This document shows positions 1-64,000 of a stretch of DNA of 64,000 nt, piece by piece. The position numbers and the translations under genes were made by a program. The DNA is from Gammaproteobacteria bacterium. Lineage in GTDB: Bacteria > Pseudomonadota > Gammaproteobacteria > Steroidobacterales > Woeseiaceae. The DNA lies in the NCBI GenBank assembly GCA_013151645.1, contig JAADHU010000029.1, positions 1-64,000 on the forward strand, written 5' to 3'. Under the pieces are notes generated by a model, which worked only from the letters and a program-made list of their open reading frames with translations, did not search any database and was not told the origin of the DNA. How positions within the stretch are numbered: the stretch's first letter is position 1; each line of letters opens with the position of its first letter.

Positions 1-29
1 CCGCTGCAAGTACGTCCCTGTAAGCTCGG

Positions 30-49
30 GCCCCGCATCCCTGCGGGGC
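30..49. other. GC-rich hairpin downstream of dgt
   Basis: An 8-bp perfect stem (GCCCCGCA / TGCGGGGC) with a 4-nt TCCC loop lies in the 123 bases after the dgt stop. There is no T-tract on either side, so it is not a standard intrinsic terminator. The rest of bases 1-123 shows no gene. Confidence 0.4.
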
Positions 50-123
50 ACGGTCTCAGAGCCCGACCCTGGCACACGCTTCCTTTCTCGTGGTACCCAA
101 ATCCGCGATCGGGTGGACACGCA

Positions 124-1260
124 TCAGCGTTCCGAGGTCAGGCGCTCAAATTCGGCGATCGCGTAACGATCGGTCATGCCGGCGACATAGTCGGCTACAA
201 CTCTGGCGCGCTCGGCTTCGTCGCCACTACTGGCGCTGGCGTGAAATTCTTCGGGCATGTGGGCGGGGATTGCCATGTAATGTTCGAACAGTTTCTCGAC
301 CATGCGCTTTGCTTTGTCGGTCATTTCGCTGACTTTGTCGTGTTTGTACAAATTTTTCATCAGGAATGACTTGAGCGCGACATGCTGCTCATGCACCTTG
401 TCGCTGAAGGTAACAATGCTTGAACCGTGATTTCTGACGTCGTCAATCGAAGTGAGGTTTAGCTGCTTGAGTTTTGCCTGTGTCGTATCGATAAGATCCG
501 TGACGACGTAGTTGATCATGCGGCGGATAATTTCATAGATAAGGCGACGACCCTCAAGCTCCGGGTAGCGTTTTCGAACCGCCGTGAATTGCGTTTCAAA
601 CAGCGCTTGTTCGCGGAGTTTTTCGATGCTGAGCAAGCCCGCTCGAATGCCATCGTCGACATCGTGATTGTTGTAGGCAATGGCGTCGGCAATGTTGGCC
701 ACCTGGGCTTCAAGGCCCGCTTGCCGGCGTTGCAGGAATCGCTCGCCGAGCTCACCGAGTTCCTTTGCGTTACGTGCGGAGCAGTGTTTCAGAATTCCCT
801 CGCGCGTCTCGAAAGTCAGGTTGAGGCCGGGGAAATCAGCGTACTTGACCTCGAGGTGATCGACGACACGCAGTGACTGCAAATTGTGCTCGAAGCCGCC
901 GTAGTCGCGCATGCAGGCGTTCAGGGCGTCCTGGCCAGCATGGCCAAAGGGCGTGTGACCCAGGTCGTGGGCTAAGGAAATCGCTTCGACCAGTGATTCG
1001 TTGAGGCCGAGTACATCGGCAACCGTGCGTGCGATTTGCGCCACTTCAAGCGAATGCGTCAGGCGGGTTCGGTAGTGATCACCTTCGTGATTAACGAATA
1101 CCTGCGTTTTGTAGACCAGGCGCCGGAAACCGGTTGAATGCACGATACGATCACGATCGCGCTGGAACTCACCGCGATAGGCGGGTGGCGCTTCCTCGTA
1201 TACCCGTCCCCGACTCTGCTTTTCGTGGGCCGCGAAAGGTGCAAGCGCGATGCGCGACAT
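124..1260 (-). CDS. dgt: Deoxyguanosinetriphosphate triphosphohydrolase-like protein
   Basis: Predicted dNTP triphosphohydrolase of the HD superfamily, hydrolysing dNTPs to nucleoside and triphosphate in the cytoplasm. At 378 residues it matches the shorter Dgt-like class rather than the ~505-residue enterobacterial Dgt. The HD-type metal ligands are visible in RLTHSLEVAQIA and in HDLGHTPFGHAG; further on, IADAIAYNNHDVDDG carries the downstream Asp. I start at ATG 1260 (MSRIALAPF), 4 bases after the aroB stop, with GGAG upstream; the frame is open further 5' but that would overlap aroB. It is the last gene of the minus-strand aroK-aroB-dgt run. The true substrate range (dGTP or all dNTPs) cannot be read from sequence. 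Confidence 0.92.
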   Translation of the reverse strand: MSRIALAPFAAHEKQSRGRVYEEAPPAYRGEFQRDRDRIVHSTGFRRLVYKTQVFVNHEGDHYRTRLTHSLEVAQIARTVADVLGLNESLVEAISLAHDLGHTPFGHAGQDALNACMRDYGGFEHNLQSLRVVDHLEVKYADFPGLNLTFETREGILKHCSARNAKELGELGERFLQRRQAGLEAQVANIADAIAYNNHDVDDGIRAGLLSIEKLREQALFETQFTAVRKRYPELEGRRLIYEIIRRMINYVVTDLIDTTQAKLKQLNLTSIDDVRNHGSSIVTFSDKVHEQHVALKSFLMKNLYKHDKVSEMTDKAKRMVEKLFEHYMAIPAHMPEEFHASASSGDEAERARVVADYVAGMTDRYAIAEFERLTSER

Positions 1261-1264
1261 CGTC

Positions 1265-2338
1265 TCAGGCGTCTCCGCGGGCCAGCACCCGCGACAGCAA
1301 CTCGTCCGCCACGTCTTCGCTGATGTACGCATCGCCGATCGCGTGCAACAAGATAAAGCGCAAGCGCTTCGCCGCGACTTTCTTGTCCAGGCTCATGGCC
1401 GCGCGCAGTCGTGCGGCGCCGACAGGCGGCGGGCGAACGGGAAGATTAAACGCTTCGAGCAGGCTGACTAAGCGCCCTGTTTGTGCGTCATCCAGGCCGC
1501 CAAGTTCAGCGGCCATAAGCATGCCCGCGGCAACGGCTTCGCCGTGCAACCACTCGCCATAGCCCAGGCTGTTCTCGATCGCGTGCGCGAATGTATGACC
1601 GAAATTCAACAGTGCCCGGGCGCCATGTTCCCGCTCATCCTCCGCTACCACGGCCGCCTTGATCTGGCACGAACGCATGATGAGGTGGGCCAGGGCGTCC
1701 ATGTCTCTTGCAAGCAAGGCCGCCGCGTTTTGTTCCATCCAGTGAAAGTAGTCGGCATCGGCAATCGCGCCGTGCTTGACAGCCTCGGCCAGGCCGGCCG
1801 CCAGTTCACGAGCCGGCAACGTACTCAGTGTTTCCGTATCGATCAGGACCAGCTTTGGTTGATGGAAAGCGCCGATGAGATTCTTGCCACCGGGATGATT
1901 GACGCCCGTTTTGCCACCAACGGACGAGTCAACTTGGGCCAGCAACGTCGTTGCCACCTGGATGACCGGTACGCCGCGCATGTAGGTTGCTGCGGCAAAT
2001 CCGGTGATATCGCCGATAACGCCGCCGCCGAGGGCGATCAGTGTGGTATCCCGGTTGGCACCGGCATCGACCAGCGCATCGATCACTCGCGTCGAACTAT
2101 CGATTGTTTTATGTGCCTCGCCGTCCGGCAGGATAAGTGTCTTGACCGTCTTGCCGGAAAGATTGGCGGTAAGCTTCTGCAGGTAAAGCGGTGCGACCGT
2201 TTCATTGCTGACGATCAGGCAATCGGCACCGGAAACGTGTGCGGCCAGATCGAATTGCCCCGCCAGCAGGCCACGGCCCACGACGATGGGGTAGCTACGC
2301 TCGCCGAGTTCGACCGTTTGTGTGTGTGAGCTTGCCAA
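1265..2338 (-). CDS. aroB: 3-dehydroquinate synthase
   Basis: Second step of the shikimate pathway: NAD- and metal-dependent conversion of DAHP to 3-dehydroquinate. The 357-residue length is normal. The nucleotide-binding [16 protein letters not shown] is followed by the active-site block ending [15 protein letters not shown] and by GAFHQP; metal-ligand regions are seen in [11 protein letters not shown] and in [12 protein letters not shown], with GEAVAAGM beyond. It follows aroK by 108 bases and runs almost directly into dgt. The aroK-aroB pairing next to pilQ is widely conserved in gammaproteobacteria. Confidence 0.97.
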
Positions 2339-2446
2339 TCTGCGTACCTGTCATTGCCGGAGCAATAAAGACTACCGGTTTTTCGCGTGGATCACAGGGT
2401 ATTGGTCTTCACCAGGTTTCGAACTGCGGTGCCCGGAAAGGCCCCG

Positions 2447-2956
2447 TCAGAGCGATTCGTGAATCTGTTTTGCAACCGCCTTGACACGGCGACCATCGGT
2501 TTCGATCACAAGGTCGGCAATTTCACGGTAGAGTGGATCGCGTATTTCCATGAAGTCTTCCAGCACTTTACCCGGATCGGCGCTATCCAGTAGCGGTCGT
2601 TCCCGGCCACGCTGCGTGCGTTCGAGTTGCTGCGCAACCGTCGTGTACAGATACACGACATATCCCCGGGCACCGAGCCGGCTGCGATTTTCCGCGTTGA
2701 TGACCGCGCCGCCACCGGTTGCCAGGACAACGCCTTCACGCTGCGAGAGATCGTCGATGACCGCGGTTTCGCGTTTTCGAAATCCTTCTTCACCCTCTTT
2801 TTCAAAAATAAAGGGTATATCAACGCCAGTTCTGTCTTCGATCTCATCGTCACTATCGACGAAGTCCAGGTGCAGCAGTCGCGCGAGCTGTCGCCCAACC
2901 GCGGACTTACCGGCACCCATGGGCCCAATGAGAAACAGATTTTTTGGATACGCCAT
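2447..2956 (-). CDS. aroK: Shikimate kinase
   Basis: Phosphorylates shikimate at the 3-hydroxyl using ATP, the fifth step of the shikimate pathway. It is a 169-residue P-loop protein: Walker [13 protein letters not shown] near residue 11, the shikimate-binding DSDDEIEDR near residue 34, GFRKRE, and the Walker B-like ATGGGAVI. The lid region QRGRERPLL is intact. It lies between pilQ and aroB on the same strand. The ribosome-binding site before ATG 2956 is weak. Confidence 0.96.
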
Positions 2957-3002
2957 ACGGTACGACAGTGTTTTAAAAGGAAATTAGACCGAGTTTAGTC
3001 TT

Positions 3003-3033
3003 CGGCAAGGAGTTGAAGTTCAACTCCTTGCCG
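3003..3033. other. Perfect 15-bp inverted repeat between pilQ and aroK
   Basis: CGGCAAGGAGTTGAA and its exact reverse complement are separated by a single G. Neither strand has a T-run after it, so it is not a classical intrinsic terminator. It may be an mRNA-stabilising or Rho-coupled structure at the end of the pil transcript, or an operator. Confidence 0.55.
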
Positions 3034-3075
3034 ATACTCGTCTGATGATGGGCAAGTATGCTTGCGCCAAATCTC

Positions 3076-5241
3076 TTAGTAAATGCTCGAGCCTTCGGTG
3101 AGAATTTTCGGTGTAACAAAAATCAACAGCTCCGATTTGTTTGATACGTTCTGACGCGACCGAAACAACACACCAACACCTGGCAGGTCACCGAGGAACG
3201 GAACCTTCGATATCGTCTCACGACGTTCCGTCTCGTAAATACCGCCAAGCACCACCGTTTGACCGTCGTTCACCAGGACCTGGGTCTCGATGGTGCGCGT
3301 ATCGATACTCGGCACGAATCCGCCGGTCGCACTGGCAACGAGTTCACCCACATTATCCTTGGTAACCAGAATATCCATGATGATCTTGTTGTCCGGCGTA
3401 ATTTGCGGTTTAACCGTCAGGCTCAACACGGCCTTCTTGAACTGAGTGGTCGTTGCACCAGACGATGCGGCTTGCTGGAAAGGAATTTCCACGCCCTGTT
3501 CGATTCTGGCCTCTTTCTGGTTCGCGGTGATAATGCGCGGCGTCGACACTATCTCGCCGTTGCCTTCGGCCTGCAGCGCCGTCAGTTCAAGATCAACCAG
3601 GTAATCTGTCTCGAGCACTGCAAGAGAGAAGCGGCCCGCAGCATCCGAGATAGGCACGTTTACGTTGTAGCGATTCGCAAGCGATGGCAGCTCGATCGGA
3701 AAGATGGTGCCGTTCGCCGGGTCGGCCAGGTTGCTGACAATGGAGTTGACCATTGTGTCGGTACCCGCACCCGATCCCGAAATTACGGTTGCGCCGTCGC
3801 TGCTATTCGCGTTGTAGGCCGTTGCGCCCAGACGGATACCCAGCGATTGGCTGAAGTCATCGTTGACGACGACAATACGTGACTCGATTAACACCTGACG
3901 TATGGGAATATCCAGTATGCGCACGAGTCGTCGAATATCCTGCAAACTCTCGGCCGTGTCCTGAATCAACAATGTATTGGTGCGTTCGTCGATACCGACA
4001 CTGCCTCGATCGGACAACAACGAATTATCGCCGCCGCCGTCAATCAAATCCGCGAGATCCGACGCTTTCGCGTAGTTAACCTGCAGGAATTCAGAATAAA
4101 GCGGTTCCAGTTCATTCAACGCGGCTTTCGCTTCCAGATCGGCGGTTTCGCGTGCCGCGATTTCTTCGGCCGGCGCAACAATAATGACGCTGCCGTTCTC
4201 GCGCATATCGAGACCCTTTGTGGTCATGACGATATCGAGCGCCTGATCCCAGGGGACGTTGCGCAACCGCAACGTCACGTTACCTTGTACCGTATCCGAT
4301 ACGACAATGTTGCGGCCCGAGGTTTCTGCAAGCAACTGCAATACGGCGCGCGTTTCGATGTCCTGAAAATTCAGCGTTAGCCGCTGACCGCTGTATTCTT
4401 TTTCCTCCGAAAACAGGCTATCGCTTTCAGTATCAGATTCAGCAGCCGGGTTTATTTCGATCGTAAATTCATTGTCCGACTGGTAGGCAAGTTGTTCGTA
4501 TTTGCCTTCCGCTGAAATAACAATACGAGTATCGAGATTTGTCCGCAACGCATCGACGGTCGTCACCGGCGTTGCGAAATCCATAACGTCCAGACGACGC
4601 ATTAGTTCGGCCGGCAACGTCGTGTCTTTGAAGACCGCCACAACACGGCTGCCTTCCTGGCGAATATCAACCGGAGTTGACGGGTCACTAAGGCTGATCA
4701 GAATACGCCCGCCACCGTCACGCGTTCGACGGAAATCAACACTGTTGATTGTGCGAGCACCACTTGATGCATACGATGTGCTTTGAGTCGACGGTGACAC
4801 AACGCCGGCAAACTTCGTGGAAGCAGCTGAATTGCCTCCGTCCACGTCATCAACGCCCAGCGTAACGATGATCGTATTGCCACTGACGCGCGTGTCGTAG
4901 GCGACCATCGAAGAGAGGTTCAGCACGACACGCGTGCGGCCATTGGCCTCAGCGGTCAGCACCGTGTCCAGGGGACCCATATTGACATCGCGACGTCGTG
5001 ACGAGAGACCGAGCGACGTCTCTGGCAGGTCCATTGCAATACGCGCCGGGTCGTCGATGGTGAATGCCAAAGGCTCCGGCGCCATGCCGCTCATGATCAG
5101 TTTGAGTTCGACACGCTGGCCTGGAAGGCTTTGTATCTGAATATCCTGCAGTCGATTGCCTTCCTGTGCGTTTGCAGCCAATCCGCAGCACATGAGCAGC
5201 ACAGCCTGAACTATTACAGTCAGTCTATTTTTGAGCGTCAT
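3076..5241 (-). CDS. pilQ: Type IV pilus secretin PilQ
   Basis: Outer-membrane secretin through which the type IV pilus passes. The 721-residue protein has an N-terminal signal peptide ending near ANAQ, two AMIN-type beta domains in roughly the first 270 residues, and a secretin-TonB short N-terminal domain (the LNFQDIETRAVLQLLAETSG region). NolW-like repeats follow, then the secretin core with the conserved VPFLGDLPGVGVLFR near the C-terminus. I chose ATG 5241 (MTLKNRL) because GGGAG lies 8-9 bases upstream; an in-frame ATG at 5262 lacks a ribosome-binding site. It is the last gene of pilMNOPQ. Confidence 0.96.
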   Translation of the reverse strand: MTLKNRLTVIVQAVLLMCCGLAANAQEGNRLQDIQIQSLPGQRVELKLIMSGMAPEPLAFTIDDPARIAMDLPETSLGLSSRRRDVNMGPLDTVLTAEANGRTRVVLNLSSMVAYDTRVSGNTIIVTLGVDDVDGGNSAASTKFAGVVSPSTQSTSYASSGARTINSVDFRRTRDGGGRILISLSDPSTPVDIRQEGSRVVAVFKDTTLPAELMRRLDVMDFATPVTTVDALRTNLDTRIVISAEGKYEQLAYQSDNEFTIEINPAAESDTESDSLFSEEKEYSGQRLTLNFQDIETRAVLQLLAETSGRNIVVSDTVQGNVTLRLRNVPWDQALDIVMTTKGLDMRENGSVIIVAPAEEIAARETADLEAKAALNELEPLYSEFLQVNYAKASDLADLIDGGGDNSLLSDRGSVGIDERTNTLLIQDTAESLQDIRRLVRILDIPIRQVLIESRIVVVNDDFSQSLGIRLGATAYNANSSDGATVISGSGAGTDTMVNSIVSNLADPANGTIFPIELPSLANRYNVNVPISDAAGRFSLAVLETDYLVDLELTALQAEGNGEIVSTPRIITANQKEARIEQGVEIPFQQAASSGATTTQFKKAVLSLTVKPQITPDNKIIMDILVTKDNVGELVASATGGFVPSIDTRTIETQVLVNDGQTVVLGGIYETERRETISKVPFLGDLPGVGVLFRSRQNVSNKSELLIFVTPKILTEGSSIY

Positions 5242-5269
5242 TCCAATTACTCCCAGTTCCATTCAGGCA

Positions 5270-5803
5270 TCAGTCCGCAAGGCCGATTCCGGCTTCTCTT
5301 TCGAGATATCCACCAATCCCGTCCGAAATTATTTCAATCAGTTCAATTCCCGATTCATTGATATTCACAACACGTCCGTCGTTCTGACCCATGTAATTGC
5401 CAGGTACAACGCGATGAATCAATCCGGCCGGGTCTCGCACAAGGCCGTAGTCAACGCCCCCAAGCTGCAATGTGCCCACCATTTTCATGGTATCCAGCGG
5501 GTACTGCTCGAGAAACTCGCGACTGCGCTCAGTATCCGGGCGCGTACCGCCACCGGCAACACCGGGTGACGCCTGCGCGGTATCCGGGACAAAGGGCGAG
5601 CGTAACCCGGCACTGTCTGCCACATAGGTAAACACTTCGTAAGGTTTGATTTCCGGCAACGGCTCTATGACGCCGCCTGACCTGGCCTTGATTTGGTTGA
5701 TATAAGCATCAAGATCATCCATGTCCTTGCTGCAGGCAACCACGCCCATCGTCGTCATCAGTAACACGAGGATCAGGCGACTTTTTTCGGAAGCTCTATT
5801 CAT
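5270..5803 (-). CDS. pilP: Type IV pilus assembly lipoprotein PilP
   Basis: Inner-membrane lipoprotein that links the PilN/PilO platform to the PilQ secretin. Of 177 residues, the signal peptide ends in the lipobox VVAC (Cys about residue 24). An extended linker and the PilP beta-sandwich follow, including LDTMKMVGTLQ and GNYMGQNDGRV. The start overlaps the pilO stop by one base (TGATG-type junction), indicating translational coupling. Confidence 0.95.
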   Translation of the reverse strand: MNRASEKSRLILVLLMTTMGVVACSKDMDDLDAYINQIKARSGGVIEPLPEIKPYEVFTYVADSAGLRSPFVPDTAQASPGVAGGGTRPDTERSREFLEQYPLDTMKMVGTLQLGGVDYGLVRDPAGLIHRVVPGNYMGQNDGRVVNINESGIELIEIISDGIGGYLEREAGIGLAD

Positions 5804-6402
5804 CAGTCAGCCTCCTCATCAAGATAACGGTAGGTTTTCGCCAATACCTCCAGGGACAATTCATCGAAATCGTCGCTTTTTTCAGGCGTGATGACAATGT
5901 TGTGCAGCGTCACGATACGAGGCAGCGCCGCGATACCGCTGACAAAATTCGCGATTTCGTGGTAGCTGCCGGTAAGACGAATTCGAATCGGCTTCTCTGC
6001 ATAGAAATCTTTGGGTATTTCCGACTGCGGCTGAAACAGTTTTTCCTGCAGCCCGGCCGCCAGTCCGGTTTGAGAAATATCGACGATCAGGCTCGGGATT
6101 TCTGTTTTGCCGGGCAACTGTCGCAACATGGTGCCGAACGACTGCTCCATTTCAATCAACTGCGCTTTGTAGGCGTCGTAATTTGCCGCCTTGCGCTGTT
6201 TGTTTTCGAACGTGATATGAAGTGTCTGCTCGTCATCCTGGGCACGCGTCAATCTTGGCGACTTATCCTCGATGATGAACCAGTAGATACCGAGTCCGAC
6301 GACGAGCACGAAAACTATCGCGATAACCGCCGCTCGAATGGACAGTGGCCAACGGCCGACATCATTGACGTCAAGACTTTTCAGTTCCTCTGCGAGGTTC
6401 AT
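5803..6402 (-). CDS. pilO: Type IV pilus inner-membrane protein PilO
   Basis: Bitopic inner-membrane protein that dimerises with PilN and forms the pilus alignment subcomplex. In its 199 residues there is a short cytoplasmic tail, one transmembrane helix at about 25-46, a coiled coil, and a ferredoxin-like periplasmic domain containing the typical IRLTGSYHEIANFVSGIAALPRIVTL. Its ATG overlaps the pilN stop in an ATGA junction. Confidence 0.95.
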   Translation of the reverse strand: MNLAEELKSLDVNDVGRWPLSIRAAVIAIVFVLVVGLGIYWFIIEDKSPRLTRAQDDEQTLHITFENKQRKAANYDAYKAQLIEMEQSFGTMLRQLPGKTEIPSLIVDISQTGLAAGLQEKLFQPQSEIPKDFYAEKPIRIRLTGSYHEIANFVSGIAALPRIVTLHNIVITPEKSDDFDELSLEVLAKTYRYLDEEAD

Positions 6403-6968
6403 CCTTCGTCCTCCGTGCCTTCGCCACTTGCCCTGACCTGGTTCAGAGTAACGACAAATCCGGCTTGACGGCTGGATCCCTGATCCGTCGTTTCAACTTT
6501 CACCACGTCGGGATTAGTCAGCCAGTCCGATGAATCGATCTGCCTCATCAGGGCTGATACCCGTGTGCTGGATTGCGCAACACCGGTAACCTCAACGGTC
6601 GAGCCGGACTGCTTCATCGCCGTCAGGTAAACACCCTCCGGAATCTGCCGGGCCATCTCGTCGAAGAGGTGCACGATCTCGGGCCGGCTGCTCTGCAAGC
6701 GTTCGATAATTTCCATGCGTGCGAGAAGACGTTCTTTTTGTCGCTCCAGACCGTTGATCTCGGTGATGCTCTTGTCGAGCTCGATAATCTCGGCTTCCAG
6801 GCGCGCGTTGCGCGCCAACTGGTAGTCGATCCTGCCGATGTAAACGAAGTTCGCCAAAGTCGCAACGATAACCGCGGCGACGAAAGCGCCGGCGATGGCG
6901 ATCATAAAATCACGTTGTCGATCTTGTCGTTCCGCTTCGCGCCATGGAAGTAGATTAATGCGTGGCAT
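6399..6968 (-). CDS. pilN: Type IV pilus inner-membrane protein PilN
   Basis: The PilN N-terminus binds PilM; the rest pairs with PilO. The protein (189 residues) starts with the signature INLLPWREAERQDRQR (residues 4-19), which docks in the PilM groove. A transmembrane helix (about 22-44), a coiled coil and a ferredoxin-like periplasmic domain with GVYLTAMKQSGSTVEVTG follow. It sits between pilM and pilO in a tightly packed operon. Confidence 0.96.
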   Translation of the reverse strand: MPRINLLPWREAERQDRQRDFMIAIAGAFVAAVIVATLANFVYIGRIDYQLARNARLEAEIIELDKSITEINGLERQKERLLARMEIIERLQSSRPEIVHLFDEMARQIPEGVYLTAMKQSGSTVEVTGVAQSSTRVSALMRQIDSSDWLTNPDVVKVETTDQGSSRQAGFVVTLNQVRASGEGTEDEG

Positions 6969-6969
6969 A

Positions 6970-8031
6970 TTAGTCGAAGCTCCTCAGTGCAAGGCCGCAC
7001 GCCGTGAGCAGCGCGGTGGCATCTTTGTGCACGCCCTGCGATTTTGCCTTGGATGAAATCTTCATCTGCCCGAGCGGATCACCAACTTCAGTCGGTATGC
7101 CCACACGGCTGGAAATAACGTCGGCAAGGCCGGGAATATTGGCACAGCCGCCGCAGACAAGCACCATATCAGGCTGCTCGCGACCGCCACCGGAAGCCAG
7201 GTAAAATTGCAGCGAACGACTGACTTGCTGCGTCATATCGTCGACAAACGGTTCCAGCACTTCCGGCTGGTAGTTGCTCGGCAAGCCGCCCTGCTTTTTC
7301 GCGCGACCGGCATCTTCCATGCTAAGCCCGTAGGTGCGCATGATTTCCTCGGTCAGTTGCTGCCCGCCGAACGAAAAGTCACGCGTGTAGATCACCTTGA
7401 GATCCTGCAATACGCTGAAGGTCGTACTACTCGCACCAATATCGACGACGGCAACCGATTGACCGATGCCGTTGTCGGGAATCTGGTGACTGAGCAGCTG
7501 GCAGGCATTTTCCAGCGCGAACGCTTCGACATCGACGATGTCTGCCTGCAGGCCCGCCGCCGCCACGGCGGCTTGTCGCTGTTCCACATTGCTGGTTCGC
7601 GTTGCAACCAGCAGGACATCGAGAAGCTCGGGGTCTTTTTCGTTCGGACCGACGATTTCCCAATCGAAGCTGACTTCTTCCATCGGGAACGGTATGTATT
7701 GATCCGCCTGGATTTCTACCTGCCCTTCCAGATCGCGTTCAGACAGGTTCGACGCCATCTGAATGACCTTGGTAATGGCGGCGTCGCCGCTGATGGCGAT
7801 CGCGACATCCGTCGCCCTGGCGCCTGAGCGTTTAACGGCTCTGCGGATCGCTTCGCCAACGGCTTTGGCATCTACAATCGCCTTTTCGTTAACGGAACTC
7901 GGGGGTGTCGGCTCTGCAGCGTAGGACTCAACCCGATAGCGTTTCCCGCTCTGGGAAAGCTCAATCAGCTTTACCGACGATGTGGTGATATCGAGGCCTA
8001 ACAGTGGCTGTTTTTTCTTGCCAAAAAGCAC
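6970..8031 (-). CDS. pilM: Type IV pilus actin-like ATPase PilM
   Basis: Cytoplasmic FtsA/actin-like protein that anchors the PilN/O/P complex. It is 353 residues long and shows the actin-fold phosphate-binding segments LLGLDITTSSVKLIEL and AVVDIGASSTTFSVL, and the adenosine motif LVCGGCANIPGL. The start is GTG 8031, preceded by AAGGA at 7-8 bases. It is the first gene of the pil operon and divergent from mrcA, an arrangement conserved in Pseudomonas and relatives. Confidence 0.95.
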   Translation of the reverse strand: MLFGKKKQPLLGLDITTSSVKLIELSQSGKRYRVESYAAEPTPPSSVNEKAIVDAKAVGEAIRRAVKRSGARATDVAIAISGDAAITKVIQMASNLSERDLEGQVEIQADQYIPFPMEEVSFDWEIVGPNEKDPELLDVLLVATRTSNVEQRQAAVAAAGLQADIVDVEAFALENACQLLSHQIPDNGIGQSVAVVDIGASSTTFSVLQDLKVIYTRDFSFGGQQLTEEIMRTYGLSMEDAGRAKKQGGLPSNYQPEVLEPFVDDMTQQVSRSLQFYLASGGGREQPDMVLVCGGCANIPGLADVISSRVGIPTEVGDPLGQMKISSKAKSQGVHKDATALLTACGLALRSFD

Positions 8032-8091
8032 GTGTTTTTCCTTCTAAGTCGGTAAGTTGCAGGTCAAATGTAGTCTCAACCTTAGCAATTC

Positions 8092-8120
8092 GATTTAACT
8101 ATATATCAATAAAATGTAAA
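8092..8120 (-). promoter_or_regulatory. Candidate sigma70 promoter for pilMNOPQ
   Basis: On the minus strand, TTTACA (8120-8115) and TAAATC (8097-8092) are 17 bases apart, about 60 bases upstream of the pilM GTG, in a locally AT-rich stretch. The -10 match is only moderate. Confidence 0.3.
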
Positions 8121-8321
8121 ATAGAACGTGACTTTGTTCACGATCCAGCAATCCCTCATCCTACGTCCCCATCGCGCTCCAGTTCCGTGAACTGGTTGGC
8201 ACCCTCGGCGGCGGCCACTGAAACGGTAATTCGCTACCTGAAAGCCGCCCTTTGGCACCGCAATTAGCCCGTTCCCCGCCGCTCAATCGTGCCTGTCCAT
8301 CGCGACGATACGCTGAACGCA

Positions 8322-8351
8322 TTGCAGCCTTGCGTATTTGCTGGCTATCAT
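8322..8351 (+). promoter_or_regulatory. Candidate sigma70 promoter for mrcA
   Basis: TTGCAG (8322-8327) and TATCAT (8346-8351) are separated by 18 bases, about 115 bases upstream of the mrcA ATG. The leader would be long and shows no obvious riboswitch. Confidence 0.4.
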
Positions 8352-8467
8352 GCGACCCCGGGCGGAGCTTTACCTCCCTGTCCTTATCGTTTGGCAATCG
8401 AATCCTGGCAAATATAGGCCGGTACCCGAACCTCGTAAGCCCTTGTTTTCGAGGGAATTGACGAATT

Positions 8468-11185
8468 ATGGTCGGCATTATGCAGAACCCATCAACAAAC
8501 AAACATCGAAGCGGTCACAGAACGAAGCCTCGCTACCTGCGCTGGTTCGTGCTGCTGGCCGGCCTCGGTGCGGTGAGCACCATCGCAATAACGGCCGCCG
8601 TGATCGGCGCCTATTATTACGTTGCACCCGAGCTGCCTGCGGCGGAGGCCATTCGAAATATTCCTTTGCAAATTCCGCTGAGAGTCTACAGCCGGGATGG
8701 CCGTCTTATTGAAGAAATCGGCGAGAGACGTCGTCTTCTGGTCACCTATGACGACATCCCTGCGCATGTCGTCAACGCATTCATCGCGGCGGAAGACCGG
8801 CGTTTCTTCGAACACCCCGGGGTCGACTACCAGGGCATTCTGCGCGCCGGTTTTCAACTCGTGATTTCCGGCGAGATCAAGAGCGGTGGCAGCACGCTGA
8901 CGCAACAGCTTGCACGGGACTATTTCTTGTCACGCGACGTGGACTTCACGCGAAAACTGCGTGAAGCATTTCTTGCTTACAAGATTGAGCAGGAATTCAG
9001 CAAGCCCGAAATCATGGCACTGTTCGTTAACAAGATGTTTTTCGGCCAACGTGCCTACGGCGTCGCCGCGGCGGCGCAGGTCTATTTCGGCAAGCCCCTC
9101 GCGGACATCAATGAGGCAGAAGCCGCCACCCTCGCCGGTATTCTGCCGTCGCCGTCCTTTTACAACCCGGTCCGCAGCCCGAAGAATGCACGTAAGCGGC
9201 GCGCCTATGTACTCGGCCGCATGCTTGACCTCAATTTTGTCGACCGCAAAACCTACGACCTGGCCATGGACTACCCGCTGGTGTCGCAGCTGCATGGTAC
9301 GGCCAACGAGTTGTCGGCTCCCTACGTCGCTGAAATGGTGCGTCGCGAAATGGTCAAGCGCTATGGCGAAGAAGATTACGACTCGGCCGGCTTCAATGTC
9401 GTCACCACGCTGGATTCAGACCTGCAACGCGGCGCCACCTATGCGCTGCGCAATGGGCTGCTGCAGTTCACGCGTCGCCGGGGGTTTCGCGGACCCATAG
9501 GATTGCTGGATGTCGAGCCGTCGGTATTCGATGCTCCCTTCGAAGACTGGCCTGAAGAAGTGCGTATTGCTCTCGGCGACTACGGCAACCCGGGAGGACT
9601 GGAGGTCGCGCTGATTACCGCGCTCAATGACGACAACTCCGCCACGATGATGCTGCAATCCGGCGAGCAGGCGATTCTTCCATGGCATGGGATCTCGTGG
9701 GCGAGACCCTTTATCGATGGCGAGACGCGCGGGCCGGCGCCGGAATCGGTTACCGATGTGCTGGCACCCGGAAATGTTGTTTACGTGATGCCGATTACGA
9801 TCGGCGGCTACGCTCTGGCGCAGTTACCGGAGGCACAGGGCGCCGTGGTATCCATGGACCCTTACGACGGGGCCATCACGAGTCTGGCGGGCGGCTTCGA
9901 TTTTTCGTTGAGCAAATTCAATCGAGTGACCCAGGCGGCGCGGCAACCCGGCTCCTCCTTCAAACCCTTTATTTATTCGGCCGCGCTTGAGCAAGGCAAT
10001 ACGGCCGCGACCATTTTGCTCGACGCGCCCGTGGTTATCCGCTCCTCGGAGCTTGAATCGGTCTGGCGGCCGGTCAATTACAGCGGGCGTTTTTATGGCG
10101 AGCAGCGTATGCGCGAAGCACTTGTCCGCTCGATGAATCTAGCCTCCGTCCGTCTGCTGCTGAACAAAACCGGCATCGGCAATACCGTCAGACATCTCGC
10201 GCCATTTGGTTTTGGCCCGGCGGCCCTGCCACGCAATGGCTCACTGGCACTGGGAGGAGGCAATGCGACGCCGCTGGACATGGCTCAGGCCTACGCTACG
10301 TTTGCCAATGGCGGATACGCCGTCAAGCCGTACGTCATCGATACCATAAGCGGTCCGGATGGTGAGATTCTCTATCGCGCAGAACCGATGGTCGCATGTC
10401 CACAATGCGAACCTGAAGCCGAGGTTGAACAGAAGACGCATGCTGCTGCACGACCATTGAGCGATCCGGCGGCCGCCAGGGCGATTGTTGAGAAAATCGC
10501 GGCGAAGATCGACTATTTACCCGATGAAATCGAGGAACCCGGGGTTACCAGGCGGTTGCGCGATGAAGCCCGACTTGCGCTCGAGCAGATGGCAGACATT
10601 GCTGACACCTACAAACCGGATGCGAAAGTTTCGCCCGAACTTTTCGCGGACGTCAAGCTCGCGCCGCGGGTCATTTCTGCACAAAATGCCTTCCTGATCC
10701 AGGACATGATGCGCGATGTCATCCGGCGTGGCACCGGCATACGGGCACGACAACTGGGGCGGCGCGATTTGTCCGGCAAGACGGGCACCTCCAACGATCG
10801 GCGCGACGCCTGGTTTACCGGCTTTCAGAGTGACCTGGTCGCGGTCGTGTGGGTTGGCTACGACGACTCCCGGCCATTGGGACCACGGGAGGAAGGCTCA
10901 CGAACGGCCCTGCCGATCTGGATTGAGTTCGCTCGCCGCGCGCTTGAGCATGTTCCTGAAAACCGAATGCCGATGCCGGCGGGTATCGTCACCGTGCGAA
11001 TTTCGAAAAGCACCGGTTGTCCGGCCAATTCGTCGACGGATATCGCAGACGTCATGTTCGAGGTTTTTCGCGAGGATCACGTACCCGTGTGTGAGTTCTC
11101 CGAAGATTTGCCGGAAATTTTCAACATCGATGACGACCCTTCACCCACCACCGATGAACCACAGGAAGAAGAAGCGCTTTTCTAG
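8468..11185 (+). CDS. mrcA: Penicillin-binding protein 1A (class A transglycosylase/transpeptidase)
   Basis: Bifunctional peptidoglycan synthase: polymerises lipid II glycan and cross-links stem peptides in the periplasm. It is 905 residues long. One N-terminal transmembrane helix (about 24-50) is followed by a GT51 domain with the catalytic-Glu motif AAEDRRFFEHPG and with GGSTLTQQLARD. An OB-like insert lies near 350-420. The transpeptidase has SSFK at about 495, SMN (VRSMNLASVRLL) and KTGTSNDRRDAW at about 770. ATG 8468 is chosen because GAGGGAA lies 11 bases upstream; ATG 8480 is in frame but farther from it. The acidic C-terminal tail (DDDPSPTTDEPQEEE) is variable in the family. Confidence 0.96.
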   Translation: MVGIMQNPSTNKHRSGHRTKPRYLRWFVLLAGLGAVSTIAITAAVIGAYYYVAPELPAAEAIRNIPLQIPLRVYSRDGRLIEEIGERRRLLVTYDDIPAHVVNAFIAAEDRRFFEHPGVDYQGILRAGFQLVISGEIKSGGSTLTQQLARDYFLSRDVDFTRKLREAFLAYKIEQEFSKPEIMALFVNKMFFGQRAYGVAAAAQVYFGKPLADINEAEAATLAGILPSPSFYNPVRSPKNARKRRAYVLGRMLDLNFVDRKTYDLAMDYPLVSQLHGTANELSAPYVAEMVRREMVKRYGEEDYDSAGFNVVTTLDSDLQRGATYALRNGLLQFTRRRGFRGPIGLLDVEPSVFDAPFEDWPEEVRIALGDYGNPGGLEVALITALNDDNSATMMLQSGEQAILPWHGISWARPFIDGETRGPAPESVTDVLAPGNVVYVMPITIGGYALAQLPEAQGAVVSMDPYDGAITSLAGGFDFSLSKFNRVTQAARQPGSSFKPFIYSAALEQGNTAATILLDAPVVIRSSELESVWRPVNYSGRFYGEQRMREALVRSMNLASVRLLLNKTGIGNTVRHLAPFGFGPAALPRNGSLALGGGNATPLDMAQAYATFANGGYAVKPYVIDTISGPDGEILYRAEPMVACPQCEPEAEVEQKTHAAARPLSDPAAARAIVEKIAAKIDYLPDEIEEPGVTRRLRDEARLALEQMADIADTYKPDAKVSPELFADVKLAPRVISAQNAFLIQDMMRDVIRRGTGIRARQLGRRDLSGKTGTSNDRRDAWFTGFQSDLVAVVWVGYDDSRPLGPREEGSRTALPIWIEFARRALEHVPENRMPMPAGIVTVRISKSTGCPANSSTDIADVMFEVFREDHVPVCEFSEDLPEIFNIDDDPSPTTDEPQEEEALF

Positions 11186-11193
11186 CCAGGACA

Positions 11194-11802
11194 ATGGGCC
11201 GAAAATCCGCAAGTTCCAATGATCGTGCCCGACTGATGCTGGCCCAGGAAGCCGCTCGAATTATTGTCGAGCACGGCATCGACGACTATCGGACCGCCAA
11301 GATAAAGGCCGCCGAGCGGCTCGGTTTAGCGAGCCGCGGTTCGTTACCCGGCAACAGTGAGATCGAACAGGCCTTGTCCGAACATCTGCAGTTGTTTCAC
11401 GGCGACTCACACTCAAAACTGTTGCAAAAACTACGCAGCGCCGCCCTGTCGGCAATGGAATTGTTATCGGCCTTCGAACCGCGCCTGGTTGGACCGGTGC
11501 TTAGCGGCACCGCGGCAACTTTCTCGACGGTTAACCTGCATGTTTTTTCAGACAGCGTAGAGGGCGTCGCAGAACGACTGCATCGGCAGCAGATTCCCAG
11601 CAAGCTCTATGAAAGGCAACTCAAGTGCCGCCCCGGGCCGTCAGATACTTTTGCCGGCTACCAATTCATGCATCAGGATGCCTCGATCGAGGCAACGGTA
11701 TTTCCCTTTGACGGTCTTCGTCAGGCACCGATCAGCGCGATCGATGGCAAACCGATGCGGCGCGCCGACGCGCGCACCGTACAGGCGATGCTGGTCAAAT
11801 AG
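11194..11802 (+). CDS. Conserved hypothetical protein downstream of mrcA
   Basis: I do not recognise a characterised family. The 202-residue cytoplasmic protein has no signal peptide or membrane segment. The N-terminal half is helical and basic (QEAARIIVEHGIDDYRTAKIKAAERLG). The C-terminal half has the pattern RLVGPVLSGTAATFSTVNLHVFSD, which loosely resembles the start of small nucleotidyltransferase-like folds, and ends PISAIDGKPMRRADARTV. It begins 8 bases after mrcA and is probably co-transcribed with it. Translation looks real (codon use like its neighbours, no frame disruption), but function is unknown. Confidence 0.7.
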   Translation: MGRKSASSNDRARLMLAQEAARIIVEHGIDDYRTAKIKAAERLGLASRGSLPGNSEIEQALSEHLQLFHGDSHSKLLQKLRSAALSAMELLSAFEPRLVGPVLSGTAATFSTVNLHVFSDSVEGVAERLHRQQIPSKLYERQLKCRPGPSDTFAGYQFMHQDASIEATVFPFDGLRQAPISAIDGKPMRRADARTVQAMLVK

Positions 11803-11808
11803 GCTTTT

Positions 11809-13104
11809 CTAGCGAGTGTCGATCGACGCGTAATCCCGCAGTCCCGGCCCCACGTAAAGCTGCCGTGGCCTGGCGATCTTGCCGTGCGGGTTGCGAATCA
11901 TTTCCCGCCAGTGGGCGACCCAGCCGACGGTCCGCCCGATCGCAAACATGACGGTAAACATCGAGGTCGGAATGCCGAGTGCCCGATAGATGATCCCGGA
12001 ATAAAAATCGACGTTCGGGTAGAGGTTTTTCTCAATGAAATATTCGTCCTTGAGCGCGACCTCCTCAAGCTCCAGCGCCAGGTCGAACAGCGGGGAACTC
12101 GTACGACCCACCTGTTTCAGCACGCGGTGGCACATCTCGCGGATAATCGTCGCGCGTGGATCGAAATTCTTGTAAACGCGGTGACCGAAACCCATCAACC
12201 GGAACGGATCGTCCTTGTCCTTGGCCTTGTCAATGTATTTCTTGATGTTCCGGGTGTCGCCGATCTCTGCCAGCATTTCGAGAACCGCTTCATTCGCGCC
12301 GCCGTGTGCCGGACCCCACAGTGCGGCAATACCCGCGGCAATCGCCGAATAGGGGTTCGCGCCTGAACTGCCGGCCATGCGAACGGTCGAGGTTGAACAA
12401 TTCTGCTCATGGTCGGCGTGCAGGATAAACAGCAAGTCAAACGCCTCTGCCGCAACCGGGTCGATCTCGTAGTCCTCTGCGGGCACGGCAAACAACATGT
12501 GCAACAGATTGTCGCAATAGCCGAGATCGTTACGCGGATAGACGAACGGCTGGCCGGCGTTAAGCTTGTAGGCGGCCGCCGCAATTGTCGGCAGCTTGGC
12601 GAGAATGCGATGCGTAAACACTTCGCGCGCTCGCGGGTCATTGACGTCCATCGTGTCGTGGTAATAAGCCGACATGGAACCAACGACGGCCGACAGCATG
12701 GCCATCGGATGCGCATTGTAACGGAAGCCGGTGAAGAAGCGCAGCATGCCTTCGTTCAGCATGGAATGGCGCGTGATTGAGGAGGAGAACGCCTCCAGCT
12801 CATCCGTGGTCGGCAATTCACCGTAGAGCAACAGGTAGGAAACCTCGATGAAGTTCGAGTGCTTGGCCAGCTGCTCCACCGGGTATCCACGATACAGGAG
12901 CACGCCTTTGTCGCCATCGATGAAGGTAATCTCGCTATCGCAGCTACCCGTTGCGACGAACCCCGGATCGTAGGTGAACACGCCGAGGTCCCGGTTCAAA
13001 CGGCCGATATCGAGTACATCCGGTCCCAGCGTCCCGTGGCGTACGGGCAAGTCCATGGATTTGGAGCCGTCGGCGTTCGTCAGCGTGTAGGTGTCGTTGC
13101 TCAT
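11809..13104 (-). CDS. gltA: Citrate synthase (type II, hexameric form)
   Basis: Condenses acetyl-CoA and oxaloacetate to citrate, entering the TCA cycle. It is 431 residues and collinear with E. coli GltA: the N-terminal beta domain ([19 protein letters not shown]), active-site [10 protein letters not shown], and [14 protein letters not shown] with catalytic His and Asp near the C-terminal third. The N-terminal domain is the one that carries NADH regulation in gammaproteobacterial type II enzymes. I start at ATG 13104: AAGG lies 6 bases upstream of it but abuts the ATG at 13110. It converges with the upstream hypothetical gene at 6 bases. Confidence 0.97.
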
Positions 13105-13161
13105 GTTCATCCTTAAATCAAATACCTGCCATTTCTAACCGCCGCAAAATCCTGGCGGCGC

Positions 13162-13208
13162 GGCAGCAAGGCGCCTGGTGGAACAGGTGGCTGTCGCAAA
13201 TTGCTGCC
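13162..13208 (-). other. Hairpin in the gltA leader
   Basis: GGCAGCAA (13162-13169) is exactly complementary to TTGCTGCC (13201-13208), and the loop holds a smaller CCTG/CAGG hairpin. It lies about 60 bases upstream of the gltA start on the transcribed strand and could be a leader structure; no known riboswitch is recognised. Confidence 0.3.
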
Positions 13209-13372
13209 GACACGCCCACAAGCGCCCGTCGGCAACAAGACATGGTGCCGTAAGCCGGGTAATCAGGCAAATGGGATCGCGTTTTTTCGCGCACCCGTTG
13301 CAACGGACGCAACACGCGTTACCTGGCTTGCGCCGCTACTGCACAGTACCGTCGGTGTAGCGTATCGCAGCC

Positions 13373-13576
13373 TTAACTCATCCCGTACTTGCGACGGAAC
13401 TTGTCAACACGACCACCGGAATCAATGGTCTTCTGCTTGCCGGTATAAAAGGGATGGCACGCCGCGCAGACTTCGACGGTCAGATCTTCGCCGAGCGTCG
13501 ATCGCGTGGTGAATTCATTGCCACAACTACAGGTGACTTTGAGTTCGGCGTAGTTGGGATGGATATCGGCTTTCAT
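13373..13576 (-). CDS. rpmE: 50S ribosomal protein L31 (zinc-binding form)
   Basis: Ribosomal large-subunit protein. At 67 residues it matches RpmE exactly. It keeps the zinc ligands of the C+ form, Cys in CSCGNEF and [12 protein letters not shown], unlike the zinc-free YkgM/RpmE2 type. It starts at ATG 13576 with GGAG 7 bases upstream; the frame remains open 5' but that extension is not homologous. It is monocistronic, with its own promoter. Confidence 0.97.
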
Positions 13577-13616
13577 TTTGATTCTCCGGCAGGCCGGCCA
13601 CTTGAAAAGGGCGCGT

Positions 13617-13645
13617 AGCATATAGGGAAGCAGGAGCCGCCGCAA
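13617..13645 (-). promoter_or_regulatory. Candidate sigma70 promoter for rpmE
   Basis: On the minus strand TTGCGG (13645-13640) and TATGCT (13622-13617) are 17 bases apart. The transcript would start about 35 bases before the rpmE ATG. The DnaA-box cluster begins about 23 bases upstream of this -35. Confidence 0.45.
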
Positions 13646-13667
13646 GCCCCGCCGCGCGGCCGAAAAC

Positions 13668-13702
13668 TTATCCACAAAAGCTGTGGATAACATTGTGGAT
13701 GA
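13668..13702. promoter_or_regulatory. Cluster of three DnaA boxes
   Basis: A perfect DnaA box TTATCCACA at 13668-13676 is followed after 5 bases by its exact inverse TGTGGATAA at 13682-13690. A third box with one mismatch (TGTGGATGA) is at 13694-13702. The two perfect boxes form a palindrome that could also fold as a hairpin. No other perfect boxes were noticed elsewhere in the window. Confidence 0.6.
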
Positions 13703-13923
13703 AAATTGTGTGGGTGGGCTAAGTGGGGGTTTTTAAAGCATCATTATTAAAATGTCTATTTTATGTCCAAAATGAGAAATACTTTAAATTCAAATAGTTA
13801 CAAGCACTACTGGACGGACAAGCTGACGTATGGCGCTTAATACCCGGAAAAAATAGGATTACCTCCTTCCTTGTGCATAACGGCACCTCGTTCATCCATC
13901 CCGCCGGGTACGCGATCGCCGCG

Positions 13924-15099
13924 CTAAAGCGGTGCTCGCGAGGGCAGAAACTGCTCCTGCAAGTCGTTCAGAAAGCGCAGTCCCAGGTCGGTTGGTTGCC
14001 AGGACTCATCACCGGTTTGCTGCAGCAAACCCTTTTCCCGGCACGTCTCCAGGCGATCAGACAGATCCGCCGAGCCAATTCCGGTGCGCGCCTCGAACGC
14101 AGCGGTCGTAAAACCCTGCGGCAGGCGCAGCACATTGAGCATGTATTCGAAGACGATGTCCTCGCGATTCAGCGGTGGCGGCCTGGGCGCGGCCGTATCG
14201 ACGATGCCCTCCATGTACGCCAACGGGTGTGCCGGCTTTCGATACCGTCGTATTGCGCCCTGTGAATCCGTTATTTTGCCATGCGCACCGGCGCCAACCG
14301 CGATGTAATCCCCGAACAGCCAGTAGTTGAGGTTATGGCGGCACGCAAAGCCCGGTTTCGAGAAGGCCGAAATTTCGTATCGCGTGTAGCCGGCGGCCTC
14401 GAGGACAGCATGGCAAGCCTCCTGCATCTCGAACGCCGTATCGTCATCGGGCAGGTCCTGCGGAGGTCGCCGGTGAAAGACCGTATTCGGTTCCAGCGTC
14501 AGGTGGTAATACGACAGGTGCCGGGGATCCAGGGTCAGTGCTTTGTTTAAATCCGTCAAGGCCATCGCCAGCGTCTGCCCCGGCAATCCGTACATCAGGT
14601 CAATATTGATGCTATCGAACGCGGCCGCCGTTGCCTCGGCAAACGCATCGATAATTTCGCCCGGTCCGTGAATCCGTCCGAGTTGGCGCAGCGAATCCGC
14701 AGAGAAGCTTTGGGCTCCCAGTGACAAACGATTCACGCCGGCCGCCCGATAAGCCGACAGGGATCCGTACTCGACAGTGCCCGGATTCGCCTCCATGGTA
14801 ATTTCGGCATCGTCGGCAACGTCGAATACGCCGTGGGCCGCGTCCAGTATCTCCGCAATCTCCGCCGGACTGAACAGACTGGGCGTACCGCCACCGACGA
14901 AGATCGTCTGGACACGTCGGCCGTGAGCGTGTCGCACCTCCGCGGCCAGATCAGCCTTGATTGCCTGGACATATCGTTGCCGCGGCGGGGCGTCGCCCGC
15001 CTTGTGGGAATTGAAATCGCAATACGGGCATTTGGCGACGCACCATGGCAAGTGCACGTACAGCGACAACGGCGGTAAGGCAGCGTCAATCGCGTTCAC
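13924..15099 (-). CDS. hemW: Radical SAM heme chaperone HemW
   Basis: Radical SAM protein of the HemN family that handles heme rather than oxidising coproporphyrinogen. The 4Fe-4S motif is CVAKCPYCDF (CxxxCxxC) near residue 19. GGGTPSLF and the HemW-distinguishing HNLNYWLFGDY follow. Its 391 residues fit HemW rather than the longer HemN. Translation starts at GTG 15099, overlapping the rdgB stop as GTGA, so the two are probably coupled. Older annotations call this family oxygen-independent coproporphyrinogen oxidase. Confidence 0.93.
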   Translation of the reverse strand: MNAIDAALPPLSLYVHLPWCVAKCPYCDFNSHKAGDAPPRQRYVQAIKADLAAEVRHAHGRRVQTIFVGGGTPSLFSPAEIAEILDAAHGVFDVADDAEITMEANPGTVEYGSLSAYRAAGVNRLSLGAQSFSADSLRQLGRIHGPGEIIDAFAEATAAAFDSINIDLMYGLPGQTLAMALTDLNKALTLDPRHLSYYHLTLEPNTVFHRRPPQDLPDDDTAFEMQEACHAVLEAAGYTRYEISAFSKPGFACRHNLNYWLFGDYIAVGAGAHGKITDSQGAIRRYRKPAHPLAYMEGIVDTAAPRPPPLNREDIVFEYMLNVLRLPQGFTTAAFEARTGIGSADLSDRLETCREKGLLQQTGDESWQPTDLGLRFLNDLQEQFLPSRAPL

Positions 15100-15713
15100 A
15101 CGCTACCGCCGGACACACCCCAATCGGCCAGAATCAGGTGACACAGCTCACGAACCGCGTTGCCCCGGTGACTGCGTGTATTCTTCTCGGCTGCGGTCAT
15201 TTCGGCACTGCAGCGATTGAGTTTCGGGTCGTAGAAGACCGGGTCGTAGCCGAAGCCAGCAGAACCCTGCTGTTGCGTGGCTATTTCACCGTACCAGCGA
15301 CCCTGCGCGATGAGCGGCTGCTCGTCCCCGGCGTGACGGACAAAAACGGCCGCACAATGAAAATGTGCGCTTCGCTCGGTGACGTCGCGTAACGCGTCGA
15401 GGAGCTTGTCGATGTTGTCCTGGTCCGTCGCCTGCAAACCGGCAAAACGCGCGGAGTGTATGCCTGGGCGACCCTGCAGGGCATCGACCACCAAACCCGA
15501 ATCGTCAGCCATCGCGGGCAGGCCGGTCTGTTCGGCCGCGTTGCGCGCTTTTTGCAACGCGTTCTCGACGAAGGTGTCGCCCGTTTCCTCGGCCGGAACT
15601 ACGTCGAGCATTGACTGCGCGATAACGGCAACACCCGTATCGGCCAGCAGCTGCTCGATTTCCCGCAACTTGCCGGTATTGCCGGTCGCCATCACAATTT
15701 TTCGTTTCGCCAT
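15096..15713 (-). CDS. rdgB: XTP/dITP diphosphatase (RdgB/HAM1 family)
   Basis: Removes non-canonical purine nucleotides (dITP, XTP) from the pool by pyrophosphohydrolysis. It is 205 residues with the family hallmark IVMATGNTGKLREIEQLL at the N-terminus, DDSGLVVDALQGRPGIHSARFAG in the middle, and GFGYDPVFYDP. ATG 15713 is preferred; an in-frame GTG two codons upstream is less well placed. It lies between rph and hemW, a common order. Confidence 0.95.
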   Translation of the reverse strand: MAKRKIVMATGNTGKLREIEQLLADTGVAVIAQSMLDVVPAEETGDTFVENALQKARNAAEQTGLPAMADDSGLVVDALQGRPGIHSARFAGLQATDQDNIDKLLDALRDVTERSAHFHCAAVFVRHAGDEQPLIAQGRWYGEIATQQQGSAGFGYDPVFYDPKLNRCSAEMTAAEKNTRSHRGNAVRELCHLILADWGVSGGSV

Positions 15714-15743
15714 ATTCACCGTCCCGGGAAACCGCCTGTCGGG

Positions 15744-16466
15744 CTAGGTCTCACTCTGCAGCACGGCGTCCTGTGCTGCGATGATTTCCCGGATACCGGC
15801 ATCCGCAAGCGCCAGCATGGCGTCAAATTCCACTCGGCTAAACGCGTGGCCTTCCGCCGTTCCCTGCACTTCGACGAAATGTCCGGCTTCGTTCATAACG
15901 ACATTCATGTCGGTTTCGGCCTGGGAGTCTTCGGCGTAGTCAAGATCGAGAACCGGAGCACCATCGAAAATACCCACGGAAACCGCTGCGATTTGTCCGA
16001 GTATCGGGTTGACCTTGATTTTTTTCGCCTCGAGGAGCCGACTCATCGCAATACGCAAAGCGACGTAAGCACCGCTGATCGCGGCCGTTCGCGTGCCGCC
16101 ATCTGCCTGCAAAACGTCGCAATCCAGGGTCACGGTACGCTCGCCCAGAGCCTCAAGATCCGTCACCGCCCGCAACGACCGGCCAATCAACCGCTGGATT
16201 TCCTGCGTTCGTCCGCTTTGCTTGCCGCGCGCCGCTTCACGTCCGGAGCGAGTATGCGTCGACCGCGGCAGCATGCCGTATTCGCCGGTCACCCAGCCGC
16301 GCCGCTCACCGCGCATCCACGGCGGCACTCGCGATTCAACACTCGCGTTGCAGAGCACGCGTGTATCGCCAAACTCCACCAACACGCTACCCTCCGCATG
16401 CCGGGTAAAATCGGTCACAAAACGAACCGTGCGCAGTTCATTCGCCTGACGGCCACTTGGGCGCAT
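15744..16466 (-). CDS. rph: Ribonuclease PH
   Basis: Phosphorolytic 3'-to-5' exoribonuclease that trims tRNA precursors. It is full length at 240 residues, starting [12 protein letters not shown], with the phosphate-binding and catalytic segments [36 protein letters not shown] and [14 protein letters not shown], and [18 protein letters not shown]. Unlike laboratory K-12 E. coli, the C-terminus is not frameshifted. Confidence 0.97.
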
Positions 16467-16514
16467 AATATTCTCCTAAAGATTTCTCGCCACGCGCCGA
16501 GCGCACGTGACTTG

Positions 16515-17261
16515 TTATGCTCCGATCCAGCGCAGTGCGGTAGCGGTCGTATTATCGCTGTACGGCGAATTGGTCTTCAATGCTTTCAGGCTGATCGCCT
16601 TCAGGTTTTCGGCCAGGGAGTCATCGGCCCGGGTTGTCGTCTGTGCGATTTCCGGGTCGGACGCGCCGGACCACAGACCATCGCTGCAAGCCAGCAACAC
16701 ATCGCCCGTCTGCAACGGCTTGCGTCCGGTGATGCTCATGTCCGGCACCGGTGCGTCACCGCCAATGCAGCACTCAACAAAGTTGCGCATCGGGTGGTCG
16801 AGCGCCTCTTCTTCGCTGATCGCACCTTCCTGAATCAGCACTTCCACATGACTGTGGTCTCGTGAGCGCGCGACCAACCCGCCACTGCGCAACTGGTATA
16901 TGCGGCTGTCGCCAACGTGCGCCCAGAAAGAACCACCATCCTGAATCAGGCACACCGCACACGTCGCCCGCGGTCGAAAGTCGACGGCCACATCGGCGCC
17001 GAGGTGCACCACCTCATCATGCGCCGCTGCCAGTGCCGCGTATAGAAACCCCTGCGGATCGAGCAGCGGCAATTGTGCCGACGTAAACAGGTCCTGCACG
17101 ACCTTGAGGCCCGTTTCAGCGGCGCGTGCGCCATCGGAATGCCCGCCCATGCCGTCGAACACCAGCATCAGCACCGCTTCTTCAGCAACCACCACGGCGG
17201 CCCGGTCCTGGTTGTCCTGACGATCGCCGACCGCGGACACTTTGGCGTATTCGATTTCCAT
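16515..17261 (-). CDS. PP2C-type serine/threonine phosphatase
   Basis: A metal-dependent protein phosphatase of the PPM family, probably cytoplasmic (no signal or membrane helix). Of 248 residues, it shows GDRQDNQDRAAV near the N-terminus, VFDGMGGHSDG with metal-binding Asp residues, WAHVGDSRIYQLRSGGL, and the C-terminal LLACSDGLW and SDNTTATAL. It is divergent from yicC. No kinase is adjacent, so its substrate is not indicated; a partner Hanks-type kinase may lie elsewhere. Confidence 0.9.
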   Translation of the reverse strand: MEIEYAKVSAVGDRQDNQDRAAVVVAEEAVLMLVFDGMGGHSDGARAAETGLKVVQDLFTSAQLPLLDPQGFLYAALAAAHDEVVHLGADVAVDFRPRATCAVCLIQDGGSFWAHVGDSRIYQLRSGGLVARSRDHSHVEVLIQEGAISEEEALDHPMRNFVECCIGGDAPVPDMSITGRKPLQTGDVLLACSDGLWSGASDPEIAQTTTRADDSLAENLKAISLKALKTNSPYSDNTTATALRWIGA

Positions 17262-17457
17262 GTTTTGGTCCAGCTTCCTGAATAATTATCGTGCTGGATT
17301 GGCTGTAACAGGCCAACCCGGCTTAGAATTATCGTCCTGACTCTCAAACACGCAAATTCAGTCGACGTTTTGTGTAGTCTGCCGCGCACGATCACATCGC
17401 GTTGTTCAGCCTGACGCCGGAAGCGGCTTTGCGGCGCGATATATACAGGGGTTTCGA

Positions 17458-18324
17458 ATGTTACACAGTATGACAGGCTTTGCACGACAGATTATGGAGT
17501 CCGCGGCAGGGTCACTGACCTGCGAGCTGCGAGCGGTGAACCACCGTTACCTGGATACGCAATTTCGCTTGCCGGACGAGTTGCGACCCAAGGAACTCGA
17601 ATTGCGCAAGCAACTCAGTGCGGCGCTGAAACGGGGCAAGATCGAGTGTTCGTTGAATTTCCGTCGTGCGGCAGGCGACGATTCCGGCCTGACCATCAAT
17701 GAGCCGCTGGTGCGGCAGCTTGGCGCGCAACTCACCGAGATCTCATCGATTTTGCCCGCGGTTCGCGCGCCGGACTCAATCGACGTGCTGCGCTGGCCTG
17801 GCGTCGTGCTGGAACCGGAAATCGACGCGGAGCCGCTCTTTGCCGATGCGCAGCAACTACTTGGCGATACTCTGGACGCGCTGATCAGGATGCGTCGCAG
17901 CGAAGGTGAGCGCATCGAAGTCATGCTGGATGCTCGTTGTGACGATATCCTGCGCATTGCGGCAAGCGTGAAGACGCGCATGCCCGAAGTGCTGGAGGTG
18001 GCACGCAGGAAGCAGCTCGAACGACTCGAAAAGCTGGATATCAGTGCCGATCCCAATCGACTGGAGATTGAATTGGCGCTGGTAAGCCAGAAGCTCGACG
18101 TTGACGAGGAGCTCGATCGCCTGGAAAGTCACATCACCGAGATTCGAAATGCGATGCAAGGCGCGGATGCCGTTGGCCGCCGGCTCGATTTCCTGATGCA
18201 GGAACTTAACCGCGAAGCCAACACGCTGGGCTCCAAATCCGGTGATACGGAAACGTCGCGTGCGGCTGTTGAGTTGAAAGTACTCATCGAACAAATGCGC
18301 GAGCAAATCCAGAACGTCGAGTAA
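17458..18324 (+). CDS. yicC: YicC-family endoribonuclease
   Basis: YicC family proteins are hexameric endoribonucleases implicated in small-RNA turnover. It is 288 residues with the expected N-terminus MLHSMTGFAR, the following ELRAVNHRYLD, and the C-terminal DUF1732 signature GRRLDFLMQELNREANTLGSKS. It is first in a plus-strand run with gmk, rpoZ and spoT, the usual gammaproteobacterial neighbourhood. Confidence 0.94.
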   Translation: MLHSMTGFARQIMESAAGSLTCELRAVNHRYLDTQFRLPDELRPKELELRKQLSAALKRGKIECSLNFRRAAGDDSGLTINEPLVRQLGAQLTEISSILPAVRAPDSIDVLRWPGVVLEPEIDAEPLFADAQQLLGDTLDALIRMRRSEGERIEVMLDARCDDILRIAASVKTRMPEVLEVARRKQLERLEKLDISADPNRLEIELALVSQKLDVDEELDRLESHITEIRNAMQGADAVGRRLDFLMQELNREANTLGSKSGDTETSRAAVELKVLIEQMREQIQNVE

Positions 18325-18363
18325 ACTACCGCCTCGTCCAGGCACCACGGAAAATCGTTTTTT

Positions 18364-18987
18364 ATGAACAAAAATGCCCGCCTTTTTGTTTTCGCCGCGC
18401 CCTCCGGTGCCGGCAAGACGACGCTCGTCAAAGCAATGGTTGAACGCTTCCCGACACTGCGCTTTTCGGTGTCCTATACGACCCGTAAACGACGCAAGGA
18501 CGAACAAGAGGGGCGCGACTATTTTTTTGTATCCACGGAACAGTTTCGCCGGCTTGAGGCCGATGGCGAATTGCTGGAGTCCGCGATCGTATTCGATAAC
18601 CACTACGGCACCAGCCGCTCACAGGTCGAAAAGCACCTGGCGGACGGCCACAATGTACTGCTTGAAATCGACTGGCAGGGCGCACGGCAGGTACGCGAAT
18701 CCATGCCGGACTGCGTTTCGGTCTTCATCCTGCCACCTTCTCGCCAGGAACTGGCCCGGCGGCTGCAGGCGCGTCGCACCGACAGCGACGCGGTAATCGC
18801 GCGCCGCCTCGGCGAGGCGCTGAGCGATATGTCGCATTGGGATGAATTCGACTACTGCATCATCAATGACTCGCTGGATCTGGCGGTCGCCGAAATGGCA
18901 ACGATTTTTGGCGGCACGAACCAGGCAAACCGGCGGGACAACACGACGTTGCAGGCCGATATTCAGAGAATACTGGCGCAACCGTAA
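18364..18987 (+). CDS. gmk: Guanylate kinase
   Basis: Phosphorylates GMP to GDP. It is 207 residues: P-loop APSGAGKTTLVKAM near residue 12, GMP-binding SYTTRKRRKDEQEGRDYFFV, and LLEIDWQGARQVR. It is 39 bases downstream of yicC and upstream of rpoZ-spoT, which places GTP/GDP supply next to the ppGpp enzyme. Confidence 0.97.
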   Translation: MNKNARLFVFAAPSGAGKTTLVKAMVERFPTLRFSVSYTTRKRRKDEQEGRDYFFVSTEQFRRLEADGELLESAIVFDNHYGTSRSQVEKHLADGHNVLLEIDWQGARQVRESMPDCVSVFILPPSRQELARRLQARRTDSDAVIARRLGEALSDMSHWDEFDYCIINDSLDLAVAEMATIFGGTNQANRRDNTTLQADIQRILAQP

Positions 18988-19060
18988 GGTAATGCGGTAA
19001 ACTGGTGGGTCTTGGGTGAAATAAGTGGCAAGTCAGCCACCGGTTGGAGTAACAGAAGAA

Positions 19061-19342
19061 ATGGCCAGAATTACGGTCGAAGATTGTCTGAAGAACATTG
19101 ACAATATTTTTGAGATGGTTCTCGTTGCGGCAAAGCGCGCGCGACGTGTTGCGCACGGCGCGGATCCGCTGGTCGAGGTCGACAACGACAAGCCTACCGT
19201 CATCGCATTACGTGAAATCGCCGAGGGGCATATCACGCCAACCATCCTCGAAGAAGTCGAGCAGCCGGTGATTGAGGAATTCCTGCCGCCCGAAAGCCAT
19301 GAAGAAATCCTGCCGATGCGCGGCATCTCGATAGGAGACTGA
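19061..19342 (+). CDS. rpoZ: DNA-directed RNA polymerase omega subunit
   Basis: Small RNA polymerase subunit that assists beta-prime folding and forms part of a ppGpp site. It has 93 residues and starts [20 protein letters not shown], matching the family's N-terminus. The core [15 protein letters not shown] is intact. The frame is open upstream from a GTG at 19025, but ATG 19061 matches all homologues. It is followed by spoT after 72 bases. Confidence 0.97.
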
Positions 19343-19414
19343 GGGCGAGAGCACACCACGCCCCGGCGCCGCATCAAGGTAGCCGCCCGCTTCACAAGCC
19401 GGTTATCATGAGGC

Positions 19415-21571
19415 ATGGACTACGCCTCCTCCATTCTCGCCAAATTGCCCGGCAGGTCATCACGCCTGGAACGGGATTTGCGGCGCTTTCTCGCGACGAT
19501 CGAACGTTACATGCCCGACGATCAGGTCGAGCTGATACTGCGCGCCTACAAGTTCGGCGCTGATGCGCATGCCGGACAAACCCGCCTCAGCGGCGAGCCC
19601 TATATTTCTCATCCGCTCGCCGTCGCGCAGATTCTCGCTGACATGCACCTGGACGGCCAGACGATCGCCGCGGCGATTTTGCACGATGTCATCGAGGACA
19701 CCGAGATTAGTGTCAGCGATCTCGAGCAACAGTTCGGTGGCGAGATAACATTGCTCGTGGATGGCGTAAGCAAGCTCGACCAGATTCAGTTTGACAGCCA
19801 TGCCGAGGCGCAAGCCGAGAGCTTCCGCAAAATGATGCTGGCCATGATCGAGGATATTCGTGTCATTCTGGTAAAACTCGCCGACCGCCTGCACAACATG
19901 CGAACGCTTGGCGCAATGCCACCGAACAAGCAGTCCCGTATTGCTCGTGAAACACTGGACATTTACGCGCCGATCGCAAATCGACTCGGTATCAACCGCC
20001 TGAAAATCGAACTCGAAGATCTCGGCATCCGCTATCTCTACCCGTTTCGCTACCGTGTGATCGGCAAAGTCCTGCGCCGGCGAACCGGCAACCAGCGCCA
20101 GATCGTAAAAAAGATTACGGAACAGCTCAAAAAAGCCATGCAGGAGGAGGGCATCGAAGGTCAGGTGCACGGCCGCGAAAAACACTTGTACAGCATCTAT
20201 AAGAAGATGGCGGAGAAGAAACGCTCTCTGACAGACATTGCCGACGTCTTCGGCTTTCGCATCGTCGTCGACGATGTAAATACCTGCTATCGAATGCTGG
20301 GCATCGTGCACGGCTTGTTCAAGCCCATGCCCGGTCGTTTCAAGGATTACATTGCAATCCCGCGACTCAACGGCTACCAATCACTCCATACGACGTTGTT
20401 TGGCCCCAAGGGATTGCCGCTCGAAGTACAGATTCGCACCGGCGAAATGGACCGTGTGGCCGAGTCCGGTGTCGCCGCACACTGGCAATACAAAGCCGAA
20501 GACAAGAGCACGGCGTCGCCGCAACGCCGCGCACGCGAATGGCTCGCGAATCTTCTTGAAATCCAGAAGTCCGGCAGCTCCGAAGAGTTCCTGGAGAGCG
20601 TCAAGGTCGATCTTTTCCCGGACAAGATTTATGTCTTCACACCCAAGGGCGACATCATGCCCTTGCCAAAAGGCGCGACCGTCGTCGACTTCGCCTATGC
20701 CGTCCATACCGATATCGGTAATCGTTGCGTCGCCGCGAAAATCGACCGCAATCTCGTGCCACTACGCACCGTGTTGCAAAACAGCCATACCGTCGAAATT
20801 ATCACCGCACGCGGTGCCAAGCCGAATCCAAACTGGGTGACGTTCGTCGCGACGGCCAAAGCGCGATCGGCCATTCGTAATTATATGAAGAGCATGCGCA
20901 GCAGCGAGTCCGTTGATCTGGGCAAGCGCCTTCTCGATCGTTCACTGAAAGATATCAATTCGTCGTTGCGCAAGATTGGCAAGGTACGCATGCGCGAAGT
21001 CCTCGATGAACTCAACATCGAAGACACCTCCGCCTTGTTTGAGCAGGTCGGTCTCGGTGAACGTCTTGCGCCGCTCACCGCCCGGTATCTCGCGGGCGGC
21101 GACGATGGCGACGACAAACAGGCTGTCGCGAGCCTGGTTATTGCCGGAACCGAAGGAATGGTAATGAGTTATGCCAAATGTTGTTATCCGATACCCGGTG
21201 ACAGCGTGATGGGGTATCTGAGCGCAGGACGTGGCATCGTTGTCCATCGCAACAACTGCGGCAATTTAATCAATTTCCGCAAGCATCCCGAAAAGTGGCT
21301 GTCGGTCAGCTGGGAAACAGATGTCGATCGCGAATTCTCCAGCCTGATTCAGGTAGATACGGTCAACAAGACCGGCGTCCTTGCGCAGGTTGCTTCCGTT
21401 ATCGGCGACTCTGACTCCAACATCGAGCAGGTTTCCGTCATGGATCGACACGAAGACTGTACCGAAATTTCTTTTCTGCTGACCGTTCGAGACCGAACTC
21501 ACCTGGCACGGGTAATGCGCAATGTCCGAAAAATGCCGACTGTCCTGCGCGTTGCGCGTGTTTGCGCCTGA
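19415..21571 (+). CDS. spoT: Bifunctional (p)ppGpp synthetase/hydrolase SpoT
   Basis: Controls the stringent-response alarmone. The 718-residue protein has an HD hydrolase domain (HPLAVAQILADM, HDVIEDTE, LADRLHNMRTLG), then a synthetase domain with GRFKDYIAIPRLNGYQSLHT and VQIRTGEMDRVAESGVAAHW. A TGS domain (VFTPKGDIMPLPKGATVVDFAY), a helical region and a C-terminal ACT domain follow. The intact HD residues point to real hydrolase activity, hence SpoT rather than RelA. The rpoZ-spoT order is conserved. Confidence 0.96.
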   Translation: MDYASSILAKLPGRSSRLERDLRRFLATIERYMPDDQVELILRAYKFGADAHAGQTRLSGEPYISHPLAVAQILADMHLDGQTIAAAILHDVIEDTEISVSDLEQQFGGEITLLVDGVSKLDQIQFDSHAEAQAESFRKMMLAMIEDIRVILVKLADRLHNMRTLGAMPPNKQSRIARETLDIYAPIANRLGINRLKIELEDLGIRYLYPFRYRVIGKVLRRRTGNQRQIVKKITEQLKKAMQEEGIEGQVHGREKHLYSIYKKMAEKKRSLTDIADVFGFRIVVDDVNTCYRMLGIVHGLFKPMPGRFKDYIAIPRLNGYQSLHTTLFGPKGLPLEVQIRTGEMDRVAESGVAAHWQYKAEDKSTASPQRRAREWLANLLEIQKSGSSEEFLESVKVDLFPDKIYVFTPKGDIMPLPKGATVVDFAYAVHTDIGNRCVAAKIDRNLVPLRTVLQNSHTVEIITARGAKPNPNWVTFVATAKARSAIRNYMKSMRSSESVDLGKRLLDRSLKDINSSLRKIGKVRMREVLDELNIEDTSALFEQVGLGERLAPLTARYLAGGDDGDDKQAVASLVIAGTEGMVMSYAKCCYPIPGDSVMGYLSAGRGIVVHRNNCGNLINFRKHPEKWLSVSWETDVDREFSSLIQVDTVNKTGVLAQVASVIGDSDSNIEQVSVMDRHEDCTEISFLLTVRDRTHLARVMRNVRKMPTVLRVARVCA

Positions 21572-21589
21572 AAAATCCTGGAGATCGAC

Positions 21590-21970
21590 TTGTCAAAAAA
21601 AGTAATTCATACCAATGACGCACCGGCGGCTATCGGCACCTACTCCCAGGCCATCGAAACCAACGGCCTGGTATTCCTGTCCGGCCAGATCCCGCTTGAC
21701 CCGGCCACCATGGAACTGATCGAAGGGGATTTCGAAACCCGCGCGCGACAGGTTTTCAGTAATCTTCGCGCCGTCACTGAGGCCGCGGGCAGCGACCTCA
21801 ACCATATCGTCAAACTCACCATTTACCTGACGGATCTCGACAACTTCGCGGCCGTTAACGGCGTAATGGCGGAATATTTCGATGAACCGTTTCCAGCCCG
21901 CGCAGCACTCGGTGTCGCATCACTGCCGAAGGGCACCGACATCGAAGCAGAGGCCGTGCTTGCCCTGTAA
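21590..21970 (+). CDS. ridA: 2-iminobutanoate/2-iminopropanoate deaminase RidA
   Basis: Hydrolyses reactive enamine/imine intermediates made by PLP enzymes. It is 126 residues, with AIGTYSQAI, LVFLSGQIPLDP, and the C-terminal FPARAALGVASLPKGTDIEAEAVL containing the conserved Arg of the active site. The start codon is TTG 21590, with GGAG 7 bases upstream. It lies between spoT and recG. Confidence 0.95.
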   Translation: MSKKVIHTNDAPAAIGTYSQAIETNGLVFLSGQIPLDPATMELIEGDFETRARQVFSNLRAVTEAAGSDLNHIVKLTIYLTDLDNFAAVNGVMAEYFDEPFPARAALGVASLPKGTDIEAEAVLAL

Positions 21971-21985
21971 GGCGGCGATCGCGGT

Positions 21986-24073
21986 TTGCAGCAGCACGAC
22001 AACAAGCTCCGTGCGCCGCTCACCACGCTGAAGGGTGTCGGGCCGGCGCTGGCCGGCAAGCTCGAGCGACTCGATGTGTGCCGGGTCGAAGACCTCCTGT
22101 TCATGCTGCCGCTGCGTTACGAAGATCGTACGCGCGTAACGCTGCTTGGTACAACGCGACCCGGGCAACGCTGCCTCGTCAGCGGTGAGGTATTGCTGGC
22201 CGAAACCGTCTATCGCGGACGCCGTAGCCTGTTGGTGCGTATCGCGGACGGGAGCGGTCAGATCACGTTGCGATTTTTCTATTTTTCGCGACAACAGCAA
22301 CAGCAATTTCAGCAGGGTACTCAGGTCAGCTGCTACGGGGATGTCCGCGCCGGGGCGGGTGGCCTGGAGATGATCCACCCCGAGTATCGAATACTGAAGC
22401 CCGGCCAGGAAGCAGCGACCAGCGATGCGTTGACGCCGGTCTATTCAGTCACCGAGGGTGTGCAGCAGGGCCGCTTGCGCAGCCTCGTCGGGCAGGCGCT
22501 TGAGATCATGCGCTCGAGCACACCGAGTGAGTTGTTGCCGGACGATGTCCTCGCGGATCTGCAGATGCCGACGCTCGCCGCGGCGTTGCTCTATTTGCAC
22601 CGACCGCCTCCCGAAGCGGACCTGATCAGCATCGAAGAAGGCAGGCACCCGTGCCAGTTACGCCTGTCCTTTGAGGAGCTCCTCGCACATTACATGAGCC
22701 TGCGAAATCTCCGCCTGCTCGCACGCCGGGAGGCCGCGGTTGCGATGAACGGCGGTACCGAGGAACTGCAGACGTTCATCCGCTCCCTGCCGTACCAACT
22801 CACCGCGGCCCAAAACCGGGTTTGTACCGAGATTGCCGCCGACCTGAGCCAGGCGCATCCAATGATGCGGCTGATTCAGGGCGACGTTGGTTCCGGCAAG
22901 ACGGTCGTGGCGGCCGTCGCCTGCATCAAGGCGATTGCCTGTGGCAAACAAGCTGCGCTCATGGCACCAACCGAACTCCTTGCCGAACAGCACTGGCACA
23001 ACTTCAAGCAGTGGTTTCATGATTTCGATTTGCAGCTGGCCTGGCTTTCCGGAAGTCAGCGGACCAAAGACCGTCGGGAATCGCTTGCTGCAATTGCGAA
23101 GGGTACGGCCGACCTGGTCATTGGTACGCACGCACTGTTCCAGGACGGCGTGAAGTTTCACGATCTGGCGCTCATCATCATCGACGAACAACATCGTTTT
23201 GGCGTACAACAGCGTATGGCCTTGAGAGACAAAGGCATGCGCAGCAATTTCCACCCGCATCAGCTGGTCATGACGGCCACGCCGATTCCGCGAACGCTGG
23301 CGATGGCCGCGTATGCGGATCTGGACACATCAATAATCGATGAATTGCCACCGGGTCGACAACCGGTACGTACCGTGGCGTTACCGGATAAACGACGGCC
23401 GGAAGTCGTGGCGCGCGTGCGCGAAGCCTGCGCGGGTGGTCAGCAGGCTTACTGGGTTTGCCCTTTGATTGAGGAATCGGAGGTGCTCAACTATGAAGCG
23501 GCCGAAGCCCGCCACGAATTGCTCGTACAGGCACTGCCGGAGCTGCGTATCGGCCTTGTGCACGGCCGCATGAAGTCGCCGGCCCGGGATAAGGTGATGC
23601 GCGCCTTCAAAGACGGCAAGATAGACCTCCTCGTCGCGACCACCGTGATCGAGGTCGGCGTCGATGTCCCCGCCGCGAGCCTTATGATCATCGAAAACGC
23701 CGAACGCATGGGTTTGTCTCAGCTGCACCAGCTGCGTGGTCGGGTCGGCCGCGGCCAGGCGCAAAGTCATTGTGTCCTGCTGTATCGACAGCCGCTGGGG
23801 CAACTCGCACGCAGCCGCCTGGCGGTTCTACGCGACAGCAATGACGGCTTTCTGGTCGCGCAGCGTGATCTCGAATTGCGCGGCCCCGGCGAATTGCTTG
23901 GCACGCGTCAAACCGGTTTACCGCAGTACCGCATTGCAAACCTGGTGCGAGATGCGGAACTGATGCCCAAAGTACAGCGAGTTGCCGAACGACTGCAGCA
24001 CTCCGACGAGCGCAACGCGGCGCTTATCATGCAGCGCTGGCTTGGGGATGCCGGTCGATTCGGCAAAGTGTAG
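21986..24073 (+). CDS. recG: ATP-dependent DNA helicase RecG
   Basis: Remodels stalled replication forks and branches D-loops and Holliday junctions. It is 695 residues: an N-terminal wedge/OB domain (LKGVGPALAGKLERL; the fork-binding region around 60-150), superfamily 2 motif I GDVGSGKTVVA, motif II IIDEQHRFG, MTATPIPRTLAM, and motifs V-VI with QLRGRVGRG. The likely start is TTG 21986; no better-placed ATG exists. It follows ridA at 15 bases. Confidence 0.95.
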   Translation: MQQHDNKLRAPLTTLKGVGPALAGKLERLDVCRVEDLLFMLPLRYEDRTRVTLLGTTRPGQRCLVSGEVLLAETVYRGRRSLLVRIADGSGQITLRFFYFSRQQQQQFQQGTQVSCYGDVRAGAGGLEMIHPEYRILKPGQEAATSDALTPVYSVTEGVQQGRLRSLVGQALEIMRSSTPSELLPDDVLADLQMPTLAAALLYLHRPPPEADLISIEEGRHPCQLRLSFEELLAHYMSLRNLRLLARREAAVAMNGGTEELQTFIRSLPYQLTAAQNRVCTEIAADLSQAHPMMRLIQGDVGSGKTVVAAVACIKAIACGKQAALMAPTELLAEQHWHNFKQWFHDFDLQLAWLSGSQRTKDRRESLAAIAKGTADLVIGTHALFQDGVKFHDLALIIIDEQHRFGVQQRMALRDKGMRSNFHPHQLVMTATPIPRTLAMAAYADLDTSIIDELPPGRQPVRTVALPDKRRPEVVARVREACAGGQQAYWVCPLIEESEVLNYEAAEARHELLVQALPELRIGLVHGRMKSPARDKVMRAFKDGKIDLLVATTVIEVGVDVPAASLMIIENAERMGLSQLHQLRGRVGRGQAQSHCVLLYRQPLGQLARSRLAVLRDSNDGFLVAQRDLELRGPGELLGTRQTGLPQYRIANLVRDAELMPKVQRVAERLQHSDERNAALIMQRWLGDAGRFGKV

Positions 24074-24084
24074 TATTCGACGCC

Positions 24085-24996
24085 ATGAACAAGGCCGTTA
24101 CATCGGGGTCGAGCCAGGCGGGACCCGGTCAGCAATTTCGTCACTACGCACGACTCATGCGTCTCGACAAGCCCATTGGCATCTGGCTGCTGCTGTGGCC
24201 GATGCTGTGGGCTCTTTGGCTGGCGGGCGAGGGGCGACCGGATGGCGGTGTTTTCGCTGTGTTTGTGCTCGGCGTCGTCGTTATGCGATCGGCGGGTTGC
24301 GTTCTCAATGACCTGGTGGATCGCAACATCGATCCCTATGTCGAACGAACGCGTCACCGCCCCATTGCGTCGGGCGCGGTCACACCGATAGAAGCGCTGA
24401 CGCTTTTTATCGGCCTGTCTTTGATTGCCGTTGGTCTCGCCGCAATGCTGAACAGGCCGGCACAAATACTGGCCGTTTTTGCGGCGCTGCTAACGCTCAC
24501 GTACCCCTTCATCAAGCGATACGTATCCGTGCCACAGTTTTTTCTTGGCGCCGCCTTCGGCTGGGCCGTGCCCATGGCGTTCGCGGCCCAAAGCGGCGAA
24601 GCGGGCCAACTCGCCTGGCTGGTATTTGGCAGCGCACTCGTCTGGGCCGTTATTTACGATACTTTTTACGCGATGGTCGATCGCGAGGACGATCTCAGGG
24701 TCGGCGTCAAGTCAACCGCGATTCTTTTTGGCGATCTCGACTTATTCGTCATTGGTGGCCTGCAATTGTTAATGCTCGCCGCTTTATTGTTCATCGGCAA
24801 TATGGCGGAACTTGGTAACTGGTATTACCTCGCCATCGCCATTGTTGCCATACTCATGGGCTACCACCAATGGCTGGCGCGGGGACGCAGTAAGAGCGGC
24901 TGTTTCGCCGCGTTCCTGCACAATCACTACATCGGCATGGTGGTCTTTATTGGCATCCTGCTGCACTACACCTTCAGCAGCTCACCAGCCACATAG
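24085..24996 (+). CDS. ubiA: 4-hydroxybenzoate polyprenyltransferase UbiA
   Basis: Integral-membrane prenyltransferase attaching the polyprenyl tail to 4-hydroxybenzoate in ubiquinone synthesis. It is 303 residues with about eight transmembrane helices. The first Asp-rich motif is NDLVDRNIDPYVERTRHRP and the second is YDTFYAMVDREDD. It is 11 bases after recG and converges with comF. Confidence 0.95.
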   Translation: MNKAVTSGSSQAGPGQQFRHYARLMRLDKPIGIWLLLWPMLWALWLAGEGRPDGGVFAVFVLGVVVMRSAGCVLNDLVDRNIDPYVERTRHRPIASGAVTPIEALTLFIGLSLIAVGLAAMLNRPAQILAVFAALLTLTYPFIKRYVSVPQFFLGAAFGWAVPMAFAAQSGEAGQLAWLVFGSALVWAVIYDTFYAMVDREDDLRVGVKSTAILFGDLDLFVIGGLQLLMLAALLFIGNMAELGNWYYLAIAIVAILMGYHQWLARGRSKSGCFAAFLHNHYIGMVVFIGILLHYTFSSSPAT

Positions 24997-25004
24997 GGGT
25001 TCCC

Positions 25005-25748
25005 TCAGGGCGATGCGTGCGCGATCGTTAGAACGCCGACGTACCGGACACCCGCCGCAAGCAGCGTGGAGGCCAGTTCGCGACAGGTTTCTCCGGTCGT
25101 CATAACATCGTCGACAATGAGCGGGCGCTCGCACCCTGGCGCTGCGATCATCCTGAAAGCGCCGCGCAGGTTGGATTTTCGCGTCGCCGCATCGAGGCCG
25201 GACTGGGCTTCGGTGGCGCGTATTCTCGCCACGCAATGCCGCACGGGCAGGGCCGTGAAACGGTGCAAACAGTTCGCCAACTCCTCGGCCTGATTGAAAC
25301 CACGGCTCGCTCGACGCCAACGATACAGTGGCACCGGAACGAGCGCATCGTAGTCGTGCGCCTGACGCAACAGCGCGGGCAACGCCAACGAAGCCAGGGC
25401 GGGCGCCAGATACAGCCGACGCCCGAACTTCAATGCCTTGATCGCCGCATCCACCGGAAAATCGTAATGCAACGGCGCGATAGTGGCACGAAAAGGCGGC
25501 GGTCGTTGCTGACAATTGCCGCAACGCACACCAGTCGGCAGCGACCTGGCGAGCGGCGTGCCGCAGCACTCACAGGAGCAAGCGATCCAGGGAAGATCCG
25601 TACGGCAGCCATGACATACGTGCCCGCTCGCCTGCGTTTCTCCACAAAACACGCAGGCCGCCGGCAGCAGCAGGCCCTGCAGGTGTTTGACGACTTGTCT
25701 TGTGGCCGCGGCGAACATCGCGGGAGTTTGCGCCAGGCGACTCGCCAT
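25005..25748 (-). CDS. comF: ComF-family phosphoribosyltransferase-like protein
   Basis: ComF proteins contribute to DNA uptake/natural transformation; the exact biochemical role is unclear. The protein is 247 residues. The N-terminal part has paired Cys motifs typical of a zinc ribbon (CVFCGE, CHGC, CECCG, CGNC). The C-terminal type I PRTase core has LIVDDVMTTGETCREL. Type IV pili encoded in the same window make a competence role plausible, by inference. It is divergent from the bioC-like gene. Confidence 0.88.
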   Translation of the reverse strand: MASRLAQTPAMFAAATRQVVKHLQGLLLPAACVFCGETQASGHVCHGCRTDLPWIACSCECCGTPLARSLPTGVRCGNCQQRPPPFRATIAPLHYDFPVDAAIKALKFGRRLYLAPALASLALPALLRQAHDYDALVPVPLYRWRRASRGFNQAEELANCLHRFTALPVRHCVARIRATEAQSGLDAATRKSNLRGAFRMIAAPGCERPLIVDDVMTTGETCRELASTLLAAGVRYVGVLTIAHASP

Positions 25749-25824
25749 CGCCGTCGTACAAAGTCGGCGCTATGCTCAATTTCTCTCGCCGTTTGCCGGG
25801 ATTGATCTTATCCTTGGCCACCTG

Positions 25825-26697
25825 ATGCCAATGCAAGCTCCACAAGATCCCTTTCGGCGACGTGACGTCATACGCCGCTTTGACCTGGCCGCAGCCACTT
25901 TCGCGGACTGCGACTTCGTACACCGACATGCTTTCGATGCGCTGCTGGAACGTTTGCAACCGATGCAATTGCAGTCAAAGCGTATTCTCGACCTCGGTTG
26001 CGCGACCGGCCGCGGCAGCCGGCAACTGGCAAAGGCCTACCGTCGCAACCACGTCATCAGCCTGGATGTTGCAGGCGAGATGCTGAAGCAGGCGCGGCGA
26101 CAGCGATCACGCCTGGCGCGGATTTCGGAACTGCGTGCCGACGCCCTGCATATTCCACTGCAAACGGGGAGTGTGGATCTCGTTTTTGCCAACCTCCTGC
26201 TGCCGTGGATCGGCGATCTGGACGGTTTTTTCGCCGAAGTCGCCAGGATCCTGCGTGATGGCGGTCTGTTTGCCTACTCCACCCTGGGACCGGCCAGCCT
26301 CGTGGGGTTACGCCTGGCGTGGGAAAGCGCTGATGATCACGCACACGTCAACCCGTTTGTTGATATGCACAACGTTGCCGATGCCGTCCTGCGCGCCGGC
26401 CTGCGCGATCCCATCGTGGACGTCGACCCGCTGTTGGTCAGCTATCGTGACCTGCCCTCGTTATTTCGCGACCTGACCGGCAGCGGCGCACGCAATTGCC
26501 TGCGCGCGCGGTTTGCCGGCCTGACCGGCAAACACCGCTTTCAGCAGATGCGCAACGAACTGCAAGGCCAGTTTGATGAGCAGACGCTCAGCATCGCGCT
26601 TGAGATGGTCTATGGCCATGCCTGGGGCGGCGGAGCACCACCACCGCGCGGCGAAATTCACCTGGACCCGTCGCAAATCGGGCGGCGACGGCGTTAG
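25825..26697 (+). CDS. bioC: BioC-like malonyl-ACP methyltransferase
   Basis: SAM-dependent methyltransferase most like BioC, which masks malonyl-ACP as a methyl ester to start pimelate synthesis for biotin. The protein (290 residues) has the typical opening RRFDLAAATFADCDFVHRHAFDALLERL, then motif I LDLGCATGRGSRQLA, and the post-motif PWIGDLDGFFAEVARILRDGG. I start at ATG 25825; ATG 25831 is equally possible and neither has a good ribosome-binding site. It is alone here, without bioF, bioH, bioD or bioB, so the rest of the pathway must be elsewhere. The divergent comF-bio arrangement is common in the group. Confidence 0.8.
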   Translation: MPMQAPQDPFRRRDVIRRFDLAAATFADCDFVHRHAFDALLERLQPMQLQSKRILDLGCATGRGSRQLAKAYRRNHVISLDVAGEMLKQARRQRSRLARISELRADALHIPLQTGSVDLVFANLLLPWIGDLDGFFAEVARILRDGGLFAYSTLGPASLVGLRLAWESADDHAHVNPFVDMHNVADAVLRAGLRDPIVDVDPLLVSYRDLPSLFRDLTGSGARNCLRARFAGLTGKHRFQQMRNELQGQFDEQTLSIALEMVYGHAWGGGAPPPRGEIHLDPSQIGRRRR

Positions 26698-27088
26698 CCC
26701 GCGACGAATTCATGCGGAACCGATGGTAAACGGCTAACTTATTGTTAATAAAATAGTTATTGGCAGTCGGGCGAGACACGAGTTGTTGCATGGCGAACGA
26801 GCTTTCAGTACACTGCGCTGGCTTTCTGACCGGCGCGCCATATTCTGACTGTCGGCGAACGAGCCAGACGGTCGTTACTTGAAAAAGTAGCGGCACACCG
26901 GCCTCGTCTCGTCGTAAACTGCTACCCCGACAAGCAATTGGATTTCGGCTCACAACGCCAGAGTCTTGCGCGAGTGTGGCAGTCGATACAGGCTGAAGCT
27001 GGGCTTAGCTCTTGACGGAGTCGTTCCGAAAGCAGGGTTAAGAGGTCAATATGTGCGGTTGCCAACGCGCCCGCAGGGTGAATTTTCA
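26698..27088. promoter_or_regulatory. Cox operon upstream region (391 bp)
   Basis: No gene is supported. About 26730-26765 is AT-rich. A good sigma70-like promoter is at 26786-26814, giving a leader of about 270 bases before coxB. The coxB frame is open from 26966, but that extension is not homologous. I see no known riboswitch or clear operator. Confidence 0.4.
26786..26814 (+). promoter_or_regulatory. Candidate sigma70 promoter for the cytochrome oxidase operon
   Basis: TTGCAT (26786-26791) and TACACT (26809-26814) are exactly 17 bases apart. The transcript would carry a long leader before coxB at 27089. Confidence 0.4.
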
Positions 27089-27895
27089 ATGTTACGAAAA
27101 GTGTATCTAAGCGTCCTCGGTCTCCTCGGAGCGAGCCGCGCAAATGCCGATTGGGCACTCAACATGCCACGCGGCGTAACCAGACTAAGCGCGGAAACCT
27201 ACGATCTGCATATGCAGATCTTTTACTGGTGTTGTGCGATTGCGCTCGTGGTATTTGGCGTGATGATTTATTCGCTCATTCGTCATCGCAAGTCCGTCGG
27301 TGCCAAGCCTGCGACGTTTTCTCACAGTATGAAGGCGGAGGTGATCTGGACGACCATTCCGATCATCATACTGCTTATCCTCGCCGTGCCTTCAGCCAGA
27401 ACGGTGATAGAACTCGAGGACTCTCGCAAACCGGATATGACCGTTGTTATCACCGCTTACCAGTGGCGCTGGCACTACCGCTACACCGGGCAGGATGTTG
27501 AGTTTTACAGCAGCCTCGCACGCACGAGTGGCGATGCGCGCCGTCTCGATTCAGGCATTGACCCGTTCACCGTCGACAATTATCTGCTCGATGTCGACAA
27601 CCCGCTGGTTGTCCCTGTTGGCAGTAAAGTTCGCCTGTTACTTACGGCGAACGACGTTGTGCATTCGTGGTGGGTACCTGAACTGGCGATCAAGAAAGAC
27701 GCCATCCCGGGTTTTATGAATGAAACATGGTTCAAGGCGGAGACCGTTGGCACGTACCGGGGCCAGTGCGCTGAGCTCTGCGGCATGGATCACGGCTACA
27801 TGCCGATAGTGGTCAACGTGGTAGAGCCACAAGCCTATGCGGCCTGGCTGGCCTCCAAACAACCGGCTGCGACGCAATCAGCCGCAACCAACTAA
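27089..27895 (+). CDS. coxB: Cytochrome c oxidase subunit II
   Basis: Accepts electrons from cytochrome c through the binuclear CuA centre. The mature part of this 268-residue protein follows a signal peptide ending near ANA. Two transmembrane helices are present (about 40-62 and 82-104). The cupredoxin domain has the CuA ligands: His in VHSWWVPE and the cluster GQCAELCGMDHGYMP with two Cys, His and Met. There is no C-terminal cytochrome c domain (not caa3). It starts at ATG 27089 with AGGGTGA upstream. Confidence 0.95.
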   Translation: MLRKVYLSVLGLLGASRANADWALNMPRGVTRLSAETYDLHMQIFYWCCAIALVVFGVMIYSLIRHRKSVGAKPATFSHSMKAEVIWTTIPIIILLILAVPSARTVIELEDSRKPDMTVVITAYQWRWHYRYTGQDVEFYSSLARTSGDARRLDSGIDPFTVDNYLLDVDNPLVVPVGSKVRLLLTANDVVHSWWVPELAIKKDAIPGFMNETWFKAETVGTYRGQCAELCGMDHGYMPIVVNVVEPQAYAAWLASKQPAATQSAATN

Positions 27896-27941
27896 TTCAG
27901 AAAACTGGCGTGCCGACGAAGGCCGCCGCGGAGAGAAAGAA

Positions 27942-29546
27942 ATGACAAGTGCAGTAATGGATGCACATCATAGCGAAGCGCATCACGAGCCGGCAAAGGG
28001 TATCAAGCGCTGGCTGTATGCGACCAATCACAAAGACATCGGTACGATGTACCTGGTCCTGAGCCTGGTCATGTTTTTGACCGGTGGCGTCATGGCGCTG
28101 ATCATACGTTCAGAGTTATTCCAGCCCGGCCTGCAGTTTATCGCGCCCAACGTGTTCAATCAGATGACCACGATGCATGCCCTGGTCATGGTGTTCGGCG
28201 CCGTCATGCCGGCCTTCGTCGGGCTCGCGAACTGGATGATTCCGCTAATGATCGGCGCGCCCGATATGGCGCTACCGAGAATGAATAACTGGTCATTCTG
28301 GATACTGCCATTCGCCTTCCTGATGCTGGTGTCGACCTTTTTCATGCCCGGTGGTGCACCGGCAAGCGGCTGGACAATGTATCCACCCCTGGTGCTGCAA
28401 ACCGGCGATGCCTTTCCCTTTTTGATTTTCTCCGTTCACCTGTTAGGCATTTCATCCATTATGGGTGCCATCAACATCATCGTGACCATCGTGAACATGC
28501 GCGCACCTGACATGTCGTTGCTGAAAATGCCGATGTTTGTCTGGACCTGGCTCATCACCGCGTACCTGCTACTGGCCGTCATGCCCGTCCTGGCCGGCGC
28601 CGTCACGATGCTGCTGACCGATCAGTTTTTCGGCACCAGCTTTTTTCTTGCAGCCGGTGGTGGCGATCCGGTGATGTACCAGCACATCTTCTGGTTCTTC
28701 GGCCATCCCGAGGTGTATATCCTGATTCTGCCGGCCTTTGGCGTCGTCTCCGAAATTATTCCGACCTTTGCCCGCAAGCCGCTGTTCGGTCATGACTCGA
28801 TGGTTTACGCCGCGTCGAGCATCGCGTTTCTGTCGTTCATTGTCTGGGCACACCACATGTTCACAGTGGGCATGCCGCTGACCGGCCAGTTGTTCTTCAT
28901 GTTTTCGACCATGCTGATTGCCGTTCCAACAGGCGTGAAAATATTCAACTGGGTCGCCACCATGTGGCGTGGGGCGATGACATTTGAAACGCCCATGCTG
29001 TTTTCTCTCGCGATTCTTTTTCTGTTCACTATCGGTGGTTTTTCGGGCCTGATGCTCGCGATCGTGCCCGCGGACATTCAATACCACGACTCCTATTTTG
29101 TCGTGGCTCACTTCCACTATGTACTGGTGCCGGGGTCGGTATTCGCCATTATGGCCGCTGTCTACTACTGGCTACCGAAGTGGACCGGCCACATGTACAA
29201 CGAGAAGCTTGGCAAAGTCCATTTCTGGTTGTCGACTGTTTTTATCAACGTAACCTTCTTTCCCATGCACTTCCTGGGGCTCGCGGGCATGCCACGGCGA
29301 ATTCCGGACTACTCAACGCAATTTACCGACTTCAACGCAATCGCAAGCGTTGGCGCTGTCGGTTACGGACTGTCGCAACTGCTTTTCGTCTACGTTGTCG
29401 TGCAGTGCGTTCGCGGCAAAGGCGAAAAAGCGAGCAGCGAAGTTTGGGACAATCCCAAGGGACTCGAGTGGACGGTACCGTCGCCGGCTCCGTACCACAC
29501 ATTTGAAGTGCCGCCGAAGATTTCGTCGAGCAGCACTTTTTCCTGA
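27942..29546 (+). CDS. coxA: Cytochrome c oxidase subunit I (A-type heme-copper oxidase)
   Basis: Catalytic subunit reducing O2 at the heme a3-CuB site and pumping protons. It is 534 residues with twelve membrane helices. The low-spin heme ligand is in MTTMHALVMVFG; FGHPEVYILILPAFG has the CuB His, the cross-linked Tyr and the Glu of the D channel. CuB ligands lie in WAHHMFTVG, and AHFHYVLVPG ligates heme a3 and heme a. The Glu marks it as an A1-type enzyme. It starts at ATG 27942 with GGAGAGAAAG upstream. Confidence 0.97.
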   Translation: MTSAVMDAHHSEAHHEPAKGIKRWLYATNHKDIGTMYLVLSLVMFLTGGVMALIIRSELFQPGLQFIAPNVFNQMTTMHALVMVFGAVMPAFVGLANWMIPLMIGAPDMALPRMNNWSFWILPFAFLMLVSTFFMPGGAPASGWTMYPPLVLQTGDAFPFLIFSVHLLGISSIMGAINIIVTIVNMRAPDMSLLKMPMFVWTWLITAYLLLAVMPVLAGAVTMLLTDQFFGTSFFLAAGGGDPVMYQHIFWFFGHPEVYILILPAFGVVSEIIPTFARKPLFGHDSMVYAASSIAFLSFIVWAHHMFTVGMPLTGQLFFMFSTMLIAVPTGVKIFNWVATMWRGAMTFETPMLFSLAILFLFTIGGFSGLMLAIVPADIQYHDSYFVVAHFHYVLVPGSVFAIMAAVYYWLPKWTGHMYNEKLGKVHFWLSTVFINVTFFPMHFLGLAGMPRRIPDYSTQFTDFNAIASVGAVGYGLSQLLFVYVVVQCVRGKGEKASSEVWDNPKGLEWTVPSPAPYHTFEVPPKISSSSTFS

Positions 29547-29659
29547 TGAGTGAAAACCCGGATCGAAGGGCGGGCGTTCGGAGAACGACAGTGATTCTTT
29601 TTTTGGTCGCGCTCGCCTTTTATTTTGGTTTTATCTGGCTTGGCGTAGGTAGGTCATGA
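29546..29659 (+). CDS. Small cytochrome oxidase assembly membrane peptide
   Basis: A 37-residue open frame whose ATG overlaps the coxA stop (TGATG) and whose stop overlaps the ctaG ATG (ATGA). The product begins MSENPDRRAGVRRTT, followed by one hydrophobic helix (VILFLVALAFYFGFIWLGVG). Short single-helix proteins at exactly this place, between coxA and ctaG, are known in beta- and gammaproteobacteria as a cytochrome oxidase small assembly protein. The tight overlaps on both sides argue that it is translated. Confidence 0.75.
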   Translation: MSENPDRRAGVRRTTVILFLVALAFYFGFIWLGVGRS

Positions 29660-30258
29660 CAAAGGGTGAGCAGCCAACTATGGATCCATCGGATTCAAAA
29701 AAACCCGAACCAATCGACCGTACACTCGCCGGTCGCCTGGTTCTTCTGGCGATTGCGATGTTTGGCTTCGGTTTCCTGCTGGTGCCAATATACGACGTGT
29801 TTTGTGAAATAACCGGCCTCGGTGGAAAGACGAATGACGTTGCGTTCACCGTGGAAGAATCCGTTGAACAGGACAGAACCGTGCAACTTGGCTTTGTAAC
29901 GACCGTCAACGGCTACGCGCCCTGGGAGTTCTCTGCTGAGGTCGAGGAGATGGCCATTCATCCTGGCGGCATATACGAGGCCACCTTTATCGCGACCAAC
30001 CTGACGGACGAATTCAAGACCGCACAGGCAGTACCCAGCGTGGCTCCGTCACAAGCGGCAAAATACTTTAAGAAACTGGAGTGTTTTTGTTTCACCACGC
30101 AGGAGTTTATGCCGGGTGAGACCAAGGAAATGCCGGTACGCTTTATTGTCGAATCGGACCTGCCGGATTACATCGACACCATTACACTGTCTTACACCTT
30201 TTTCGACACCGCTCGCCAGACAGACACCGTCGCGGCCGCGGGACTTAATACACACTAA
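29656..30258 (+). CDS. ctaG: Cytochrome c oxidase assembly protein CtaG (Cox11)
   Basis: Membrane-anchored copper chaperone that delivers Cu to the CuB site of subunit I. It is 200 residues: one transmembrane helix (about 26-47), then a periplasmic immunoglobulin-like domain with the copper-binding CFCF motif (KLECFCFTTQEFMPGE). Its ATG overlaps the stop of the small peptide gene upstream. Confidence 0.95.
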   Translation: MTKGEQPTMDPSDSKKPEPIDRTLAGRLVLLAIAMFGFGFLLVPIYDVFCEITGLGGKTNDVAFTVEESVEQDRTVQLGFVTTVNGYAPWEFSAEVEEMAIHPGGIYEATFIATNLTDEFKTAQAVPSVAPSQAAKYFKKLECFCFTTQEFMPGETKEMPVRFIVESDLPDYIDTITLSYTFFDTARQTDTVAAAGLNTH

Positions 30259-30278
30259 TACTTTTTCCCGGAATACAC

Positions 30279-31145
30279 ATGACGCACGCTGAAGATCGAT
30301 ACTACGTACCCCACGGCAGCCATTGGCCCATCATCGGCTCAGTCGGCCTGTTCTTGTTAATGGTGGGCGTTTCCAGTTGGCTCAACGGCAGTGACACTGG
30401 TTTTTGGGTCATGATGTCCGGCGTCGCCGTTGTCGTGTTCATGCTGGCAGGCTGGTTCAGCACCGTCATCGGGGAAAGTGTCAGTGGTCGATTTAATCAG
30501 CAGGTCGACATGTCGTTTCGTATGGGCATGTTCTGGTTTATTTTTTCGGAAGTCATGTTTTTCTCCGTGTTTTTCGGCGCGCTTTTCTACTCACGCAACA
30601 TGTCAATACCCTGGTTGGGCGGGGACAGCAACAATTTTTTCACCAATTTATTGTTGTGGGGAGGCTATGAAAGTACCTGGCCATCAAATGGGCCCGGCAA
30701 CGCCGGTGGTGACTACGAGGTCATGGGGCCTTTTGGCCTGCCGCTCGTCAATACGGTAATTCTGTTAACCAGCAGCGTCACCCTGACCATCGCTCATCAC
30801 GCCCTGCAAGCAGGCAAGCGCGGCTTGCTAAAAATATTTCTCGCCGCCACGTTCATACTGGGATTCACTTTCGTTTACTTGCAGGCGCAGGAGTACATTC
30901 ACGCCTATCATGAGTTGAACCTGAAGATGACTACGGGAATCTACGGTTCAACGTTCTATATGCTAACCGGTTTTCATGGAATGCACGTAACCATCGGCGC
31001 GTTCATGCTGACAGTGATCTGGCTGAGAACGATGAAAGGTCATTTTACCGCGAAACATCACTTCGCCTTTGAGGCGGCGGCATGGTACTGGCATTTTGTC
31101 GACGTGGTGTGGTTGGCGCTGTATGTGTTCGTCTACTGGATGTAG
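30279..31145 (+). CDS. coxC: Cytochrome c oxidase subunit III
   Basis: Structural subunit of the aa3 oxidase that stabilises subunit I. It is 288 residues with seven predicted membrane helices. Family motifs include SEVMFFSVFFGALFYSR, QAQEYIHAY, GFHGMHVTIGAFML and the C-terminal EAAAWYWHFVDVVWLALYVFVYW. It converges with the DUF2909 gene. Confidence 0.96.
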   Translation: MTHAEDRYYVPHGSHWPIIGSVGLFLLMVGVSSWLNGSDTGFWVMMSGVAVVVFMLAGWFSTVIGESVSGRFNQQVDMSFRMGMFWFIFSEVMFFSVFFGALFYSRNMSIPWLGGDSNNFFTNLLLWGGYESTWPSNGPGNAGGDYEVMGPFGLPLVNTVILLTSSVTLTIAHHALQAGKRGLLKIFLAATFILGFTFVYLQAQEYIHAYHELNLKMTTGIYGSTFYMLTGFHGMHVTIGAFMLTVIWLRTMKGHFTAKHHFAFEAAAWYWHFVDVVWLALYVFVYWM

Positions 31146-31156
31146 ACGCGTCGAGT

Positions 31157-31357
31157 CTAGCCTGTTTTTCCCGAGGGCATCCAACCCAAGAAATACGACA
31201 GTAACAGGAAGGCGATTAACGCCGCCGAGAGCGCGACACGTACTTTGAGTGCTGTCAGCAGGCGAGTGGAACTCTGATTGTCCTTGCTCAGAAAAAACAG
31301 TCCGTACCCGAGGCTGACCGCAATCGCAAGGAGTAGTATAAGAACGATGAGCTTCAT
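31157..31357 (-). CDS. DUF2909 twin-transmembrane protein
   Basis: A 66-residue protein with two transmembrane helices (about 2-24 and 40-59) joined by a short polar loop (SKDNQSSTRLLTALKVR). DUF2909 proteins occur on the opposite strand between coxC and the SURF1 gene in Pseudomonas and relatives, exactly as here, and are presumed to act in oxidase assembly or stability. The ribosome-binding site is weak; the length and both helices match the family. Confidence 0.8.
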   Translation of the reverse strand: MKLIVLILLLAIAVSLGYGLFFLSKDNQSSTRLLTALKVRVALSAALIAFLLLSYFLGWMPSGKTG

Positions 31358-31376
31358 GTGAGGCTTTTTGTATTGA

Positions 31377-32114
31377 GTGACGAAAGAATACATTGTGAAT
31401 GAAGCCACCAAGAAAAACGACTTGTTGTTGAGGATCGTCCCGCCACTCGCTGCCGTGCTGTTAATCGGCATATTCGCAATGCTCGGCAACTGGCAGCTGA
31501 ATCGAGCTGCCGAGAAAGTGGCACTAGCCGCAACTTTCGAGAAACAGGGGCCGTACAGAACGGTTCCTGACGCGAAAGAGATCGCGCCCTTCGAACGCAT
31601 CGAAGTACGGGGGCGTTTTCTTCCGCAGCGGCAGATTCTCATCGACAACATCATTCGCAATGCCCGGGTCGGATACTTCGTGATCACCGCTCTTGAATAT
31701 GAGTCGGGTCAGCCACTGCTCATCGTCAATCGTGGCTGGATTGAAAAACCTCGCGACGCTACGTCACCGGTCAATATCCCGGTCGGCGATGACTGGCGTA
31801 CGCTCAAAGGAAGAGCAGGCCATCTGCCGCGCGTTGGAATTCGCAGCGATGAGTCTTTCGCGGGTGACCAGAGCTGGCCGCGAGTCGCCGTTTATCCGAT
31901 ACTCGGAGACGTCTCGGAACAACTGGGTCGGGATGTACTGCCATACGTCCTGTTGCTCGACGCGGAAGCCGACGATGGCTTTTTGCGAGACTGGAAGCCG
32001 CGGCAGGCGAGCCCTATGACGCACTATGGTTATGCCTTTCAGTGGTTTGCACTAAGCCTGACCGTGCTGGCGATATCCCTCTGGCAATTTCGCAAGAAGC
32101 GTTCGAGCCGATGA
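31377..32114 (+). CDS. SURF1-family cytochrome oxidase assembly protein
   Basis: SURF1 (Shy1) assists heme a insertion into subunit I. The protein has up to 245 residues, with transmembrane helices near both ends (LLIGIFAMLGNWQLNR near 35 and FQWFALSLTVLAISLWQFRKK at the C-terminus). The periplasmic domain carries LLIVNRGWI and RVEVRGRF-like segments. GTG 31377 is used; GTG 31395 is a plausible alternative. The next gene overlaps its stop. Confidence 0.9.
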   Translation: MTKEYIVNEATKKNDLLLRIVPPLAAVLLIGIFAMLGNWQLNRAAEKVALAATFEKQGPYRTVPDAKEIAPFERIEVRGRFLPQRQILIDNIIRNARVGYFVITALEYESGQPLLIVNRGWIEKPRDATSPVNIPVGDDWRTLKGRAGHLPRVGIRSDESFAGDQSWPRVAVYPILGDVSEQLGRDVLPYVLLLDAEADDGFLRDWKPRQASPMTHYGYAFQWFALSLTVLAISLWQFRKKRSSR

Positions 32115-32695
32115 CCGTCCGAACGGCGGCATCGCGCCGACAACTCATCGTCGTCGCGGCGTTATTTCTCGGACCGCTGCTGGTTGCCGCCCTGATGTAT
32201 TACGGCAATGTCAGCTGGTTGCCCGTTGGTCGTACCAACCATGGTCGGTTACTCGAACCGATCATTAATCTGAATGCTTCTCAGGGGCAACAGCTACTGT
32301 CCGCGCTCACTGACGGCGAGACCGACAATCACTGGGTTCTTATCTACGCCAACGATAAGGAATGCGATAAATCGTGTACCGAGGCACTGCACCGTTTGCG
32401 CCAGTCACGACTCATGCTGGGGAATGAAATGTCCCGCATGAAGCGGCTCTTCTTGCATGGCACGATAGCGCCGGATACCCTGTTTCTTGAACAGCAACAC
32501 CCGGGCCTGATCACAGCCAGCGATTGGCGTCTCGATCAGTTGCTGAACACCAAACGACCGGCGGATTTGTCGGCCGGCGGTCTTTACCTGGTTGACCCTC
32601 TCGGCAACCTGGTGATGTATTTCAACGCCGAGCTGGCGCCGGGAGACATGGTGGATGACATCAAGCATCTCCTGAAACTGTCGCGAATCGGCTAG
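32111..32695 (+). CDS. SCO-like thioredoxin-fold membrane protein
   Basis: A 194-residue protein with one N-terminal transmembrane helix (about 14-35) and a periplasmic domain having CDKSC, the CxxxC copper/thiol motif of SCO/PrrC proteins. Downstream GGLYLVDPLGNLVMYF resembles the thioredoxin-fold end. The SCO copper-ligating His is not obvious, so it may be a degenerate or thiol-only member. Its ATG overlaps the SURF1 stop. A protein of this type regularly sits between SURF1 and ctaA/ctaB in gammaproteobacteria. Confidence 0.8.
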   Translation: MTVRTAASRRQLIVVAALFLGPLLVAALMYYGNVSWLPVGRTNHGRLLEPIINLNASQGQQLLSALTDGETDNHWVLIYANDKECDKSCTEALHRLRQSRLMLGNEMSRMKRLFLHGTIAPDTLFLEQQHPGLITASDWRLDQLLNTKRPADLSAGGLYLVDPLGNLVMYFNAELAPGDMVDDIKHLLKLSRIG

Positions 32696-32709
32696 CGAGG
32701 ATTTTCTAA

Positions 32710-33612
32710 ATGGTCGCAGGCTCATTGCAGAAAACCGCCGAGTGGCGAGACTACTACGAATTGACGAAACCTCGCGTCGTCATACTGATCGTCTTTACCG
32801 CAATCGTCGGCATGTTTCTCGCCGTACCTGGATTTCCGCCGCTGGACGGGCTGTTTTTTGGCACCTTTGGAATCGGTGTCGCGGCGTCGTCCGCCGCCGT
32901 CGTCAATCATGTGCTTGACGCACGCATTGATATCCATATGACGCGGACCCGAGGCCGACCGCTCCCCCAGGGGAAACTGTCAGAACAACAAGCGCTGATA
33001 TTTGCCGGAATTCTGTGCGTAGCCTCAATGCTGGTGCTCTGGTTTCTGGTCAACCCATTGACCGCCGTATTGACGTTTGCATCGCTCATAGGTTATGCCG
33101 TTATTTACACCGTCTACCTGAAACGCGCTACGCCGCAAAACATCGTCATTGGCGGCGCGGCCGGTGCGGCGCCTCCGGTGCTTGGCTGGACCGCGGTCAC
33201 GGGAGAGATCCACAGCAATGCACTGATTCTGTTCCTGATTATTTTTATCTGGACGCCACCGCATTTCTGGGCACTCGCGATTGCCAAGAAGGACGAATAC
33301 GCTCGCGCCGGAATTCCTATGCTGCCGGTAACCCACGGCAATGAGTTCACGCGTCTGTTTATCCTGCTGTACACCATCTTGCTCGTACTCATTACGATAC
33401 TGCCGTATCTGTCAGGGCTAAGCGGGCTCATCTACCTGGTCACGGCACTCGGTCTGGGCGCGATATTCTTGGGCTACGCGATCAAACTTAAAGCGGACGA
33501 TGGGCTGGAACTGCCAATGCGCGTATTCCGGTTTTCCATTAACTATTTGATGATTTTATTCGCCGTCTTACTCATTGATCACTATTTTATTTTCCGCATC
33601 GGGATTCACTGA
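32710..33612 (+). CDS. cyoE: Protoheme IX farnesyltransferase (heme O synthase)
   Basis: Converts heme B to heme O, the precursor of heme A. It is 300 residues with about nine membrane helices, the prenyl-diphosphate binding motif NHVLDARIDIHMTRTRGRPLP, and the second Asp-containing loop after TPPHFWALAIAKKDEY. It is also named ctaB. A ctaA/COX15 gene normally lies just upstream; none is present here. Confidence 0.95.
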   Translation: MVAGSLQKTAEWRDYYELTKPRVVILIVFTAIVGMFLAVPGFPPLDGLFFGTFGIGVAASSAAVVNHVLDARIDIHMTRTRGRPLPQGKLSEQQALIFAGILCVASMLVLWFLVNPLTAVLTFASLIGYAVIYTVYLKRATPQNIVIGGAAGAAPPVLGWTAVTGEIHSNALILFLIIFIWTPPHFWALAIAKKDEYARAGIPMLPVTHGNEFTRLFILLYTILLVLITILPYLSGLSGLIYLVTALGLGAIFLGYAIKLKADDGLELPMRVFRFSINYLMILFAVLLIDHYFIFRIGIH

Positions 33613-33704
33613 ACGTCTCGCGCTGGTTGATACCTGCCATCTGATTGGCGTCGCCAGCACTTCTGACAGCCGCCCGACGGTGTCTCAGTTTCTGCCCGTA
33701 CTCC

Positions 33705-33732
33705 TTGTAGACAGGAATTTCGCAGCTACACT
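33705..33732 (+). promoter_or_regulatory. Possible promoter of the ECF sigma operon, near-leaderless
   Basis: TTGTAG (33705-33710) and TACACT (33727-33732) are 16 bases apart. The -10 is only 9 bases before ATG 33742, so transcription would begin at or next to the start codon. There is no purine-rich ribosome-binding site before this ATG, which would agree with a leaderless message. Confidence 0.25.
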
Positions 33733-33741
33733 CCGAAACCT

Positions 33742-34293
33742 ATGGGTGATTCTGAAAAAAATCAGTCCGAAGTCTTTGAGCGTTTGCTGCGACCGCATAT
33801 GGACCGCCTGTATCGGTTGGCCTTCCGGCTAACCCACAACAAGGCGGAAGCGGAAGACCTGTTCCAGGATGTTCTGACGAAGTCTTTCGGGCGACTGGAC
33901 GATCTGCAGGCCGTCAGAGATCCGGGCCCGTGGCTCAATCGCGTTCTGTACAACCACTTCGTTGACAATAAACGCCGCTATGCGCGCCAGCGCCTGGTCA
34001 CGGTTGAGGAAGGGTGCCTGCCGGAGCAGTCCGTCGAGGCCTTTGCCGGCAACAGCAGCCCGGTCCACGATGTCGAGCGGCTGGACGACATAATGCAGCT
34101 CGAATCGGCGCTCGCGATGCTCAGCGACGAACATCGCACAGTGGTTCTTCTGCACGACTCGGAGGGCTATAAAATCTCTGAAATTCAATCGCTTACCGGC
34201 GACCCAATTGGCACTATCAAGTCCCGATTGCATCGTGCCAGGGCTCGATTACGAGAATTAATGCAGGAAAAAGGAACCTTTTCCCGGGACTAA
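33742..34293 (+). CDS. ECF-family RNA polymerase sigma factor
   Basis: Alternative sigma factor directing RNA polymerase to a small regulon. It is 183 residues with region 2 (RLYRLAFRLTHNKAEAEDLFQDVLTKSF, with PGPWLNRVLYNHFVDNKRR) and region 4 (LESALAMLSDEHRTVVLLHDSEGYKISEIQ, with PIGTIKSRLHRARARLREL). No region 3 or 1.1 is present, as expected for the ECF group. It is followed by a zinc-finger anti-sigma gene and a secreted poly-Asp protein gene, probably its own targets. Confidence 0.93.
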   Translation: MGDSEKNQSEVFERLLRPHMDRLYRLAFRLTHNKAEAEDLFQDVLTKSFGRLDDLQAVRDPGPWLNRVLYNHFVDNKRRYARQRLVTVEEGCLPEQSVEAFAGNSSPVHDVERLDDIMQLESALAMLSDEHRTVVLLHDSEGYKISEIQSLTGDPIGTIKSRLHRARARLRELMQEKGTFSRD

Positions 34294-34322
34294 GCGTGTT
34301 ACTCGTTAACAGGATGAAAAAA

Positions 34323-34961
34323 ATGAACTGCGAGACGGTAAATAACAATCTGGACGACTTTATTGATGGCGCGCTAAGCGCCGCCGATACAACCGCCGCC
34401 GGCGAGCACATTGAGCATTGCGGCGACTGCCAGAGAATCGTCAATGATGCACGCGAACTGCAGGACCTTTTGAAAACATACGGAGACACGCACGTGCCCA
34501 CAGCAACGACGGCTTTCTACGACACGGCACTGCGCAACGCAACCCGAAACGGTGCGACGGCACAGCATCGGCATTCGTGGTTAAAGGGCTTTGGCAGCGC
34601 CGTTGCAGCAGGGATGGCATTGTGGATCGTCAGCGGCTTGTTTTTCAATGCACCCGAGGTCGAAGACGTGACCATCCCGGTTGTCACGATGGCGCTGGAA
34701 GAACCGCGTACCGTTAATCTGGTTTTTTCATCCGCGGTTGACCTGGTCGATGCGACGCTGACCGTCATCCTGCCAACAGGAATCGAAATCGCCGGCTTTG
34801 AGGGCCAGCGTGAGATCAGCTGGGAAACCAGCCTGACCGCGGGAAGAAATATGCTTCCCCTGAAACTTATTGCAACTTCGCCGCAGGGCGGAGAAATACT
34901 GGCCATGCTGCAGCATGACGACGATGACCGATCGTTTCGTCTGCAGGTGACCGTGATTTGA
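34323..34961 (+). CDS. Membrane anti-sigma factor with zinc-binding domain
   Basis: Likely sequesters the ECF sigma factor encoded just upstream. In 212 residues, the N-terminal ZAS domain has the HxxxCxxC motif HIEHCGDC near residue 37. A transmembrane helix at about 90-108 (GFGSAVAAGMALWIVSGLFF) follows, then a periplasmic beta-rich sensor domain (NLVFSSAVDLVDATLTVILPTG and on). I use ATG 34323 because AGGA lies 8 bases upstream; a GTG 9 codons earlier is in frame. The periplasmic part does not match a ligand-binding family I know. Confidence 0.85.
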   Translation: MNCETVNNNLDDFIDGALSAADTTAAGEHIEHCGDCQRIVNDARELQDLLKTYGDTHVPTATTAFYDTALRNATRNGATAQHRHSWLKGFGSAVAAGMALWIVSGLFFNAPEVEDVTIPVVTMALEEPRTVNLVFSSAVDLVDATLTVILPTGIEIAGFEGQREISWETSLTAGRNMLPLKLIATSPQGGEILAMLQHDDDDRSFRLQVTVI

Positions 34962-35002
34962 GGACCTTCGGCACCACCGGAGTATTTAACGGAGTAGTTA
35001 TC

Positions 35003-35794
35003 ATGAAACAGTTCAAAATAATGACCGCCAGCCTGGTGTTGACGTGCCTGGCGCTTTTTCCCGCCGCGGCGATGGCCGATGAAGACGACCTCGACGTATA
35101 TATGGAAGTCTACGATGACGTGAAAAGCATGGGCGACGATGTGGTTGTAATGCGCGGCCCGGACAGCGATGAAGCCGAGGACGACGGTCACGACGAAGCC
35201 GACATCGATCATGATGAAGACAGTGCATCCGACGAGGACAACGACGTTGCGAACCACGAAGACGGTGAGCCCGACGAAGACCACGACAACGACGCTGCGA
35301 ACCGCGAAGATGACGACCACGACGACGATGCGGTGGACCACGAAGACGACGAGTCTGACGACGGCGATCTGGACGAGGAATCTGACGAGGGTGGAGACTT
35401 TGACGGCGTGAGCGACGACGACTTCGAGAACGACGATGCCGATGCCAGCGACGACATGGACCTGGAAGACGATGGCGATCAGGAAGAGGGCGAAGACATC
35501 GACGATGACCAATTCGATACGGAAGAAGACGACGAAGAGCATGACGACGGCATGGAAGGCGAGGAAGACGAAGCCAGCGATGACGACGGCATGGATAGCG
35601 ACGACGACGAAGCCAGTGACGATGACGGCATGGAAAGTGACGACGACGAAGCCAGCGACGATGACGGCATGGAAGGCGACGACGAGGCAGAAGATGACAG
35701 CGACGACGAAGCCGCTGACGACGATCTCGAGGATGACGACGCCGATGAACAAGACAGTGCTGATGACGCCGGTGACGACGACTCGGACGTATAG
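35003..35794 (+). CDS. Secreted, extremely Asp-rich repeat protein
   Basis: A 263-residue protein with a Sec signal peptide (MKQFKIMTASLVLTCLALF to AMA). After about 40 ordinary residues it becomes almost wholly Asp/Glu, with scattered His, Ser, Ala and Gly, and there are no Cys or aromatic-rich segments. Three exact-length 13-residue repeats (DDDEASDDDGMES type) occupy about residues 187-225. The extreme net negative charge and lack of hydrophobics predict a disordered, cation-binding secreted or surface protein; calcium or metal binding is inference. GGAG lies before ATG 35003. It is the third gene after the sigma and anti-sigma genes and ends at a strong terminator. I know no family. Confidence 0.8.
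   Translation: MKQFKIMTASLVLTCLALFPAAAMADEDDLDVYMEVYDDVKSMGDDVVVMRGPDSDEAEDDGHDEADIDHDEDSASDEDNDVANHEDGEPDEDHDNDAANREDDDHDDDAVDHEDDESDDGDLDEESDEGGDFDGVSDDDFENDDADASDDMDLEDDGDQEEGEDIDDDQFDTEEDDEEHDDGMEGEEDEASDDDGMDSDDDEASDDDGMESDDDEASDDDGMEGDDEAEDDSDDEAADDDLEDDDADEQDSADDAGDDDSDV
35561..35677 (+). repeat. Three tandem 39-bp repeats inside the poly-Asp gene
   Basis: Units at 35561-35599, 35600-35638 and 35639-35677, each coding 13 residues around the invariant core EASDDDGM. The second and third units differ at only a few bases; the first is more diverged at its 5' end. In-frame multiples would allow copy-number variation without frameshift. Confidence 0.8.
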
Positions 35795-35840
35795 TCTGAA
35801 AGACTGAATAACCGCTCAGCGCGGCTTCAGAACCACGAGA

Positions 35841-35875
35841 CCCCCTGATTATTCCGATAATCAGGGGGTTTTTTT
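35841..35875 (+). terminator. Intrinsic terminator after the sigma/anti-sigma/poly-Asp operon
   Basis: A 12-bp perfect stem (CCCCCTGATTAT / ATAATCAGGGGG) with a TCCG loop is followed by seven T. It lies about 45 bases after the poly-Asp stop. Confidence 0.92.
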
Positions 35876-35974
35876 GCGCCAGGTCATAGTTTTGACGATC
35901 AGTGCGTGCATCACGCCAGAATCCGGGTAAATTTGACGGCAGATTATTCAGGCAGGGGTACGGGCACTCCAGGC

Positions 35975-37600
35975 ATGGCGACAACATCTCGTAAAAACAG
36001 GGTCACTTTTGGCTTCATGGGCCTTCTGTTGTCCATCGTATTCAGCCTGCTAGCACCCGCCGCATACGCGGTCACTGCGGAGGAGTCCTTTGCCGACGGC
36101 AACCGCCTCTTTCGTGACGATCTGTACTGGGCCGCTCTGCTCCGCTATCGACAGGCCACTCAGGCCGGCATGGACACACCGCTGCTGCACTACAATACCG
36201 GCGTCGCGCACTACAAAGCCGGCCAATACGGTCGCGCGCATCAAGCTCTGCTCCGGGCCAGTCGATCACCGCGATTACGCGTCATATCGCATTACAACCT
36301 TGGGCTGAATTCCTACGCGGCCAGCAACAATGACGAGGCTTTGCGCTGGCTCCGCAAAGCCAGGGACCAGAAGCAAAGCCCTAAGATTCGCAGGCTGGCT
36401 ATCAGGGCCATCGCCAGAATTCGCAAAGCGGAACCCAGGATTAAACCCGTCGTCGTGCATGCGCGCGAAATCGGCGAAGCGAAAAAATTTACTGAACTGG
36501 ATTTCTATGCGCGCGCCGGCTTCGGCAATGATGACAACGTCTATCGCTCCCCATCGCGGAGCTACCTGGACCGGTCCAGACGAATTCAACCCGTAGTGGT
36601 CGATCCGGTGGTGCAGTCCGGCGTCTTTTACCCGGTCGCCCTGGGCGCCAAATACTCGGTCAACAGTTTCGAAAACGAATCCTTTTTCGGCCGCTACCGT
36701 TTTTCCGGGCACTTTTATCAGGACGCGAATCTCACCAATGCCAACGAGTTCAGTCAGGAGGTCGCCTTCGGCACGGAGTACGAGCGCAAAGAGGAGGGCC
36801 GCGAAAACATTGTGTCCAGCGCCTTTACGGTCGCCCAGCACCGGGAAACCTACTTCGACCCCGATGATGGTCTGGAACGCGCCAGAAACGGTGTCGGTAT
36901 CGGCGACCGGTTGTCCTATCTCCGCTACGGGCCGGAAATTCGCACGCGGCAATCCTGGAAACGCTTCACCGTGAATCTTTGGGGCAAAGCTCAGCTGTGG
37001 AATTATCAGAGCACACTTGAGGTTCCTGAATACGATAACGAATTCATTCGCGTTGGCGGCAATGCCCAGTATCGCTTCACGCGCACCTCACTGTTGCGAC
37101 TCACTGCGGAGGCCTACTCCCGAAACTTCAGTGACCGCCCCTCTTACGAGCTCAACGGCACACAACCTATTGGCAATCCCACTGTCCAGTACGACTACAT
37201 CGATTACGGCATCATGGCGCGGCAACGCATCACAAGAGCGATGTGGTTCGGGGTTAAATACGTGCGCACTGAGCGCACAGACGGCTACCTCGGGTATAAC
37301 GACTACACACGCGATGCCTATGGATTCCAATTCAGCCTGCGGGCGGGAAAACGGTTTCGACTCAACGCGGATGCGACCTACCGAGTCTACAATTTCACGA
37401 ACGCGTTCGCCTTCAACAACCCCGCTGCCGGACGCAAGACGCAAGAATCCCTGCGCGGCAAAATCAAGGCGACGTTTGAACTGGACTGGAACGTCACCCT
37501 TGTCGGCGAATTCGTTTACCGGGAGGTCGGCTCCAACGATTTCCGTATCCAGTACGACCGCAGCCAGTACCTGCTCAGCGTGCAGTGGAACTACGACTAG
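35975..37600 (+). CDS. TPR plus outer-membrane beta-barrel protein
   Basis: A 541-residue exported protein. The signal peptide (to about residue 34, ending AYA) is followed by TPR-like helices to about 155 (SFADGNRLFRDDLYWAALLRYRQAT, then LLHYNTGVAHYKAGQYGRAHQALL). The long C-terminal region has alternating aromatic and polar residues typical of transmembrane beta strands (for example FTVNLWGKAQLW, LLRLTAEAYSRN), ending VQWNYD. This N-TPR/C-barrel plan is shared with surface lipoprotein assembly modifiers (SLAM) and some exopolysaccharide exporters; I cannot assign either. The start is ATG 35975; an upstream in-frame GTG adds a non-signal extension. It follows the poly-Asp gene after the terminator, so it has its own promoter. 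Confidence 0.65.
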   Translation: MATTSRKNRVTFGFMGLLLSIVFSLLAPAAYAVTAEESFADGNRLFRDDLYWAALLRYRQATQAGMDTPLLHYNTGVAHYKAGQYGRAHQALLRASRSPRLRVISHYNLGLNSYAASNNDEALRWLRKARDQKQSPKIRRLAIRAIARIRKAEPRIKPVVVHAREIGEAKKFTELDFYARAGFGNDDNVYRSPSRSYLDRSRRIQPVVVDPVVQSGVFYPVALGAKYSVNSFENESFFGRYRFSGHFYQDANLTNANEFSQEVAFGTEYERKEEGRENIVSSAFTVAQHRETYFDPDDGLERARNGVGIGDRLSYLRYGPEIRTRQSWKRFTVNLWGKAQLWNYQSTLEVPEYDNEFIRVGGNAQYRFTRTSLLRLTAEAYSRNFSDRPSYELNGTQPIGNPTVQYDYIDYGIMARQRITRAMWFGVKYVRTERTDGYLGYNDYTRDAYGFQFSLRAGKRFRLNADATYRVYNFTNAFAFNNPAAGRKTQESLRGKIKATFELDWNVTLVGEFVYREVGSNDFRIQYDRSQYLLSVQWNYD

Positions 37601-37704
37601 CCCGCAGCGGGCTTTTATGCGCAAAAACGGTGCGCTTTTCAGCTTCGATTGTCGGCATGGCGACGTGTTATCGTTACAGGACCCGACTGAAGAGGCACGG
37701 TGCC

Positions 37705-38616
37705 ATGGCAAGACTAACGATCGTCATTTGCTTGCTCGCCGTTAGCTGGGTAACCATCGGCAACGCTGAGGTGACGACGCTCGGTTCCTGCGAGGACGAT
37801 TACGCACAATGCCTGCAGCGCTGGAAAGACGATCGTCTGTCATTCCTCAGGAGCGAGGCCGGCTACCTGAACCTCGCCGGGCTGTTTTGGCTCAAGGACG
37901 GCCGCAATACGTTTGGCAGTAGCAAAGACAACGACCTGATTTTTCCTGCGGGTGCCGGGTCTTCTATCGGCTCGTTCGAATTACGAGATGGCGAAGTGCA
38001 ATTGAATGTAAACGCAGGCATGGACGTGCGCCACCTGGAGCGGCCCGTACAGCACATCCTCGTCGCCGGCGATTCTGTGAAAACACCGCTTGTCATTCGG
38101 CAGGGTCGTTATGCGTGGACAGTAATCAACCGGGACGGCCGGTTTGCGGTACGGCTACGTGATTTTGAGAACCCGGTATTGCTTGATTTTCAGGCCATCG
38201 AATATTTTCCGGTGAGCGCGGGGTATCGGGTGAATGCGAGATTGCGACCTTATAGCTCACCGCGGCTCGTTCAGGTTGGCACAGTCATCGAGGGTCTTAA
38301 CTACAATCCCTGGTCACCCGGGGTGGTGGAATTTGAAATCGAAGGACAGACTTACGACCTGGAGGCTTATGACGCAGGCGACGAGCTGTTTTTTGTTTTC
38401 GGTGACCAGACCACCGGCCGGGAAACCTATCCTGCGGGGCGCTTCCTGTACGCAAAAAAACCGGGCAGCGACGGCGTGCTTGAGCTCGACTTCAATACCT
38501 CACAAAGCCCGCCGTGTGCCTACAATGATTTCGCCACCTGCCCGGTCGCTTCGCGTCGAAACCGAATTGCAGCCCGGATCGTGGCGGGAGAGCGTTATGA
38601 CCGGACGCATCACTAG
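37705..38616 (+). CDS. DUF1684 family exported protein
   Basis: A 303-residue protein with a signal peptide (MARLTIVICLLAVSWVTIGNA) and the DUF1684 core. The conserved stretch GDQTTGRETYPAGRFLYA and the family ending PPCAYNDFATCPVASRRNRI are intact. The function of DUF1684 is unknown. AGAGG lies about 8 bases before ATG 37705. Its TAG stop lies within the CTAG that borders a MITE-like element, so the present 3' end may have been shaped by that insertion. Confidence 0.85.
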   Translation: MARLTIVICLLAVSWVTIGNAEVTTLGSCEDDYAQCLQRWKDDRLSFLRSEAGYLNLAGLFWLKDGRNTFGSSKDNDLIFPAGAGSSIGSFELRDGEVQLNVNAGMDVRHLERPVQHILVAGDSVKTPLVIRQGRYAWTVINRDGRFAVRLRDFENPVLLDFQAIEYFPVSAGYRVNARLRPYSSPRLVQVGTVIEGLNYNPWSPGVVEFEIEGQTYDLEAYDAGDELFFVFGDQTTGRETYPAGRFLYAKKPGSDGVLELDFNTSQSPPCAYNDFATCPVASRRNRIAARIVAGERYDRTHH

Positions 38617-38765
38617 CAGTCTGTTGAAAAAACCATCCATGGTATTTTCAACACCGCAATTCGAAAAACGTCGTTTTCGAATTGCTCACATTTTCAATGG
38701 CTAAATGACGGTACCTCCCTGTACCGTTCGCAACCCGCCGAAAAACGGTGTTTTTCAACAGGCTG
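38617..38765. mobile_element. MITE-like element, family A, copy 1 (149 bp)
   Basis: Bounded on both sides by CTAG (38613-38616 and 38766-38769), consistent with a 4-bp target duplication. The ends are 15-bp inverted repeats, CAGTCTGTTGAAAAA and CAGCCTGTTGAAAAA (one mismatch). Inside are strong hairpins, including GCAATTCGAAAA with its exact complement, and ACGGTAC / GTACCGT. It has no coding capacity. A shortened relative lies at 54625-54695. CTAG matches the YTAR target of IS5-family transposases, which suggests past mobilisation by one (inference). Confidence 0.7.
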
Positions 38766-38893
38766 CTAGTGGTTCGTTGCTGCGTACCGGGTGAATCTGG
38801 CCAAACGGCCCTGCTTAACGGCGAATAGCGCTTTGGTGTCTGAATTCTTTGCTAGACTTGCCCCGCCCGAATCTCTGCTCTACGAAAAGACCC

Positions 38894-41065
38894 ATGGACG
38901 TTACCCCGATACTTGAATCCCTGAACGAGGCGCAGCGCCAGGCTGTTACAGCGCCCGCCGAACCGCTACTGGTCATCGCGGGTGCCGGCAGTGGCAAGAC
39001 TCGCGTTCTGACCCATCGAGCGGCGTGGCTGATCGATGTGCAGGGCCTTGCTCCGGAAAGCCTGCTGGCCGTCACCTTCACCAACAAGGCCGCTGCTGAA
39101 ATGCGCGGTCGTATCGAGAGTCTGCTCGGGACGCCGGCCAGTCATTTGTGGATTGGCACTTTTCACGGCCTGGCACATCGGTTGTTGCGCCGCCACTGGC
39201 GGGAAACCGGCCTGCCGCAAAACTTCCAGATCATTGACTCCGACGACCAGCTACGACTGATCAAACGGCTCATGAAGGGCATCGGCCTCGATGACAGTCA
39301 ATGGATACCACGCGAGGTGCAGTATTTCATCAATGCCCAGAAGGATGAGGGTTTGCGGGCAAAGCACCTCGATGATGACGGCGACAACAACCGTCGGCAG
39401 ATGATTACGCTCTACCAAAGCTACCAGGAACTCTGCGATCGCGGCGGGCTGGTGGACTTTGCTGAGCTGCTGTTGCGGGCGCATGAGTTGCTGCGCGATA
39501 ACGCGAATATCCTCGCGCATTATCAACGGCGTTTCCAGCACCTGCTGGTGGATGAGTTCCAGGACACCAACGCCATCCAGTACGCCTGGCTACGCTTGCT
39601 TGCGGGCACCGAAGGCGTGCCCTTTGTGGTGGGCGACGACGATCAGTCCATCTATCGCTGGCGTGGCGCGCGCGTCGAACATATTTTCCAGTTTCAGAAA
39701 GACTTTCCCGGCACGTCCGTTATCAAGCTTGAACAGAATTATCGTTCTACCGCGACCATTCTTAAGGCCGCCAATGCCCTGATTGAGAACAACAGTTCAC
39801 GCATGGGGAAAAATCTCTGGACGGACGACGAGGAAGGCGAGCCCATTCGGGTCTATTCCGCGTACAACGAACGCGACGAAGCAGACTTCATCGTCGGTCG
39901 CTTGCGTGACTGGAGTGAGCAGGGAAATCCACGTGCGGATGCCGCTGTTCTGTATCGCTCGAATGCACAGTCCCGCGTGCTCGAAGAAGCACTAATGAAT
40001 GCCGGCCTTCCGTATCGCGTCTACGGCGGCTTGCGTTTCTTTGAGCGCGCGGAGGTCAAGGATGCGCTCGCCTACCTGCGCCTGACGTCACACCGGGACG
40101 ATGACAGTTCATTCGAGCGGGTAGTCAACAAGCCGACGCGGGGAATCGGTGCCCGTACGCTTGAAATCATGCGCACCCACGCGCGCGCCAATGCCTGTTC
40201 CATGTGGCAGGCGGCCAGCGCCGTCATCAATGATGGCCTTTCCGGGCGAGCGGCAACCGCCGTGGTTGCCTTCATGAGCCTCATAGAGCGCATGACGCGT
40301 GAAACGGACGGCATGGAATTGCACGACCGGGTCGATCACGTCGTCCAGCTCAGCGGCCTCATCGATCACTTTCGCAAGGAAAAGGGCGAACGCGGCGAAA
40401 CACGTATCGAAAACCTCGAAGAACTCGTCAGTGCGGCGCGCGGCTACGCACGCGACCCGGCCGAAGAAATGTCAGAGCTTGATGCCTTTCTTGCGCATGC
40501 CGCGCTGGAAGCCGGCGAAGGTCAGGCGGATGCCTGGGAAGACTGTGTGCAGCTGATGACCATGCATTCCGCCAAAGGGCTGGAGTATCCGCTGGTGTTT
40601 TTGTCGGGCCTCGAAGACGGCTTGTTTCCGCACCAGCGCTCCGTCGCCGACCCGCACGGTCTTGAGGAGGAGCGGCGCCTTTGTTACGTCGGCATCACCC
40701 GGGCGAAACGAACACTCTATATTACCCACGCAGAACAACGCCGCTTGCACGGCATGGACAGCTTCGCGCAACCCTCCCGATTCTTGGCGGAGATTCCGAC
40801 AGAGCTTGTTGAGGAGGTCCGCCCACGCGTCCAGGTTAGCCGACCAGTACGCCCGTCTTCACGATCGTCGCGTGGCAGCGGCAGCATGAGTCCCGCCGCT
40901 GAAATAGGCGTGCGGCTTGGGCAACGAGTACGCCATGGGAAATTCGGGGATGGCGTCATTCTCAACTGTGAAGGCCAGGGCGCGCACGCACGTGTCGAGG
41001 TCAATTTTGAGACGGCCGGCACGAAATGGCTGGTTCTTGGCTATGCCAACCTTGATCTGATGTAG
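38894..41065 (+). CDS. uvrD: DNA helicase II UvrD
   Basis: 3'-to-5' superfamily 1 helicase of nucleotide excision and mismatch repair. The protein (723 residues) has the Q motif LNEAQRQAV, Walker A AGAGSGKT at 29-36, TFTNKAAAEM, motif II LLVDEFQDTN, QNYRSTATIL, VLYRSNAQSR, and the C-terminal MTMHSAKGLEYPLVF and VGITRAK. The Tudor-like C-terminal tail (GQRVRHGKFGDGVI) is present. ATG 38894 (MDVTPIL) matches homologues. The upstream spacer contains a MITE-like element; I see no LexA box. Confidence 0.96.
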   Translation: MDVTPILESLNEAQRQAVTAPAEPLLVIAGAGSGKTRVLTHRAAWLIDVQGLAPESLLAVTFTNKAAAEMRGRIESLLGTPASHLWIGTFHGLAHRLLRRHWRETGLPQNFQIIDSDDQLRLIKRLMKGIGLDDSQWIPREVQYFINAQKDEGLRAKHLDDDGDNNRRQMITLYQSYQELCDRGGLVDFAELLLRAHELLRDNANILAHYQRRFQHLLVDEFQDTNAIQYAWLRLLAGTEGVPFVVGDDDQSIYRWRGARVEHIFQFQKDFPGTSVIKLEQNYRSTATILKAANALIENNSSRMGKNLWTDDEEGEPIRVYSAYNERDEADFIVGRLRDWSEQGNPRADAAVLYRSNAQSRVLEEALMNAGLPYRVYGGLRFFERAEVKDALAYLRLTSHRDDDSSFERVVNKPTRGIGARTLEIMRTHARANACSMWQAASAVINDGLSGRAATAVVAFMSLIERMTRETDGMELHDRVDHVVQLSGLIDHFRKEKGERGETRIENLEELVSAARGYARDPAEEMSELDAFLAHAALEAGEGQADAWEDCVQLMTMHSAKGLEYPLVFLSGLEDGLFPHQRSVADPHGLEEERRLCYVGITRAKRTLYITHAEQRRLHGMDSFAQPSRFLAEIPTELVEEVRPRVQVSRPVRPSSRSSRGSGSMSPAAEIGVRLGQRVRHGKFGDGVILNCEGQGAHARVEVNFETAGTKWLVLGYANLDLM

Positions 41066-41169
41066 AATCCGTTTTACCTGGCCCGGACTATTCATGAATT
41101 GCCCGGGTCAGGGGGTGCAGAGACTGTTTTGTTTTTGCGTGCCTTGCCGTTGAGAGTCACAGACGCACA

Positions 41170-42546
41170 ATGAAAATATTAATTCTCGGTGCCGGCCAGG
41201 TGGGATCTTCCGCTGCATATCATCTGTCGCGCGAGGAAGCCAACGAAGTAACCGTCGTCGATATGCGCTCCGACGTTCTTCGGGAATTGCAGGACCGTCT
41301 GGATATTCGTACGGTCGTCGGCCACGCAGCTTACCCCGAGGTGCTTGAGCGTGCCGGTGCCAATGACGCCGATATTATCGTCGCGTTGACCGATACGGAC
41401 GAAACCAACATGGTCGCGTGCCAGGTCGCCTACACACTTTTTCACACACCAACCAAGATCGCCCGTATTCGTTCGGCCGAGTACATGAATGCGACCAAGC
41501 TGTTCACACAGGAAGCGGTTCCCGTGGACGTGCGCATCAGCCCGGAGCAGCTTGTTTGTGAATACATCGAGCAACTCATCTTGTACCCGGGGGCGCTGCA
41601 GGTACTCGAGTTCGCGGACGGCCGTGTTCGCCTCGTCGGCGCCAAGGTGGATAAAGACGGCTTGCTCGCCGGTCAGAAAATCGCTTCGCTGAAAGAACAC
41701 ATTCCGAATACCGAAGGCCGCATAGCGGCAATCTATCGCAACGGCAAAGCGATCGAGCCAACCGGCGACACCGTGATACTTGAAAATGACGAGGTGTTTT
41801 TCATTGCCGCCCGTCAGGATATCCGTGTGTTCATGAGCGAAATGCGCAAGCTCGAAGAACCTGTGCGACGGGTTGTCATCGCGGGTGGCGGTAACATCGG
41901 CGTGCGGCTCGCGCTTGCGCTTGAGCAGACTAACCAGGTCAAGCTGATCGAACGCAATCCCAAACGCGCCCGGCAGATCTCTGAGCAGCTGAACAAGGCC
42001 ATTGTACTGGTCGGCGACGCGGCTGACGAAGAGTTGTTGCTCGAGGAAAACATCGACAACGTGGACGTTTTTTGTGCGGTAACCAATGCAGAGGAGGCCA
42101 ATATCCTCTCTTCGATGCTCGCCAGGCGACTCGGTGCCCACAAAGTAATGGCGCTGATCAATCGCCCCTCTTATGCGGAACTGGTTGAGTCGGGCAGTAT
42201 CGATATCGCCATCTCGCCGCGCCAGATCACCATCGGTTCGCTGCTCGCGCATGTACGACGAGGGGACGTCGTCAAAGTACATTCTTTGCGCCGGGGCGCC
42301 GCCGAGGCTATCGAAGCGGTCGCGCATGGCACCAAAGGTGACTCACCCGTGGTCGGCAAGAAAATCGAGGATATCGGTTTGCCGCGTGGCTGCAGAATCG
42401 TTGCGATTGTGCGTCAGGAAGAAGTCATCATGGCGCACCATGACACCGTCATCCAAACCGATGATCACGTTATTTTGTTCCTCACGGACCGGCGAAAAAT
42501 CGAATATCTTGAAAAACTGTTCCAGGTGGGCGTTTCCTTTGTCTGA
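41170..42546 (+). CDS. trkA: Trk potassium uptake regulatory protein TrkA
   Basis: Peripheral NAD(H)-binding regulator of the TrkH potassium channel. It is 458 residues with two tandem RCK halves: Rossmann motifs ILGAGQVGSSAAYHL at the N-terminus and IAGGGNIGVRLALAL near 237, each followed by a TrkA-C domain. It is 45 bases upstream of trkH, probably the same transcript. Confidence 0.97.
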   Translation: MKILILGAGQVGSSAAYHLSREEANEVTVVDMRSDVLRELQDRLDIRTVVGHAAYPEVLERAGANDADIIVALTDTDETNMVACQVAYTLFHTPTKIARIRSAEYMNATKLFTQEAVPVDVRISPEQLVCEYIEQLILYPGALQVLEFADGRVRLVGAKVDKDGLLAGQKIASLKEHIPNTEGRIAAIYRNGKAIEPTGDTVILENDEVFFIAARQDIRVFMSEMRKLEEPVRRVVIAGGGNIGVRLALALEQTNQVKLIERNPKRARQISEQLNKAIVLVGDAADEELLLEENIDNVDVFCAVTNAEEANILSSMLARRLGAHKVMALINRPSYAELVESGSIDIAISPRQITIGSLLAHVRRGDVVKVHSLRRGAAEAIEAVAHGTKGDSPVVGKKIEDIGLPRGCRIVAIVRQEEVIMAHHDTVIQTDDHVILFLTDRRKIEYLEKLFQVGVSFV

Positions 42547-42591
42547 TCCGGGCGGCATCGCTAGCGCCCGTCGAACGCGCGAGTAAAACCG

Positions 42592-44043
42592 ATGAACTGG
42601 AAGGTGGTGCAACGCATTCTCGGGCTCTTGCTGATGGTTTTCAGCCTGACGATGCTACCGCCGATCGGTTTCAGTCTTTTTTTCCAGGATGGTGCCTGGA
42701 TGCCCTTTGTCCAGGGCTTCGCTCTGACGCTGTTTTTCGGTCTCCTGATCTGGTTTCCGGTACGGCGTGCGCGCCGCGATTTACGTCTTCGTGACGGTTT
42801 CGTGGTGGTTGCGGCGTTCTGGACAGTGCTCGGCGCCTTTGGTGCGGCACCGCTCTACCTGGCCGACACGCTGTCAATGACACTCACGGATGCCATTTTC
42901 GAGTCCATGTCGGGGCTTACAACTACCGGGGCGACGGTGCTTACCGGTCTCGACGACCTGCCTCATTCCCTCTTGTATTATCGTCAACAATTGCAATGGT
43001 TGGGCGGCATGGGAATTATTGTACTGGCGGTCGCCGTGCTGCCGATGCTGGGGGTTGGTGGTATGCAACTCTACCGTGCCGAAACACCGGGGCCGGTGAA
43101 GGACACCAAGCTCACGCCGCGTATTACCGAGACGGCGAAGGCGCTCTGGTATGTCTATTTCAGCTTTACGCTGTTATGCGGTATCTCCTACTGGCTCGCC
43201 GGGATGAGCGCCTTCGATGCCATTTGTCACGCTTTTTCCACCGTCGCGATCGGCGGGTTCTCACCGCACGATGCGAACATGGGTTATTTTGACAATCCAG
43301 TCATCGATCTTATCGCGATCTTTTTCATGTTCGCCGCCGGCATCAATTTTTCGTTGCACTTTTTTGCCTGGAGAAACGTGCAGATCTCACATTACGTGAA
43401 TGACCAGGAATTTCGTGCCTATGTTTTCATTCTGGCCGTGGTGACGATCAGCGTCGTGGGCTCACTGTTTTGGTATGGCACCTACACCAATCCAAGCGAT
43501 ACCATCATCAATGGCGTGTTCCAGGCTGTTTCGATTGCGACCACCACCGGCTATACAACAAGCGACTATTCAGTCTGGCCCGGAGCATTGCCCGTACTGC
43601 TGATTTTCGCGAGTTTCGTCGGCGGATCGGCCGGTTCAACCGCTGGCGGTATCAAAGTCATTCGCTGGCTGCTGATCTACAAGCAGGGTCTGCGAGAAAT
43701 CGTGCGACTGGTTCATCCGAGCGCCGAAATTCCCGTCAAGCTTGGCAGTCATGCCGTGCCCTTCCGCGTTGTCGATGCCGTCTGGGGGTTTTTCTCCGTT
43801 TACGTCATCGTGTTCAGCATCATGCTGTTGTTAATGATGATGACGGGTCTCGATCAGGTGACCGCATTCTCCGCCGTTGCCGCATCACTAAACAACCTTG
43901 GGCCTGGCCTCGGCGATGTGGCATCGGGTTTCATGACCGTTCCCGACGCCGCCAAGTGGATCGCCATCGCCGGCATGCTGCTCGGTCGCCTCGAAATATT
44001 TACCCTGCTCGTCCTGTTTACGCCGACCTTCTGGCGGCACTAG
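42592..44043 (+). CDS. trkH: Trk potassium uptake channel TrkH
   Basis: Integral-membrane K+ translocating subunit. It is 483 residues with ten or more membrane helices and the repeated pore-loop glycine signatures TGATVLTGL, STVAIGGFS, TTTGYTT and NNLGPGLG. It works with TrkA encoded just upstream. Confidence 0.97.
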   Translation: MNWKVVQRILGLLLMVFSLTMLPPIGFSLFFQDGAWMPFVQGFALTLFFGLLIWFPVRRARRDLRLRDGFVVVAAFWTVLGAFGAAPLYLADTLSMTLTDAIFESMSGLTTTGATVLTGLDDLPHSLLYYRQQLQWLGGMGIIVLAVAVLPMLGVGGMQLYRAETPGPVKDTKLTPRITETAKALWYVYFSFTLLCGISYWLAGMSAFDAICHAFSTVAIGGFSPHDANMGYFDNPVIDLIAIFFMFAAGINFSLHFFAWRNVQISHYVNDQEFRAYVFILAVVTISVVGSLFWYGTYTNPSDTIINGVFQAVSIATTTGYTTSDYSVWPGALPVLLIFASFVGGSAGSTAGGIKVIRWLLIYKQGLREIVRLVHPSAEIPVKLGSHAVPFRVVDAVWGFFSVYVIVFSIMLLLMMMTGLDQVTAFSAVAASLNNLGPGLGDVASGFMTVPDAAKWIAIAGMLLGRLEIFTLLVLFTPTFWRH

Positions 44044-44074
44044 GCATGGTGCGTTCGCTTCGTCGCTCATCCGC

Positions 44075-44599
44075 GTGCTTTGCGTGAAAACACAGGACCA
44101 ACGACTGAGAGAAACGATCGACCGCTTTAGCCGCGCCACGGGTCACACCGTTGCGTGGCTTACCCTTTTTATGGTCGTGGCCACTTTTGTGATCGTCGTC
44201 TTTCGCTATGTTTTCGATCTGGGATTCATCTGGCTGCAAGAACTACTTGTCTGGATGCACGGTGTTGTATTTATGCTTGGAGCGGCCTACACACTGCAAC
44301 AGGAACAACATGTTCGAGTCGATATTTTCTACCGTACGATGAGTGCCAGGAAACAGGCCTGGGTCAATCTTTTAGGTGTCGTTTTCTTTGTTTTTCCCCT
44401 TTGCCTGTTCTTCTTCATCGAATCATGGGATTACGCCCGCGCCGCATGGTCGTTCAACGAGGTTTCTCGCGATGCCGGGGGGCTTCCCTATCCGGCGATC
44501 CCGTTGCTCAAATCGATACTGCTCGTCATGCCGATTGCGGTCGCGCTGCAAGGCCTGTCACTCCTGCTCACATCGCTGCAAAACATGAGGGCACGTTAG
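44075..44599 (+). CDS. dctQ: TRAP transporter small permease (DctQ family)
   Basis: Small membrane subunit of a tripartite ATP-independent periplasmic transporter. It is 174 residues with four membrane helices. The sequence FRYVFDLGFIWLQELLVWMHG is typical of DctQ. GTG 44075 is used; GTG 44084 is an equally plausible start, and neither has a clear ribosome-binding site. The large permease gene begins 3 bases after it. Confidence 0.9.
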   Translation: MLCVKTQDQRLRETIDRFSRATGHTVAWLTLFMVVATFVIVVFRYVFDLGFIWLQELLVWMHGVVFMLGAAYTLQQEQHVRVDIFYRTMSARKQAWVNLLGVVFFVFPLCLFFFIESWDYARAAWSFNEVSRDAGGLPYPAIPLLKSILLVMPIAVALQGLSLLLTSLQNMRAR

Positions 44600-44602
44600 G
44601 TC

Positions 44603-45976
44603 GTGGAGTGGGTTGCCCTGCTGTTGTTTCTTGCCGTCATCGGTCTGCTGCTCGCCGGTTTCCCGGTCGCGTTTTCGCTTGGCGGTACAGCGCTTATTTT
44701 CGCCTTTGGCGGCATACTCGGTGGCGGCTTCGAGGCGGCCTTCCTGACTGCTCTGCCAAGCCGAATTTTCGGCCTGATGACCAACGAGACACTGGTTGCT
44801 GTACCGCTGTTCGTATTCATGGGCATCACACTGGAACGAGCCAGAATTGCGGAGGAGTTGCTCGAAACGCTAAGCGCGATGTTCGGATCGTTACGTGGCG
44901 GACTCGGTATTTCGGTAACACTCGTCGGCATGCTGTTGGCGGCCAGCACCGGCATCGTCGGTGCCACGGTGGTCACCATGGGTCTGTTGTCCCTGCCAAC
45001 GATGCTAAAGCGCGGCTACTCTGCCGAAATCTCGACCGGCATTATCTGCGCGTCGGGTACGCTCGGCCAGATCATCCCACCGTCTATTATCCTGGTCATG
45101 CTGGGAGACGTAATGTCCTCCGCCTATCAGCGGTCGCAACTTGCACAAGGTAGTTTTTCGCCCGACACCGTATCGGTCGGAGATCTTTTTGCCGGTGCGG
45201 TGATCCCGGGCCTGTTGCTGGTGCTGTTGTATATCGCTTACCTGATCGTGGTTGCCGTTGTAAAGCCGAGTGCGATGCCGGCGCATAAGAGGCCGGATGA
45301 TGAGCCGATATCGCTGCTCAGGGTGCTGCGCGCGTTGTTGCCGCCGCTGTTACTGATCTTCGCTGTGCTGGGCTCGATTCTCGGTGGTTTCGCGACACCG
45401 ACTGAGGCGGCCGGAGTTGGTGCTGGCGGAGCATTGTTTATCGCGTTGTTGCGGCGGCAATTGTCACGGCAACGATTGCAGGAAATCATGCGCGGTACGT
45501 TGCGCGTTAGTAGCATGGTGTTTCTGATCCTGATCGGTGCATCCGTTTTTTCACTGGTCTTTCGCGGCTACGGCGGGGATGACGGCGTCCATGCCGTGCT
45601 CGGCGCGCTGCCGGGTGGTGTTTTTACCGCCGTGTTCGTCGTAATGGTGGTGATGTTTCTGCTCGGCTTCGTCCTCGACTTTATTGAAATCACGTTCGTC
45701 GTGGTGCCGATCGTAGCCCCGGTGTTGCTCGGCATGGGGCTTGATCCGGTCTGGCTGGGCATTATGATCGCGATCAACCTGCAGACATCGTTTCTCACGC
45801 CACCCTTTGGGTTCGCGCTTTTCTATTTGCGAGGTGTGGCGCCCTCGTCCGTTACCACGCAGCAGATTTATCGTGGCGTTATGCCGTTTGTCGGCTTACA
45901 GATCTTGGCGCTGGTCATCCTGGCCGCTTTTCCCGCTATCGTCACCTGGTTGCCGGAGCGGCTGTACGGGCCCTGA
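44603..45976 (+). CDS. dctM: TRAP transporter large permease (DctM family)
   Basis: Main membrane subunit of the TRAP transporter, coupling solute uptake to a sodium gradient. It is 457 residues with about twelve membrane helices and DctM motifs AASTGIVGATVVTMG, ASGTLGQIIPPSI and TPPFGFALFYLRG. It starts at GTG 44603. A solute-binding component, normally next to it, lies 2.7 kb away on the other strand. Confidence 0.95.
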   Translation: MEWVALLLFLAVIGLLLAGFPVAFSLGGTALIFAFGGILGGGFEAAFLTALPSRIFGLMTNETLVAVPLFVFMGITLERARIAEELLETLSAMFGSLRGGLGISVTLVGMLLAASTGIVGATVVTMGLLSLPTMLKRGYSAEISTGIICASGTLGQIIPPSIILVMLGDVMSSAYQRSQLAQGSFSPDTVSVGDLFAGAVIPGLLLVLLYIAYLIVVAVVKPSAMPAHKRPDDEPISLLRVLRALLPPLLLIFAVLGSILGGFATPTEAAGVGAGGALFIALLRRQLSRQRLQEIMRGTLRVSSMVFLILIGASVFSLVFRGYGGDDGVHAVLGALPGGVFTAVFVVMVVMFLLGFVLDFIEITFVVVPIVAPVLLGMGLDPVWLGIMIAINLQTSFLTPPFGFALFYLRGVAPSSVTTQQIYRGVMPFVGLQILALVILAAFPAIVTWLPERLYGP

Positions 45977-46008
45977 CAGAGTGTTCCGAGCGCAAGAAAT
46001 CGAACTCA

Positions 46009-46647
46009 CTATGGCGAACGGGTTTCGTCAGGCTTTGCGTCTAAATGGCCGGTACGTTCGCGCACGAACGCCAGCCAGCGGTCGTCTTGCCGGGTTATTA
46101 ACTCGTATGCCTTGACGTGGAATGGGCCCAGGAATACCAGGTACGTTTGCCCGGCATCGAAATTGATTACGATCTTGCAGTCATCGTCGTAGCCGACCCG
46201 GCCGGATGTATTGTCGCTCCAGAACTCGTCCTCGCTGTGCGCCGCGAAATCGTTTTGTGCGTTTTGAAAGCGCCAACGGTGGTTGGGCAAATAGAGTTGC
46301 TGATCACCCGTGCCTTTGAGATTTTCAATCACCGTCAAGCTCGCGACACGTATGTCGGTCACGGCCCGGTCGCCGGACGGTCGCGCCGTTTCGGTAATTT
46401 TTTTCAGTTCCCGGGCCCGATCCAGGAGCGGCTGCTTTTCAGTCTCCGCACGCCGAATTTCGCGGCCGACAGCATCGGCCCTCACCAGCACGATTCTGCT
46501 GGTTCGCTCGATGAGCCGCTCTATCGATACCGTCGCGGCTTCGGGCGGCGCATTGCAAGCGGCGCTCGCCGAAGCGGAAAATGCGCCGATTAACAACGCG
46601 AGTGCACACACAGCGATCGATTGACTTGCTTTATTTGTGGTATTCAT
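46009..46647 (-). CDS. Secreted NTR-like small protein
   Basis: Unassigned exported protein of 212 residues. The signal peptide (to about ASASA) is followed by CNAPPEAATVSIERLIERTSR. The pattern RIVLVRADAV ... VIENLKG ... CKIVINFDAGQTYLVFLG resembles the OB-like NTR/TIMP-related folds seen in bacterial secreted proteins; this is fold-level similarity by eye only. It is divergent from a secreted metzincin protease, so an inhibitor or accessory role is conceivable but unproven. Confidence 0.55.
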   Translation of the reverse strand: MNTTNKASQSIAVCALALLIGAFSASASAACNAPPEAATVSIERLIERTSRIVLVRADAVGREIRRAETEKQPLLDRARELKKITETARPSGDRAVTDIRVASLTVIENLKGTGDQQLYLPNHRWRFQNAQNDFAAHSEDEFWSDNTSGRVGYDDDCKIVINFDAGQTYLVFLGPFHVKAYELITRQDDRWLAFVRERTGHLDAKPDETRSP

Positions 46648-46793
46648 TGTTCACTCGTACAAATTACGCTAAGCGTTTGAATTACGTTTAGAAACCGTGG
46701 TGAAGCGTTCTGCTGCAGCGACCACGCCAGGAATATATCAGTAGGTTACACAAGCCGAGCCGGCATTTAACCTTTCCATTATCATGGTTTCAC

Positions 46794-46816
46794 TTGTGAC
46801 CATATGCAGTTCACAA
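46794..46816. promoter_or_regulatory. Inverted repeat upstream of the metzincin gene
   Basis: TTGTGA (46794-46799) and TCACAA (46811-46816) are separated by 11 bases, about 25 bases before the metzincin start. The halves resemble CRP half-sites, but the spacer is 11 rather than 6, so it is not a CRP site. It may be an operator for another dimeric regulator. Confidence 0.25.
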
Positions 46817-46840
46817 TACCATTTCAATAACAAGGAGCAT

Positions 46841-48580
46841 ATGTCCTCCCAATTAACAAAAACAACAATACATCGCGACAGAATAAGACTTCTCGTTCCT
46901 AAGCCATCAAACACCGAAAGGGGAAAACCAGTGATATTGATAAAGAACCGTGCATTTCAGTTCGCCGCCAGTCTGGGCATCGCCAGCCTGTTAGCGCCCT
47001 GGGCAGGTATCGCCTTTGCAGCCGATTCGCCCGTCCAGACACTTAACAGCTACCGCATCGAGACGGAAGATTGCCCAGGGTGCGGCATTCCGTTAATCGA
47101 GTCGGAACAGGATGCCGCCGCGTACCTGAACTACATACGCGGTACCGTTGCAGACGGTTATGGCAGCGCCGCTGGCTTTGGCGGTAGCGACAATGTTCGT
47201 CATCACGACAAGGACGACGATGAGCAAATCGTATTTATCGATTTCGATGCAGGTGGCCAGCCGACCTTTCCGGTCTGTTTCTCCGTTGCACCGGGTCAGT
47301 TCGTCCTGTTCGGTCAGTTTCTCGACCACGTCTACACGGCAGAAGAGCGGGCCAGTATTGCAGCCCGAATTGCACAGGATTATTCTGAATTTGACTATGA
47401 ATTTGTGACGACACGCCCGACAAGCGGATCGTTTACGACGCTGTCGGTCGGTGCCAACGATGCACCCCTCGATTGCTCGCAAGGCAGCAACATCACAGTG
47501 ACGCCAACCGGCGGTGTCAGCATTTTATTTGGATCAGCCGAAAAAATCGATTTCCGTAACCAGGACAAAAACGACAACGCGTTTGCCGATGCGAGTTTCT
47601 GGGAGTTTCTGATTCAGCTGGACGCGAGCGGAGCGACCTTCGAAGCGTTTTCGGGTCTCACGATCGCGGATTTCGGTAGTGCCACCGCCGCCGTATCACA
47701 AGCCGTCGTTAACCAGACGTCCAATACCGGCGCACACGAAGTCGGCCACCTGCAGGGTCTGCGCCATCAAAATTCATTCGGTGCACCGGGTGACGGACTG
47801 CCGTCCACCGGCCGGATTTCACCCTTCGATTTCGTACCGGTTTTCCCCGGCCCGTCGAATGCCAGCGAGACGGTATTGCACACGATGGCTTCCGGCGCCA
47901 GCGTTGGTTTGTCGCTGTCAGGCAGCACGATCACTGACCGCTTCTTCTCGGAGCGCTCGGCGACCAGACTCGCAATTGCCGAGGAAGGCAAAAGCAAGAG
48001 TGAGGCCTCGATTCGACGCAAGGGTCGCGACAAGATCAAGCTCAAGGATCTTGATGTGCCGAATACGATCGTTATTGGCCAGAACGCGAATGCCGAGCTC
48101 GAAGTGGAAGCGCTGATCGTTAAAGGCGAGATATCGGTGCCCTTTGAAGTCGACACCTACCGCTTCAAAGCGAAAGCCGGAGACTTCCTGAATGTTGAGC
48201 TGATTTCCGTGGTCGGTGAGGGTTTCACGTTCGAGGAAGGTATTGTCGGCAAGCTAACCCTCAGCTACGTCGAGAGTGACGGCAGCCTGACGCAGATAGC
48301 CTCGAACTCTCAGAGCTTCGAATCCATTTTTGATGCCGAAATCTTCGACGCCGTGGCGCCGTACAAGGGCACTTACGTCATCGAAGTGTCCGCACCGGAC
48401 GAGTTCTTTTTCGCCGATTTCGATGGCGACGGTGTACTCGACCCGTTCCCGCTCACGGCCGCAGGTGGCGGCGATCTTTTGAGCGGCCGATACTCGTTGC
48501 AGATCTATCGGTGCAACAAGGATCTCGACGATGAAGATGGTAAGGACCACAGTGACGACCACAGTGACAGTGACGACTAA
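46841..48580 (+). CDS. Secreted metzincin-type zinc metalloprotease
   Basis: An exported protein of 579 residues. The metzincin zinc motif HEVGHLQGLRH (HExxHxxGxxH) begins at about residue 299, and a Met-turn candidate (VLHTMASG) lies about 45 residues on. A C-terminal PPC-like beta domain (VDTYRFKAKAGDFLNVELIS) follows, then DFDGDGVLDPF, a calcium-binding-like DxDxDG loop, and an Asp-rich tail (DDEDGKDHSDDHSDSDD). ATG 46841 has an excellent AAGGAG, but the hydrophobic signal (ASLGIASLLAPWAGIAFA) begins about 40 residues later. GTG 46931, with GGGG upstream, would give a normal signal peptide, so the true start is uncertain. Confidence 0.75.
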   Translation: MSSQLTKTTIHRDRIRLLVPKPSNTERGKPVILIKNRAFQFAASLGIASLLAPWAGIAFAADSPVQTLNSYRIETEDCPGCGIPLIESEQDAAAYLNYIRGTVADGYGSAAGFGGSDNVRHHDKDDDEQIVFIDFDAGGQPTFPVCFSVAPGQFVLFGQFLDHVYTAEERASIAARIAQDYSEFDYEFVTTRPTSGSFTTLSVGANDAPLDCSQGSNITVTPTGGVSILFGSAEKIDFRNQDKNDNAFADASFWEFLIQLDASGATFEAFSGLTIADFGSATAAVSQAVVNQTSNTGAHEVGHLQGLRHQNSFGAPGDGLPSTGRISPFDFVPVFPGPSNASETVLHTMASGASVGLSLSGSTITDRFFSERSATRLAIAEEGKSKSEASIRRKGRDKIKLKDLDVPNTIVIGQNANAELEVEALIVKGEISVPFEVDTYRFKAKAGDFLNVELISVVGEGFTFEEGIVGKLTLSYVESDGSLTQIASNSQSFESIFDAEIFDAVAPYKGTYVIEVSAPDEFFFADFDGDGVLDPFPLTAAGGGDLLSGRYSLQIYRCNKDLDDEDGKDHSDDHSDSDD

Positions 48581-48601
48581 AGTCCGACGCTGAATCACAA
48601 G

Positions 48602-48631
48602 AGAGCCCCGTGAAAGCGGGGCTCTTTTTTT
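48602..48631 (+). terminator. Intrinsic terminator after the metzincin gene
   Basis: A 9-bp perfect stem (AGAGCCCCG / CGGGGCTCT) with a 6-base loop is followed by T's. It ends transcription of the metzincin gene before the convergent dctP. Confidence 0.9.
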
Positions 48632-48674
48632 GGCTGCGATTCGAGATCCGGATGTAAGATGAGCAATTCGCGAA

Positions 48675-49775
48675 TCAAACCCCGTTCACCCGCATATTCA
48701 GATACGCCAGTTCACTGACTTTCTGGTAGGCGGACGATTTTTTCATGAAGTCGAATACCGATTTTTCGATTCGCGCCGACCACTCGTCCTTTTCCGACAA
48801 CTCTTCGATCGCCGCGGTGGCGTGGCGACGCAGTTCGTTGAACACATCCTGGGGCAGTTCTCTCAGCTCAACATTCGGATCTTTCTGCAGCTGGTCGAGG
48901 GCCATGGCATTACCCCACATATACTCGGACAGGATGTCCATATTGATAGCCTGGCAGGTATTCCGAATGATTTCCTGCAGGTCATCCGGCAACGTGTTCC
49001 AGGCCTCTTTGTTGACAATGCATTCAATGTTCGGCCCCGGTTCGTGAAAACCCGGGTAGTAGTAATAGTTGGCTGCTTTGTGCAGACCCAGGGCAATGTC
49101 ATTGTACGGTCCCACCCATTCAGCCGCATCGACGGCACCCGTCTGCAATGAGGTGAATATCTCCGACGCAGGGACGGTTACCTGCGTCGCACCGGCACGT
49201 TGCATGACCTCACCACCCATGCCCGGAATACGCATCTTGAGGCCCGCAATGTCCTCGATTGAAAGGATCTCCTTGTTAAACCAGCCGAGCATTTGCACGC
49301 CGGTATTGCCCGCCGGAAAAGGCACTAATCCGAAGGGCGAGTAGAGTTCCTGCCACAGTTCGATGCCGCCGCCGTAATATAGCCAGGCATTCATCTCATT
49401 CGCATTGAGACCAAAGGGCACCGCTGTAAAATACTGGGCCGCCGCCACCTTTCCCCGGTGGTAGTAAGCCGAGTCGTGACCCATCTGTGCGGTGCCGTTA
49501 CGCACTGCATCAAATACCTCCAGCGCCGGTACCAGCTCACCGCCAGCGAATACCTTGATTTTGAGCCGCCCTCCGGTCGCTGCTTCGAGGCGCGTTGCGA
49601 GATTTTCGGCACCAACCCCAAGCCCCGGCAACCCGGGAGGCCACGCCGTAACCATGTTCCACGCAAAGGTTTCCACGGATGTTTTGCCGGTGGACGCTGC
49701 AGTGTCATCATCTGCCGCACAGGCCGACACGCCGGCAGCCAGTGCCAGTCCGCTTACAAAATCACGTCTTTTCAT
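48675..49775 (-). CDS. dctP: TRAP transporter solute-binding protein (DctP family), Tat-type lipoprotein
   Basis: Periplasmic solute receptor. The 366-residue protein has a twin-arginine-like signal (KRRDFVSGLALAAG) that also carries a lipobox (VSAC, Cys about residue 19), so it is probably a Tat-exported lipoprotein. The body resembles TakP/DctP folds (GAENLATRLEAATGGRLKIKVFAGGELVPALEVFDAV; the conserved Arg region GLKMRIPGMGG). Resemblance to TakP suggests an oxo- or carboxylic acid ligand (inference). dctQM are 2.7 kb upstream on the other strand, separated by the metzincin and NTR-like genes. Confidence 0.88.
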   Translation of the reverse strand: MKRRDFVSGLALAAGVSACAADDDTAASTGKTSVETFAWNMVTAWPPGLPGLGVGAENLATRLEAATGGRLKIKVFAGGELVPALEVFDAVRNGTAQMGHDSAYYHRGKVAAAQYFTAVPFGLNANEMNAWLYYGGGIELWQELYSPFGLVPFPAGNTGVQMLGWFNKEILSIEDIAGLKMRIPGMGGEVMQRAGATQVTVPASEIFTSLQTGAVDAAEWVGPYNDIALGLHKAANYYYYPGFHEPGPNIECIVNKEAWNTLPDDLQEIIRNTCQAINMDILSEYMWGNAMALDQLQKDPNVELRELPQDVFNELRRHATAAIEELSEKDEWSARIEKSVFDFMKKSSAYQKVSELAYLNMRVNGV

Positions 49776-49899
49776 CGTTTCTCTCTGCCCGTTAACGATC
49801 CCGAAGAGCGCAGTTTAGCCATTTTTTCGGCCGCCTGACCATTCTGCGTCCGGGCCCGGTATTGGTTATGCTTACGGCCTCACTAAGGGGGACAGACAC

Positions 49900-50643
49900 G
49901 TGGCGATCGCCGCCTGGAAACGCATCGAAAAACGCCCTGGCTATCAGCGGCTCAAGACGTCGTTTAAGAGACTCATTGGTAAAGAATTGCGCTTGCCGGT
50001 AGAGCTTCGTGTCCCGACCCTCAAAGAGGGCGGCTGGGTGTTCACGCCGCAAGGCCTCGACCAGGACAGCATTGTCTATTCGTTGGGTGTCGGCGAGGAC
50101 ATTGAGTTCGATCTGGCCGTCATTGACCGATATGACGTTACCCTGCATGCTTTTGATCCGACCCCGTCTTCGATCAATATGCTCGCTGCAGCGGATACGC
50201 CGGGGCGCTTCTTTTTTCACCCATGGGCCGTCAGTGCCACTGATGGAGTGGTGCGTTTTTTTCCTCGCAAGAAAAAGGATGGTGGCAAATCGGCCGTGAT
50301 GTTCACACTGATCGGCGACGACGTGAATCACGAGGGCGCCATCGAGGTGCCCGCGTATAGCCTCGCGTCGATAAGCCGCCGTCTCGGCCATGTTCGAATC
50401 GACCTCCTCAAGATGGATATCGAAGGAGCGGAATATGCGGTGCTGGAAGGGCTGCTGATTGCGCCCATCAAACCGGCCCAGCTTCTGATTGAATTTCATC
50501 ATCGCTTTCCGGGCGTCGGTCTCAAAAAAACCGCCGACATCGTCGCACGTCTGCGCGCGGCGGGTTACCGGATATTTGCCGTCTCGGAAACTGGCCGCGA
50601 AGTGTCGTTCCTGCGAACGGTTCTGCGGACGTCTGCGCGCTAG
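49900..50643 (+). CDS. FkbM-family methyltransferase
   Basis: Predicted SAM-dependent O-methyltransferase of 247 residues. Key parts: IVYSLGVGEDIEFDLAVIDRY (modified motif I), LHAFDPTPSSI with the acidic SAM-binding residue, and the FkbM hallmark RIDLLKMDIEGAEYAVLEGL. It starts at GTG 49900 with AAGGGGGA upstream. The substrate is unknown; many FkbM proteins modify glycans or lipids. It lies between dctP and dtd without an obvious functional link. Confidence 0.85.
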   Translation: MAIAAWKRIEKRPGYQRLKTSFKRLIGKELRLPVELRVPTLKEGGWVFTPQGLDQDSIVYSLGVGEDIEFDLAVIDRYDVTLHAFDPTPSSINMLAAADTPGRFFFHPWAVSATDGVVRFFPRKKKDGGKSAVMFTLIGDDVNHEGAIEVPAYSLASISRRLGHVRIDLLKMDIEGAEYAVLEGLLIAPIKPAQLLIEFHHRFPGVGLKKTADIVARLRAAGYRIFAVSETGREVSFLRTVLRTSAR

Positions 50644-50650
50644 AAAAGCA

Positions 50651-50800
50651 CGCCTGGCGGGGAAAAACCCCGGTCTTGCAACCGGGGCAGTTCCTTCCCT
50701 GGCCGGACAGCCGGCGTAAGCCGCTGTTTTCGCCATCCCTGGCGAAAAAACGTGCGCAATTTCCCGGACCCTGGCCGGCAAGCTGCCACGTCCTGTCCGG
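50651..50800 (+). ncRNA. Candidate structured RNA between FkbM gene and dtd
   Basis: The spacer folds into nested, nearly gap-free helices. P1 is CCGGACAG (50703-50710) with CTGTCCGG (50793-50800). Inside it, P2 is CGGC-GTAA-GCCG (50712-50723), a GNRA tetraloop on the plus strand; P3 is a 9-bp perfect stem TTTTCGCCA/TGGCGAAAA (50727-50748). P4 is ACGTG/CACGT (50750-50754 / 50787-50791) with an inner CCGG/CCGG stem. Upstream, CCCCGGT/ACCGGGG (50668-50687) competes with a GGGG-AAAAA-CCCC hairpin. I do not recognise a known RNA class. It could be a free RNA or the dtd leader; the strand is inferred from the tetraloop. Confidence 0.35.
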
Positions 50801-50897
50801 TTGATAAAGATTGCCACGAACGCTTCTTCCGGGAAGCTGTTGTTATTGGCGGATGGATCAATAAACTCTGCAGGCGATTGAAACACAGGGGAATAGA

Positions 50898-51338
50898 GTG
50901 ATTGGTCTTGTTCAGCGAGTAACGGAGGCGGGCGTTTCGGTCGCTGGGGAGCGTATCGCCACGATAGGTCGCGGACTTCTCGTGCTGATAGCCGTCGAGC
51001 CCGACGACACCGAGGCCGAGATCATCCGTCTGGCCGAACGCATTCTGACCTACCGCGTATTTCCCGATGCCGACGGTCGCATGAACCGAAGTGTTCTTGA
51101 CGAAGGGTACGAGCTTCTTCTGGTGCCGCAATTCACCCTGGCCGCTAACACTCGCAAGGGTACGCGAGCCAGTTTCACCAGGGCCGCACCAGCCGCGATG
51201 GCCCGGGAATACTTCGATCGCCTGCTGGCCACGTGCCGGGAACGGCTCCCCGGTGCTCAATGTGGGGAATTTGCGGCCGATATGCAGGTCAATCTAATTA
51301 ACGACGGTCCGGTTACTTTCTGGCTGCAGACCGCATAG
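50898..51338 (+). CDS. dtd: D-aminoacyl-tRNA deacylase
   Basis: Removes D-amino acids (and glycine mischarged on tRNA-Ala) from tRNA. It is 146 residues, full length. The C-terminal motif NDGPVTFWLQ, which forms the cross-subunit Gly-Pro, is intact. The normally conserved SQFTL motif reads PQFTL here (LLLVPQFTLAANTRKG), an unusual change at the first position. GTG 50898 is the start, with AGGGGAA upstream. Confidence 0.93.
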   Translation: MIGLVQRVTEAGVSVAGERIATIGRGLLVLIAVEPDDTEAEIIRLAERILTYRVFPDADGRMNRSVLDEGYELLLVPQFTLAANTRKGTRASFTRAAPAAMAREYFDRLLATCRERLPGAQCGEFAADMQVNLINDGPVTFWLQTA

Positions 51339-51549
51339 CGCGGATTTTGCGTGTTTTTGCGGTATCATGGCCGCCCGCTCGTCCGGGGCGCTGTCGGGCA
51401 TCGTGTGACGCCTATTCGGTTTTGTCCTGCCAGCAGGCGTATCATGATGATGTTCAGAGCCGCAGCTACGCTGGAGGCATAGGGCCTGCAGGGCAGGCTG
51501 ACGGTTATTTCATGTTTTATGAAGGGGTTCGACCCCGGGAGTTTTAGAG

Positions 51550-51786
51550 ATGTTATCCAACATCGGTCCGGTACAGTTGCTGATCGTTCTTGTCATTGTT
51601 CTCGCTATTTTCGGTACAAAACGCCTGCGCACGCTGGGTTCAGACCTTGGTAGTGCAGTGAAGGGTTTTCGCGGCGCGATGAATGAAGCAGACCAGGAGA
51701 CAACTGAACAGCTTGGCGACCAAACAAAAGACGCCGATTTCAAAAATACGCCGGTAGACGAGCCCAGCAAAGAAAATCACGGCTAG
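51550..51786 (+). CDS. tatA: Sec-independent translocase subunit TatA
   Basis: Forms the size-variable conduit of the twin-arginine pathway. It is 78 residues: one transmembrane helix ([13 protein letters not shown]), then the hinge and amphipathic helix [22 protein letters not shown] and a polar tail. GGGAG lies upstream. It is first of tatABC. The hairpin GGGG-TTCGA-CCCC (51524-51536) abuts its ribosome-binding site. Confidence 0.95.
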
Positions 51787-51800
51787 CTCGGTAACCCTGC

Positions 51801-52220
51801 ATGTCCGGCATCGGTTTTTGGGAGCTCATTATTCTGGCTCTTATCGGGCTCCTGGTCCTGGGGCCCGAAAGGTTGCCGCGCGTGGCCAATCAACTGGGCG
51901 GCTGGCTGGGACAGGCGCGGCGAATGACGCGGGTTATGAAGCGGCAACTTGAAGACGAACTCGACTTTGAAAAAGACCTTGGACTGAAAAAGGCCATGAC
52001 GCCGAAACAAAGCGTGTCAGAACCGCAATACGTTCACAACGAATCGGTCAACCACGATGACGATTACTCGCCCGCGCACGATGGCGATAGTGTCGGCACG
52101 GGTGTCAACGATGATCCGGTCGATATCGAAAACGCACCGGAATCCTCGGACATCACGGCTTCGACGTCAACGACTGACGATGCAGAAAGCGCCGAAGCCG
52201 ACAAGAAAACGCCCGCGTGA
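51801..52220 (+). CDS. tatB: Sec-independent translocase subunit TatB
   Basis: Part of the TatBC receptor for twin-arginine signals. It is 139 residues. The N-terminus MSGIGFWELIILALIGLLVLGPERLPRVANQLG has the Glu in the membrane helix and the GPERLP hinge typical of TatB. A long charged, disordered tail follows. It overlaps tatC by 4 bases (GTGA). Confidence 0.95.
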   Translation: MSGIGFWELIILALIGLLVLGPERLPRVANQLGGWLGQARRMTRVMKRQLEDELDFEKDLGLKKAMTPKQSVSEPQYVHNESVNHDDDYSPAHDGDSVGTGVNDDPVDIENAPESSDITASTSTTDDAESAEADKKTPA

Positions 52221-52996
52221 CAGACAAGGACGGCAAGACAGGCGAGACTGAAGAGCTCGGCGAAGGCACTTTGATTTCACATCTCGTCGAACTTCGTTCA
52301 CGGCTCCTGAAAATATCCGCCGCCGTCGTTGTTGTGTTTATTGTGCTATTGCCGTTTTCGGGAGAAATTTTTTCACTGGTTTCAGAACCGATCCGGCAAG
52401 TGTTGCCCGGCAACAAGATGATCGCCGTTGACCCTGCATCACCTTTGTTTACGCCTTTCAAGTTAACGTTTTACGTCGCACTCTTTATCGCCATGCCCAT
52501 CGTCCTTTACCAGGTGTGGGCGTTCGTTGCACCGGGCCTGTATAAGAAAGAACAGCGTTTTGCAGTACCTTTGCTCGCTTCAAGCATCGTACTTTTTTAT
52601 CTCGGTATCGCTTTTGCTTACTACGTCGTCTTTCCGCTGATGTTCGGTTTTTTTACAGCCGTGGCACCTGAGGGTGTTGAGGTACAAACGGATATCGCCC
52701 GCTTCCTCGATTTTATTACCACCATCGTGTTCGCCTTTGGTATCGCATTCGAGGTCCCCATTGCGACCGTCCTCATCGTGTGGACCGGTTTCACCACCCC
52801 CCAAAAACTCGGCAAGGCGCGACCCTACGTATTTCTTGGTGCCTTTGTGCTCGGAATGTTTCTGACGCCGCCGGACGTCATCAGCCAGACGTTACTGGCT
52901 GTGCCCGTTTATCTCCTGTTCGAGCTCGGCATTGTCATGGCGCGTATATTCACCCGCTCGAAGGAAGAAACCGACGAAGAAGCCGCCGCTGACTAG
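52217..52996 (+). CDS. tatC: Sec-independent translocase subunit TatC
   Basis: Polytopic receptor for the twin-arginine signal peptide. It is 259 residues with six membrane helices. LISHLVELRSRLLK at the N-terminus contains the signal-binding residues, followed by YQVWAFVAPGLYKKEQR and FGIAFEVP with the key membrane Glu. It starts at GTG 52217, overlapping the tatB stop. At least one likely substrate, DctP, is encoded in this window. Confidence 0.96.
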   Translation: MTDKDGKTGETEELGEGTLISHLVELRSRLLKISAAVVVVFIVLLPFSGEIFSLVSEPIRQVLPGNKMIAVDPASPLFTPFKLTFYVALFIAMPIVLYQVWAFVAPGLYKKEQRFAVPLLASSIVLFYLGIAFAYYVVFPLMFGFFTAVAPEGVEVQTDIARFLDFITTIVFAFGIAFEVPIATVLIVWTGFTTPQKLGKARPYVFLGAFVLGMFLTPPDVISQTLLAVPVYLLFELGIVMARIFTRSKEETDEEAAAD

Positions 52997-53106
52997 TCCG
53001 GGCTAGGCGCTTGTGCTCTGAAAAGGTAATATCGCCCGATCGAAACGCAACAACGACAAAAATTCCGTACCGCCCTCTGCGTTAGCCTTTTTTAAGCGAG
53101 ACACCT

Positions 53107-54624
53107 ATGACAGATTCCGTTGCCGATAGCGGCGCTCTTTCCGATCATCAGGTATTCGGCCATCCACGCGGCCTGGTAACGCTTTTTTTCACGGAGATGT
53201 GGGAACGGCTTAGCTATTACGGCATGCGCGCTTTGCTGGTGTTGTTCATGACCGACCAGGTCATCAATGGGGGAATGGGCCTGGACGATACCTCCGCAAC
53301 CGCGATCTACGGAATTTACACGGCGCTCGTTTACCTGGTCGCGCTACCGGGTGGCTGGATTGCCGACCGTCTGCTTGGCGCACAACGTGCCGTATTTTTT
53401 GGCGGCATCATCATCATGTCAGGCCATTTCGTGCTTGCCATCCCTTCGGTCAGTGCCTTTTTCATCGGTCTGTTGCTGGTCATACTCGGCACGGGCCTGC
53501 TAAAGCCGAACGTCAGTGCGATCGTCGGCGAACTCTATCCGGCAGGCGATCCGCGCCGCGACGGTGGCTTCACGATCTTTTACATGGGCATCAATCTCGG
53601 CGCCATGTTGGGACCCCTGGTCTGCGGTTCGCTGGGTCAAAGCCCGAACTTCGGCTGGCATTACGGTTTTGCCGCGGCCGGTGTCGGTATGTTGATCGGC
53701 CTCATTCAATTCTGGCGCACGAAGAGCTATCTGGGCTCCGCCGGCGCAGAGCCGGCCTCTTCAGGCGATGCCGTCGCCGATGCGGCATCCCGACGCCAGG
53801 GCTGGCGTGTCGTCGCCGTATCCATGATCGCACTCGGTGTCATCGTCGTCATGGGGCTCAGCGGGGCGTTTACGTTTGATCCTGTCGAAATTTCCCGTGT
53901 TTCGACCTACATCATCGTTGGCATAACGGCCGCTTTTTTTGGCTATGTGCTCCTTTTTGGCAAGCTGGATTCGGCCGAAAAGAAACGCGTTGTTGTCATC
54001 ATCGCGCTGTTCTTCGGTGCGGCCATGTTCTGGTCCGGTTTTGAGCAAGCCGGCAGCTCCCTGAATTTGTTCGCGGATCGCTACACTCAACTCAATCTGG
54101 GCTGGGTGACAATTTACTCAACCTGGTTTCAATCGGTGAATTCGATCTTCATCATTCTTTTTGCGCCCGCTTTCGCCTACCTGTGGATATGGCTTGCCAA
54201 ACGCAACCTCAATCCGTCAACGCCGGCCAAGTTTGGCTTTGGGCTGGTTTTGCTCGGCGTCGGTTTCACGGTAATGGTGTTTGCCTCGAAGGTTGTCGCC
54301 AGCGGCGATAAAGCAATGCCGACCTGGCTGCTGATGACTTACCTGTTTCATACGTTCGGCGAGCTCGCGTTGTCGCCGGTGGGCCTGTCGGCAACGACCA
54401 AGCTGGCTCCAAAACGTTTCGTTGGGCAGATGATGGGCATCTGGTTCGTCGCCACGGCGCTCGGCAACCTGATTGCCGGTCAAATTGCCGGTGACTTCGA
54501 TGCGAGCAACCTGCAGGCGTTCCCGGATCAATACTGGGGTATCGTCATGACGTCGGTTGGCAGCGGTGTCCTGCTGTTATTGTTCTCCAGGCCCCTCAAG
54601 AAACTGATGGGCGGCGTCGACTAG
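53107..54624 (+). CDS. POT/PTR-family proton-coupled peptide transporter
   Basis: Major-facilitator superfamily importer of di- and tripeptides. It is 505 residues with about fourteen membrane helices. The family motif ExxERxxYYG appears as EMWERLSYYGMRALLVLF, and a second motif is FTIFYMGINLGAMLGPL. ATG 53107 follows a weak purine-rich site. Its TAG stop is part of the CTAG that borders a MITE-like element. Confidence 0.93.
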   Translation: MTDSVADSGALSDHQVFGHPRGLVTLFFTEMWERLSYYGMRALLVLFMTDQVINGGMGLDDTSATAIYGIYTALVYLVALPGGWIADRLLGAQRAVFFGGIIIMSGHFVLAIPSVSAFFIGLLLVILGTGLLKPNVSAIVGELYPAGDPRRDGGFTIFYMGINLGAMLGPLVCGSLGQSPNFGWHYGFAAAGVGMLIGLIQFWRTKSYLGSAGAEPASSGDAVADAASRRQGWRVVAVSMIALGVIVVMGLSGAFTFDPVEISRVSTYIIVGITAAFFGYVLLFGKLDSAEKKRVVVIIALFFGAAMFWSGFEQAGSSLNLFADRYTQLNLGWVTIYSTWFQSVNSIFIILFAPAFAYLWIWLAKRNLNPSTPAKFGFGLVLLGVGFTVMVFASKVVASGDKAMPTWLLMTYLFHTFGELALSPVGLSATTKLAPKRFVGQMMGIWFVATALGNLIAGQIAGDFDASNLQAFPDQYWGIVMTSVGSGVLLLLFSRPLKKLMGGVD

Positions 54625-54695
54625 CCGTCTGTTGAAAAGACCTCCACGGTATTTTCAACACCGCAAATCGAAAAACGGCGTTTTTCAACCGGCGG
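54625..54695. mobile_element. MITE-like element, family A, copy 2 (71 bp, internally deleted)
   Basis: Shares the left ~45 bases (GTTGAAAA, then GGTATTTTCAACACCGCAA) and the right end (TTTTTCAAC) of the copy at 38617-38765, but lacks the middle. The flanks are CTAG (54621-54624) and CCAG (54696-54699). It has the internal hairpin GTTGAAAA/TTTTCAAC. It lies exactly between two convergent genes, so it may serve as their shared transcription stop. Confidence 0.6.
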
Positions 54696-54700
54696 CCAGA

Positions 54701-55684
54701 CTATTGGCCCAGGCAGACGCCCGCATAGGCGAGGCGAGCGCCCGTATTTTCCAGATGACACTCGTTGTCGTAGGTATTGCCATCCAAACCGCACACCGGT
54801 TGATAGTTGGACGGACAATTGCGCCCCTGGGTCGCGCATACGCCCGCGTACTGGATTCGCGCCCCGGCACGCTCCGCCTGGCAGGCGTTTCCGTAAGTCA
54901 TATCATCGGACCCGCAGACCGGAATAAAAAACCGCGGACAGGCGCGTGTGTTGCAGGCGCCCTCCGTTGCCGTGGTTATACCCGCCGTATCCGCTTCGCA
55001 GGCGTTCGCATAGGTTTGTCCATCGGGCCCGCATACCGGCGCGTAAATCTTGGGGCACTTGCCCGCCGAACAAACGCCTTGACGTTGCACGGGAATACGT
55101 TCAAGGCCTGCCTCGCAACGATTCCGGTAGGTAACGGCGTTCATGCCACAGACGGGCTCGTACGAATCGGGACATCCGTTATCACCGACGCACGCGCCGA
55201 GCCCGGCGACGTCGATCCCGGCTTTGCCTGCTAGGCAGGCGTTTGTGTAGGTCACGCTGTCTACACCACACACCGGCTCGAACTCCTCGCTGCATGCCAG
55301 CGTCTCATCCGCACAAATACCCGCGGTGGCAACTTCGATACCGGCGATGCCGGCCAGGCATTCATTGCTATAGGTATTGCCGTCAACGCCGCAGACCGGC
55401 GTAAATATTTCGGGGCAGGATTCGATTTCCGCACCCGCTTCATCCGGGCACTCGCCAAAAAAGAGCACTTCGATTCCAGCCTCGCCCGCAACGCAGTCAT
55501 TGCTATAGGTTTTTCCATCGATACCGCATACCGGGTCATACTGCATTGTACAGGCGCCGCTTTCCGGTGTTTCCGCGGCGGCCGCGGGTTCTTCCTTTTC
55601 TTGCGCGAGAGCTCGCGGAAGAAAGAAAGCGGCAACCAGCACCGTGATGCAGGAAACCAATATCCACCAGTGTGTGTTTTTCAT
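54701..55684 (-). CDS. Secreted protein with seven Kazal-like domains
   Basis: A 327-residue exported protein: signal peptide to about residue 27 (ALA-Q), then seven consecutive modules of about 38-42 residues. Each follows C-x(5-6)-PVCG-x(4)-TY-x-N-x-C and ends GxC (for example CPSNYQPVCGLDGNTYDNEC). Each has four Cys, fewer than the six of classical Kazal inhibitors, as in Kazal-2-like bacterial domains. Kazal domains inhibit serine proteases; the number and order here suggest a multi-headed inhibitor or adhesive protein (inference). It is the last gene of an operon with yibQ and a methyltransferase. Confidence 0.88.
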   Translation of the reverse strand: MKNTHWWILVSCITVLVAAFFLPRALAQEKEEPAAAAETPESGACTMQYDPVCGIDGKTYSNDCVAGEAGIEVLFFGECPDEAGAEIESCPEIFTPVCGVDGNTYSNECLAGIAGIEVATAGICADETLACSEEFEPVCGVDSVTYTNACLAGKAGIDVAGLGACVGDNGCPDSYEPVCGMNAVTYRNRCEAGLERIPVQRQGVCSAGKCPKIYAPVCGPDGQTYANACEADTAGITTATEGACNTRACPRFFIPVCGSDDMTYGNACQAERAGARIQYAGVCATQGRNCPSNYQPVCGLDGNTYDNECHLENTGARLAYAGVCLGQ

Positions 55685-55692
55685 CAGGCGCT

Positions 55693-56313
55693 CTAAGCAG
55701 GGGACGCACTGCCCCAGTAGTTGTAGGTCAGCACGCGAGCACCGCCCGGTATGTACATACGTTCCTCCTGGTCAATCCGGAAACCGGCAGAGCGTATCAG
55801 TTCAGGAATATCGCGGTTCACGTTGCAGCCGCCCGCCACGTGTTTCCAGATCGGGTTTATTCGATCCTGCCAACGGCGTACGTTCTCATCCGGCGCCCGG
55901 CCATGCTCGCAAAAAAGCAATTGCCCGCCCGGTTTTAGCACCCGCCGCATCCCCTCAAGTGCACGCACGACATCAGCAATAGTGCACAGCGTATAGGTTA
56001 CAAGCACGGTATCGACACTTGAGTTTTCCAGCGGGATCTCCTCGCCGGGCAGGTCGATGAACTCGAGATCGAGGCTGCTTTCTTTATGCTTCTCCCGGGC
56101 CAGCCGGCGCATTCCCTCGGACGGTTCCAGGCCCCAGATCTTGCGCACTTTGCTCGCGTCGTAATAGGGAAGATTCAGGCCGCCGCCCATACCGATTTCC
56201 AGCACATCGCCGTGAGCCTGTGGCACGATTTTTTCTCGTTGCTTGCGGACAGGTTTGATCGAGCATGCATAGTTTATGACGTGCGGCAGAATGTGTTTGT
56301 CGTACCAGCCCAT
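55693..56313 (-). CDS. Class I SAM-dependent methyltransferase
   Basis: A 206-residue methyltransferase with motif I DVLEIGMGGGLNLPYYDA, acidic motif II LEFIDLPGEEIPLENSS, and LKPGGQLLFCEHGRAPDENVRRWQDRINP. The last segment is typical of the UbiE-like group annotated as phospholipid or arsenite-type methyltransferases. No membrane segment is seen. It is 2 bases after yibQ and 8 bases before the Kazal gene, so all three are probably one operon. The substrate is not determinable. Confidence 0.85.
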   Translation of the reverse strand: MGWYDKHILPHVINYACSIKPVRKQREKIVPQAHGDVLEIGMGGGLNLPYYDASKVRKIWGLEPSEGMRRLAREKHKESSLDLEFIDLPGEEIPLENSSVDTVLVTYTLCTIADVVRALEGMRRVLKPGGQLLFCEHGRAPDENVRRWQDRINPIWKHVAGGCNVNRDIPELIRSAGFRIDQEERMYIPGGARVLTYNYWGSASPA

Positions 56314-56315
56314 GT

Positions 56316-57113
56316 TTATTCGCCCTTGCTCACTGCCGGCCCATCGTGAGCAGGCATTGCATCTACTACAGTCTCGACCGACCGCCCGAGCACAAGTTCC
56401 CGGATGCCGACAAGCTGAAACCCCTCTTCCCGCAGTTTCGGCAACGCGGCTTCGAGAAAGGCGAGAGTTGTGGGGTACGGGTGACCTATGCCGATCGCGG
56501 CACCACGCCTGCGCGCCAGTTTTTTCAGGCGCTCAAATTCGCGCGCAACGCTCTCGGGCGCCGTATCCGTATCGAGAAATACATCGCGGCGTCGCGCCGG
56601 GATGCCGGACTCCTCGGCGATGCTCAGTGCCACGCTCTGGTGCGTGGTATAGCTATCGACAAAAAACAGGCCGTCACGGGCACCGATTTCTTCCATCAAC
56701 CAGCGCATGTGGCCGGGATGCCGGGTCAGTAAACTGCCACGATGATTGTTGATTCCCACCGCGTGCGGAACCGCCGCCAGATCGGCTGCAAAAATTTCTG
56801 CGAAGCGGTGGCGGCTCATATCCAGAGTAATGCCGCCGAGGTCCGCGGACGCCTGCCGTGATATGGGCTGCAACGGTAAGTGCAGCAAGACATCCTTACC
56901 TCGGTCGTGGGCCTTCGCCGCGATCTCGGATCCGCGCGGAGTCTGCGGTAAAACCGAACAGCTCACCGGGCCCGGCAAATTAATTGCGCGCTCCGCCACC
57001 GCAAGTTGCCAGCCAAGATCGTCAATGATGATCGCGATTTTCGGCAACGGCTCGGCTCGCGCAGTCAATACCAGCACGACGGTCAGTACCACATAGGTAA
57101 AAACAACTTTCAT
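56316..57113 (-). CDS. yibQ: Divergent polysaccharide deacetylase family protein (YibQ)
   Basis: Periplasmic protein of the divergent polysaccharide deacetylase family. It is 265 residues. A signal peptide is followed by KIAIIIDDLGWQLAVAERAINLPGPVSCSVLP and LLHLPLQP, then GINNHRGSLLT with the metal-binding His region and FFVDSYTTHQSVA. It is associated with envC in enterobacteria and with envC-ctpA here, suggesting a cell-wall role. The catalytic pattern is altered from classical NodB deacetylases, so activity is uncertain. Confidence 0.9.
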   Translation of the reverse strand: MKVVFTYVVLTVVLVLTARAEPLPKIAIIIDDLGWQLAVAERAINLPGPVSCSVLPQTPRGSEIAAKAHDRGKDVLLHLPLQPISRQASADLGGITLDMSRHRFAEIFAADLAAVPHAVGINNHRGSLLTRHPGHMRWLMEEIGARDGLFFVDSYTTHQSVALSIAEESGIPARRRDVFLDTDTAPESVAREFERLKKLARRRGAAIGIGHPYPTTLAFLEAALPKLREEGFQLVGIRELVLGRSVETVVDAMPAHDGPAVSKGE

Positions 57114-57139
57114 CGGTCGAAAAACGTCCGTAAAGCCAG

Positions 57140-57298
57140 GGAACCGCTGATCGATTCCGGGCGAAGCAGATTATGTTTCAAAACATTCAGATTCAAGGCG
57201 CGAGTCGCACGTAATAACGAGCTATTGCGAAGCTTCGTAACGCCGAAGCCGAACATTTTGAAACGTAAGATGCGAGTTCAGAATTGATTAGCGGCTCC
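57140..57298. mobile_element. MITE-like element, family B (159 bp)
   Basis: The ends are 18-bp inverted repeats with three mismatches: GGAACCGCTGATCGATTC on the left; read inward from the right, GGAGCCGCTAATCAATTC. A second inner inverted pair is ATGTTTCAAAA / TTTTGAAACGT. The flanks are CCAG (57136-57139) and CTAG (57299-57302). There is no coding capacity. It separates ctpA from yibQ and lies 26 bases upstream of the yibQ start, so it may alter that promoter. Confidence 0.6.
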
Positions 57299-58534
57299 CT
57301 AGGGCGCACGACTTTGCATGATGCGGTAATCGTCCAGAAGTTCGATTGCTTCGGCAAGCTGCGGATCGCCCTCCCGGTCGAGTACCGCCGTCAGGCTGCG
57401 TCCCGGATGGCGGCCTGTGCCATCGACAAGAATATCGGGCTCGATGCCCACCTCATGAATCGAATCGCCGGAGGGCGTGAAATACCGTGATGTTGTCAGC
57501 TTTATTGCTCGCCCACCCGACAGAGGCATCACCGTTTGTACGAGCCCTTTTCCAAAAGTGGTGGTACCGACTACCAGCGCCCGATGATGGTCCTGCAGTG
57601 CGCCGGCCACAATTTCCGATGCGGACGCCGAACCACCATTGACCAGCACCACCAGCGGCAGGCCGTCAAGAATGTCGCCTGGCGTCGCTTCGCGTGTAAA
57701 GCGTGCATCCGCCGTGCGTCCGGCGGCCGTCACGATGATGCCCTGCGTAAGAAACAGGTCGGAAACATCAATGGCCGCATCGAGTATGCCACCGGGGTTA
57801 TTGCGTAGATCCAGGACCAGGCCGGACAGGTAGTCACCGTGCTCCGCATACGAGGTCGCCAATTCATCGATCGCTGTATCAAGTTCCGCCGCCGTGTTAT
57901 CGCTAAACTGACTGATACGTACGTAACCCAGAGACGGCTCCAGCATTTCATGCCGCACGCTCACGACACGAATGTGTTCCCGGCGCAGATTAAATACCAG
58001 CAACTCGGCGTCGCCGCCGCGCAGAACGGAAACACTGACTCGGCTACCCGGTCGGCCACGCATCTTGCCGATGGTTTCCTGTAAACCATGCTGGTGTACC
58101 GAATAGTCGTCGATCGCCACGATGATGTCGCCACTGCGTATTCCGGCCCGGTAGGCCGGCGTGCCGTCAATCGGTGTAATCACCTGCACCCGACCGCCTT
58201 CGCTGCTCACTTCCAGACCCACGCCGGAGTAGCTGCCGGAGGCGCTAATGCGAACATCCTTGTATTCGGCCGCATCGAGAAACTGCGAATGCGCATCCAG
58301 ATCGGCCACCATGCCGCGAACCGCGCTGTCGAAGAGCGCATCGTCGTCAATGGGTTCAACATAATCCTGTTTAACGCGCGCCATTACCTCGGCCAGAAGT
58401 CGCGCCTGCTGCCAACTCAGCCGGGCGGCATCCGATGGCTCGTGGCTGGCAAGAATGCCGCCACCGAGCGACAGGCTCAGTCCCAGAATGGTGCCAATGA
58501 CCAGGACCAGTATTCCCCTGGTTTTGAGTGACAT
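57299..58534 (-). CDS. ctpA: S41-family carboxyl-terminal processing protease
   Basis: Periplasmic serine protease of the CtpA/Prc type, involved in trimming envelope proteins and peptidoglycan hydrolases. The protein (411 residues) has an N-terminal signal anchor, a PDZ domain (VQVITPIDGTPAYRAGIRSGDIIVAID), then LVLDLRNNPGGILDAAI, the nucleophile region NGGSASASEIVAGAL and the general base Lys in GTTTFGKGLVQT. ATG 58534 has AGGAG upstream. Its TAG stop lies in the CTAG at the border of a MITE-like element. It follows envC. Confidence 0.95.
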   Translation of the reverse strand: MSLKTRGILVLVIGTILGLSLSLGGGILASHEPSDAARLSWQQARLLAEVMARVKQDYVEPIDDDALFDSAVRGMVADLDAHSQFLDAAEYKDVRISASGSYSGVGLEVSSEGGRVQVITPIDGTPAYRAGIRSGDIIVAIDDYSVHQHGLQETIGKMRGRPGSRVSVSVLRGGDAELLVFNLRREHIRVVSVRHEMLEPSLGYVRISQFSDNTAAELDTAIDELATSYAEHGDYLSGLVLDLRNNPGGILDAAIDVSDLFLTQGIIVTAAGRTADARFTREATPGDILDGLPLVVLVNGGSASASEIVAGALQDHHRALVVGTTTFGKGLVQTVMPLSGGRAIKLTTSRYFTPSGDSIHEVGIEPDILVDGTGRHPGRSLTAVLDREGDPQLAEAIELLDDYRIMQSRAP

Positions 58535-58631
58535 GCGGTTCTCCTGCGGGCGTCGCCGCTGTACGGTCACGACAGACGTTGACTTGACGATAGCATAGGG
58601 GCGAGGGTTATCCGGCGTGTTTTTGGTGTTT

Positions 58632-59801
58632 CTAACGGTTGCTGGGTTGGCGACTTATCCATTGGCGGGGGTTGATGGGGCGAGCGCCTTTGCGGAGTTC
58701 GAAATAAAGCGCCGCGCGCGGCTGGCCGCCGCTTTGGCCGACGGTCGCGATGGCGTCGCCCGGGGCCACCCAGTCACCCGTGCTTTTCAAAATGGTTTCA
58801 TTGTATCCATACAGGCTCATGTAGCCCTCGCCATGATCGACGATAACCAGCAGGCCCATGCCCGCCAGCCAGTCGGCGAACACGACTCGGCCGTGATAAA
58901 TAGTGCGCACCTCGCGACCACGCGGCGCGACCAGTACCACGCCATTCCATTTCAGTTCGCCGCTGGCGCGCGGTTGACCGAAATCATGCAGCAATTTGCC
59001 GGCAATCGGCCAGGTCAGTCGGCCTTTAAGCGTGCTGAACGGCTCCTCTGAGGTGATCGGATAGTCGGACAGAATGCTGGTCAATTCTGCGATCAGGCGA
59101 GCCAGGTCTTTCTCTTCCGCCGCCAGGCGCTCGATCATGGTTCCTTCCCGCTCAATGCGGGTATTTAGCGAGACCAGCAGCGTTTTGCGCTTGATTTGCA
59201 CGGCATTCAGTTCAGCCAGCTCGGCCGACTGTGCCCTGGCCAGGCGCGCGATGCGGTCTGCTTCATCAGCCGCGGCCGAGCGCAGCATCGACAACGCGTT
59301 GATGTGCTCGGTGACCGCTTCGATATTGGCACCACGATAGTCCGACATATATTTGTAATAGGCCAGCAATCGCCCCAACTCGGCCGGTTCCTGCTGATTG
59401 AGGAGCAACTTTATGCGCTCCTGGCCGCCATTGGTGTACACCGCGCGAACCTGGTCGGCCAGCGCGCTGCTTTCAACCGCCAACTGTGCCTCCCGATCAG
59501 CGAGTTCTGCATCCAGCTCTGCCTTCTTGCGTTCGCTGAAGCTTCTTTGTCGTACCAGTTCAGCGAGATTTATGCGCTTTTCGGCGATCAGTACTTCGGC
59601 CGTTTGCAGCTTCGCCGTGATCTCGTCGCGTTCGGCGGCGCGGCGATCCATGCTTTGTTTAAGCTCACTGATCTGCGCACGAACCTCCTCAAGCTCGCGT
59701 TCCTTGACCTTTGTCTGGCCCGCATCGGGTGCCTGGCCCAGCACCGGCATGGCCAGCAGCAGGCAGACGAGCTGGAAACAGCTTTGAGCGGGCCTCTTCA
59801 T
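58632..59801 (-). CDS. envC: Murein hydrolase activator EnvC
   Basis: Activates the amidases AmiA/AmiB at the division site. The 389-residue protein has a signal peptide, a long coiled coil (about 25-270; LEEVRAQISELKQSMDRRAAERDEI and onward) and a C-terminal LytM domain (LTWPIAGKLLHDFGQPR to VIVDHGEGYMSLYGYNE). The catalytic HxH is replaced (SLYGYN), as in other non-enzymatic EnvC proteins. ATG 59801 is chosen for the signal peptide (MKRPAQSCFQLVCLLLAM); there is no good ribosome-binding site. It is divergent from yibN. Confidence 0.95.
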   Translation of the reverse strand: MKRPAQSCFQLVCLLLAMPVLGQAPDAGQTKVKERELEEVRAQISELKQSMDRRAAERDEITAKLQTAEVLIAEKRINLAELVRQRSFSERKKAELDAELADREAQLAVESSALADQVRAVYTNGGQERIKLLLNQQEPAELGRLLAYYKYMSDYRGANIEAVTEHINALSMLRSAAADEADRIARLARAQSAELAELNAVQIKRKTLLVSLNTRIEREGTMIERLAAEEKDLARLIAELTSILSDYPITSEEPFSTLKGRLTWPIAGKLLHDFGQPRASGELKWNGVVLVAPRGREVRTIYHGRVVFADWLAGMGLLVIVDHGEGYMSLYGYNETILKSTGDWVAPGDAIATVGQSGGQPRAALYFELRKGARPINPRQWISRQPSNR

Positions 59802-59901
59802 CGCGCGCAAGTGTACCGCAACCCGCGCCGCACACTGGTATACTGCCTTTTTTCGACGGTCCGCCTCCCGCGGGCCTTTTTGCATTGGTAGCATCACCGA
59901 C

Positions 59902-60345
59902 ATGGAAACGTACCTGGAATTCGCCGGCAATCACGTACTGCTCGTCAGCGCCCTGATGTTCAGTTTTTTTCTGCTCGTATTTATGGAGCTTCGACGAAAA
60001 GCGGCCGGCGTCACCAGTCTTGAGCCGCACGAAGTCGTAAAACTCGTTAACGCGGATGCCGTTGTTGTCGATCTTCGAAACGCGGACGCGTTTGCGCGCG
60101 GTCACATTGTCAACGCGAAGAATATTCCGCTGGATGAGCTGCAGGCGGGAAGCGACAAGCTCGAGCGGCTCAAGTCCAAACCCATTATCGCCGTGTGCGA
60201 TTCCGGCACTACCTCCACACGGGCCGTCGCCACATTGCGAAAGTCCGGGGTCGAAAGCGTATACGATCTTCGTGGCGGGATTAGTGCCTGGACGCAGGCC
60301 AACATGCCGCTCGTTTCTGCAAAAAAAACGAAGTCCAAAGGCTAG
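59902..60345 (+). CDS. yibN: Rhodanese-like membrane protein (YibN)
   Basis: A 147-residue protein with one N-terminal transmembrane helix (about 11-29) and a rhodanese domain with active-site loop CDSGTTSTRA and VYDLRGGISAW. It probably transfers sulfur or handles thiols at the membrane. It is first of yibN-grxC-secB-gpsA, the order found in enterobacteria. gpmI, which usually lies between yibN and envC, is absent. Confidence 0.93.
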   Translation: METYLEFAGNHVLLVSALMFSFFLLVFMELRRKAAGVTSLEPHEVVKLVNADAVVVDLRNADAFARGHIVNAKNIPLDELQAGSDKLERLKSKPIIAVCDSGTTSTRAVATLRKSGVESVYDLRGGISAWTQANMPLVSAKKTKSKG

Positions 60346-60350
60346 TCCAC

Positions 60351-60647
60351 GTGGCTGACAGAGCACACATCACGGTGTACGGAACTCCGTTTTGTCCCTA
60401 TTGTATTGCGGCGAAACGCCTGCTCGACAAAAAGGGCGTGAACTACGAGGACATTTCGGTCTCGACCCGGGAGATGCGACGTGAACTCGAACAGCGCAGC
60501 GGACAGCGCACCGTACCGCAGATATTTATCAACGATAAATCGATTGGTGGCTTTGATGAACTATCCGCACTTGAGGAAGACGGGCTCCTCGACGCCTTGC
60601 TCGAACAGGCGCAATCACCCAGGAACAATGACATCACTCAGGAATAA
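60351..60647 (+). CDS. grxC: Glutaredoxin 3
   Basis: Dithiol glutaredoxin reducing protein and glutathione mixed disulfides. It is 98 residues with the active site TPFCPYCIAAK, the cis-Pro segment RTVPQIFINDKSIGGFDEL, and a short C-terminal tail. It starts at GTG 60351, 5 bases after the yibN stop. Confidence 0.96.
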   Translation: MADRAHITVYGTPFCPYCIAAKRLLDKKGVNYEDISVSTREMRRELEQRSGQRTVPQIFINDKSIGGFDELSALEEDGLLDALLEQAQSPRNNDITQE

Positions 60648-60652
60648 CGAGA

Positions 60653-61147
60653 ATGGCTGAAGCGGAAAACCAGCAGCGAATAATCCTCCTGCAGAAAATT
60701 TACATCAAGGACTTATCCTTTGAATCGCCCAACAGTCCGGACGTATTTACGGGCGGCCAGTGGTCGCCGAAAACGGACCTGAATCTGCGCAGTACACACA
60801 ACCACGTGCAAGACGACGTCCACGAGGTCATCCTGACAATTACCGTGAACGCAAAGCACGAAGACAAGACGCTCTTTCTGGTCGAAGTACAGCAGGCGGG
60901 ATTGTTTCAGATCACCGGCTATTCGAAACAAGAGTTCGACGCAATCGTTGGCACATTTTGTCCGAACACGCTGTTTCCGTACGCACGTGAAGCGGTCGCG
61001 GGTATTGTCGCGAAGGGTGGTTTTCCGGAGTTCCTCTTGCAGCCCATCAATTTCGATGCGCTCTATGCGGAATCGAAAAAGCAGGCCCAGGCACAGGCCG
61101 AAGCACAGCCCGTCGCCGGAAACGGGGGCGCGGAGACCAGCCACTGA
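60653..61147 (+). CDS. secB: Protein-export chaperone SecB
   Basis: Tetrameric chaperone that keeps preproteins unfolded and hands them to SecA. It is 164 residues. The family blocks FESPNSPDVF, VHEVILTITV and CPNTLFPYAREAVAGIVAKGGFPEFLLQPINFDALY are all present. The tail is Ala/Gln-rich. Its stop overlaps the probable gpsA start. Confidence 0.97.
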   Translation: MAEAENQQRIILLQKIYIKDLSFESPNSPDVFTGGQWSPKTDLNLRSTHNHVQDDVHEVILTITVNAKHEDKTLFLVEVQQAGLFQITGYSKQEFDAIVGTFCPNTLFPYAREAVAGIVAKGGFPEFLLQPINFDALYAESKKQAQAQAEAQPVAGNGGAETSH

Positions 61148-62166
61148 ACGCTCCGATCAAAAACGCCGCAGAGGCGGAGCCACTCGCCGTGCTCGGCGCT
61201 GGCTCCTGGGGTACTGCGCTTGCGCTGCAGTTTGCTCGCTGCGGACGCGCGGTTCGCCTGTGGGGTCGAAATCCCGACGACCTGGCAAAAATTTCCTCTG
61301 ACCGCGAGAACAAACGCTATCTGCCGGACGTACCTTTTCCGGACAGCCTGACGGGTGAACCGGTGCTGGCCACCTGCCTCGAAGGCGCGAGTGATGTTCT
61401 TGTCGCCGTCCCCAGTCACGGGCTTCGCGAAACGCTGATACTGATCAGGGATTCGCTCAGCCCAAAGGTGCGCGTCTGCTGGGCGACAAAGGGTTTCGAG
61501 CTCAGCTCCGGCAAACTCCCGCACCAGGTAGCGGAGGAGGTACTGGGCGCTGACCGGGCGATGGCGGTGTTGTCCGGTCCCACCTTTGCCAAGGAGGTCG
61601 GTATCGGTCTGCCAACCGCGCTAACGGTTGCCGCCACTGATGAGGATTTTGCCAACGATCTTGCACGCGGTCTTTCGTGCGAGAGTTTTCGTGCCTATAC
61701 CTCCACTGACATAATCGGTGTCGAGATTGGCGGAGCCGTCAAGAACGTACTCGCCATCGCCGCCGGCCTGTCCGATGGTCTGGGCTTTGGTGCTAATACA
61801 CGCATTGCCCTGATCAGCCGCGGTCTCGTCGAAATGACCCGCCTTGGCGTCGCACTCGGGGCGAAGCAGGACACTTTTATGGGTCTGGCGGGGATGGGCG
61901 ACCTGGTGCTCACCTGCACCGACAACCTGTCCCGTAACCGGCGCATGGGACTCGCGCTTGCGAGGGGCATGACTATCAATGAGGCGCAGGAAGAAATCCA
62001 ACAGGTTGTGGAAGGCGTACTGGCGGCCCGGGCGGTGCGCGAAGTTGCGCAGAAAATGCAGGTCGACATGCCGATCTGCGAAGAGGTCTATCGCATCCTT
62101 TACGAAGCGGTGCCGCCCAGGGATGCGGTTGCTTCACTCATGTCTCGCGCTATCACCTCGGAATAA
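61144..62166 (+). CDS. gpsA: Glycerol-3-phosphate dehydrogenase [NAD(P)+], probable CTG start
   Basis: Makes sn-glycerol 3-phosphate for phospholipid synthesis. Motifs: VLGAGSWGTALALQ, SGPTFAKEVGIGLPTAL, and KNVLAIAAGLSDGLGFGANTR with the catalytic Lys. The first ATG/GTG/TTG in frame is GTG 61189, but that would delete the first beta strand before GAGSWG. CTG 61144 restores a normal N-terminus (NAPIKNAAEAEPLAVLGAG). It overlaps the secB stop as CTGA and has GGAG 8 bases upstream, giving 340 residues. I therefore infer a CTG start; protein-level confirmation is lacking. Confidence 0.9.
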   Translation: MNAPIKNAAEAEPLAVLGAGSWGTALALQFARCGRAVRLWGRNPDDLAKISSDRENKRYLPDVPFPDSLTGEPVLATCLEGASDVLVAVPSHGLRETLILIRDSLSPKVRVCWATKGFELSSGKLPHQVAEEVLGADRAMAVLSGPTFAKEVGIGLPTALTVAATDEDFANDLARGLSCESFRAYTSTDIIGVEIGGAVKNVLAIAAGLSDGLGFGANTRIALISRGLVEMTRLGVALGAKQDTFMGLAGMGDLVLTCTDNLSRNRRMGLALARGMTINEAQEEIQQVVEGVLAARAVREVAQKMQVDMPICEEVYRILYEAVPPRDAVASLMSRAITSE

Positions 62167-62168
62167 GG

Positions 62169-62633
62169 TCAGGCGCCGTCGGCAAAATGGTGTTGTCGCC
62201 ATGCCTCGTAAACCAGCACGGCGGCCGCGTTGGATAGATTCAGGCTGCGACTTTGGGCACGCATCGGTATGCGCAGGCATTGCTGTTCCGGCAGCGACTC
62301 CAGTATGTCCGCGGGCAAGCCTCGCGTTTCCGGTCCGAGCAGAAAAGCGTCGCCGGCCTTGTATTCCGGTGCTGAATAGGGCGTTCGGCCACGGGTGCTG
62401 AGTGCGAAGACCCTTGGAGAAGCCAACGCCGCAAGACAAGTATCGAGCGTTTTGTGCGTCGTTACGGCTGCGAACTCCCGGTAATCCAGCCCGGCGCGTT
62501 TCAATCGTGGTTCATCGAGCTCGAAACCGAGCGGTTCAACCAGGTGCAGGCCAACTCCGGTATTCGCACACAGTCGAATGATGTTGCCGGTGTTGGGCGG
62601 AATTTCAGGTTCGTAGAGAATGAGGTTGAACAT
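62169..62633 (-). CDS. trmL: tRNA (cytidine(34)-2'-O)-methyltransferase TrmL
   Basis: SPOUT-class enzyme methylating the wobble nucleotide of leucine tRNAs. It is 154 residues starting MFNLILYEPEIPPNTGNIIRLC, with FLLGPETRGLP and the knot motif RIPMRAQSRSLNLSNAAAVLVYEAWRQ. The frame stays open well upstream of ATG 62633, but that extension has no homology. It converges with gpsA at 2 bases. Confidence 0.95.
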   Translation of the reverse strand: MFNLILYEPEIPPNTGNIIRLCANTGVGLHLVEPLGFELDEPRLKRAGLDYREFAAVTTHKTLDTCLAALASPRVFALSTRGRTPYSAPEYKAGDAFLLGPETRGLPADILESLPEQQCLRIPMRAQSRSLNLSNAAAVLVYEAWRQHHFADGA

Positions 62634-62739
62634 TAGGGCTTCGGGCGTCGGGACAATCACGCTAGAATGCATGATCGCCTGAGTCGATTCCAATCCGAAC
62701 TGCCAGCAACGTGATATCAGAGACAAGATTTCCCGCAAC

Positions 62740-63687
62740 GTGACCGAAACCAGCCACTCTTCAGACAACCCTCTCGCGACAGGTTTCTGTGGGCTCGCGC
62801 TTGATTCGCCGATTGTGCTGCTTTCCGGCTGCGTTGGTTTCGGTGAAGAATATACGCGCATTGAGGGCTTTTCCAATCGCGATGCCGGCGCCATTGTTCT
62901 GAAAGGAACGACCCGGGAACCGCGCCCCGGTAACCCGCCTCATCGCGTTTGCGAAACTCCGTCGGGAATGTTGAATGCGATCGGCCTGCAAAACCCGGGC
63001 ATGGACAAAGTTGTCGACGAAATTTTGCCGACCCTGGACTTTGGTGAAACACGTTTTATGGCGAACGTGTGCGGATCGACGATCGAAGATTACGCCGCCG
63101 TGACCCAGCGGTTCGATGATTCACCGATCGACGCCATCGAGATCAATATTTCCTGCCCGAACATCAAAGAGGGTGGCGTTTCATTCGGTAACTCTCCGGA
63201 AGCGTCTGCAAAAGTGGTCGCGGCCTGTCGCGCGAAGACCCGCAAACCACTCATCGCGAAGCTGTCGCCCAATCAAACGGACATCGCTGAAAATGCGCGG
63301 CGCTGCATCGAAGCCGGCGCCGACGGGCTCGCAGTCGTCAATACAATGATGGGCATGGCGATCGATATCGAACAACGCCGCCCGATTATCGGCAACATCC
63401 AGGGCGGCCTGTCAGGTCCCGCCATCAAGCCCATCGCGTTACTCAAGGTCAAACAGGTCTACGAGGTCGCCGGGCCACTGAATATTCCAATCATCGGCCA
63501 GGGCGGTATCGCCTGCGCGGAAGACGCGCTCGAATTCATCGTCGCTGGCGCTACGGCTGTGGGCCTGGGCACCGCCTTGTTCTACGATCCGCTACTGTGC
63601 AAAAAGGTGAACAAAGGCCTGCTCGACTACCTGCAGCGCCATGAGGTGTCGGCCATCACGGAGTTAGTCGGCAGCCTGAGTTACTAG
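62740..63687 (+). CDS. pyrD: Dihydroorotate dehydrogenase, class 1B-type catalytic subunit
   Basis: FMN enzyme oxidising dihydroorotate to orotate in pyrimidine synthesis. It is 315 residues. The sequence NISCPNIKEGGVSFGNSPE matches class 1B (Cys base, NAD-linked with PyrK) and not the membrane class 2 enzyme usual in gammaproteobacteria. LIAKLSPNQTDI, VVNTMMGMAID and IPIIGQGGIACAEDALEFI are the FMN/phosphate parts. It starts at GTG 62740. No pyrK is adjacent, so either PyrK is elsewhere or the electron acceptor differs. Confidence 0.82.
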   Translation: MTETSHSSDNPLATGFCGLALDSPIVLLSGCVGFGEEYTRIEGFSNRDAGAIVLKGTTREPRPGNPPHRVCETPSGMLNAIGLQNPGMDKVVDEILPTLDFGETRFMANVCGSTIEDYAAVTQRFDDSPIDAIEINISCPNIKEGGVSFGNSPEASAKVVAACRAKTRKPLIAKLSPNQTDIAENARRCIEAGADGLAVVNTMMGMAIDIEQRRPIIGNIQGGLSGPAIKPIALLKVKQVYEVAGPLNIPIIGQGGIACAEDALEFIVAGATAVGLGTALFYDPLLCKKVNKGLLDYLQRHEVSAITELVGSLSY

Positions 63688-63721
63688 CCCGCCGGACTCA
63701 ATACGCGGGTACCACGATCAA

Positions 63722-63737
63722 GGACACGCGCGTGTCC
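63722..63737. other. 16-bp perfect palindrome between pyrD and ntrC
   Basis: GGACACGCGCGTGTCC is fully self-complementary and lies between two convergent genes. Without flanking T-runs it is not an intrinsic terminator; it could be a protein-binding site or a transcript-end structure. Confidence 0.4.
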
Positions 63738-63753
63738 GTCCTGGAAACCATCC

Positions 63754-64000
63754 TCATTCAATCCCCAGCAGCCGAATTTTCCGCGTCAACGTATTGCGCC
63801 CCCATCCCAGCAACTTCGCCGCCTCCTGACGACGGCCGCACGCTTTCCGCAAGGCGATGCGGATCAGGGTTTTTTCGAACTCGGGAGTCGCGAGCTCCAG
63901 CAAAGGCTCCCCACGGTTGCTTGTTAGTTGTTGCTCGGCCCAACGCTCAAGATCGTGCGTCCAGTCCCCGGGATGTCTGCTGGCCGATTGTTGGCCACCC
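63754..64000 (-). CDS. glnG: Nitrogen regulator NtrC, C-terminal part (cut by window end)
   Basis: The last 81 codons of an NtrC-type sigma54 activator run off the right edge. The Fis-like DNA-binding helix-turn-helix is clear: FEKTLIRIALRKACGRRQE, then AAKLLGWGRNTLTRKI and LGIE at the stop, very close to E. coli NtrC. The receiver and AAA+ domains lie outside the window. Confidence 0.92.
   Translation of the reverse strand, partial: GGQQSASRHPGDWTHDLERWAEQQLTSNRGEPLLELATPEFEKTLIRIALRKACGRRQEAAKLLGWGRNTLTRKIRLLGIE

Follow-up and report, generated by a model that had tools for sequence, protein, structure and literature searches.

A conserved four-gene ECF sigma factor unit with a variable-tailed secreted protein and a dedicated TPR/beta-barrel, a candidate trans-envelope relay of gammaproteobacteria

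Among described systems, the nearest working principle to that of the locus analyzed here appears to be the RcsF/OMP/IgaA system of E. coli. In this system, a hydrophilic segment of RcsF lies in the lumen of outer-membrane proteins, and RcsF signals to the inner-membrane inhibitor IgaA (PMC4942254, PMC9907809). The likeness (an exported protein, small and hydrophilic, that is associated with the lumen of a barrel and signals to an inner-membrane inhibitor) would be one of working only, none of the RcsF parts having a homolog here: RcsF is a lipoprotein that occupies general porins or OmpA and feeds a phosphorelay, whereas the present locus has a dedicated TPR barrel and an ECF sigma factor as output, and the lipidated N-terminal cysteine of the RcsF type is absent from the exported protein of the window (the whole stretch of 64,000 nucleotides that was analyzed). 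A placement of a hydrophilic segment in the barrel lumen would, in our case, be suggested by the co-variation of its charge with that of predicted lumen residues. Cell-surface signalling joins an outer-membrane barrel, an anti-sigma factor with a periplasmic domain and an ECF sigma factor (PMC9249621), and the same three kinds of component as in FecA–FecR–FecI are found at this locus; here, however, a separate secreted protein stands in place of the TonB-dependent transporter and its fused signalling domain, and the anti-sigma factor is of the zf-HC2 and not of the FecR type, Pfam scans for a Fec-type transporter or a FecR-type anti-sigma finding only TPR plus barrel and zf-HC2. In type 11 secretion/Slam systems (DUF560, PF04575), a protein with N-terminal periplasmic TPRs and a barrel is encoded next to a secreted protein (PMC8406197), an arrangement also seen here. 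Nevertheless, SlipAM was matched weakly in just 2 of 26 barrel members (best E 2e-4; the window protein gave no match) and is absent from the families listed for A5, and neither a TbpB-type cargo domain nor TonB genes were found in the unit. Membership of the barrel in this secretion type is not supported by SlipAM. Finally, the BcsC/EpsL/BBP2_2 channels share the TPR plus barrel plan, but the present unit is without polysaccharide synthesis genes and is controlled by a sigma/anti-sigma pair.

The locus consists of the following features:

33683..33711, plus strand: promoter-like site of the sigma operon, TCTCAGTTT-N12-CTTGTAGA, its element and spacing common to 10 family loci
33742..34293, plus strand: ECF sigma factor, 183 aa (Pfam Sigma70_r2 and Sigma70_r4_2)
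34323..34961, plus strand (ATG): anti-sigma factor with zf-HC2 (Pfam), transmembrane segment and periplasmic 8-strand beta sandwich
35003..35794, plus strand (ATG): third gene, exported protein of 263 aa (signal peptide, motif, acidic tail)
35003-35077, plus strand: signal peptide of the third gene
35078-35161, plus strand: conserved motif of the third gene, DEDDLDVYMEVYDDVKSMGDDVVVMRGP
35162-35791, plus strand: acidic tail of the third gene
35841..35875, plus strand: intrinsic terminator in the gap between third gene and barrel gene (direct reading; fold)
35884..35912, plus strand: promoter-like site of the barrel gene, TCATAGTTT-N12-CGTGCATC, conserved directly after the terminator in most family loci
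35975..37600, plus strand (ATG): TPR/beta-barrel outer-membrane protein (Pfam TPR; AF2; Foldseek)
36077-36430, plus strand: TPR part of the barrel gene
36491-37594, plus strand: 16-strand barrel part of the barrel gene

The initial annotation had read an ECF sigma factor, a ZAS-type anti-sigma factor, an Asp/Glu-rich exported protein and a TPR/barrel protein at 33742-37600, and Pfam, AlphaFold and the signal peptide confirm that all of them are present. The sigma factor carries regions 2 and 4 only and adjoins an anti-sigma factor with a zf-HC2 match (E 1.3e-6, Pfam) and one transmembrane segment, which places the pair in the ECF/ZAS type. The terminator proposed there, a 12-bp stem followed by a T-run, is also real: its region folds with -35.4 kcal/mol (z -4.3), and it is kept in most loci of the window's family, where it stands between the third gene and the barrel gene.

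The unit comprises four genes (sigma, anti-sigma, small exported protein and TPR/16-strand barrel), more than was first described. Across 74 loci (the window and 73 related ones, defined by an anti-sigma score of at least 95 and drawn from 30 + 42 loci, three more and the window), the sigma gene is adjacent to the anti-sigma gene in 71, and a barrel gene lies in the same locus as the anti-sigma in 68, including one in which it is inverted (L127) and one in which it lies 2.5 kb away (L132). Half of the barrel-less loci (L057, L112, L134) are contig ends or cut stretches, and L129, L137, and L138 are genuine exceptions. The same four-gene pattern is found in 40 further loci. Since dozens of loci from many gammaproteobacterial families show this gene order, the arrangement is more than chance, and the proposal of a self-contained signalling unit holds; the acidic gene and the barrel gene are not missing from most orthologous sigma loci. 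In the window's family, the unit lies mostly between cyoE and uvrD, and some of those genomes carry second copies of it elsewhere. The anti-sigma was found in 25 of the 60 nearest genomes, in 92/396 genomes of the window's order, in 22/24 genomes of one other order and in 63 of 369 genomes of the class at E 1e-6 (about 38 of them strong, E 1e-24 or better). A separate draw at phylum level yielded only three other genomes with it, all of one genus, and the distribution is therefore patchy. A simple search with the sigma protein in a collection of genome contigs returned distant relatives only, and the literature searched gave no description of this four-gene unit.

A promoter-like element shared by the two transcription units has also been found. 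In the window's family, the sigma site (TCTCAGTTT-N12-CTTG) and the barrel site (TCAYAGTTT-N12-(C/A)GTGC) have the same geometry, and a matrix built from barrel sites alone ranks the sigma site best in the window and eight relatives (shuffle p <0.05 in 7/9). The pattern TCWYAGTTTN12CKTG, composed after both sites had been inspected, has three matches in the 3.96 Mb genome, two of them at this locus, and its reversed control has none. The third match (G000:C61:6044, L188), which falls within the gene of a histidine kinase adjacent to a response regulator, was set aside. This shared site, together with the conserved adjacency, makes the barrel, which had been described as the next gene, a part of the unit. 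Outside the family, a classical ECF-like pair, GGAACC-N13-16-CGT, precedes the sigma gene in 17/73 upstream regions. Within window positions 33705-33742, a sigma70-like TTGTAG-N16-TACACT (conserved in the family in the form CTTGTG...TACACTCGGG) leaves about 10 bases between its end and the start codon of sigma, which suggests a nearly leaderless message. Rfam gave no match.

In the window, Asp and Glu make up 52% of the third protein, whose signal peptide ends in AMA before D; this is an A-x-A type ending, and no lipobox was seen in the protein. Across families, the signal peptide is followed by a motif of about 30 residues, DVTMxV...I.LP (more fully, DLDVTMEV(I/L)D...I.LP), and the sequence beyond it diverges completely. 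A 37-position profile of the motif matches in 16 of the 40 nearest genomes, once in each and mostly at known loci. The tail is hypervariable, its net charge per residue ranging from -0.82 to +0.32, and may be Asp/Glu-rich, a Glu/Lys/Arg mixture, Lys/Arg-rich (L127), or Pro- and Gln-rich. As the motif is kept while the tails diverge, sequence comparison defines the third protein by signal peptide and motif, and poly-aspartate is a flavour of the lineage. This bears on the purpose suggested by the initial annotation, in which stress would induce a cation-binding, polyanionic polymer at the surface, with the barrel as its anchor or exporter. The tails are acidic throughout the window's family, as such a polymer would have them; nevertheless, homologous units with the same motif and partners have near-neutral, Pro/Gln-rich or basic (Lys/Arg-rich) tails, so that a polyanionic product as the purpose of the system does not stand and we regard the polymer as very improbable. 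Within the acidic tail of the window (35500-35720), nearly identical repeats, each some 13 residues long (EASDDDGMESDDD), suggest a recent internal duplication.

The barrel protein has TPR_2 matches (Pfam), and its AlphaFold2 model (26 sequences, mean pLDDT 88) consists of a signal helix, seven TPR-type helices (35-152) and 16 beta strands (173-540). BcsC is its top Foldseek match (E 3.8e-11), with low TM-scores (0.35) that speak for architecture only; BBP2_2 is matched in 15/26 members, and the TIGR03016/EpsL profile is matched as well. The 12-strand and 16-strand forms of the barrel are one family (hhalign E 2e-66). OmpO of S. maltophilia was considered for comparison and dropped as unrelated. 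These matches, and an architecture like that of type 11 secretion (PMC8406197) and BcsC, would suit a dedicated secretion channel, in which the third protein reaches the cell surface or the medium through the barrel, the tail is matrix or ion-binding material, and the anti-sigma meters unexported substrate so that production matches export. We consider such a channel somewhat unlikely, given the rarity of SlipAM, the weak matching of TPR_Slam (7/20), and the lack of a visible surface anchor or folded cargo domain; moreover, tail composition is unconserved, whereas a functional matrix protein would keep it.

The charges of the tail and of its partners are related. In loci outside the window's family (n=38-39), the net charge per residue of the tail opposes that of the barrel (rho -0.68; independent contrasts r -0.49/-0.50, p 0.002), a correlation found by exploration, and that of the periplasmic domain of the anti-sigma (rho -0.66/-0.68; contrasts -0.44/-0.47, p 0.006). 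The TPR domain follows with rho -0.65 (contrasts -0.30, p 0.07), the cytoplasmic part of the anti-sigma shows the opposite sign (+0.41), and the sigma factor no significant relation (rho -0.23). Within the barrel, the signal lies in predicted lumen-facing residues (n=39; rho -0.69, contrasts r -0.65, p 7e-6) and not in predicted lipid-facing ones (0.04, contrasts -0.02), loops and turns being weaker; facing was predicted from hydrophobicity parity, with one 16-strand model mapped onto mostly 12-strand relatives. Dropping five extremes leaves a tail-lumen rho of -0.60. In 26 new loci taken as a follow-up, tail and barrel are again opposed (rho -0.85; lumen -0.72), and lipid-facing residues are correlated too (-0.84) because the loci fall mainly into two groups, within one of which the lumen relation is absent; this set supports the tail-barrel opposition, not lumen specificity by itself. 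For the combined 65 loci, contrasts on the barrel tree give r -0.34 (p 0.006) for the lumen and no significant value for lipid-facing residues (0.07), loops (-0.11), or TPR (-0.06). In the window's family (n=23), tail and barrel charge are uncorrelated (rho -0.26, p 0.23); tails vary little there because they are mostly strongly acidic, and most of the barrels are near neutral or negative. Pooling all loci gives a weak relation (rho -0.18).

Because the tail also opposes the anti-sigma periplasmic domain, the third protein could be a periplasmic modulator of the anti-sigma only, as RseB is for RseA, with the barrel gene simply a target of the sigma factor and the charge relations reflecting general periplasmic conditions. 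BamA, used as a control, shows weak raw correlations of the same sign (rho -0.32, -0.39), as general conditions would produce; nevertheless, after phylogenetic correction its barrel and POTRA contrasts are not significant (-0.10 and -0.11), the partial correlations remain, the signal lies in the predicted lumen-facing and not the lipid-facing residues, and the barrel gene stays adjacent even when inverted (L127), all of which makes a modulator of this kind improbable. The opposition of tail and lumen would also be expected from passage through a secretion channel, and is compatible with the role of exporter or anchor first proposed for the barrel.

The simplest reading of these sequence relations is a contact between the tail and the barrel lumen, whether the tail stays there permanently or passes through, and a further contact of the tail with the anti-sigma domain; physical threading, anti-sigma binding, the direction of the signal and its stimulus are what we infer from them. 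In the proposed mechanism, the third protein would be held by the TPR/barrel protein, with the short motif as a docking or signalling element and the disordered tail lying in, or passing through, the lumen. When this complex is not formed, or when something disturbs it at the surface, the third protein would be free in the periplasm and could bind the beta sandwich of the anti-sigma and so alter sigma release; the released sigma factor would then transcribe the sigma operon and the barrel gene. A trans-envelope signalling unit of this kind, with the tail held by its dedicated barrel and engaging the anti-sigma once displaced, has by our judgement nearly an even chance of being correct. We propose tentatively, as falling somewhat short of an even chance, that it is a relay not described before: a disordered secreted protein that coevolves with the lumen of its dedicated TPR/barrel would report barrel occupancy to the anti-sigma controlling the same four genes. 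The opposed charges of tail and lining suggest a new route for reporting the outer surface to the genome, and make the relay directly testable by charge swaps. If true, the state of the outer membrane would be coupled to transcription in a compact and widespread manner, with no TonB-dependent receptor involved. The unit also offers a function to test for low-complexity secreted proteins, a class overlooked by family searches.

The anti-sigma domain that the tail would meet is a beta sandwich (about residues 118-212) and the most conserved part of the protein in the alignment; AF2 models the periplasmic part with pLDDT about 95, and Foldseek finds it to resemble complement MG-type beta sandwiches. 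In loci L053-L062 of one genus (g10), the zinc-finger part of the anti-sigma is missing or interrupted by stops, and sigma, motif protein and barrel remain; with the zinc finger lost, the sigma factor may be held differently there. In L145-L147 and L127, the gene upstream of sigma on the opposite strand, divergent from it, presumably encodes a DUF4382-like lipoprotein; a literature search for DUF4382 together with sigma factors found none. Finally, L148 (3842-4900) and L149 (minus strand) carry the transmembrane segment and periplasmic domain of the anti-sigma without zinc finger, sigma or barrel, followed by a small secreted Arg/His/Asp-rich low-complexity protein without the DVTM motif and then by LemA and HtpX-like genes.
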